DNA from: Antedon mediterranea
Lineage: Eukaryota > Echinodermata > Crinoidea > Comatulida > Antedonidae
Length of the DNA: 64,000 nt
Reading direction: 5' to 3'
NCBI RefSeq assembly: GCF_964355755.1
Contig: NC_092676.1
Location: forward strand, 28,812,288 to 28,876,287
The notes under the pieces: model-generated
The model's database searches: none
The model's input: the letters and a program-made list of their open reading frames with translations, nothing else
Told to the model about the DNA's origin: nothing
Shown: positions 1-64,000 of the stretch, one piece after another
Numbering within the stretch: the stretch's first letter is position 1
Layout: every line of letters begins with the position of its first letter
Translations under genes and position numbers: made by a program

Positions 1-11426
<11,426 letters not shown>

Positions 11427-11783
11427 TTAACACGCTAGTTACCATAGTTACCATAGTTGTAAATAATAACAAATTAATACGCTTGTAGTTTTACCTAACT
11501 ATGTTTGTAAATGAACACTTTTGACTGTTAAAAACACAAATTGCATCAAATACTAAATTAAAGATTATGTCCTAAGATGTGATTGTCTCATAGATATCCT
11601 TAATATATGATCGTATGTACATGAATCCTATACTACATGTGAATGGTAAAGAATAGCATTTTCTGTTTTTAAGAATTGATTATTTTTCTATTAATTTGCC
11701 TAAAATCTTGATTGCAAGTTCATATACTATTTCAGCAACTAAATATGAATGTATAATACTACAGCAATGCATTAAGTACGAAC

Positions 11784-11891
11784 TTAAGCGTGGTTGCCAC
11801 TAGAGACGCAACGCAAGGACGTAGAAGCAACAAGGACAAGCGACCGTTCAAATAATCCATCGATTGTCATTGGTGGGAACCACGCTTAAAG
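11784..11891. mobile_element. Family 2 palindromic MITE (ACGCAACGCAAGGACG)
   Basis: An inverted-repeat element running from 'aagcgtggttgccactagag' to 'ttggtgggaaccacgctt' with 'acgcaacgcaaggacgtag' inside. It lies in the DDB1 3' UTR region, before the AATAAA at 12186, so it is probably transcribed as part of the 3' UTR. Confidence 0.85.
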
Positions 11892-12185
11892 GCTAAGTAC
11901 AATACTACAACAATGCATGAAGTACATACTAAAGGCTTTACTTGAGGTGCTATAGCTTCAGAAACATTTAGCAAGTTTGTAGTTTATACTAGATAAACTG
12001 TTTAAAATAATGTTCGGTTTCACTACAAATCAAATTGACGATTGTTGCAGTAATACTGTATATCTAAATATATAACAATTTGTAACCAATGTTTGGATAT
12101 TATATACCGTATGAGAAATCACAATATCTTTTTTTTAAATTGTTTTCATTGCATTTGTAGCTAACTTTATATATTTTGTAAAGGA

Positions 12186-12191
12186 AATAAA
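12186..12191 (+). terminator. DDB1 polyadenylation signal
   Basis: AATAAA lies about 760 bases after the DDB1 stop codon and is followed by a T/GT-rich stretch. It would give a 3' UTR of about 780 bases. A second AATAAA lies near 12238. Which one is used cannot be told from sequence. Confidence 0.6.
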
Positions 12192-12439
12192 CGTTTCGGT
12201 GTTCTGTTATACATTATATCACTCTCAACAAATTGCCAAATAAACACTTTTTGGGAGTTGTCGATTTGCGATGATTGACGATCAAACATAATTTCAATGT
12301 GCTCAATTGTACACTCAGTTCTGATATAATTCAATAACAAATTGATGTATTCAAATTAGCTGATTTCCTGTCAAATTAATATAAAGTATGTGTCATTTTT
12401 TAATACATTGTTCAATTAAATTTAATTTGTAGAATATAT

Positions 12440-13560
12440 TGAAGCATATTGTACTATAGACTTTTTCCAAAAATGGCCAAATTTCGACCCTTTTCTTTTC
12501 CGCCATAACTGGTTACAAACACTCTATAAGATGATTATAATGCAATATATGCACATATTATATACCAATATTATCGCATAATATATAATAAAGAATTCTA
12601 AAAAGTGGCTATTTTGGCCATTTTTCGAAAAAATGACATGGAAATTTTCGAAAAATGACCAATTTTCGACCCTTTTATTTTTAGACATAAATGGTTACTA
12701 TAGCATAATAAACATGCGCAGAGTCGAATAATGGGTTCTGTGCATGTCAATTATGCTATAGTAACCATTTATGTCAAAAAATAAAATGGTCGAAAATTAT
12801 TTTTAGACATAAATGGTTACTATAGCATAATAAACATGCGCAGAGTCGAATAATGGGTTCTGCGCATGTCAAATATGCTATAGTAACCAGTTATATCGAA
12901 AAATAAAAAAGGTCGAAATTCGGCCATTTTTGGAAAAAATTCCTGTACTATAGTACAGGGAAATTTTCTAAAAATGACCAATTTTCGACCCTTTTATTTT
13001 TAGACATAAATGGTTACTATAGCATAATAAACATGCGCAGAGTCGAATAATGGGTTCTGCGCATGTCAATTATGCTATAGTAACCAGTTATGTCAAAAAA
13101 TAAAATGGTCGAAAATTATTTTTAGACATAAATGGTTACTATAGCATAATAAACATGCGCAGAGTCGAATAATGGGTTCTGGGCATGTCAATTATGCTAA
13201 AGTAACCAGTTATATCGAAAAATAAAAAGGTCGAAATTTGGCCATTTTTGGAAAAAATCCCTGTACTATAGTACAGGGAAATTTTCAAAAAAAGACCAAT
13301 TTTCGACCCTTTTATTTTTAGACATAAATGGTTACTATAGCATAATAAACATGCGCAGAGTCGAATAATGGGTTCTGCGCATGTCAATTATGCTATAGTA
13401 ACCAGTTATGTCAAAAAATAAAATGGTCAAAAATTATTTTTAGACATAAATGGTTACTATCACATAATAAACATGCGCAGAGTCGAATAATGGGTTCTGC
13501 GCATGTCAATTATGCTAAAGTATTGCCAATTTTTTGAAAAAATCCCTGTACTATATATAG
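12440..13560. repeat. Satellite-like block of nested inverted repeats
   Basis: At least five units alternate in direct and inverted form. They contain 'aaatggttactatagcataa', 'aacatgcgcagagtcgaata', 'atgggttctgcgcatgtcaa' and 'cctgtactatagtacagg'. The pair 'catgcgcagagtcgaat...attatgggttctgcgcatg' makes each unit a hairpin. The block lies downstream of DDB1. I see no coding potential; open frames here come from the repetition. Confidence 0.9.
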
Positions 13561-14690
13561 CAATATTATGGCGTATGAATTATGGCCAAATTTCGACCCT
13601 TTACTTTTTCGCCATAACTACTGTAGTTACAAAAAACTTTTAAATGACATAAATTTACTTTTTTGATCACTATACGTTAATTAATAATAAGAATAATCTA
13701 TACAGACTTTTACGCATAATCGAACCCGCGCCAATTCGGTACCACGTTCTAACACACGCACATAGCAAACCTTCGAACCTGTTACTTTCAAACATAACAT
13801 TCTCACAAAGGAAAGGTCGGTAAAAACATATTAAATTTACTACGGCTCCGACATTATCATTATTTCAATATTATCCAAACCAAATGGCTTTCAAACAAGG
13901 TAAGACTAATTAATATTATATTTAGAACTAAATCATTTCTATTTAAAATTATCATTCATATAAACCATAAAATATAATCATATTACGTAAATCCTATCTA
14001 ATAATTTTAATATTTTAGCGTCCTGTATACACAGAAACAAGTACGCAACATAAACTTTCAATCTCCTTCATCTTGAAATAAAATAATTTTTTAAAAAGGT
14101 GAGAAAATTTAAACCTAGTTAACATTAAAACGAACAACGTATATTAAAAAGAGTTTAACAATAATCTTTTTAATAATTTTCTATCCACTCTACAAATTTT
14201 TCATATAAAGATATTGTGGAACCACGTCAGGTCAAGTTCAATATTGAATATCGAAACGTGGCAGGCTGAAGGCGCTTGACCTTTGACAAGATCGCCTAAA
14301 TTTCTAGTTTTTAACCTTACAATACTTGTATTGTATATTCAGGTACAGCCGCTCCATAATCTCTTTGCTTTTCTTCCTTATATCTTTTAACATGAAATTG
14401 TTTTTACTAACAAACATTACTGTTTATACGCCTAGTGTAGTATGTTTTACATCTTTAACATATTTTCATAAACATTTTCATATCGTACAACTACTCGTAA
14501 CAAATTTTCTCAACTTTCTATCATCTAAAAGTCGTAGTTAGTCATGTCTCGGGTCACATTCTATGGTCACCGTACAGGTAGGCTACTACATCAGTACTTC
14601 TATGAATGGATGACTAGTTGGTGACAAGAACGCTAGTTGGTCATACCCAGTACCGTTTTGATTTTACGATCATTCGGGAAACCACCTCAC
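13561..14690. other. Intergenic stretch, no gene seen
   Basis: AT-rich sequence between two blocks of the same repeat family. I see no exon with supported splice sites and no recognisable protein similarity. It may include part of the M1AP 3' flank. Confidence 0.5.
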
Positions 14691-15125
14691 GACGTATAAC
14701 GCAATATATGCACATATATAGCAATATTATCGCATAATAATTGAATTCTAAAAAGTGGCTATTTTGGCCATTTTTCTAAAAAATCCCTTTACTATAATAG
14801 TTCAGAGATATTTTCCAAAAATAGCCAAATTTCGACCCTTTCTTTTTCGCCATAACTGGTTACAAACACTCTATAAGATGATTATAACGCAATATATGCA
14901 CATATAGCAATACTATCACAAAATAATTGAATTCTATTTGGTCATTTAAAAAAAAAAAGGGATTTTCTTTTCAAAAATGACCAAATTTTGACCCTTTTCT
15001 CTTTCGACATAACCGGTTACAAACACTCTATAAGATGATGATAACGCAAACAATTATCGCATAATAATTTAATTTTAAATAGTCCAAAAAATCCCTGTAC
15101 TACAGTACTGTTTTTCGACATATTT
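14690..15125. repeat. Second block of the 12.4-kb repeat family
   Basis: Diverged copies containing 'aaatttcgacccttt', 'gccataactggttacaaaca' and 'ctctataagatgatta', as at 12470-12610. This block borders the 3' end of M1AP on the minus strand. Confidence 0.8.
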
Positions 15126-15191
15126 GGTTACTATAAGTCCATAAGAACACTATCTTTTATCCGAAGTGAAGTCACAATTCTTTGTCACAAT

Positions 15192-18100
15192 TTATAACTC
15201 TGTTGGAAAATCACGACTACTCACAGTAGCTTCTTTATAACCTGGACGTGTGTTATTTGCTTTACTTCCATTGGATGATGAGTTGGTCACATGACCAGAT
15301 TTTAGCGATGGTGTCATAATCACACCTTTTGTTCGGCCTTTTACATTCATCACTTTAGCTGGCTGCAATATTAAACAAATAATATTAGACAAGTTTTAAT
15401 ATCAGATCAGATGTTTTTCTCCCAACTCTAAATACTTTTTCTACCAAGTACATTGAAAATATTAATGAACTAAACACCCTGATGCAAAGCTAATGCACAG
15501 TTACTGCACAGTAGTTACAAACAATTACAATTTAATTGTTGTTTAATTATTATCAATGTTTAAAAACATCTCTAATTACCTTATTTTGATCTTTATTGTT
15601 GTTTTTTCTCTTCTGTTGCCATTGACTACCTTTCATCAATTGTGACATTAATGTTTGGTGTAGATTAGACACATAATAAAGTGGATTGAGTACATCACAC
15701 ACTTCTAGCTGTCAATACATCAAGGAGTAACATTCAGTAACATTAGATTATTGCCACGCACACACGACACACTTCCTTTCAAAGGATATTTTCCGCTTTT
15801 CATTAAAAAAATATATATTTTATTCACCAGGATTGCAAATAAGTTAAATCAAAATCGAAAGAGAGAACCATCAGTTAAGTTAAAGGAATTAGAATAAATT
15901 TAAATAATAATAAAACGGTTAAAACTCTCGTACAAATATATCAATAGTTTTCTACAAAAAAAAAATCTTATTTTCTTATGCTCTGTCAACATTATCAAAA
16001 GTCAAAAGAGTGATGTGCCCAAATATGGTAGTGATATGACATCATCATGGGCACATCACATAAAGTTTGATGGTGTAGACAAAGCTTTAGAACCGGACTG
16101 ATCATTTTTTACTTACCTTTTCAAGATGAGAGCCGACAGCTTCCATAGCATCACTAACAACCCTGTCAACTCTATTGGATAAACTATGCGGTAACAGAAG
16201 CTCTTTACTAGCTACAGGCTTTACTAGAAGACTTGAACCCCCTTCTGATGGTAGAATAACAAAGTGCCCTCTAGGGTTTGGTGTCTTGCCTGCGTAACTT
16301 GGTTGATCATGGGTTGAGTTCTGGCAGGTCAGTAATACCATATCCTAAAATAAAATAGTAAATAAAATAAAAATTGGTTATTATCCAAAGCTCCAATTGG
16401 GAAAATATACCTTGTACTGTCGTATATATATAATTTAATATAAAGAAATTGCATTTATTTATTTTACATTAGTAATAAAGGATCAGTACATCTATAACAT
16501 GTTTTTGTTGTCAAACCTTTTCATGTAAATGTTGACAAAGAGCAGCAAAGTGCTGCTGATTGGTGTCCAATTCTTCCCAATCAAGTTTCCAACACAATGT
16601 GGGCTGCAAAACAAATGGCATTCCAAACACCTGAAGAAGAACAATATTCACAATAATAAGTATGATACATAAGTTAGGCCTTCTACATGCCAATTGCAAC
16701 CACAGTTCCATTGTAAGCATGTCACGCCATTGCAACCAATGCATTCCAACCACATTTCTATTGTAAACACACTCTGTTGCAACCACACTCAATTGCAAAC
16801 ACAGTGACATTGCATCCACAGTGCCATTGCAACCAAAGCACAGTTTCAACCACAGTGCCATTGCAACCACAGTGCCATTGCAACCACAGTGTCATTGCAA
16901 CCACAGTGCCATTGCAACCAGTGCATAGCAACCACTCTCCATTGCAACCACAGTGTCGTTGAAACTACAGTGTCATTAACTCTACATAACCCAATAAGTA
17001 GGAGTAGTAGCATCCGAATTTAAAGGAGGGATACTACAGTACTTACAATAGACTCACAGAGACCATTAGCTCTAACCAACTTGATAGCAGTAAGTTGCAT
17101 CACTGACACTGAGGCTGACTGTTTCTTGCTACCACTTGTAAAGGAGTTCAATTCAGGCAAAATATTCTGAAACAGAAAACATTACAACAATTACACTCAG
17201 TCGATACACACACACACAGTAAACAAGGAAATTATTAAAAAAAACAGACTTACATAAGATGATGCAGTTGGTGGTAGGAGTGATGGGCTTAATATCTGTT
17301 CCCTAATATCACATTTTAAAGTCATTGCACCTGAACCAATATCTATTTATAAAACACACAAATATTGACTTTACATGTGATTGAAAGTTATAGTTTAACA
17401 GTACAGCTCTATTAGTACCTAAAAAAGTGTCCTCTTAACACTGTTTAAGCAGTTGTTGGCTGTAGTGTTAAAACATTGCCATTTTACAGCAAGCATTGCC
17501 TGAATATGAGGTGTTCCCTGAGTAAGGTTTCCCTCTGAATAGTGGTTAGCTGTGGTGTTTCATAGTAAATTGTTCCTTTAACAGGTGTCTTACCATTTAG
17601 TTTCAGGTGTAGATATTCTTTATCTGTACCACAATCATACAGCCAGTGTTTGAAGTGATCACTAATGCTTAGTGTATCTGTTCAAAAACAATGAAAAAAT
17701 GTTCTTCTTCTTTGTAAAAGTAAATTCTCTTACTAATGACTGTAAGACATATAAAGAGGTTATAGATTTTTAAGACAGTTTTTTAATTGCTCACTGTATT
17801 CAAGTCTATAGATGGACGATTCGGTTTAGTTTCAGTTTTGTACACATCTTTTAAATCCACAACAATAGTAAAATTTGTTAAAGCTCTGTCTACACATCAA
17901 ACTTTATGTGACAAAAACATGATGATGTCATATCACTACAATATTTAGGCATACTACCATATTTGGGCACGGTAGTTTGATAGTGTAGACAGAACTTTAG
18001 TAGATATACAATGAAATAATGAAATAATAATAATAATAATAATAATGAAATAATGGTACCATTTGGTACAAGTTTACTTTGCATGATATCCATCATGGCT

Positions 18101-20491
18101 GCCATGTCATCACTTGAATCAGTACTCTGTGAGCTGTCATTCTCATCCAATGGTACACCATTCTCTGTCTCATACACAGTAACTACTTCAATTTTCTGTG
18201 AAAAGTAAATTGAAATTAAACCAAGATAGATAGATGGATGCCTTTTTCCCTCAAGCTCCTGTCAATACTGTTCCGGTGAGCTCTCATATGGGAGCTTCAA
18301 AATGCTGGAGAACCGAGTAGGGTAACTGGTTCATCTGCTTTTCTTCTTTTTTTGGGTTATCTTAAGCTCTATCTATCAAACTTTATCTGACAAAGAAAAT
18401 CTGATTTGCCCATACTGTATATGGACACAATGACATCATATCACTACCATATTTGGGCACATCACATTTTTTTTTGTCACATAAAGTTTGATAGTATGAA
18501 CAGAGCTTTTATACATATTATTGATCATTTTGTGTGTAAAGCTCTTAGAAACATTGTATTTAAAGTTGATATAAGACTACCATTTAATATTATTATTATT
18601 CATGTACTAATGTAAACTAAATAATGACATAATACTCAGATTGAACAAATAATGATTGATGACTAATTTAGTGTCCTCATTCATTTGTAATACCACAACC
18701 TAATACAAAAACTACTAACCCTGATGATTTCTAAGTCTATACTCTGAGCAGCTGCCTCTATCTGTCTTGCAATGGCATTAACATGTTGACATGAAAACAC
18801 AGTAACCTCTAACTGTGTGCTAAAGCCACTCATCTTAAAAGAATGAAAAACAAGTCAATAATAGTTGATTTAGCCTGAGACAGATTTAGCAAACATTTTC
18901 TTTATTCTTTATTTCATTCCAGACCAACAGCGAATCATCACACTAAATCTAAATAAAAACAACTTTAGATACAAAATTTCATTAACATTATAATGTTTCC
19001 TTAATAACAATGCTTTCTGTTGACAGTTGAGTCTAAAGCTCTGCCTACACTATCAAACTTTATGTGACAACAAAATGTGATGTAACCCATATATGGACAT
19101 GATGATGTCATATTACTACCATATTTGGGCATATCACTATCATATTTGGGCATATCAAACTTTTTTTGTCAAACTAGTTTGATAGTGTAGAGAGCGCTTA
19201 AGTGGAGTGTAAGATTTGGTTCATGATAGCACCTGTAGGAAGATAGACAGCTTTTCTCTGCAATAAAAATAAATATTGAATCACCTGTCTAATATGTGTT
19301 GACTGCCGATTAAACTGTAAAACAGCATCTTTTAATCCTTGACCAAATGATGTCGTACTCTGGTCCTCATGCATGTCAGCTTTTAGATGTTTCAACTCCA
19401 GCAAAGCATTGTAAATCTGTTGAAAGTTGCCTCTAACATTTTGTAACGGAAGCAAACACTAAAAAAAGGAAAAAGCACATTAGGGCAGGAAAATATTGGG
19501 GTTGAAGTTTATTTAAAACAAAAGTCATAATAACAGATGCATGTTGCGGGCCACTTAAATGATTAGAATCAACTTATTTTTACTGTTTAAAGACAAAAAA
19601 GGTTATCCGATCGCAATAGGAACATATAGTATTTATTTTTTCATTAAAAATGTAGTTTGTGATAGGGATACATAATAAAGTAATGGGGCTGTAACATATC
19701 AAGTCTTTTTGGCACAAACAAATGAGTTTGAACTTAATACATTAATAATACACATACCTCTGAGTACCTATGAATGGCTGATATACTGAAGTAAGGTACT
19801 CTTGGAGGGCCTGCTAAGCTGCAAACAAGAGCAAAAAACTCTTCTAAACATGAGTGTATGTTTGCGCATACTTTGTTATTAAACGGTGGTGTAAAATCAA
19901 CAAGCAACACATGGGCTGGAAAAGACAAAAATGAGATTTTGGTTGTCGACATGTTTCATATGACGATTGATACATCTAGGCCCTAGGCATATCTATTATT
20001 ATAATGATATAGGAATTTAATTTTCATTTAATTTTTATTCTTGCACCAAACAATTATTTTGCCTTCTTCTATTTTATTTATTCTTTGTTCTCTAAAATAG
20101 GCCTAGGTTTTTAGGGACTAGGCTAGTATAGTGTAGTAACTAAGGCTACTAAGACATGTGTGTGTACTGTAAATACCTGCCTGTACTAAAGTCTGGAGCT
20201 AGCCCTAGGCTATAATAGGCCTATCTAGGCCTAGACCCCTTTTTGACAAGTAGGCCTAGCCTTGGCCTAGCTAGGTAGCCTCCTTCCTAGTCTATGGTAC
20301 ACTACTCTACTACTAGCCTAGCTAGGTAGGCCTAGACTCTAGAGTAGCCTAGTCATAACGCCAGATTTATAATCTCGGTTTTCATAATTTAATTCAAATA
20401 TTTATACAATCATTTTATTTTATTATAATACACAAATGTTACCTGGTTGTCTGTGAAATAAGATTCTTTTGTTTGTTTTGTTCGCCTGCAT
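15192..20491 (-). CDS. M1AP: Meiosis 1 associated protein (M1AP), complete
   Basis: M1AP is a germ-cell protein needed for male meiosis in mammals, where it works with the ZZS recombination proteins. Twelve coding exons on the minus strand are in phase: 20443-20491, 19758-19915, 19285-19458, 18720-18833, 18060-18195, 17594-17677, 17254-17330, 17047-17166, 16517-16630, 16117-16344, 15580-15708 and 15192-15362. They give 517 residues; human M1AP has about 530. Strong matches include a block ending PTLCWKLDWEELDTNQQHF (human has PTSCWQLDWDELETNQQHF), ANGLCESI, and the stretch around VKPVASKELLLP (human VKAVATRELMLP). The start ATG (20489-20491) is chosen because it alone carries phase 1 into exon 2; two nearby ATGs are in another frame. 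The basic Ser/Asn-rich C-terminus is poorly conserved. An ATTAAA on the minus strand at 15068-15073 could be the polyA signal. Confidence 0.93.
15978..16090. mobile_element. Family 1 palindromic MITE, short
   Basis: 'gctctgtcaacattatcaaa' to 'ttgatggtgtagacaaagct', with one inner unit. It lies in an M1AP intron, about 27 bases from the splice site at 16117. Confidence 0.85.
16690..16975. repeat. CATTGCAACCACAGTG minisatellite in an M1AP intron
   Basis: About 15 imperfect copies of an 18-bp-like unit 'ccattgcaaccacagtg', with spacing variants of about 18 to 36 bases. Copies become more regular toward 16850-16950. It lies between the M1AP exons at 16517-16630 and 17047-17166. The two opposing ORFs across it are repeat artefacts. 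Confidence 0.9.
17879..18000. mobile_element. Family 1 palindromic MITE
   Basis: 'aaagctctgtctacacatca' to 'tttgatagtgtagacagaac', in an M1AP intron. A short AAT/AATGAAAT repeat follows at 18010-18054. Confidence 0.88.
18363..18510. mobile_element. Family 1 palindromic MITE
   Basis: 'ttaagctctatctatcaaac' to 'tttgatagtatgaacagagc', with the inner 'catatcactaccatatttgg' segment, in an M1AP intron. Confidence 0.85.
19033..19200. mobile_element. Family 1 palindromic MITE
   Basis: 'aaagctctgcctacactatc' to 'tttgatagtgtagagagcgc', with two inner 'catatttgggcatatcacta'-type units, in an M1AP intron. Confidence 0.88.
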
Positions 20492-20815
20492 ATTGCATGT
20501 GCATGGCCGCCGACGAAGTTTTAAAAGTCGCCTGCCAGCCGCTCAGCAGCCAGTTTTCAAGCAAACCGTGTGGGTATTAGGCACGCCGAAATCAAAGAGA
20601 CGTCTGGATTCACGACTAAACAAACTTTTTTTAAGTTTGAGAACTAGCGCTATAATATATATCTTTAACACATAATATTAGACAGGTTATTCAATATTTT
20701 GTCAATATTTTGTCAATATGCATTCCAGTTTATGTTACTAGAATAGTTTTACTAATATGATGAGGACCTGAAAGCAAAGGAAAAAGCATTATAGAGGTTG
20801 TTTTGCCCACATTTC

Positions 20816-20821
20816 TTTATT
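20816..20821 (-). terminator. Polyadenylation signal of the unrecognised 317-residue gene
   Basis: AATAAA on the minus strand, about 40 bases after the TAA stop at 20862-20864. It implies a very short 3' UTR and ends this gene about 325 bases before the M1AP start codon. Confidence 0.6.
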
Positions 20822-20861
20822 AGGAAATCATCATTTATCGTTAATTGTGATTTTAGTTGAT

Positions 20862-22319
20862 TTAAAAATAGACATCGAAATCACAATCTGATGCGTCGCT
20901 CGTTTCATCATGCTGTTCAGGAATAGCAAGTAGAGGCTGTGCAACAGACAGACGACGGGTAGTCATCGAGCTACGACGTTCACCGACGACGGCGACCGGG
21001 CTCTCTGCACCGTCTCTATAACGTTGGTTGAAATCACGCTCAGTGACAAGTTCGACAGACAACACTTTCTGAAGCTTTGTCTGTTCTTCCTACGAGAAAT
21101 AAGTACAGAACTACAAATTAAACTACTGAACAAATGACAATGCTGTGGATATCAGTGGCTGGAACACAATGGAGATACAAAATAAAAAAGCAAAAACCTA
21201 AATCGAAACAATAAAGTAAAACCCCGAGTAAAACAGCCAGAATAATTCGCAGAGATTTCATGGAACACTATCCCTTCATAAATATGAGACTTCGAAATAA
21301 TTATATTTTAGTGTAGGGTCCTACCTCACTCTTGCCTTGTTGTTCTTGTTGTTGTTCTTGTTGACACATGACACAAGCAATGTCACCTCTCTTTACGTTT
21401 TCATTCATGAATGTCGTTTCCTCCACATTCGATTTTTGTTCTTCAAGCGATATATCATTTGTTTTTTCTGTACCTGTACTGTTGTTAACACCACTCGAGT
21501 GGGGTATATCTTCTTCGCGTGGGTTTATTGTCTCGTCACTTGTGGACGGTTCATTTTCAGACTTGATCGCACTGCTCGTCTTGGTGTTGGAGGGAGGTGG
21601 TGGTACAACAGGAAACTCTAAATCTTCGATGACAAGGTTGTCTTCAATTATAGGTCTTCTTATAACGCGTCGATATGTTGTTTTTTTCTTTTTTCTTGCC
21701 TTTTTCAATATCATCTCTGTATCTAAACATTTTACAAAATATTCTTATCATCTTGATCATAGTAAAAGTTATTATCTTCATATTCAATTCAACATAAACA
21801 AATCATAGGCAAAATCAATTGTCAAAATTTGCTATCGTAATCACCGCATATTAAAAAAAATCATTTCATATTTACCATCAGTATGCGCTTCTTTGTATGC
21901 CTGACGTGGAACCAAGTCTTCTTCATCGGAACTGCTGACGTCAGAATCACTAGTACTCACCACCACGTCACACATTTCATCATAGTTCTTGATAAAGTTG
22001 GCGATGTATATCGCAGCAGCACTTCTTTCACGTTGGCTGTTTGGGTCATCCCTAAAAGATACCATGTGTGGAACTGTTATTCAAAACAAATACTGTAACT
22101 TGTGGTTTCATTTATTTAATATCCACAACAATTTACGTAGGCCTACGGTAAAGTGACGTACCTTTGTCCATCTTGGTCTGCATTGATGGGTTCGGTCGAA
22201 GCGGGTCTTTCAACGTCGTGGCCGTCCTCGTGACTTTTTCTTTCTTCAAAATTCGCGCACTTTTTCTGTTCGTTTTGTTCTTTCGGATCAAGTGGTAATT
22301 TCGATCCTGGGCACCCCAT
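20862..22319 (-). CDS. Unrecognised 317-residue acidic/basic protein with MGC N-terminus
   Basis: Four exons (22162-22319, 21876-22051, 21325-21716, 20862-21089) join in phase to 317 residues plus TAA. I do not recognise the family. The N-terminus MGCPGSKL has Gly2 and Cys3 and would suit N-myristoylation plus palmitoylation, so a membrane-linked protein is possible. Next come a short hydrophobic helix-like AIYIANFIKNYDEMCDVV, a Ser/Asp/Glu run (SSSDEEDLV), a basic patch (KKARKKKKTTYRR) that could be a nuclear signal, a Pro run, a Gln-rich CVMCQQEQQQEQQ stretch, and an acidic C-terminus ending DCDFDVYF. There is no signal peptide or clear domain. A frame-shifted overlapping ORF in the first exon lacks a consistent downstream join. 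The gene lies in tandem between ZC3H11A and M1AP, and its upstream flank (22440-22500) is unusually rich in GCGC/ACGCG. Confidence 0.75.
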
Positions 22320-23044
22320 GACATGTTTTGAACCCCGGCTACATCACCATCGACCAATTGGACATGGGGGTGGGTCCGGTGAGGTGGTGTGTGGGTGAAC
22401 AAGATCAGAGAGCTTGCCGTTTATTGTACTTAGCAACTAAAATTACGCGTTTACTACCGGGTTTATGCGCGAACGCGCAATTTAAGTACGCGCGTACGTG
22501 TAATACATTGCAATGCTAGCTGATACTACACATATTTTTAGCAATAACAAAAAACAAATAATTTTAGTATAGCTTCTTTTTGTCTAATCAACAATGATTT
22601 AATTCCCGTCTTTGAAATGAAACACTCGTATTAAAATTATACATTCCATTTTTTACAACTTAATTCAATTATAACAAAACAAATTAATAATATGAATAAT
22701 TATGAATGCAAAATTAACATCAAATTTCTAAAACCGACAATTATTTAAAATTATATGAATAATTAAGTCAAAGGGTTGAAATAACTAGGCCAAATCTTAT
22801 TACAATTTGACATTTAATTTACAGTTCAGCCAATTATAATTATTAATAATTAAAACTGTTAATAGTATTTAGTATTAGGCCTACTTTTCATGATTTTTAA
22901 TATCGTTTTATTTTACTTTACCACCAAATAATCAACAAAAAAACAACATGCAGACATTTTGCATAATGTAACTTTGGTTGAGCCTTCTAGAACGTGTATA
23001 TTTTGTTGTGATAAATAATAGTAACGCTCAGTGGCCTATTAAGC

Positions 23045-23050
23045 TTTATT
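23045..23050 (-). terminator. Possible ZC3H11A polyadenylation signal
   Basis: AATAAA on the minus strand, about 300 bases beyond the ZC3H11A stop codon. The AT-rich flank makes chance occurrence possible. Confidence 0.4.
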
Positions 23051-23349
23051 TTGTATATTTTATGGATATAACAAATTGTCTATATAGTGTACCTTTTGCT
23101 TTATAATAATCAATAATATGATATTCAATAATAGATACCACTTTATACAAAAACAAAAATATTTAGCAATGTCAATGCTGCAATGCATGTATGAACAAGC
23201 AATATAAATTATTTTGCAAATAATTTAGCTTCTTTTAGAAACTAATTTGTTACATTATTATATATTATTCTAATCACAATTTGGAATGAGATTAGATAAA
23301 TCAAAACATATCACTTCGATATTTGCATTGTTAGGTTGACCTTTGACAT

Positions 23350-30823
<7,474 letters not shown>

Positions 30824-30844
30824 TCTTGATTTTAATCAAATCTA

Positions 30845-33470
30845 GAGACAAAATAATCAATTATAAAAGAAAAATTCATTGTTTTATGTACAAATAAATT
30901 CACATCAGTATTGTAAACTAATTATTCATAGAACCCATCCTTTAGGATACGCTAGTGTACCATGGTATTTCTTTGGTACAAATATATGCTGGTATGGTCG
31001 AAATAATTCTTTATAGAACCCATCCATTGGTGTGTCGTGTATGAGACACTTTTCCATGAAACAAACAATTTAAAAATTTGGTACAGTAGTAGGCCATGAT
31101 TCAAAACTTGTCGCACCTACTCACTGCTAAAAATGAATCATTATAAGAAATACCATTGATTTAACAACGTAAAAAAAAACATTCATAAATCAATGCAAAA
31201 TTACAACAAAATATATTGGATTCACTTTTCTATTTTTGGCAATATCAATTTAATTTTTAATGAAATAGTTAAATTGAGTATCTGAATTTTCTAGATAGAT
31301 TGCGAGTATAGAATTCCTTTGAGAATTATTAAAGTGTGCTTGTTGCCATAAATCAAGGTTTCTGTGTATTCATAATCAATTTAATTTGTCATCAATTTAC
31401 GTTGACTGCATGACAATGAATGTCACCTACAGGTTTAAGGTCATTCCGTTATATCAAGTAGTGAGTGTGAACAGGGCTTTATACGCTTTTCACATCTGTG
31501 TAAATTGTTACAAGTTGTAACCAAATCTCCCGACTTATTACACGCTTTCACACACAAATATGCGAACCTTGTGAAATCTCGGGAGGAAAGAATAGTTGCG
31601 CGCTAATTGATTACTATGATTGATCCGTTAATACCAGGGCAATACACGCGGGTGAGTAAGAACATCTCGAAACAAAAACACAGGCCTCTTGTTGGTGTGT
31701 TTTTCTCTCGGGAGATTATCCAGAAAATTGTATTCACACTATGCAAACCTGGTTACAACTTGTTACATTTTGCAAATGTGAAAATGGCCTTTTACTCTTA
31801 CCTTGTCAATGATGTTGCTTCGACCGTTAACTGCAAAATGACAAACAATTACAATCAAATGTTCGTTTCTTTTTCCATCAAATTTCAAATTCTTGTCAAG
31901 TTTTTCCAGGACAGTTTTCTTCCAAAATAATTAATTGTTCATAAAAACTGCTAGATTTCTTCGTCACCTATAAACTTCTAAAACTGTTGCTTAATTTTGG
32001 AATAGGGAACCTTGTGGTCACAAATAACAAATATTATGACGATTGAATTGATTGGGGAGTGACTATAAAAAGGAATAGGTGGTGATGCTAGGTATTTAAT
32101 TAAAAAGGGGCGATTTATTTCCGCTCGGTACTGTAGTTAGAAAGCAACTCCTTGATAATGCGTAAACTTCTAAAATTGTCTTTTTTTTTGTGGCAAAGTT
32201 GTTTTCACAATGAAGTTGGAATTAAATAAATGGCAACAATCTTCGGAGATGAATACTAATCAGCTTCTGATGAAATTTAATTTAACAGAAAAAAAAATTA
32301 AATCTTGAATTATAAACAAACTGGTCATTAAATTATTGAATCCTTTCTACTACGCTACGATGTCCTTGCTACTAGAAAACAAACTGCTACAAAACTTGTT
32401 GACAGTTCTGTACTTCTATGTAAAATCAATGAATAGTTTACACAGTATTTCGAGTCCACATTAAATAAACGTCACACATTACTGTAGTCCAAAGTTGATC
32501 TCAATCCTTTAGCCGCTTTACTTCAACCACCTTAATATTTCTTAGTATTTTAGTGCATTTGATTACACAGTGCAGTAGATGAAAGAACAACCACCACCAG
32601 ATTTGACTTTTAGTAAGGATTATTTTGGGTTCAGTTTAGGGGACAAGAGGTTTTAAATTAAATGATTTATGTATTAGGTCCTATAGTAAAACGAGGTGAA
32701 AATAAAATACTGTATGTTGAAATACACATGACAATTTATGAAACTAACTTTGGTGATACTTCAGTCTTCATTCATAATTACCAGTGATATTTGTTATTTT
32801 GTTTGCTTATTATTGTTTTGATACTGTAAAATAATTAAATTAATATTAATTATTATTTATTTACTATTATATTATTATAAAATAAAATAGTGTTTTTTTT
32901 TTATAGGCCTACTAGTAGGCTAGGCTTGGCTATATGCCTAGCCTAGGCTTGATACATTTGTTTATACTGTATGGTTACTGAACTTAAGATCTGTTCTGCT
33001 TCCTATATAAACTGTAAAGATTTTATATTGTATATAAAGTTCTGTGCCTCCACAAGAAACCTAAACAATTTTGTAGACATTACAGTCATTATTTTTTTTA
33101 TTCCTGACTCTAGCCCTAGCTAGTAGTAGTAGGCCAGGCTTTAATTAATCATGTTTTCATAAATATTTATATAATTATTATTACATCCATAGGATATTAT
33201 AGGCCTATAAACACAAGCACAGCCAAGCCAGCCATCACTAGGTTAGTAGTAGCCTGTAATCTACTGCAATCTAGACTAATAACCCTAGGCCTAGCTAGGT
33301 AACGGCAACCCGAGACCACCAAATCTCTTGAACTGAACGAGTGGCTCCTACTACGAGCTAGAGTATAATACTCTAGCTCGGCTAGGCCAGCAGGGGTTAA
33401 CCAAGAACACAACGAAACAGTCTGGCCTAACTTAGCCTCAACAACAACGGTACACGAATCCATTATTCCT
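30845..33470. other. Probable first (5' UTR) intron of ZC3H11A, no coding seen
   Basis: On the minus strand, TTTTGTCTCTAG at about 30840-30851 is a good acceptor just before the ZC3H11A start codon, so this stretch is probably an intron leading back to a 5' UTR exon near 33.5 kb. It is AT-rich with TAGGCCTA-like runs at 32900-33300. I see no supported coding exon; the 107-residue ORF at 31607-31930 has no family similarity that I recognise. Confidence 0.5.
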
Positions 33471-33473
33471 ACC

Positions 33474-33650
33474 TTTTTAACACTATATTGGGTATGGGTA
33501 TTACCACATTGTATAGTACTATATTATAAAGTTACAAAACCATGTACTTTTGTTCTAGAAAATGGACAAAAAGCGAACAAAAACGCAAGAGAAAATAAAA
33601 ACTTGAAATTGTCACATCAGCAGAGCTCTCTTCGCTCGAGTTTTCTGAAA
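33474..33650 (-). other. Candidate ZC3H11A 5' UTR exon
   Basis: On the minus strand a transcript starting near 33650 would run to the donor AAG|GTAGGA at 33474/33473 and could splice to the acceptor about 20 bases before the ZC3H11A ATG. The extent is inferred from splice signals and the upstream CRE only. Confidence 0.4.
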
Positions 33651-33656
33651 TGTTGA

Positions 33657-33664
33657 TGACGTCA
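33657..33664. promoter_or_regulatory. Perfect CRE palindrome TGACGTCA
   Basis: TGACGTCA is the consensus site for CREB/ATF factors. It lies just upstream (minus strand sense) of the candidate ZC3H11A 5' UTR exon and about 1.4 kb from the proposed start of the divergent peptide gene. A function in ZC3H11A transcription is an inference. Confidence 0.5.
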
Positions 33665-34950
33665 TAAAATAATTGCCAGGTTCTTCTTGACAAAATGGCC
33701 CAATTTCGATTATAGGGAACGAATTTTTAAAATTAAAATATTACAAACATTTTATGACAAACTCAACAGTATACATTTGCACTACCAGTACAGCTATTAT
33801 TATGTTATATGTAGGTTTAGTGCTGAAGAAGAATCCTCGGATAAGGTTCGAAAATTTCACAGGTAGGCGCGGCCTACGTGAAAATCTTTATCTTACGGTG
33901 TGAAAAGTTTATTCTCATAATTATATATACTGTATAGGTTTAGTTTGTGTAATTTTCAACGGTAATTATTTTTTCTTCTAACCGTCTGTCAATCAACGGT
34001 TAATAAGATTTTCAATCAATTCGTAATAGCTAAAATATTGTGACTAACTTTGTTATTTTGCTTTCTTGAAATTAAAACTTCGACAACACTTCGTTCTTCT
34101 GATAAGCAAGTTGAATTGATATTCTTAAAATAGTTATACCAAAACCCATGAGACATATTGATCATATTTTCAAGTAAAACTAATTTGTCTGGGTATGTAA
34201 AACTAATGAAAAAATGATATATGTCTAAACATATATCATATTTACCATTTGTGGTAAACAAAGGTATAGCACAAAATGAATACGTCTTCACAAAATATAT
34301 ACGTACCTCTATGAAATAGAAACTTGTATATGTATATGGCGCAATAATTATTGTTACATGCATGTAGGCCTCTTAAATTATTATTTCCTAATAAAACAGT
34401 AAAAAGTCTCAAATAGAATTAAATTAATTTTTAAGAATTTTGCCATCTAGCAAATGAACTACTCACTCATTATGTGCGAGCGCGCGCAAAAATAAACACG
34501 CACCAATTAATCTAGTAGAGGTACATTAACGTGTTTCATTGGGTAAAAACAGGCCAATTACGTCTCTCTCTAAACAATGACAAATGTCTCTTTTGTCGAG
34601 AAATAAGGAACCTAAAGTCCGCAATGTCTCCTCGCGCGCGATAAGCAACCTATAACAATGTCTATCCCAAAATCGAAAGGTCTCTAGCACACGGAAACTG
34701 AACACACTTCTGCTGAAATTACTTTGAAGTGAACCAGACCTTAGATAAGTCAATCAGCACTTTGTTCAACGTGACAAGAATCAATTACGGACCAATAGAC
34801 AGTTTACTATAGAACGTACCTCTAGAGACTCTGTTCGTATATTAATGCGTTACTAATAGCTAATTAAAAAGATACAGCATCGATCTATAGAACGATAAGT
34901 TAATATCGTATGACGAAATCTGAAAGAACAACTTACTATAAAACCTTTCA
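33665..34950. other. Intergenic region between divergent genes
   Basis: This lies between the candidate ZC3H11A start and the peptide-precursor start. I see no supported exon. It includes a short hammerhead-like sequence at 33823-33853 (see findings). Confidence 0.5.
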
Positions 34951-34953
34951 AAG

Positions 34954-34973
34954 CACGTGTTAAATATGCAAAT
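34954..34973 (+). promoter_or_regulatory. E-box CACGTG and octamer ATGCAAAT
   Basis: CACGTG at 34954-34959 and a perfect POU-type octamer ATGCAAAT at 34966-34973 lie close together, about 200 bases before the donor at 35176 that ends the proposed 5' UTR exon of the secreted-peptide gene. The sites match consensus; their use is an inference. Confidence 0.4.
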
Positions 34974-34999
34974 GAGGAGGTGGGAGTCTTATCTGATAC

Positions 35000-35175
35000 T
35001 TAAGATCCATCTAAGTTTTATTGGTGTCCTTTAAGATCTAACAATCGTTCCAACAACTGGGTTTGGATACAACTATAGGAAACAGGATTTGAAGCAACAA
35101 CCACTGAAGCCTAATACTACCTGTGATAGATTTCGTTTCAATATTGAACAAGCTTAAACACTGCTTCATCAAAGG
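35000..35175 (+). other. Candidate first (5' UTR) exon of the secreted peptide gene
   Basis: The donor AAGG|GTAAGT at 35176 is close to consensus. The matching acceptor is TATTTCTTTAG just before 37766, giving a 5' UTR that continues to the ATG at 37830. The transcription start is not defined; 35000 is approximate. Confidence 0.35.
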
Positions 35176-35979
35176 GTAAGTTTACTTTTTACAGAATTGT
35201 GATTAACTTTATACTTAGATTTGTATTTTGATGATTTTTCGATGCATACTATGTTTACACATTAAATGTATACGTCGTTAAATGAATAAATACAATTACG
35301 ATACCCATTAAATTACATCGAGAATGAATGAAGCGTTCAATGATAAAATTAAACTAAACTAGTTTAAAATCGAATATGCCTACAATCTTCAAAAGAAAAA
35401 TATTGATGGTTACTTTATAAATTAGATACACATCAGTATGTTAAATGTCTAAGGACCCCAAGATAAGCTAATTCTAGATTAATTGAGCGGTTTGAGACTT
35501 AGATAAGCACTATAAAGTGAATTAATCATCCTTTATAGTTAAATGCTTTTGTGTATATTTTTAGGTGTGGGACTCGGAAATTAAAATCATTACACTGAAT
35601 AATGCAATTTTTGCAATATATAATTAAAATCAGCAAATATGTGAATATTAATTTTTTGACAAAAACAAACATTCTTCCAGAAGAAAACTAAACTCGTTTT
35701 ATTAAATCAGTAGGCCTCCTAAAAATGTAGGTTTAAAACTTTTTTTTTAAATCGAGCAGAAGAGCATTAGTTCCCAAATAATCGATACAAAATAAATATT
35801 AATATACAAAACCTCATTAAATTAATTCTTAATTTTGAATTTTCTATTTCTAGGGAATACAATTTAATTGATTAGAATATATAATTAATATAGTGAGCGA
35901 AATTTACTTCTAATACATGATTTATTATATTATTATAACACATAGAAATCTATATAGTTTTTGTGAGTATTATATTGAT

Positions 35980-36085
35980 CTTAGTTCCCACCTGGACGCG
36001 CAACGCAATGACGTAGACGCAACGCAATGGACTTGATTGCAGTGCGCGCTTACGTCCTCCTTGCGTTGCGTACTACGTGAAGCTT
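35980..36085. mobile_element. Family 2 MITE (ACGCAACGCA)
   Basis: 'agttcccacctggacgcgca' followed by 'acgcaatgacgtagacgcaa', and at the far end 'tccttgcgttgcgta'. It lies in the first intron of the peptide gene. Confidence 0.75.
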
Positions 36086-36099
36086 TAAATGGATTATTC

Positions 36100-37760
36100 A
36101 TGGTCAAATGTCTTTTATTATTATTTTGAATTCAAAATGATGGACTAAAGTTTTAAACTAAGTTATTCGAACATTTTACAATCAAATAAAATTGCTAGAT
36201 ATTATAGTTTGTAGGCTAAAAACAACCCAGCTACATACTGGGTCTTAATTATGAGTGATTATACGTCCTTAAAGTGTTTTCCAGTTGTATAGATCGATCC
36301 TATAATAAGCATGATCGCATTGGTTACGCTAACTTATCTTAATATTGCCCTTGATTATTTCGCGCAATTTATGAGAGGATTCTGTTTTTGGCGCGAAATC
36401 TCCAGAGTCTGGCGAAATACCGAAATTTACGAGAGTGGATATAAAGAAGGATTTTCCCAAACGTATTGCCGGGTTTTTGATGTTTTCCCTTATTAGTAAG
36501 TGTGTCCTCGTAATAATTACATCGTTCGGAGTTTATGATTTGATAGAAATTCATTCCTGAATTTGATCGTCTTCGTTTTCTCTACAAGATAAACAATCAT
36601 TCGTCTTTGATAAGTAATTAAAATTGTAATTCATTTTCCTATTTGTCTATAAATCAAGATCATTTCTATATTTGCAAAGAGAACATTCAACTTTTGAATC
36701 GCCGGTTCTAGTTGTAAAGAAATGGCGTTTTAGTAGTCCCATGGCCGTCTGCTCAATCATAATTGGGTTCTCTTGCAATAATACATTCTTAATATAAGAA
36801 ACATTAGTTAATTTTGTTATGACAAAATTGCAAGGATATGTTTTAGTAAGTCTAGAAAAAGATGTATGGAGATATATTACACTATTAAGAATTGCCCAAA
36901 ATAACTACGAGCAAATTTCTGTCGATCCAAAATAATAATAATTTTTAAAAGAAAAAAAAATATTTATATGTAAAGAGAAGTGGATGTATGGAAATAAAAG
37001 TGGGACGAACCCACGTAATACCAAATCAAAAACAACTTTTACCCATTTTTCCATTTTAGAAATTTTTACATTATAACCGGAGGTCACTCAGAAAAAATAA
37101 GTATGATCTTCCGTAATACATAACAAATCGTGCACGACAAGGATCCACTTACCAGTAGCTTAACTTAAGGATAGTGACCATGAATGTACTTATATGTAAA
37201 ACTGGTTATGTAATGCTACCTGAATGGACTACTGAGCAAAAAACATTAATAGATCTTAATTAATTAGTCTACTTCAAGTCCTAGAACATAATGTGCTTAA
37301 ATCAATAATCTTACTCTGACTGCTTATTATTATGTTAGCTTGGTAGTTAAGAACAAAACAAACCATGTTGGTAGCTATCACTGCATAAGACAAACCACAT
37401 CAATTAATATAACATAGCTACATCAATTATTAATTTTAACAGCAATTGATCGTTTAGCGATCTCCAGTATTTGATATTTCTAAACTTTGTTGATTTTAAT
37501 ATCTCATAGGTTAACTAGCATTACAGTGCTTTAAATTGACTTTAGGTAGCCCTAGGAGGCCCAATATTTCAGATACATATACAGTATTTCTATCTGTTAA
37601 AAAAAGGACCGAAATGTACTGGTTTTAATTACCGGGGTAATAAACACAATGCCGTCAGTGAAGCTATGAAAGAGAAAGAAAAAAATGGTCCAAAAAATAC
37701 GCGACCACCGGCAGATATTGTGGCACAATTTAATTACTAATAACCTCTTTCTTGTATTTC
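36100..37760. other. Intron of the secreted peptide gene, no coding seen
   Basis: AT-rich stretch between the candidate 5' UTR exon and the signal-peptide exon. The small ORFs at 36311-36554 and 36905-37087 overlap each other on opposite strands or lack splice signals, and I do not accept them. Confidence 0.5.
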
Positions 37761-37829
37761 TTTAGCGACATTACTCATCTTTAGCGACATACCGAGTGAA
37801 TCATCGTATACAGTTGACTTTAGTAAGAT

Positions 37830-40072
37830 ATGGAAACGTTCAGCTTAAATAGACCTTACTCGACAATAGCAGTGTTAATACTGACGGTATATATTGCAAC
37901 AGCATCAACGACAGGCCTAACACACCTTAGGTTAGACAAACGAGGATCCAATGGCCCCAGAGGTAAACTGCTCTCCCTTTTTTTTGTTAGTAGTTTAAGT
38001 CGACTATGGAAGGCAATCGCCGCCAAAATCACAGTAACAAACTTACATTTCTGCGAGACTGCGATTGCCTTCAATAAATAGACGACCCAACACAAAACAA
38101 TCAAATTATAAACCAGGACTAGAGTGAAATGTTAACGTTTCTAAGAGTTTGTGGATTTAGATTCTTTTTTTTTTTTTGGTGGAAGTGTTTTTCTTCTCTC
38201 CAGATAATCCTTTCCTTTTTTCAAAAACAAATTAACCTTTGATAAATCGTTGAGTAATTAGCTTCTAAACAAATTCTTTCATTATGCGACTTATTAATAA
38301 TGTTGTTGTAAAAACATTTCTTCGAACTAGTGATAACCTATGATATTATCATGAGTACGAATGACGCTGAATAGTATTATTGTATTAAATTCGGTCAGTG
38401 TTGGAAGCAAACGATAATTATAGTTACTTGTGAATTGATATATTCTTCCACTGGGAGTGCGCGCCACAACTCAATAGTTTGCATTTGTGACGTTGCTTGT
38501 TCATAATGATTGATTTGTGATGTGTGGGATAACAAGAAATACACTAACTACGTTTTTAATTATTTTTTTTTCAAACTAATTTAAAAATTGTTAACTTTCG
38601 ATCACGATGTTTATTGCTTTAGTTTACCAATGACTAATATATAACTGTATATGTCCTTGTGTTTTTCCACAAGCTTATACGCATGCGTAGAGATTTGGAA
38701 GATAAAATCATGAATACGCATGCGTATAAGCTGACGCTTTCGATTCGCGCGAACAAATTCACCTCTAGTGGAAAATCAGCAGGTTTAACTGTGTTTAAAA
38801 TGTTTGTTTTAAATCTTTTAGTTCAAGTTTGTCAATGTGGTAGCATGGGTTTGCAGAAATGCATGAAGGTGTTTCTTCCCGCCTGTTGTATTCAGCATTC
38901 ATCACTTGGTAGCAGTGTAGTCTGCGCACCAATGGGTAAAAAATCAATGGATGTAAGTATACTCTACAGTTAAAGCATACAAAATGAAGCTGAATACAAT
39001 CGATACCAATTAATCAATCAATTGAATATGCTATTTGTAGTTTTAATAAAGTTTGAAAAAGCTTAATAGAAAGTTTTGATTTCTATCAGAGATGTTTATA
39101 AAGAAGTACCTTAAGAAGTACTTAGTAAGTTACTCTTTTAAGAAGATAATAAATAAATAAATAAATTTCATCTTTACAAAATAAGAAGCTTCGAATATTC
39201 AATCAAGTTATTCACTTTTGCCGAAAAACAAAAATATTGATTTATCTTATAAAAAACAGAATTCCAACAATTGGCTTCCTGATTACTATTAATTGTTTTC
39301 TTGACATTTTTTTTCAGGAAACTAATTTTCTTAGCCTATGCATTAGCTATCTGTGATACTAAAATATGTTTAATCATGTTTATTTCAACAATATGACGTG
39401 AAACTTATTACATTTTTAGGAAGAGTTATTTTTGGAACAGAGCAGTCAATATGAAGATAATATGAACATATATAAGAAATTTAATTTCATCAAAAACTTG
39501 CTTTCATCAAATGAGCTTTTAAATGCCGATACAAGTAAGTCGTTTTGTGCTTTTTGTTAGTAGGCCTATTATGACAGATAATGAAATGCAATGAAAAAAA
39601 ACTTTATTGATTTTAAACAAGCTAGAATTATTTCAAAAGTATACTAGTGTTATTTGAAAACGATTACGGGTGTACAAATTAATTTTATAGATTTAATAGA
39701 GCAGTTCGGCTCTGAATAAACTCTACAAAGTTCTTATAAAATCCGAGTAAAATTATGATTAGTTAAAATCATAGTATTCCACGATATTTCTATATCTGAT
39801 TTATGACAACATTAATGTATGATTCATTTTAATGATAAAAAAAATCATTACACTAATCACAAAGAAGGGTTCGGCTTCTGATAAAATCAGATTTGTTGAT
39901 AAATGACCAAATCATACGTCATCAATCATATCATACGTCATCAATCATATCATACGGACGCGTGCATTCAATCAATATTAAATTTAATTCAAATAAATAT
40001 TGATGCCGTTTATTTTTCTTTAAAGTAGTTCCACATCTATTACAAGACGATAGCAGTGAAGACAGGTTTTGA
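37830..40072 (+). CDS. Secreted six-cysteine amidated peptide precursor, family unknown
   Basis: Four coding exons (37830-37962, 38822-38952, 39420-39534, 40026-40072) join in phase to 141 residues. Residues 1-26 are a clear signal peptide (VLILTVYIATAS core). A Lys-Arg at 37-38 is followed by a 44-residue peptide (39-82) with Cys at 48, 50, 58, 66, 67 and 79, then Gly83-Lys-Lys. That is a typical prohormone convertase and amidation site, so Met82 would be amidated. Residues 86-141 form an acidic C-terminal part with another Lys-Lys near 108. The spacing is C-x-C-x7-C-x7-CC-x11-C-x-P-x-G. The last part (CC-x11-C-x-P-x-G) resembles the first half of prokineticin-type domains, but the other cysteines of that fold are absent. 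AATAAA at 40227-40232 fits the 3' end. It is probably a neuropeptide, hormone or host-defence peptide. I do not recognise a named family. Confidence 0.75.
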
Positions 40073-40226
40073 GGGGAATTATTGTGGAATCAGCGAGACA
40101 CCAAACATGGCAGATAAAACAATTTAAGTATGCTGTATAGGACTAAAGACTAAGTTCAACAAAATCATTTTTGTTTTTTAACAATTTGTCGCGGATATTA
40201 TTTTTACAGTTATAAGTGAAATAATT

Positions 40227-40232
40227 AATAAA
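40227..40232 (+). terminator. Polyadenylation signal of the secreted peptide gene
   Basis: AATAAA, 155 bases after the TGA stop at 40070-40072. It would give a compact 3' UTR. Confidence 0.6.
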
Positions 40233-40361
40233 TAATGTATCTATATCTCGATTTATTTAAATTGAAACGGAATTTTATGAAGAAAAAAATATTTAATAGG
40301 CCAGTACGTGTTTATACGTAAATCCTTGACAACTGAAAAAAAAAACCCCGTTATTTATCTA

Positions 40362-40495
40362 AAGCTTATAGCTTCCACTAGGACTTAGGGGAGTATTTGA
40401 ATTGTCGCTTATGATTAGTCAAATCGCTTGCGTTGCGCGAAAGGTTAATGCGTTGCGCGTACGTCCAATGCGTTGCGTCCAGTGGGAAAGTTGCT
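40362..40495. mobile_element. Family 2 MITE (ACGCAACGCA), diverged
   Basis: 'tagcttccactaggac' and 'aatgcgttgcgtccagtggg' are the termini; 'cgcttgcgttgcgcg' lies inside. Intergenic. Confidence 0.7.
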
Positions 40496-40627
40496 GTAGT
40501 AGTAGCGGCAATAAATAAAAAGAGATTAACATTAGGATTGATTAGATTTTAGAAAATGTTACCACTGCTATTTCCTTAGGAGGCTGAAGAAATTACTTTA
40601 TTTTAAATAGGTCTACTATTATATTAA

Positions 40628-41266
40628 TTTACAATAAAATTTAATGACAAAAAACAAGAAGATCGACGTTTCGGAACCATCATGGAACCATTTTCAAGAT
40701 CAAGTGATTGAATTATACAAAGTAGAAAGTTAGGTGAAATTCTTAAATCTAAAAGAAAACCTATGACCGAAATCAGCAATGCGTTGTATATAAATTTCAA
40801 TGTGGTTTGTGCGATACAAACTATGTCGGCTATACTTGTCGGCACCTTCATCAACGTATTGATGAACACAGTAAAGGCACCATAGGAGAGCATTTAAAGC
40901 AACATAATATAAGTCCTATTGAAACTTTTAATCATTTCAGGATATTGTCAAGTGCAAGTGCAAATCCAAATTTGATTGTTTAATTAAGGAAATGCTCTGG
41001 ATCAAAGAACTGAAACCTACACTTAATAAACAAAAAGATTCAGTCAAAGCTAAATTGTTTATTAATTAAGAGGGAGGAGCTTAATAACTTAAGTTCTTAG
41101 AATTGTAGACCTTCTTTGTTGTTAATTAACCAATTAATTAGTATTTCCTGTCACCCTTTGGTGTTTGTTATTTTTGTATAATTCAATCACTTGATCTTGA
41201 AAATGGTTCCATGATGGTTCCGAAACGTCGATCTTCTTGTTTTTTGTCATTAAATTTTATTGTAAA
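40628..41266 (+). mobile_element. Penelope-like retroelement remnant (GIY-YIG endonuclease end)
   Basis: An inverted repeat of about 90 bp ('acaataaaatttaatgacaa' ... 'cgacgtttcggaaccatcat' and its reverse complement at 41176-41266) flanks a fragment read on the plus strand from about 40776. It gives FQCGLCDTNYVGYT...RHLHQRIDEH and then KEMLWIKELKPTLNKQ. A Cys-Cys finger, the YVGYT form of the GIY-YIG start, an Arg-rich helix and the C-terminal 'LKPTLN' are typical of the endonuclease domain of Penelope-like elements. The copy has a frameshift near 40955 and no reverse transcriptase, so it is dead. The cytosine-guanine-rich 'ccgaaacgtcg' in the repeat resembles the 3' strand of hammerhead motifs found in this class. 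Confidence 0.8.
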
Positions 41267-41269
41267 GTT

Positions 41270-42400
41270 ATATAGTAAGTGTCTATTAATTTATATTAAT
41301 TTAGCACTTTAAAATAAGTCTTCCCAAACGAATTACTTATTATTAAGAAATATTTTACAAAATATATCATTTAATATCGCAGGGGAAAAACGGTAAACAA
41401 AACCTCGGCAAAAGCGCGTAAACTTCTAATTTTAAAATAAAAATGTTTGTTATAAGGAAAAGAAATGAAGAAAAGTGTTATTAGTTATGCATGAGCGCCT
41501 TCTACGATATAAGTTAGATGGTAGACTGTTTAGGGTGATGTAACGACTAAGTTTAAACATTGTACTACTAATTAATCAATATTTTCTTGTATTTTTGTTT
41601 TGATTGTACATAACTTATTTAATACAGAGAGTGATAACAATTCTGAAAACAGAAATAAATGCTAAGAAACACGAATTGTTTATTGATGTTTATTTTCTTT
41701 GTACTATATTATTTTGTATATATTACATTACGCTTAATAGTAGTTTTAATGTTTTAACCATGGATATACGTACACCAAGTAACATAAACAAACATAGAAC
41801 GTTTATAACTTATGTGCGTTAAAATGCATAGTTAATTTAATCCTTATTGCAATTTTGTTTTAATACGTCGAGTTTTAATTTTCAACTGAGTTGATACTAA
41901 GAACATACTCAAGCAAGTTATATAATAAATATATGTTTTAAAATGTTTCTTTAAATCGGTAAAGCAACTTCAACTTTCTTATTTAATTAGGAAGACAAAT
42001 TCTAACCACCCAGCGACCTCATCTAGCTATGCCTCAAATGGGCCTATAACGTTCTCCTAGTAACCAAAAAGGAAGAACATCTGATGTATTTTTAATACAA
42101 ATTACTTTGCCATATTTGGACGGTAGACCACCGACGTTAAAAAGTTCATCTAGACTCCAGACAGCAGTTTTAATATTCTAGGTGGCGCTGTGTTTGATTT
42201 CAATGAACAACTCACAGTGCTCTATCTCGATTGCCAATGACTGGAAAGATGCGACTAGAGAAAGAAAAAATAAGGAACAAAAATATACGCAAATTAGTCA
42301 TTTCTCGCATTTTAAAAGTATACAGCGCGTACAAAAAACGTTTACATTCGCGTTAAAGTTTCTACTGAATTTTTGAAGTCTTTTTAAACTTTAAAAAAAG
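41270..42400. other. Intergenic, no supported gene
   Basis: AT-rich sequence between the Penelope remnant and the 3' end of the CNBD2-like gene. The short ORFs (41604-41822 and 42182-42376, plus strand) show no similarity or splice context that I can support. Confidence 0.5.
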
Positions 42401-42402
42401 TT

Positions 42403-42408
42403 TTTATT
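42403..42408 (-). terminator. Possible CNBD2-like polyadenylation signal
   Basis: AATAAA on the minus strand overlaps the TAA that ends the open frame at 42407. If this signal is used, the last exon would need another stop or would end almost at the polyA site. Confidence 0.35.
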
Positions 42409-45400
42409 ATGAATATATTCCGCCATAACAAAAATCGATGTTTGGATGTATTATAACTAGTAAAAAAAATCTTCGCATCAATAATATTTTCAACCATACC
42501 TCAGTCTTTGATCTGATCAACGTATCCGAGTTCGTCTGGCTTTGATTGCCAGGCCACCGTGACCAGGCAGACGACCCTTTAGCTGTAGCTGGTCTCGACA
42601 AGATCGATTTCCCGCATTTTTCATCATTTAATGTTTCAACAATGTTCGATTTGTAAGTTTGCCAATTAATATCTGATAAATATTTCATGTACAGTTCCTC
42701 ATCTGTTGGTATACTGCCGAAGAAAAACAAACAAATTTTACGTTGATGATATGAATCGTTAAGCTTGGTTCCCACTAGGACGCAACGCGCGTTGCGTCTC
42801 TAGTGGGAACCAAGCATTAGAAACTTGTTTCGGTATCGACAACCGGTTGGCAAAGAAATAAAGGAACATTTTTTTTGCAAGGGTTTTTGCAAGAAATAAC
42901 TTTAACTACAACTTATGAGAGGCCTACTTTGTCGTTTGTAATCTCTGTCGCCCAGATATCTGTTGGACCCCGTTGGAAACAAGTTAAAAGGGACGTTACG
43001 ATACACGACGGTTAGGGGAGGACGGCGAATATCATGTGTTCGCTAATCGCTAGAAACAAGTAAGTTATTATAAAACTTTTACGGGTTATCCTGGTGAAGA
43101 TATCTGGGTTTTGTTGTTTCTGTTCATGTATTTTTGTTTGTTATAAATTGTTTATCGTTTTAAGTTATGCAAAATTAAAGAACAAAGAATCCCAAAAAGA
43201 GTAAGTGAAAGTAGGCTTAAAGCCCCATTCCCTACGTTTTTTAGATCTAATTTAAGATCACAAACTATATTTAATGTAAAAATAATACTATATGGTCCTA
43301 TTGCGATAACTTTTTTCGTCTTTAAACGGTTAAAAATGTGAAAAATAAGTCGATTCTAATAATTATAGCGGCCCGCTATAAATCCCAAAATGCATTGCGC
43401 GCGGATTGATATTTTTGTTTTTCACCTGTAATTCGCCCACTTTTCGATCGATCGTGAGGCCAAAACAAATGGAAGACTCCTAACTTTTCAGCGAAAATAC
43501 CGGGTTTTCCCCAATTTGTATCAACGGAGTCTGGCAAAAATAGAAAGACAATTAATGCAGCAACTATACAACGTCAGGCTAGGTATATAGGTAGCGTACG
43601 ATGTTCGTACGTTACCGATGTTTACCAGCTAGGCCTACAAAACTAAGCCTAGCTAGGCTAGGCCTAAGACCGTCCACGAGAGGTCGATCGCCGCGAGCTA
43701 CTTAGGTAGTGCATTGTTTCTCACTTTTTATCATAATTTACCATAAAACGTACATTTAAGACAAGGAATGACATGGTTTAATGTTTTTAAAGTGATATAT
43801 ATGTATTATTTTCCAAAAAACGTCCAAAATTGCAGGGAAGGGGTCTTTAAACGTGGACATTTTGAACATACAAATAAAATGCAGATTTCAAAACCTGGTC
43901 AACCTAAAAAATCACCTCGAAGCTGGCTCATGATTTCTCGAATAATCATCCAGTAACTGTTTTGGCGCGTATTCTTGTAACTTTCTTTTCGACACGCACA
44001 TCAGACGTACACCGTTACTCACAAGTATTACACCGGTTGGTTTATGCTTCCCGTCATCCGTTTGCTTCACTGACGTCATTTCCTGTGAATGCAAGCGTTA
44101 ATGTCACTAATGTATTGTAATTCTATTGTGCTACTGAGTGTGTTGCATTATTGAATGCTTTCATGAACCCTCCAAAAATGGGTCAAATGTAATTAGTTTT
44201 GAAAACATTCATTTACTGAAAACATTTTATGATTTGTAGTTTTGGGTTAATTACACATTACCAGTTTATAATTTATATCGAGAAACAAATTGCACAAAGG
44301 CGCCAATCAACGGCTGCTAATTAAGCGTTTCTCGGTGTCTTACTTGTTAAAGTTTGAACTTAAAAGAAAGTACAATACAGTGGTATAATAAACAAACCTA
44401 CATGTCTAACTGGTAATTACGATACACACATGATTATCTACGAGTTAAATCTAGAATAGTCAAGATGTAAATAGGTGTGTTTATTCTTGTCTTCTACCCT
44501 GTAATTGTTGCTTTCAATTTTCTTTCATACGTCATTATATGGCGACTATATAGCAGGTAGATATTCTCATTCTTAAGCTTCATCTACACTATCAAACTTA
44601 TTATGACAAAAAAAATGTGATGTGCCCATTTATGGACATGATGATGTCATATCACTACCATATTTGGGAATATCACTACCATGTTTGATAGTGTAGACAG
44701 AGTTTATATATCATTATATGGCGACTATAATAAAGCATGGAGATCTTCTCATTCTAAAGCTCTGTCTACACTATCAAACTTTATGTGAAAAAAAAATTTG
44801 ATGTGCCCATATTTGGACATGATGATCACTACCATATTTGGGAATATTACTACCATGTTTGATAGTGTAGATAGAGCTTACATATCATTATATGGCGACT
44901 ATACCAAGGAGATATTCGACTCATTCTTATACGTAAATAATAAACAAATGACGTATTGGGACACACAATATCGCGTTGTAAAGTTTACTGCAAATTGGAA
45001 ATGCTTTATTGCTATAAGATATCTATACAAAACCAATCAACTAAAGAAGAAATGCAAAAGAGAGAAATTTAGGTTAAGCATTTAACCAAATCTCATCAAT
45101 CATCAATCAATCGTCAATCAATCATCAATCAATCGTCAATCATCAATCAATCAATTATCAATCAATCATCAATCAATCAATCACCTACCGTGGACTCGCC
45201 ATCTTGTATATCTCCAATCTTTATGTAGCATTTATTGTGCTTTGTAGCATGAGGAAATGTTTTTGTATTGCCGGCACTGGACCTTGGTCGAGGAGGAGGA
45301 AGGTGTCTATCTGCGCATGTCCTTAAGGAACGACTATCGCTCCGCATAAACTTGGACAGATCTAGTTCCTTCAACATCACTAATTTCCCCTGAGATATAA

Positions 45401-48400
45401 AACATTAACATCACGTGTTATCATTCACTTAACATTATACAAGGTTTTTAAGTCGGAGTCTTTTTAATATAACATTGAGAATTACCAATAGTTACCTTAA
45501 GAACGAAATATAGATAATCCGTGGCTATAGTATCTCTATCGACTATTTTCCCGTAAGAAACCTCACGGATCTGTGACTCGAAGCAAAGTCGATGCAGATT
45601 GGCTTTGGGCCACTTTCGGAAAAAGTTGTATTTTCTAAAATAAAAAAGGATAGTTATTGCAATGATACGACGATGATGTTATGTGTTGCTAAACTTAGAC
45701 GCAACCCAATGGTGTGGGGCAACGCAGTAAGTTGACCAATCACAATCGACAATTCGGATGACGTGTCATGACTGATCATTTTCATCAGTAAAAAAAACGT
45801 TTCCTAGATTGTATTGTTTTAGTATGTTTAATGTGCTTATGTCTGTTTGTTTCCGCGTCATAACATACCAAAAATAGCTCCTTCAATGTTTACATAATAA
45901 TTAACTGAATTAATGACATAAGTGCTGACGGTTTAATTCACATTTTCCCAATCCAATTACGTCACAATGTCGTTTTCTGACGTAATATAACAACACGTCT
46001 TCTTCCGTGAATAATTGATAGTCACGGTCAATAGAACAAGTCGAGTGGGTAAAAAAAAGATTTTGATGAGGTTTATAAAATAAAACACACAGATAAAACA
46101 CATCAATAAATATTGTCATACCATGGATGAATTAATTAGAAGAATGGTCTAACTAACGCATGTTTTATTAAGACGGGTTAATGACTATAACTAAAGATTG
46201 GTTCCCACTAGCGACGTAACGCAACCTACGCGCGCAACGTAAGAAAATGTCCTTCTAAATTGTGTTTGCCCACGCCTGCGTGAAATCAAACCTGCGCTGT
46301 TTGCAGCACTCTGACAGGGGCGGATCCAGGAAAAGACACTCATAATAATGCAGCATTCTACCAATGAGCAAAACGATCATACTTTTTCCCTCCAATAAAC
46401 ACACGTGACTAATTACAGGACGATATAACATTTTGTTGCCGATTTCATTCACTCATTATTTAGTTTTGATTGCGTTCAAGTTCAATGCGAACGTCCATCT
46501 AGGGGAAGCGAATTTAATGCTTTTATTATGGCTCAATATTTATTTACATCAATTTGTTGAAGAAATTAAATATATAAATAGGTATTGATACAGTTGCGTG
46601 GATGGCCTAGAAAAAAAATCGGTTGCTATAATGTACACTACAGTAGGGCCTACAGTTACCACAGTAGGCCTACGATATTATTATTAACAAATCCTCTATG
46701 ATGATGATCTGTAGGTAACCACGGCGTTCCATTTTTGACGTATATACACTTTTATTTATGCTTGCTGACTGCCAGCAATCTAAACAATAGGTAGACCTAC
46801 GCGGTTGTATGGCGGTGTCCTTTGTACGAATCGTTAGAGCCCGAGTATGGGTACAATACAAGCGTCAATATCATGTTACATCCAGGGGGACTAAAATGCG
46901 TTTATTTTTCTGGTGAAAATAGGCAATTCATTTCGCAACTCTTAGAAATTTACAGCATCGGCAATGGTGACCTCTAATAAAAAGTAATTTAGCACGGCGC
47001 TAAAACAATGTATTTAAATAAAAAGTGAAAGTTTTACTCTTTTTTACGCTTCTTTTCCCGATTTTTTTCCCCTTATGGTAGGATAATTTTGTTTTCCCAG
47101 ATTTATAGGGGGGGGGGGGGCGTGCGGAGGGTGCGCCCCCCCCCCCGGATCCGCCACTGTCTGTTGCGTCGTTGAACCGCTCTACCATTGTACACGCGGA
47201 GCGGACGGGCGGTTTTCGCTCTAGATAGATACAGATTATACGTGGACACTATGTGTAAATTAGCCTGAAAACAAAACGGTGTTCCATACTTACTGAGTAA
47301 TGTCTATCTTCTCGGTTAGTTCGCCTTCATAAATATACGGGCAAGATTCCAGAAAAGTATCTTTCTCGATTTCGAATAACTCTGTTGGCTCTCTGCATAT
47401 AATTGAAGCAGTACGTCTGCCATCGCCTAAAAGGGCCAACTCCTGGGGGAGGGAGATAGATTATTATACCAACAACTATACACATCCGACACTAACATTT
47501 AAGTACTTGGATAATTACTGGAAAAGTTCATGGTTTGAGGCTTAATGTGTACAGTAGATTAAGTCGTGAGTTACAACTCTGACACAGGTCAGGATTGAAC
47601 CCTGGACTTTGGGGTTGGAAGGCAAACATGTTAACCAAGACAGGCCTACAACAACTCAATAATAACGAACGGTAGGTTTAATTCATACATCAAACAATCA
47701 CACTTTTATTGATGAACCTCAAATCGTTAAAAAAAAAATATAATCAATGTTAATAGAGATGATAATGAATGAATGATAAAGGTGTACATTTCTTACCCCA
47801 AAACATGCTCCTTTGCCGATGATGTTGACTGTTTGTGCCATCACTACTCCAGTCTGGTCCTCTATGTCTAACTGCACAAACACCGATCCAGAGTAGATGA
47901 AGTAAAAACCGAACCCAACGTGGCCCTGTCTTACGATCACTCGACCCTTACCACAACTAAAATGGAATTAGTAAAACACAATAATAATAATAAACTCAGA
48001 ATTATAATTAATTATTAATAAACAAGGAAAAACTGTTAAATAAATACCGTATAAAGCTCTGTCCATATCACTACCATTTGGTGTAGACAGAGCTTAACAG
48101 AAACTGTGCGCGCACGCGAATCTTGGAATAACCATATTGTTTACACGCGCGCACGAAAAAGTTGATATGGTTTCCTTGAGTTTGAAACTAATTGTACCTC
48201 ATGTATCTGGCCACTCGGCAAAGTTCCAATCGCACTTTGTTAGTAAAACGTTCAAAACTCTTCATGTCATTCATCACTCCGTATATCTTGTAAATTGCTT
48301 CGGGCGTTCGGTCCTTCGGCAATGTGTCGGCAATCTGTGGCAACCAGCTTGGGACTCGTAACTAATAATTATATACATAATTATGTAAAAACAATTACGA

Positions 48401-51400
48401 CACAAAGTAAAATTATGCATCCATCTAAAATACTTATATTTGCATTTGTCTTTGTGTCATTGTTTATCATGTTGAATGTATATGGGGCGCCATACGCGGC
48501 AAAGTGCTGTGCGTATGCGTCTCGTAGATGTACTAGGTCATCATAAGACAAGGATACGCTTCTATTGCGAATATATTTATGTGATGAATAATAATATTAT
48601 GTAAGGAATTGAATTGTAACGCATTTTAAACGATTATATTGATTGTATTGTTTTTTCAAATTTTTGTTTTGTTTTTAATTTCAAGGTTTGTATTTTTCAT
48701 GGTTTTGACAAGCGCCTTGAACAATTTGTGGATATGTGCACTGTATAAATCTTATTATCTATCTTTATGTACTGAATCCATAATAAAGTTGAATGTTTAC
48801 CGAGTAGCCTTTCTGAAATGTGTTTTTATTAAACCGTAGATTTTCCTTCTCTTCAGAGGTACGCGTAATGTAGTGTAGTTGTGCCACGAATGTTTCGGTT
48901 GTAGAATCCTTCGAACTGCGCAACATACACGACGCTATCAACGATACAACTTTAATGATCCGCATGGCTCGTTTTAAAGTTTCTCGTAGCTGAAAGGAAC
49001 AATAAAATACATATTTATATTTATTGGAATCTGATTGGTTGATGGCGCGCGTATAAACTATAGTCAATCAATTGGATTGATTGGATAAGGTTTATCGCAA
49101 ATAGCTTGATTTCGCAAGGAACGTCATTGCACAATGCATGGTGGGAAGGGTTTGGGAGCAAACGTCATGACGCGCACGTACAAACAACAAATCACGTACG
49201 TGCGCATCGTGACGTTTGCGCGCTCCCAAAAACTTCCTATTTGTGATAAACTTGATTGGATAGTTCTTACTCTTGTTTTTCGTGCAATCGGGTCTTCGAT
49301 TTCCGCGTCACTCAATCGATGCAGAATACGTGGTTTGCGTGCAGTCACAATCTCTCCGTGAAACCCTAACGACAAAGATCTACAGTGATAAAAAGGAAAC
49401 TTCAAAACACCCTATATATTAATTAAATAACCGAGAACATCACACATTAATAATTGGTGGGGCCGGGTACCGTAAACGTTGTTCGTATTTTAACATTACG
49501 TTATTCATAATTTAATTCGATGCTTCAGTATAGTTAGACAAATATAACCTTCCCTACTTCTCGATTCCATTATCATTATATACAATTCTGCATTCAGAAA
49601 ATTAAAAAAATAAATCATTCCGTACATCAGTCGTCGTACGACGCGCGCGTTCTAGTCACTGAGCATTCAAGGTTGGTTATTATTACGTATTATACAACCA
49701 ATAATCTAGTCACTGAGCATTCAAGGTTGGTTATTATTACGTATTATACAACCAATAATTCATCATAGCTATAATAAACACTAAACACATACAAATAATT
49801 AGATAAATTACTTATTGTGTATGATAAGACATTAACAGACACATGTTAATGATATAGCATTAGTATAATGGCAATATAAGTACTTTGTTTGATCGTTACC
49901 CAGGTGATAATGTTGCCTAAATAAGTATTTTTAACCATGCGTGACCATGTTTGATTACGCGTACATCAGGGACACATTTACAAGAAGCTTTCATTATTCA
50001 AAACACTCAAAGGTAGAATGAGATAAAAACAAAAACATCGGGTGTTATCATCCAACCAAAAAATAAATTTTACTGTATAATGAATTGTTTATTCGATCTA
50101 CAAAAATGATGTATTGTTTACCTGCTGTTGTATTGACTAATTGTTCAAAAGGAAGTCTCTTAAGTATCCACTTAATAAGTAAAGAGTTGGCCACTCTCAA
50201 GTTCTCAAGTTGTTATCAAATCAGTATTGTAAACTCGGTAAATAAATATTCTTTCAAACGTTGTTTAATTTAGATGAATAGAATCGAATACTTACACGGA
50301 GTTAGCCGACAACTGATACATAATCAGTGTAAAGCCTAAAATAAGCAACAACGAGGTTTTAAATGTCAATTAAGGCACACGGAAATAATGTATAAATCTA
50401 TTTAAAAATGAAATTGGAAAAAAAATTAAAGGCAAGAAAATGATAACAGATAATCTATGGCACGATCCTGTGCTGTTCGTAAACTCGGTGTTCAGTTACT
50501 TGACGTATTGTTTGAGATCTTAAACTAGCAACGGCAAAAAAAAACCCAAACAAAATCAACTAATCGTAACAATCACACTACTGTATTAACCATTACAATC
50601 AATTGTAAGCTATATGTGCCCTGAGAACCAATGTGTAGGACGTACTTGATTATGAATTTGTATTACTTAAGTGTATCCGCTGATTAACACACAATTGAAT
50701 AAAATAAAATGCATTTTTGATTGGTTTTCAAGCAGATATAGCTAGGGTAATAATTGATTAATAAAAATGGCCTGGTACAACTAATATGTCATACAGATAC
50801 ATACTATTTTGTTTATGTTCACGTTTAAGACAAAGGTGTATGTATGGAAGGCCTACTTATTAGATCTTAAATAATGCCTGTGTCGATAAATAACATTATG
50901 GAAGGCCTACTTATTAGATCTTAAATAATGCCTGTGTCGATAAATAAAATTATGGAAGGCCTACTTATTAGATCTTAGATAGATAGATTATGATTTTGAT
51001 ATTAACATCTTTTCGATAAACTACAGATGAACTTTAACCCGACAAATGCAATTAACACAATCATGGGGGAACCAATAATAATTTACCTGAGCAGTTTTCT
51101 GCACCGTAAATCTGCTGTGGATACCTTTCTTGATGGTTTTGGTGTCGTACCAGTACCTTTACCTGTACTATCCTCCTCAACTATTCTATCATCGATAACA
51201 GACCTACTCAACACAGGAGATGAATACGATATAAAGCGGTCCGATGTTTTTCTTTCTCTTCTGACTTCACTCGTACCACCATACTTATTTTCAAATCCAT
51301 GATTGTATAAAGGAAGCGACGTTCTTGTCCGGCAGTTTGTCGATTGGTCCCGAATTGTTATACCGCTAGATATCGGACAGACTCGCTGGTTGGACATTTC

Positions 51401-54400
51401 GTCTGTTTGAGTTTAAAATAGAGGATCGTTTGTCCCAGACTAACAACGCGGACCTTCTCATTCGCTGTTTTAATTGGTTAATTTTACACAATTGGTTATG
51501 TAGATTGTGTATTGTTTCTGTATCACGGAACAGGTGGTATATAAAACTTCCAAGTTGTTAATGTTTATTCTGTTTTCAGAGAAAAAGGAATTCTTTGTTG
51601 TTGTAATTATTTTTTTTGCTACCATCATACCTGGAAGTTGTAAGTATTAATCAATTTAATATTTTAAATCCAATTTTAATAGCGTGTGTAACACTAATTC
51701 TACCGAGAAGATGTCAAGTGGCATTTGTTTGTTAACTAGCCTAATAAACGAACGCATCAAAGTTTGAGCGAGCGCGTACAATTCTTTGTGGCTAGGACGC
51801 AACCTAGGTAACGCGTCGCAATTATACCAAAATGAAAAAAAAATTCAAATTTATCCGTATACGTGTTGTGATACTCTATTGATTCGAATTATCCGTAGCT
51901 TGTGATTGGTCAAATTACTTGCGTTGTGCGCACAACTTACGTTGCGTCCTAGTGAAGACGCAGCTATAGACATGTTATCAACACAGAAATTTGTGTGAAG
52001 AATCTAAGAGTTGTCACTTCTTTAGAAGAATAAGGCAATAAGAAATACTGGAAATACAATGAACATTTAATTTCGCAGATAGCTTAACCCTCTTACGATA
52101 ATGACATAAAACATGACAAGACTGATGTATAGCATTATCACACGGATTTAACACACATTAAAAGTAAGCTATTAATTACTGTTATGCTGTTTTCTGTAAA
52201 ACACAGAGTTGCTCAATCTTTTAAATCAAGAAAGTGTAGAACAAGAGTGAGGATGTCTAGAGGTCTCGGAAGAAAACTCGTTAAAAAACATTAATATAGA
52301 ATGGTTGTTGCGAAACGTTGCTACAATTTTGGAACAAACAAATTAAGGTAGGTGAAACGTTTTACATTACGTATATATATAATCAAAGTAATTCTCAGGC
52401 GTACAACAGTTGTAATAATTCCTGTTTTATATAAGGCATGTTTACACTGTGACGATATAGTTCCGGGACTCAAAATTGTCTTTTGCTTTCTTTATGGAAA
52501 TGTACATTTATCTTCTTACGAGTCTTTATGAAGGAAATAAATACCATATCATTAATTAGACTATAGTCTTATAGATGTCAGTTGTTTAGATTTCATAACA
52601 CATAATTTAGACAAAAACAGCAATTAAATTAAATTTAATTACATAATTCAATTTTCACGAACGTTAAACAAAAAAAACTTTGTGCAGTGATGTTCATGAG
52701 AAATGTATACGTGATGTCTAGTTAATTTAAATAGCGCCCTCAGCGACGAATGGGTTACATTAATAATGTTAATGTTTGGTTGATGTAGAAAAAAAGATAT
52801 GTGAAACAAACATACAAATATTAATTTAATTGTAGTTATTTTTGGATTTTTGGTAAACATTTGAAGTGCGCTCAAACGTTGATAAAATATAACAGCATTT
52901 GTACGCGCGCGTTAATATTTTTATTTCTATAATAATATACTTAATTTTCACACGGTGATGTCACCGCTGCATTTTTGAACTAGTATATCATTATCTATTT
53001 CATTCAACTAAAAATGTTATAGCCTATAGACAAATGTATGTGGCTCATTTGTCAAGAGTCAGTTTAAATAGTAAATCACGTTAATATAATAGATAAAAGC
53101 TATGGATTAAATCAAGGATGCTGTACTTTGATTGATCGTATATTCATGCAAAGATACTAAAGCATGTAACCATGCTTTAGGTAGGTAAGTAGTTAATTCA
53201 TTACTACAAACTTTATGCATTTCTGGCCATGTAGAATTTGAAGAGGTGGGGGCAAAGGAAGGATGAGATAAAAATAAATTGTGTAGATGTAGATAAAGAG
53301 AAGCATTAAACCTTCTCATTAACTTTGAAGATGTTTGTTGATAAAATAAATCATCAAGGTTCCAATACAACGATAATATTTTAACAGTACTGTATAATTA
53401 TTTTACTTTAAGCAATGATAATTATTCGGATTGTAAAAAATACAAATATTGAACAGTAGGCCTAAGTTCGTATGGCGCGCCAAGTACGCCTAAACTTATA
53501 TAATAGCATAATATGGTAGAGTACAGTAAATGTTCGATGTTCATGACACAAGGTTAGTATAACCACACCACAAATGTCCTCTACTAAGTTTATTCTGTGC
53601 TGCTTGATCCCTGGATTGGATTGTTAATGCTGAAGGATATCCACCCAATAATTATTTAAAAATATCTATTTTTTAATTTTGATGAAATTGATATTAAATG
53701 TTCAAAATCACCCAAGGCGGCACTACATATTTAATTTTACGCCATTAAAATCATTGTATGAATTCAAGGGTAGACCTTGGATGAGTTAAAAAAAAATAAT
53801 TCCTTAATGTTAATTGAACTTCCGTTGTAAAGGTCACGTACGTGAAGATGGCCATTATTGTATTTATGTGGGTTGAAATACGAAGTTAAAATTAAACTTT
53901 TTTCTACTCTCGCAAATTTACTCTCCGCATTTTGCATTTATTACAAAATTGATGAGGAGCAGCACTCTACATAACAGTGACAATTAACCATGCTTTGTCG
54001 CGTCGCGTCACGTGTGTGCGCGGGGGTGCGTGCGTACATCAACTCACCCAATTGACTCTATCGATACAGTAGGTGAACTCCGTGTCCTCTCACTCGATAC
54101 TGCATATCGTCTTTCTTTTACTCTGCCCTCTGGCGGCAGGTTGTCGACTGTACCGACTGATATACTGCCCATACTTCCAGAACTTTGGCAGTTTCTCTCC
54201 CGTCTGCAGGGTAATTGTTGGAAAAAAAGAAAAGAAAATTGCTTTTCCCGTGAAACATAACAACATTTGTATAAAGGCAGCGCAGAAGAAAAAAAACTTT
54301 ATAAAGATTGATTTCATTGTTTAAATCTTTTCTTTCAATATACTGTATTTTGAAGTCATTACCAATACCATATATTTCTATTTTGGAAATAGGCTAAAAC

Positions 54401-57400
54401 ATTTATTATTATTAGACTGAAGAACTTACAAATCAAGTAGGTGATTACCCCAATTATGGTATAACATATCAGACGTCCAAAAGCTACTCTTCATTTGCAT
54501 TTGGAAGATGACGTCACTGGTTATCCCAATATGCTTACGCGTTGTGATTCTTCTATGAAGATCTTTCTTTAATCTACCGCTAGTTCGGTGTTTAATATTT
54601 TCTTGCGAATCGTAAGCTGCTGAACTGTCTTCATCGTCACTACAGTAGCTGCAGCTGGTACAGCGTTCATACTGAGACATTGCAGGTGAGTTGTAGGTAC
54701 CAGAAGTGGGACACTTTGGCGTTCGCATGTACTGAAGACGATCATTTCCATCATCAATGTCTTTAGGCTTACCAAGTATCAATCGGTCACTTGTCTCGAA
54801 TAAAGATTTGATATATGTAGGAGGTGATCTTGGTGGTAATAAAGGGTTGGCAGTAACCGGTCTAGTTCTGATTCTTTGGCTAGCCGGTTTACCGCCAACT
54901 TGTTTTGTGCGTGATTTTGGCGCAGGCGCAGTGAGTGGTCTTATACGTCTGCTGTTGAGCGTCATCGTATGCTCCATCCTACATAGAAACGAATAATGAA
55001 ATAAATATTGGTTTTAGGAATTAAATAACTTCATATGGGAGTACAAAAAAGAAACAGTAGTTTATTTCCTCTTTGGTATTGTAAACATTGACCGAAAAAA
55101 ATTGATGTGTTTCTCTCAGAAACATCAGTCCGCCCTCCTTTAAAATAACGTTTTTCTGATACTTTAGTTGGTTCTCTAAATGTGATTTAAAGAAGTAAAT
55201 CATTAAAAAATAACTATTAGTTTTATTCTTACCTTGTTTAACCAAAATGCTGGTCACATTCTTGGTCTTTGGCGTAGATATTGTAATAAACGTCACCGGC
55301 CGTTGACTTAATCTCACTACAGCTCAAATAGGATTCACTTTTTCATTCGAATAATTAAAACACACGACGGCACCAGACAATGTAATTAAACAAATAAACC
55401 TTAGTTAATTTTCTCTGAAATCTGCTACTTCTTCCTAATTAAAAAGCACAGTTAGTATCTATTTCTGCAGTGTATATTAAACATATAGATTGTCTAAATG
55501 AGGAACAAGCCACATCCTTAATTAACTGTTATTATGACTTGCTTTCGATGTTGTTGGTCATAACATTACGTTAGAACATAACATAAAGGCCATCATAAAT
55601 GTGTTCAAATTATGTAGACACACTGTGACGAGACCTATATGATAGCAATAATGATGATAATTTAAAAAGCAACTCAACAGCACACATTTTACAAGGCTAA
55701 ATTTAATACTGCGAGTAGTTTAACACAAATTTGACGCACGAGTACGAAAAGCGTTGATTATTATCAGCTTTTGAACACGCGAGCGTACCAAGTGCGTGTA
55801 TATCTTGTGTATATTGATGATGATGATGCAATATTAAAGGGCTGGTTTAGATTAATGTTCAACCTTCCAGTATACGATAATAAGCACGTTATATAATTAT
55901 AACATTAGCGAATAGTATAATTATATTATTTCCATGCATACAATTACAATGTTTGGATACGACAACGTTATTAATTAAAATGTTCAGTATTTGCTGATAA
56001 ATAATTTATTCTGTATTAATATTATTCACCTGCATAAATCTAATGTTTTAATTTGTTTTGAGCACATTGGACTTAATTATGGTTTATGCAGTGTGGCTTA
56101 TACCACCTATCGATTCTTTACATTATTAGATGTTAAGTCGCACTGGTTACGATTACATTACGTCAAAATGGTATGTTTATTATTTTGTGATAATGGTCTA
56201 AAAGCAAATTGGGAGATAATGACAGCAATTTGTCCAAAACACACACTCTTACGCCCGTATTCTTAAACCGGACTTTAGTCGTAGTTCGAAGTTCGACTTG
56301 AAAAAGTCGTAGTTCGAGCTATTACTTCAAATTCGATTCAAAAACGAAGTAGTCGAAGTTTGCAGTTCGACTTAATGAAGTCGAGCTTTTAGTCGAGTTG
56401 CAGTTGGGTAACAAAGGCTATACATTGGCCAATGACAAGAGAGTATTTGAGGAGCAGACGAAATTTTGCGCATTGATATCACTTTCCATTTTCTTACAAC
56501 ACTTTTTACGCATCGGGACTATACATGAAAAATAATTTTAATCGTTAATTTATTAGAACAAGATGAGTATTAATTTAACAGTGAAGTACTTTTGATTAAC
56601 AACAAACAAAATCTTCAAAATATATTTAGGAACTATGGCGGTACGGTAACTTTTATATTTTCTAAGCCCCCAACAAAGTATGATCGCGACGAACCACGCA
56701 CTTCAAAGCGTGAAAAGAAAGCGCTAGGCCCCCTAACATTCCATCGCGTGGTGAATTTCCGCATCTGCCATTGTCGCTATGTTAATAATAATGTTAGAAA
56801 TAGCACTTCCATTAATTTTTGGACAAACTTTTTCATTGAAGTGAATATAAAAACATATATTCTAACGATTTTAACACCATAATTAAGTATCTGTGCCTAG
56901 CGGTTTCGAAGATACATAGTACGTTATTAAAAATGGCCGCCATTTTAATTATGCAAATTAGGCTACTTCCTGTTGTCGAAAAATGTCCTAACGTTGATTT
57001 CGGTAGGGGTCTAAAAAACACATTTCATCAAAAAAACCTTTTCTTGCAATTTGTGTGAGTTAAAAGTCTAAATCCCATGGACTAATGGCGTGACGTAGTT
57101 GAAGTCGGACTTGCGCGAAGAAAATTATGTAATTTGTATACAGTTGTAAATAAAGATGATTTTCATTATTATAACATATACCAATATATATTTAATTAAG
57201 CTAATATAAAAATAGATATTTCATTCTTCAATATCTGGCCAATATAACAACTCAATGACTGTTACGTTTTTCATAAACATCGTTTAAAAACCATTTAGTC
57301 GACCATTTAGCCTGCCCCCTCCAGGACTAAAAAAATCGATCAAAATCCGTCTCGATTTAGTCGAGGTTGGCCTGAATTAGTCGGCGATTTAGTTGAAGTT

Positions 57401-58254
57401 CGGTTTATGAATTAAAATGACGTCATTTTTTTAGTTTTAGCTCGAACTACGACTAAAGTCCGGTTTAAGAATACGGGCGAGCGTATGAAACTGCCCACTA
57501 ATTAAGAGCTATATGCATCTGAGCAACTAAATTAATCACTTCCAAATTAACTTGGCTAATGTACACGAAGCATGTCCTCTAACATGGTAATTGAAATCAA
57601 ATAAACTTACAAAATCTTCTCTAATTGAATAAGAAAATGCTAAAAATGTCCACAAGAAGCTTATAACATCGACACAAAAGAAATAGAAACTAATAATAAT
57701 AATGACCAGATTCAGACTTAGGCCTACTCGTAAAACCAAATCAAATGTTTCCTTATTTGCTTAAACAACATAAAATGTATCGTATATAATGTTTTATTAG
57801 TGAGGCTACGAGTCCAAATATTTACTTCGGTAAAAAGGAGGACATTTTATAAGCTTAAAATAAATTAGTATTTGGCTAGGCCTAGAAGTGAGTCGATGGT
57901 GATCACTGGTGTGTCTTGACTTACCCTTAAATACTTGCTACTCAGCAGCAAACTTGCAGCCTATCTTGAGTGATTGAAAAATGAAAAAAAATATTATGTT
58001 AACCTCTTCTTTGATACTTAAATTAAGTATCCTCTTTTACTAGTTTTTACAAATAATGGTTTAGCTATACTACCGTACTAATTCTATCAACACATTATAT
58101 GGCCTAACGAGTTTTGGCTTTGATACTTAAATAACTTTAGGCCTACCAATACATTTTCACACTGACTATGACTTTGATACTTAAATCATTCCAGCAATAC
58201 AACAAATGTATTTACTTACCTTGTCTTTCTCCTCCAATTCATCAATTGTGTCAT
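42407..58254 (-). CDS. CNBD2: Cyclic nucleotide-binding domain protein 2-like (CNBD2/CRIS), with N-terminal extension
   Basis: CNBD2 (CRIS) is a soluble cyclic-nucleotide receptor needed for sperm function in mice. In-phase minus-strand exons: 58220-58254, 54430-54978, 54048-54203, 51087-51365, 49271-49379, 48801-48989, 48198-48361, 47797-47956, 47294-47442, 45496-45634, 45189-45389, 43916-44082 and one from 42713 on. It gives about 840 residues; human has about 576. The core reads TNKVRLELCRVARYMS, RVIVRQGHVGFGFYFIYSG, then FGELALLGDGRRTASI, the phosphate-binding cassette with its Glu and Arg, so ligand binding is plausible. A second, weaker CNB-like half follows (HKYNFFRKWPKANLHRL). The first about 300 residues are low-complexity, with RPLTAPAP and RPVTANP motifs seen in cilium proteins. 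Their join (51365) is inferred; a shorter product could start at ATG 51395-51397. The 3' end is unsure: either TAA at 42407-42409 or a donor at 42499. Confidence 0.82.
42759..42820. mobile_element. Family 2 MITE, minimal near-perfect palindrome
   Basis: 'aagcttggttcccactagga' followed by 'cgcaacgcgcgttgcgtctc' and 'tagtgggaaccaagc'. Both arms meet at ACGCGCGT. This is the cleanest view of the terminal repeats of the family. It lies in a CNBD2-like intron, about 46 bases from an exon start. Confidence 0.88.
44572..44705. mobile_element. Family 1 palindromic MITE, first of a duplicated pair
   Basis: 'aagcttcatctacactatca' to 'gtttgatagtgtagacagag'. Confidence 0.88.
44755..44880. mobile_element. 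Family 1 palindromic MITE, second of a duplicated pair
   Basis: 'taaagctctgtctacactat' to 'gtttgatagtgtagatagag'. Confidence 0.88.
45090..45184. repeat. ATCA/ATCG simple repeat beside a splice donor
   Basis: Runs of 'atcaatcaatcgtcaatc' reach to within about 5 bases of the splice donor that follows the CNBD2-like exon ending at 45189. Length changes here would sit next to the donor. Confidence 0.9.
45685..45760. mobile_element. Family 2 MITE, degraded
   Basis: 'taaacttagacgcaacccaa' and 'ggcaacgcagtaag', with the family's 'ttgaccaatcacaatcg' segment. CNBD2-like intron. Confidence 0.6.
46194..46246. mobile_element. Family 2 MITE, one end
   Basis: 'attggttcccactagcgacg' followed by 'taacgcaacctacgcgcgca'. 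The opposite end is missing. CNBD2-like intron. Confidence 0.65.
46315..47159. mobile_element. Non-autonomous DNA transposon with CAG-GGCGGATCC ends
   Basis: The left end is 'caggggcggatccagg' and the right end, reverse complemented, is 'cagtggcggatccggg'. Near the right end, a run of 12 G and a run of 12 C flank 'cgtgcggagggtgcg'. This terminus is common in hAT-type elements. I see no transposase and no clear 8-bp duplication ('cactctga' versus 'tctgttgc'). It fills part of a CNBD2-like intron. Confidence 0.6.
47581..47650 (-). mobile_element. tRNA-like SINE head or tRNA pseudogene
   Basis: On the minus strand 'tcttggttaacatg' resembles an A box and 'agggttcaatcctgac' a B box (near 47592-47602), with spacing close to that of a tRNA. 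No intact acceptor stem is seen. It lies in a CNBD2-like intron. Confidence 0.5.
48053..48097. mobile_element. Family 1 MITE, minimal remnant
   Basis: 'aaagctctgtccatatcact' joined to 'tggtgtagacagagctta': the two ends with almost no centre, as after internal deletion. Confidence 0.7.
48415..48546 (+). CDS. Small secreted cysteine peptide, nested antisense in a CNBD2-like intron
   Basis: A 43-residue single-exon ORF. Residues 1-24 are MHPSK followed by a strong hydrophobic core (ILIFAFVFVSLFIML) and NVYG, a textbook signal peptide. The remaining 19 residues start APYAAK and contain CC-x5-C, an Arg-Arg pair and a Ser-rich end. AATAAA at 48782-48787 could end the transcript. It sits wholly within the intron between CNBD2-like exons 48198-48361 and 48801-48989, on the other strand. 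The same frame is open for 40 codons further upstream, so a longer N-terminus is possible, but only the inner ATG gives a signal peptide at the start. I recognise no family. The three-cysteine count suggests a dimer or one free cysteine. Confidence 0.5.
   Translation: MHPSKILIFAFVFVSLFIMLNVYGAPYAAKCCAYASRRCTRSS
48782..48787 (+). terminator. Polyadenylation signal for the nested peptide gene
   Basis: AATAAA, about 240 bases after the stop at 48544-48546, on the peptide strand. Confidence 0.4.
49646..49760. repeat. 54-bp tandem duplication with inner inverted repeat
   Basis: Two near-identical copies of a unit holding 'agtcactgagcattcaaggt' and 'tggttattattacgtattat'. Within each, 'ttggttattattacg' and 'cgtattatacaaccaataa' can pair. 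It lies in a CNBD2-like intron. Confidence 0.88.
50843..50975. repeat. 54-bp tandem repeat, about 2.5 copies
   Basis: The unit has 'tatggaaggcctacttatta' and 'atgcctgtgtcgataaataa'. It lies in a CNBD2-like intron, about 110 bases from the exon ending at 51087. Confidence 0.9.
51786..51965. mobile_element. Family 2 MITE, full-length form
   Basis: 'ggctaggacgcaacctaggt' at one end and 'acgttgcgtcctagtgaaga' at the other, with the inner 'cttgtgattggtcaaattac' segment shared with the copies at 59.3 and 61.1 kb. Confidence 0.75.
52000..54040. other. Long intron of the CNBD2-like gene, no coding seen
   Basis: No supported exon lies between 51365 and 54048. The 87-residue minus-strand ORF at 53107-53370 has no splice context and no similarity that I recognise. 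Confidence 0.45.
56252..57479. mobile_element. 1.2-kb non-autonomous DNA transposon with 40-bp inverted ends
   Basis: 'cgcccgtattcttaaaccgg' plus 'actttagtcgtagttcg' at 56252-56288 is repeated as an almost perfect reverse complement at 57441-57479. Inside both ends are many 'agtcga' and 'agttcga' subrepeats. No transposase is seen. It lies in the CNBD2-like intron between 54978 and 58220. Confidence 0.88.
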
Positions 58255-58259
58255 TTTGT

Positions 58260-59300
58260 ACGTGTTAGTTTTCCATAATATCCATAACTACCAAACCTCT
58301 GACATAATACCGTTATCATTGAGTAAATGTAGATAACCTAACCGTTACTTAATCGATCTAAAACCTACACACAACAAACTATTGAATTTGATCTTTAGAC
58401 TTTTGATGAATAGAGGGGTAGACATCATGTGCTGGTATTTAACTAATTAGCTTACTGGGCAATCATGGACAATCTTGTATAAATTATTTTATAAATCTTG
58501 TATAAATGTATTTTTATATGTATGTTATGTATAGTTTATGTTATCACTTTGTATGTATTTTTTATGATTTTCCTAATAATTCAAATCAAATCAAACTGTT
58601 TTTTTTCCGAATCGTATGATCCAGATCACAGACGCATGATTCAAGAGAATTTATTTTTGAATGAATAAAAAAAAATACTGTATACTTATAATTATGTCCT
58701 CTGTCTTTTATACCCATCAAAAAGTGAGAAACAGGTACAAGACAAGTCACGTATACACTGTGCTTATAAACTGAGTCTCACTTGAGATTTAGGGTGTGGG
58801 ATAGTATTTAACTGATTGTCAGAATGAACAGCAACCGGTCAATTACGTCACTGACGGGTGATGTAAGAGATTGTTTAAACCATAGAGATATTATAGTGAA
58901 CTATAATATCTCTATGTTTAAACACATTAATAAAAAATGATATGGTATACTAATTCATGATTTTATTATACTTCATTTTATACGCGATAGAGAAACTCGC
59001 CAATATGAAGTATAAACTGCAATCTCTCGTGCTTATAAACCGAGTTTCATTTGAGGTTTAGGGAGTAGAAAGAGTTACAATCCCGGTAAAGGCAAGCACG
59101 TTCCACCAAGCTCAGAATTCTTGGAGGTTTCAATAAATAGATTGAAATCAATTGAAAACAAATCATTTGTTGTCTAAATAGTATAAGAACACTTCATTGA
59201 TCATTAAAGGATACTTAGAATATCGATTGGGCCACTTAAACACCATGCTGCTCTTATTGAAAATCGATACACAAACGTGTCTGCGTCGTAATCACCCTTA
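58260..59300. other. Upstream flank of the CNBD2-like gene, no gene seen
   Basis: The first CNBD2-like exon is at 58220-58254, so its promoter should lie just above. I see no TATA box that stands out from the AT-rich background. Two diverged copies of 'gtgcttataaac...' (58761 and 59028) flank a palindrome at 58873-58925. Confidence 0.4.
58873..58925. repeat. Short near-perfect palindrome
   Basis: 'ccatagagatattatagt' then 'gaactataatatctctatg', within an outer 'tgtttaaac' pair. The arms are about 24 bases with a very short loop. It could be a minimal MITE or a cruciform-forming site. Confidence 0.8.
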
Positions 59301-59307
59301 ATAATAA

Positions 59308-59434
59308 TGCGTGGTTACAACACAACGACGCAACCAATCACAAGCGATTATTCGAACTATTGCTTGTGATTGGTCAACTCGCTTGCGTTGCGTCTACGTC
59401 CTTGCGTTGCGTCCTAGTGGGAACCGAGATTAAG
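59308..59434. mobile_element. Family 2 MITE, full-length form
   Basis: 'tgcgtggttacaacacaacg' and 'acgcaaccaatcacaagcga' at one end; 'ccttgcgttgcgtcctagtg' and 'ggaaccgaga' at the other. Confidence 0.8.
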
Positions 59435-59907
59435 GTAAAATAATAAGGTATAGATTTATTTACGCTAATTTGATATATGCGATGTCGAAGAAAAGAATAT
59501 TTCCATGTACGATGTTATGGAATAAATCAAGTTAATTTGATTTGCCATGCGTTCGCACAATAAAATATATTACAAGTGAACGACAATGATTATGTTCATA
59601 GCCGAAGAATGAGGATGGACCTGCTCGGTCGATTGTCGTGCCGGAGGGAGGAGAAGCTGAGGGACTAAAGCGGTAGATTGGAGCGTTCTATTTCCATCAC
59701 ATATAATTACAGGAGATTAGTGAGATACTATTAAAAATTGTACATATAACGACCTCTCGATATCGATATTGTACTATCATGGAAATCATAGTATATCAAA
59801 TACTAACAAATCTAATCAAGTAAATGCAATTATGTATTTGTTATCTAAATCAGATTACATGTTATTTAGGTTATTGATGTAAACATTGACAAATCAGAAT
59901 ACATCTA

Positions 59908-60055
59908 AAGATCTATCTACACTATCAAACTTTATGTGATAAAAAAAATGTAATGTGGACATGATGATATTACTTGGATATTTGGGCATATCACTATTCT
60001 ATTTGGGCACATCACATTTTTTGGTAAAACTAGTTTGATAGTGTAGACAGATCTT
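59908..60055. mobile_element. Family 1 palindromic MITE
   Basis: 'aaagatctatctacactatc' to 'gtttgatagtgtagacagat', with the inner 'catatcactattctatttgg' unit. Intergenic. Confidence 0.87.
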
Positions 60056-61130
60056 TATTTAGGTTATGTGAACATTGACAAATGTTGATGTTTAATGATG
60101 GGCTATGGCGGGGTGTGGGTTATCCACGAAGCATTTAGATTGGTAGATAGATGTGCCGAAGCTTTGGATTCTTAGTCAAATGTATTAAGGATTTGGTTGG
60201 TTTTCATCAAATGTTAATTAATACAACATCAATAAATAGATAATAAAAATGGCATAGTAGACAAAGAAGAAGCAGGCCCAATTATTAATAACTATGATAT
60301 AAACAACGAGATAGTGTACAAAACGTACAAACACGCAATAGCAAAGTAACAAGCAAACGAGACAACGAAACAATATTGATAGAAGAGACAAACAACTGGT
60401 TGGTGGTTCTGTTCGGTGGTATGTTGCTTCGGTTATGAGGCAAAGCCGGTGACGTCATGAAAACGACGCCCGCGTAAAATAAATACAAATGCGCGCATTG
60501 GCTACGGTTTTTGAACGTGGTTATGTGATTGAGAGTCCTTTTGATCTCCAAGTCATCGAAAATATTGCCTATCGGGTTTTAATTAACTATCTTCAATTTC
60601 CAATAGTTCATTAATTTAAAACTTCATTAGGAGTTGATGTCATTTTACCCCGTACAATTAATTCTTAAAAACGAATATTCCTATCAGCAAAAACGATACT
60701 CGGAATCAAATTTCAACATTAATTCATTACCCAATTTTCTAACAATCTATCGACGAATATTCATGTTTAAAAGAACAATATTATTATACAAGAAGAGTAT
60801 ACTAATCAAATCGCTTACCATGTGGGTAGGCCCTGAAAACTTCTCAACACATTTTCATTAAACTAAGTGGTTTTATGATGAAAAAGCTAGAATTAGAACT
60901 ATATCGAAATTAAGAGCAAGAGGTTAGATTACAAGTATTAGGCCTAATTGCTGTGCTAAGTTAATTGATGATTATCTAGGAAAAAAAGTACTCAATATAA
61001 AATGGCAAAATAATTTTAAAAAAAAAGAAAAATAATAATTTCGTGCCATGGTAAACCCACACATCCTTCTTTTTTTTATTATGGAGTGAAAAATTAAACA
61101 GTAAAAATGAAAAGAAAAAAAAGTCAAATG
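60056..61130. other. Intergenic, no supported gene
   Basis: AT-rich sequence. ORFs at 60285-60551 (minus) and 60634-60861 (plus) have no splice or family support. Confidence 0.4.
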
Positions 61131-61133
61131 ATA

Positions 61134-61277
61134 ATGCTTGGTTCTCATTAGAATACAACGCAATGACGTAACGCAAGGACGTAACTCGATGACGTAATGC
61201 AAGGACGTAAGCGCAATTCAGTTCGAATAATTCATAATTGGTCAAATTACTTGCGTTGCGCTACGTCCTTGCGTTCA
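61134..61277. mobile_element. Family 2 MITE, full-length form
   Basis: 'tgcttggttctcattagaat' then several 'acgtaacgcaaggacgtaa'-like units, and 'cttgcgttgcgctacgtcct' at the far end. Confidence 0.78.
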
Positions 61278-61682
61278 AAACCAAAATGAATATGGTTGAC
61301 CATTGCCGCAATGCTATTGCTCACCAAACAAAACCAGTCAAAACAAAAAAGACAATGAAAATGGATTGAAATTTAAACGTAGAGATTTAGCGAATGTTAA
61401 ATGATTTAATTATATTGTACTGTTTTTAAAAGTTAATTGTTTTTAATTCAACATTCTAACAAGTTTTTGAGGTCGATATCTTCTATAATTTAATACTATT
61501 ACAAAATCCAATTACCAGCACTACACCATCTAAATCTTAGTATTTGTGTACAATATATCTCTATGGTAACGCATAAACAACTACAGCCAACCGTCAGTAG
61601 GTTCAACAACGCATGCGCAGTGCACTTTATGTACTTAAACATCCTCTGAATGAAGTTTCATTTAGTGATCTAAATTTTACAG

Positions 61683-61760
61683 ACAAATGAGGATCTTGAG
61701 TCCATCAATCAGCCTGCGGTAGTATCATCTCATGTCACGGCAAGCGTGGATGCTTTGCAG
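61683..61760 (+). CDS. Possible isolated coding exon
   Basis: A 78-bp fully open segment (26 codons, phase 0 to 0) lies between the acceptor TAAATTTTACAG and the donor CAG|GTGTAA. It reads TNEDLESINQPAVV and then SSHVTASVDALQ. I do not recognise it. If real, it belongs to a gene running right past the window or with small exons I could not find. Chance is quite possible. Confidence 0.25.
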
Positions 61761-62298
61761 GTGTAAAAGGTCGCATTGTGAAAATGGTAGGTTTACATTA
61801 TGTTTCTATTCTACCTGTGTGCTTGCTCTGATATATTTTAACAATCACGGTATGGTTAGTTTAAACAAGTGTACAATCAGTTGGATGTTTCGCCCGGTTT
61901 ATGCCTCTACTAAGAGCTTTTTTAAATAACTTGTTACCGAACATTTCTGTCATACTCAATGGATACGGTAATCATTCTTCAAATGTGAACATACAATTGA
62001 AAAAATCGGTACAAAAGGAATCCATGAGTAGGGGAAAAATTACAAAAGGCTTTCTACCTTCTAAGAGTTTTATCAGATAATTTATATTGTTTTGACAACT
62101 CTTGTAACATGACCACAGAGCTGATTTGCCATTTGCCCCCTAACTGAATATGGACAGTCGATAATGTTGATGTCCGATGCTTTATTTATTAATTATCTTC
62201 ATTTATAATAATATTAAGTATCAATTCTTGTTGTTTATTCTACAATTATGTTGTTACTTATTAATTAAGTGGAAATAAGTTGTTTTTTGTGCAGCAAC

Positions 62299-62590
62299 CA
62301 TGTTATATGATTTAGCACATTGTATGAAATACCAAATTACCTTATTACAGACTAATCTGTACACTGCCTTGGCCCTGGCAGACCCCTCTAAAGTTAGACT
62401 AGAGACCCCCCTTTCCCCAACTATCCCAGCTTAGATATTGTAGATACCGCCAGCGACCAATTTTATATGATTTAGCACATTGTAAACAATACCAAATGAC
62501 CTGGCAGACCCCTCTAAAGTTAGACTAGAGACCCCATTTACCCCAATTATAGCCTACCTTAGATATTGTAGATACCACCAGCAGAAAAAA
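62299..62590. repeat. Imperfect tandem duplication
   Basis: 'tatgatttagcacattgta', 'ctggcagacccctctaaagt', 'tagactagagacccc' and 'cttagatattgtagatacc' occur in the same order in two adjacent copies. The first has about 40 extra bases. No gene seen. Confidence 0.88.
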
Positions 62591-62599
62591 AAAACACCC

Positions 62600-63900
62600 A
62601 AAACAACATGTTTAATTGAATAAAGTTTAACTTTAATCGAACTAACACAAAACAATTGAAAATATATCACATCAATGACGATAAAATGACCATTATCATT
62701 CTAAAGGGAAATATAGTTTAAGAGTTTCATTTAAAACTTATATAAGCCAAATATATATAACAAGTACGGATTTGGGTAAATTTAGCATTCCTAGCCTTTG
62801 TATGTCAAAGATACATTCGTCTGTAACTCTTGGACCTACTTTAAGAGAAAGCTTATGTAATCACCTTAATCAAATTCAGGATTGTAGTAACTTAATCTAA
62901 AGTGATTTGATTAATTAATAGTACTTTTCTGTGTTTTTATCCTTTGATTGATCCTCTTGATCATCAGAATAAGGATTTTTTTTTAAATATTATAAAAACA
63001 TAAACGGTCATAAAGTTTGGTCAAGAATCAAGTTTTGTTATAAATGGAAATGTAACGTTATATTTCTTTGAATTTCTCGTCATATCGACAAAACTTCTTA
63101 GAAAATTATATTTAGAATCACGACCGTTTGATCCTTAAGAGGAGAATAAACAAAAGCCGTATTAAACGTCGTTAAGTCAAACCTATGGACTCCATAAAAA
63201 CTTGAATAGCTCATTCATTGTGTCTTGGTTGTACATTAACTAAACATTAAATGTATTTCTATTACAATATACTACCTCTATTAATTTCTTTATAATAATT
63301 GAAGAATTGTAAATTATCGTAGGCGTCTATTCGTTATATGAACATCCGTTTACAGGAAGAATTGAGCTAAAAAGGGACAGGAGACATTTACAAGAATGAT
63401 ATGGCCACATAATTGAAAATTAAACAACATTAGCAACACTGGCTCTTAGTTCCCTTTTGTGGGCCTATTTCCTTCCACTTAATTTGTGGTTGTTGTTTTG
63501 TTTTTTTGTGTGCGTTTCTGATGTTTTTGTCAATAAAAAATAAGAACAATTAAGAAAGATATTCCCTTAAATACAAACTATTATACAATACAAATTTAAG
63601 GATTTTCCGTAAGAGGTATTCACTTAGAAGAATTATTTAAATTGAAAAACAAAAATATATACTCTAATGTTTTCTATAATAATTTGCCTTAGTTATTATT
63701 TAGTTTGTTAGTGTTTCTCTTATAATTCAATGTCCACATACAAGAGGTAACGGTAAAACAATAGTATATATTATATATTGTTTCTTAGTACCATTTACAC
63801 GAATTAGTAAATTGGCCTTTATAGTGTGAATGGTGAATATGACCACTGGACTATTGTATTTTAGTACGCCTATTGTAGTAGGCCTATGATTATATTTTGT
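62600..63900. other. Intergenic, no supported gene
   Basis: AT-rich sequence without recognisable exons, RNA genes or repeats beyond simple A/T runs. Confidence 0.45.
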
Positions 63901-63903
63901 CAA

Positions 63904-64000
63904 CCGGCCTGGGGATTCGGAGACCCATTATTAGCAGAGCAGCCGGCCACCGGCCTGGGGATTCGGAGACCCATTATTAGCAGAGCAGCCACCCGCCTGG
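63904..64000. repeat. 47-bp tandem repeat running off the window end
   Basis: Two full units of 'cggcctggggattcggagac' plus 'ccattattagcagagcagcc' and the start of a third. It is GC-rich compared with its surroundings. The array length cannot be known from this window. Confidence 0.9.

Follow-up and report, generated by a model that had tools for sequence, protein, structure and literature searches.

Gene Structure and Precursor Organization

The window, i.e., the whole stretch of 64,000 nucleotides of Antedon mediterranea DNA that was analyzed, contains a gene for a cysteine-rich secreted peptide at 37830-40072 on the forward (+) strand. Its four coding exons rejoin in frame to give 140 codons and a TGA, and all introns are GT-AG with phases 1/0/1, which bears out the four phase-consistent coding exons proposed by an earlier sequence-only reading. 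An in-frame TAA is located at 37824-37826 and the ATG at 37830 is the first ATG after that stop. Coding exon 1 (37830..37962) encodes the signal peptide, a short spacer, a KR site, and the first residues of the peptide (GSNGPR). After intron 1 (37963..38821, phase 1), coding exon 2 (38822..38952) provides all six of the six cysteines together with the predicted GKK amidation and cleavage site. Intron 2 (38953..39419, phase 0) is followed by coding exon 3 (39420..39534), which encodes the bulk of an acidic C-terminal propeptide. Beyond intron 3 (39535..40028, phase 1), coding exon 4 (40029..40072) encodes the end of the acidic tail and the TGA. The first polyadenylation-type hexamer 3' of the stop codon is an AATAAA at 40227..40232.

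The precursor reads METFSLNRPYSTIAVLILTVYIATASTTGLTHLRLDKR / GSNGPRVQVCQCGSMGLQKCMKVFLPACCIQHSSLGSSVVCAPM / GKK / SMDEELFLEQ...SSEDRF. The hydrophobic core of the signal peptide, IAVLILTVYIA, spans residues 13-23 and the KR cleavage site corresponds to residues 37-38 (37938-37943). The cysteine-rich 44-mer that follows (residues 39-82) has the spacing C-x-C-x7-C-x7-CC-x11-C. It ends with Met82, whose codon ends at 38934, and is followed directly by GKK (residues 83-85, at 38935-38943). The 44-mer contains three K/R and zero acidic residues and has a pI of 8.7, while the C-terminal tail (residues 86-140) has 12 D/E versus 4 K/R. Thus, the signal peptide, KR, 44-residue six-cysteine segment, GKK, acidic tail, and AATAAA described by the sequence-only reading were all located, and the cysteine spacing is exactly the one claimed. 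That reading also implied a five-exon transcript. Only four exons are coding; a fifth would have to be untranslated, and no sign of such an exon was seen.

All three donors score highly, at the 97.7-99.1 percentile among the GT dinucleotides of the window. Of the acceptors, the second is good (96th percentile) and the other two are no more than moderate (75th for acceptor 1 and 81st for acceptor 3). The GC content of exons 1 and 2 (0.44 and 0.43) is above that of the introns (0.24-0.33), whereas that of exon 3 (0.27) is not raised. Exon 3 is the least certain exon, and exons 3 and 4 are less certain than the remainder of the gene. If exon 2 is left unspliced and intron 2 is retained, the frame reads GKKSMDVSILYS and then a stop. 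Because this alternative precursor ends soon after the peptide, the peptide itself is independent of exons 3 and 4.

Reality of the Gene and Its Surroundings

Dinucleotide-preserving shuffles of the window, read on both strands, were used as the null model. An open frame with six cysteines within 40 amino acids plus G[KR][KR] is found once in the window and was found twice in 150 shuffles. When an acceptor and a donor are added to the same pattern, none of the 150 shuffles contains it. Within the 2 kb 5' of exon 2 there is one exon that starts with ATG, encodes a hydrophobic signal core and a dibasic site, and ends in a phase-1 donor; none of 1000 shuffles has such an exon. The layout is not due to chance, because neither the peptide core with its splice sites nor this type of first exon was seen in the respective shuffles. 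In addition, exon 1 and exon 2 agree in phase and the processing sites abut the cysteine segment exactly on either side. It is very unlikely that the locus holds no functional gene and that its open frames are a chance or decayed set. The moderate acceptors 1 and 3 and the 27% GC of exon 3 would fit such decay, but the shuffle results for exon 1 and the peptide core argue against it, as do the lack of any stop or frameshift, the exact bracketing of the cysteine-rich part, and a precursor that is complete from ATG through poly(A) hexamer. The six-cysteine peptide gene is, with high confidence, real; the confidence is lower for exons 3 and 4.

The assembly searched has 18 contigs and a total of 354 Mb. 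With either the whole precursor or the peptide as query, this locus is the only one recovered among the best-scoring candidates, a measure that a distant paralogue could escape. A weak extra tblastn match on C11 (E 2.7) was rejected, as it is a coiled-coil-like exon without the cysteine framework. A DNA search found the exons to be free of repeats, and the sole interspersed repeat of the gene lies in intron 1 at 38672-38780. This repeat is palindromic, MITE-like, and about 110 bp in length, with dozens of copies spread over most chromosomes. A fragment of a GIY-YIG endonuclease (PF01541, E 4.6e-4, marginally under the cut-off) lies a short way downstream of the gene, at 40617-41277. It is enclosed by a 105-nt inverted repeat pair with 97% complementarity and possibly comes from a Penelope-like element. 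Elsewhere, the window begins with a DDB1/CPSF1-type beta-propeller exon (1-480), which is followed at about 1300-3500 by repeats that can be read as protein units in one frame. An Rfam search of the window returned no match.

Searches for Known Families

Pfam and NCBIfam searches with the precursor and with the peptide found no relative, and PDB sequence matches at E 0.4-2 were to enzymes and were dismissed as chance. The precursor does not match the eclosion hormone-type model (PF04736), and a genome search with that model does not return this locus. An AlphaFold2 model of residues 46-81 has three short strands and a mean pLDDT of 54, which is too poor to assign a fold. The main text of the crinoid neuropeptidome describes known families plus twenty further precursors, and the cysteine-containing ones among these twenty have 2, 4, or 8 cysteines (PMC9793003). 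No six-cysteine 44-mer is among the crinoid precursors described in that main text. The earlier proposal of an unassigned amidated secreted peptide agrees with these results: the host is an echinoderm, the precursor matches no family tested, and it does not appear among those that PMC9793003 describes in its text. The same reading held that the cysteine pattern does not match known cysteine peptides. This has to be qualified, since the orexin of the same genome shares C-x-C-x7-C and is likewise an amidated six-cysteine peptide.

In ambulacrarian orexins the cysteines number six and an amidation site is present. In crinoid AmOX one residue separates the first two cysteines, according to the text of PMC9793003. 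Orexin was first suspected because of these separated first cysteines. The cloning primer of the A. mediterranea orexin precursor (one match, no mismatch) led to the true orexin gene of this genome, at C2:26271875-26272108. This gene encodes a signal peptide and a 36-residue amidated six-cysteine peptide in one exon, with the spacing C-x-C-x7-C-x5-C-x-C-x6-C. As the true orexin sits there, the six-cysteine gene was rejected as the orexin of this genome. The orexin model of Pfam has no match over the genome, and it is blind to the real crinoid orexin as well.

Could the peptide nevertheless be a known cysteine-rich neuropeptide in strongly diverged form, whether an additional orexin, a trissin, or a prokineticin that has been shortened? 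We consider this unlikely. Kinship to orexin is suggested by the first three cysteines (C-x-C-x7-C), the total of six, the C-terminal glycine, and the presence of two orexin genes in other echinoderms; one orexin gene only was found in this genome. Against it, the peptide departs from the ambulacrarian orexin pattern (CC or C-x-C, x5-7, C-x5-C-x-C-x6-C), agreement is limited to the first C-x-C-x7-C, and the last three cysteines are misplaced. The alignment is no better than chance, with 0.91 of shuffles scoring as high, while a control orexin pair (crinoid versus sea cucumber) beats all 2000 shuffles. Thus, kinship to orexin is not supported by the sequence and the remaining spacings. Trissin has a framework that we take to be C-x2-C-x3-C-x3-C-x7-CC. 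Its C-G, x6, C, x7, CC can be superposed on the peptide, but the similarity is equalled by a fraction of 0.15 of shuffles. No deuterostome orthologue is known for either trissin or its receptor (PMC11087051).

Prokineticins have been reported from ambulacrarians (PMC11521371). The genome has a prokineticin/astakine-type domain exon at C9:25299660-25299893 on the minus strand (PF06607, E 8.9e-8). The N-terminal half of this domain reads C-x5-C-x8-CC-x10-C-SPLG, versus C-x7-C-x7-CC-x11-C-APMG in the peptide, so that CC-x10/11-C-x-P-[LM]-G is common to both. However, the pairwise shuffle fraction is 0.07, uncorrected and obtained after several tries, four of the ten cysteines are missing, and neither precursor nor peptide matches PF06607 up to E 10. 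This likeness is not significant and is suggestive at most. A related proposal is that the peptide represents an undescribed disulfide-rich amidated hormone family, perhaps specific to crinoids, in which a possible I-IV, II-V, III-VI knot resembles half of a prokineticin/colipase domain and the extra first cysteine replaces a lost partner from the second half. We regard this as decidedly unlikely, and the knotted topology itself is speculation that would apply if the half-prokineticin likeness were real.

A Putative Peptide Messenger

The precursor has the features by which neuropeptide and peptide-hormone precursors are recognized, namely a signal peptide, basic cleavage sites, limited length, and an amidation glycine, all of which are predicted from the sequence. 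Gene layout, processing motifs, single-copy status, and the lack of a detectable known family are what the analysis shows directly. We favor, with some confidence, a single-copy gene of this crinoid that encodes a secreted messenger precursor whose product would act as a neuropeptide or hormone, and the peptide is probably an undescribed one. By established peptide biology, the signal peptide would be removed and prohormone convertases would then cut at KR (37-38) and GKK (83-85). The lysines would be trimmed by a carboxypeptidase and the exposed glycine would be amidated by PAM. The released product would be a 44-residue peptide with a Met-amide C-terminus and three disulfide bonds, for which a monoisotopic mass of 4533.06 Da is calculated. 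This peptide, free of acidic residues, is probably packed with the acidic C-terminal propeptide in secretory granules for regulated release, and it would act on a receptor at the cell surface, with a GPCR as the most likely candidate.

Alternatively, the gene might encode a host-defence (antimicrobial) peptide, stabilized by disulfides, made with an anionic propiece, and released by coelomocytes or epithelium. This is unlikely, but part of the evidence is compatible with it. Acidic propieces are found with defence peptides too, and an acid-free peptide with an acidic tail of 12 D/E would fit a hormone whose spacer is acidic as well as a defence peptide whose propiece neutralizes it. Messenger precursors usually combine amidation with a dibasic site on each flank of the peptide, and AMP genes often occur in families, whereas the present gene is single copy. 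Strongylocins of the sea urchin likewise have six cysteines in three disulfides, but sea-urchin AMPs contain 23-29% positively charged residues versus 3/44 K/R here, and the strongylocin propiece comes before the peptide (PMC4805251), while the acidic piece of the crinoid precursor comes after it. The low charge of the 44-mer favors a signalling peptide. The messenger reading is likelier than the defence reading because K/R content is low compared with sea-urchin AMPs and because the exit from the precursor is amidated and dibasic.

Other Neuropeptide Genes and Significance

Among living echinoderms, crinoids are sister to all the rest. The published list of crinoid neuropeptides is mainly transcriptome-based, and the six-cysteine gene suggests that reading the genome can find precursors missing from that list. 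A further orphan amidated cysteine-rich peptide is also an added candidate ligand for orphan receptors.

Several known crinoid neuropeptide genes were seen in the same genome. The kisspeptin-type peptide QTSSCSHNACLRILPF, which follows LRIKKKPK, and the PCNP5 peptide GHPKSNFILMP are identical to the Antedon mediterranea sequences given in the text of PMC9793003. Together with the orexin primer match, they place the genome in A. mediterranea or a very close relative; a COX1 search detected no mitochondrion in the assembly. A PCNP4-like precursor at C3:159149-159229 lies in a frame that is open for 463 codons and apparently holds several related copies of a peptide, where the description of AmedPCNP4 in PMC9793003 has just one.

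Comparison With Known Systems

AmOX of Antedon mediterranea and AjOX1 of Apostichopus resemble the six-cysteine precursor in having a signal peptide, a single six-cysteine peptide, and a dibasic site directly after the C-terminal Gly, and AmOX starts with the same C-x-C-x7-C. AmOX continues with x5-C-x-C-x6-C, whereas the six-cysteine peptide continues with x7-CC-x11-C and shows no residue similarity to it. Moreover, signal and peptide of AmOX are encoded in one exon, while an intron parts KR from the cysteines in the six-cysteine gene. Trissin of arthropods also has six cysteines, and its CG-x6-C-x7-CC stretch is superposable, but its third cysteine is missing from the crinoid peptide, which adds a cysteine at x11 and an amidation site. 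The prokineticin/astakine/colipase domain resembles the peptide's C-x7-C-x7-CC-x11-C-x-P-[LM]-G in its N-terminal half. It is a ten-cysteine domain, whereas the peptide has six cysteines, an extra first cysteine, a GKK ending, and no Pfam match. Strongylocins share the six cysteines, a size of about 5 kDa, and a propiece. They differ in being far more cationic, in a mature peptide that begins at Trp, and in a propiece that precedes the peptide (PMC4805251). The further crinoid precursors in the text of PMC9793003 come from the same organism group and are recognized by the same criteria, and several are orphan amidated peptides, some of them cysteine-containing. The described ones have 2, 4, or 8 cysteines and none has six in 44 residues. 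The gene is best read as encoding a signalling peptide that is amidated, rich in cysteines, and an orphan, which makes it a credible addition to a familiar kind of gene and not a new kind of system.
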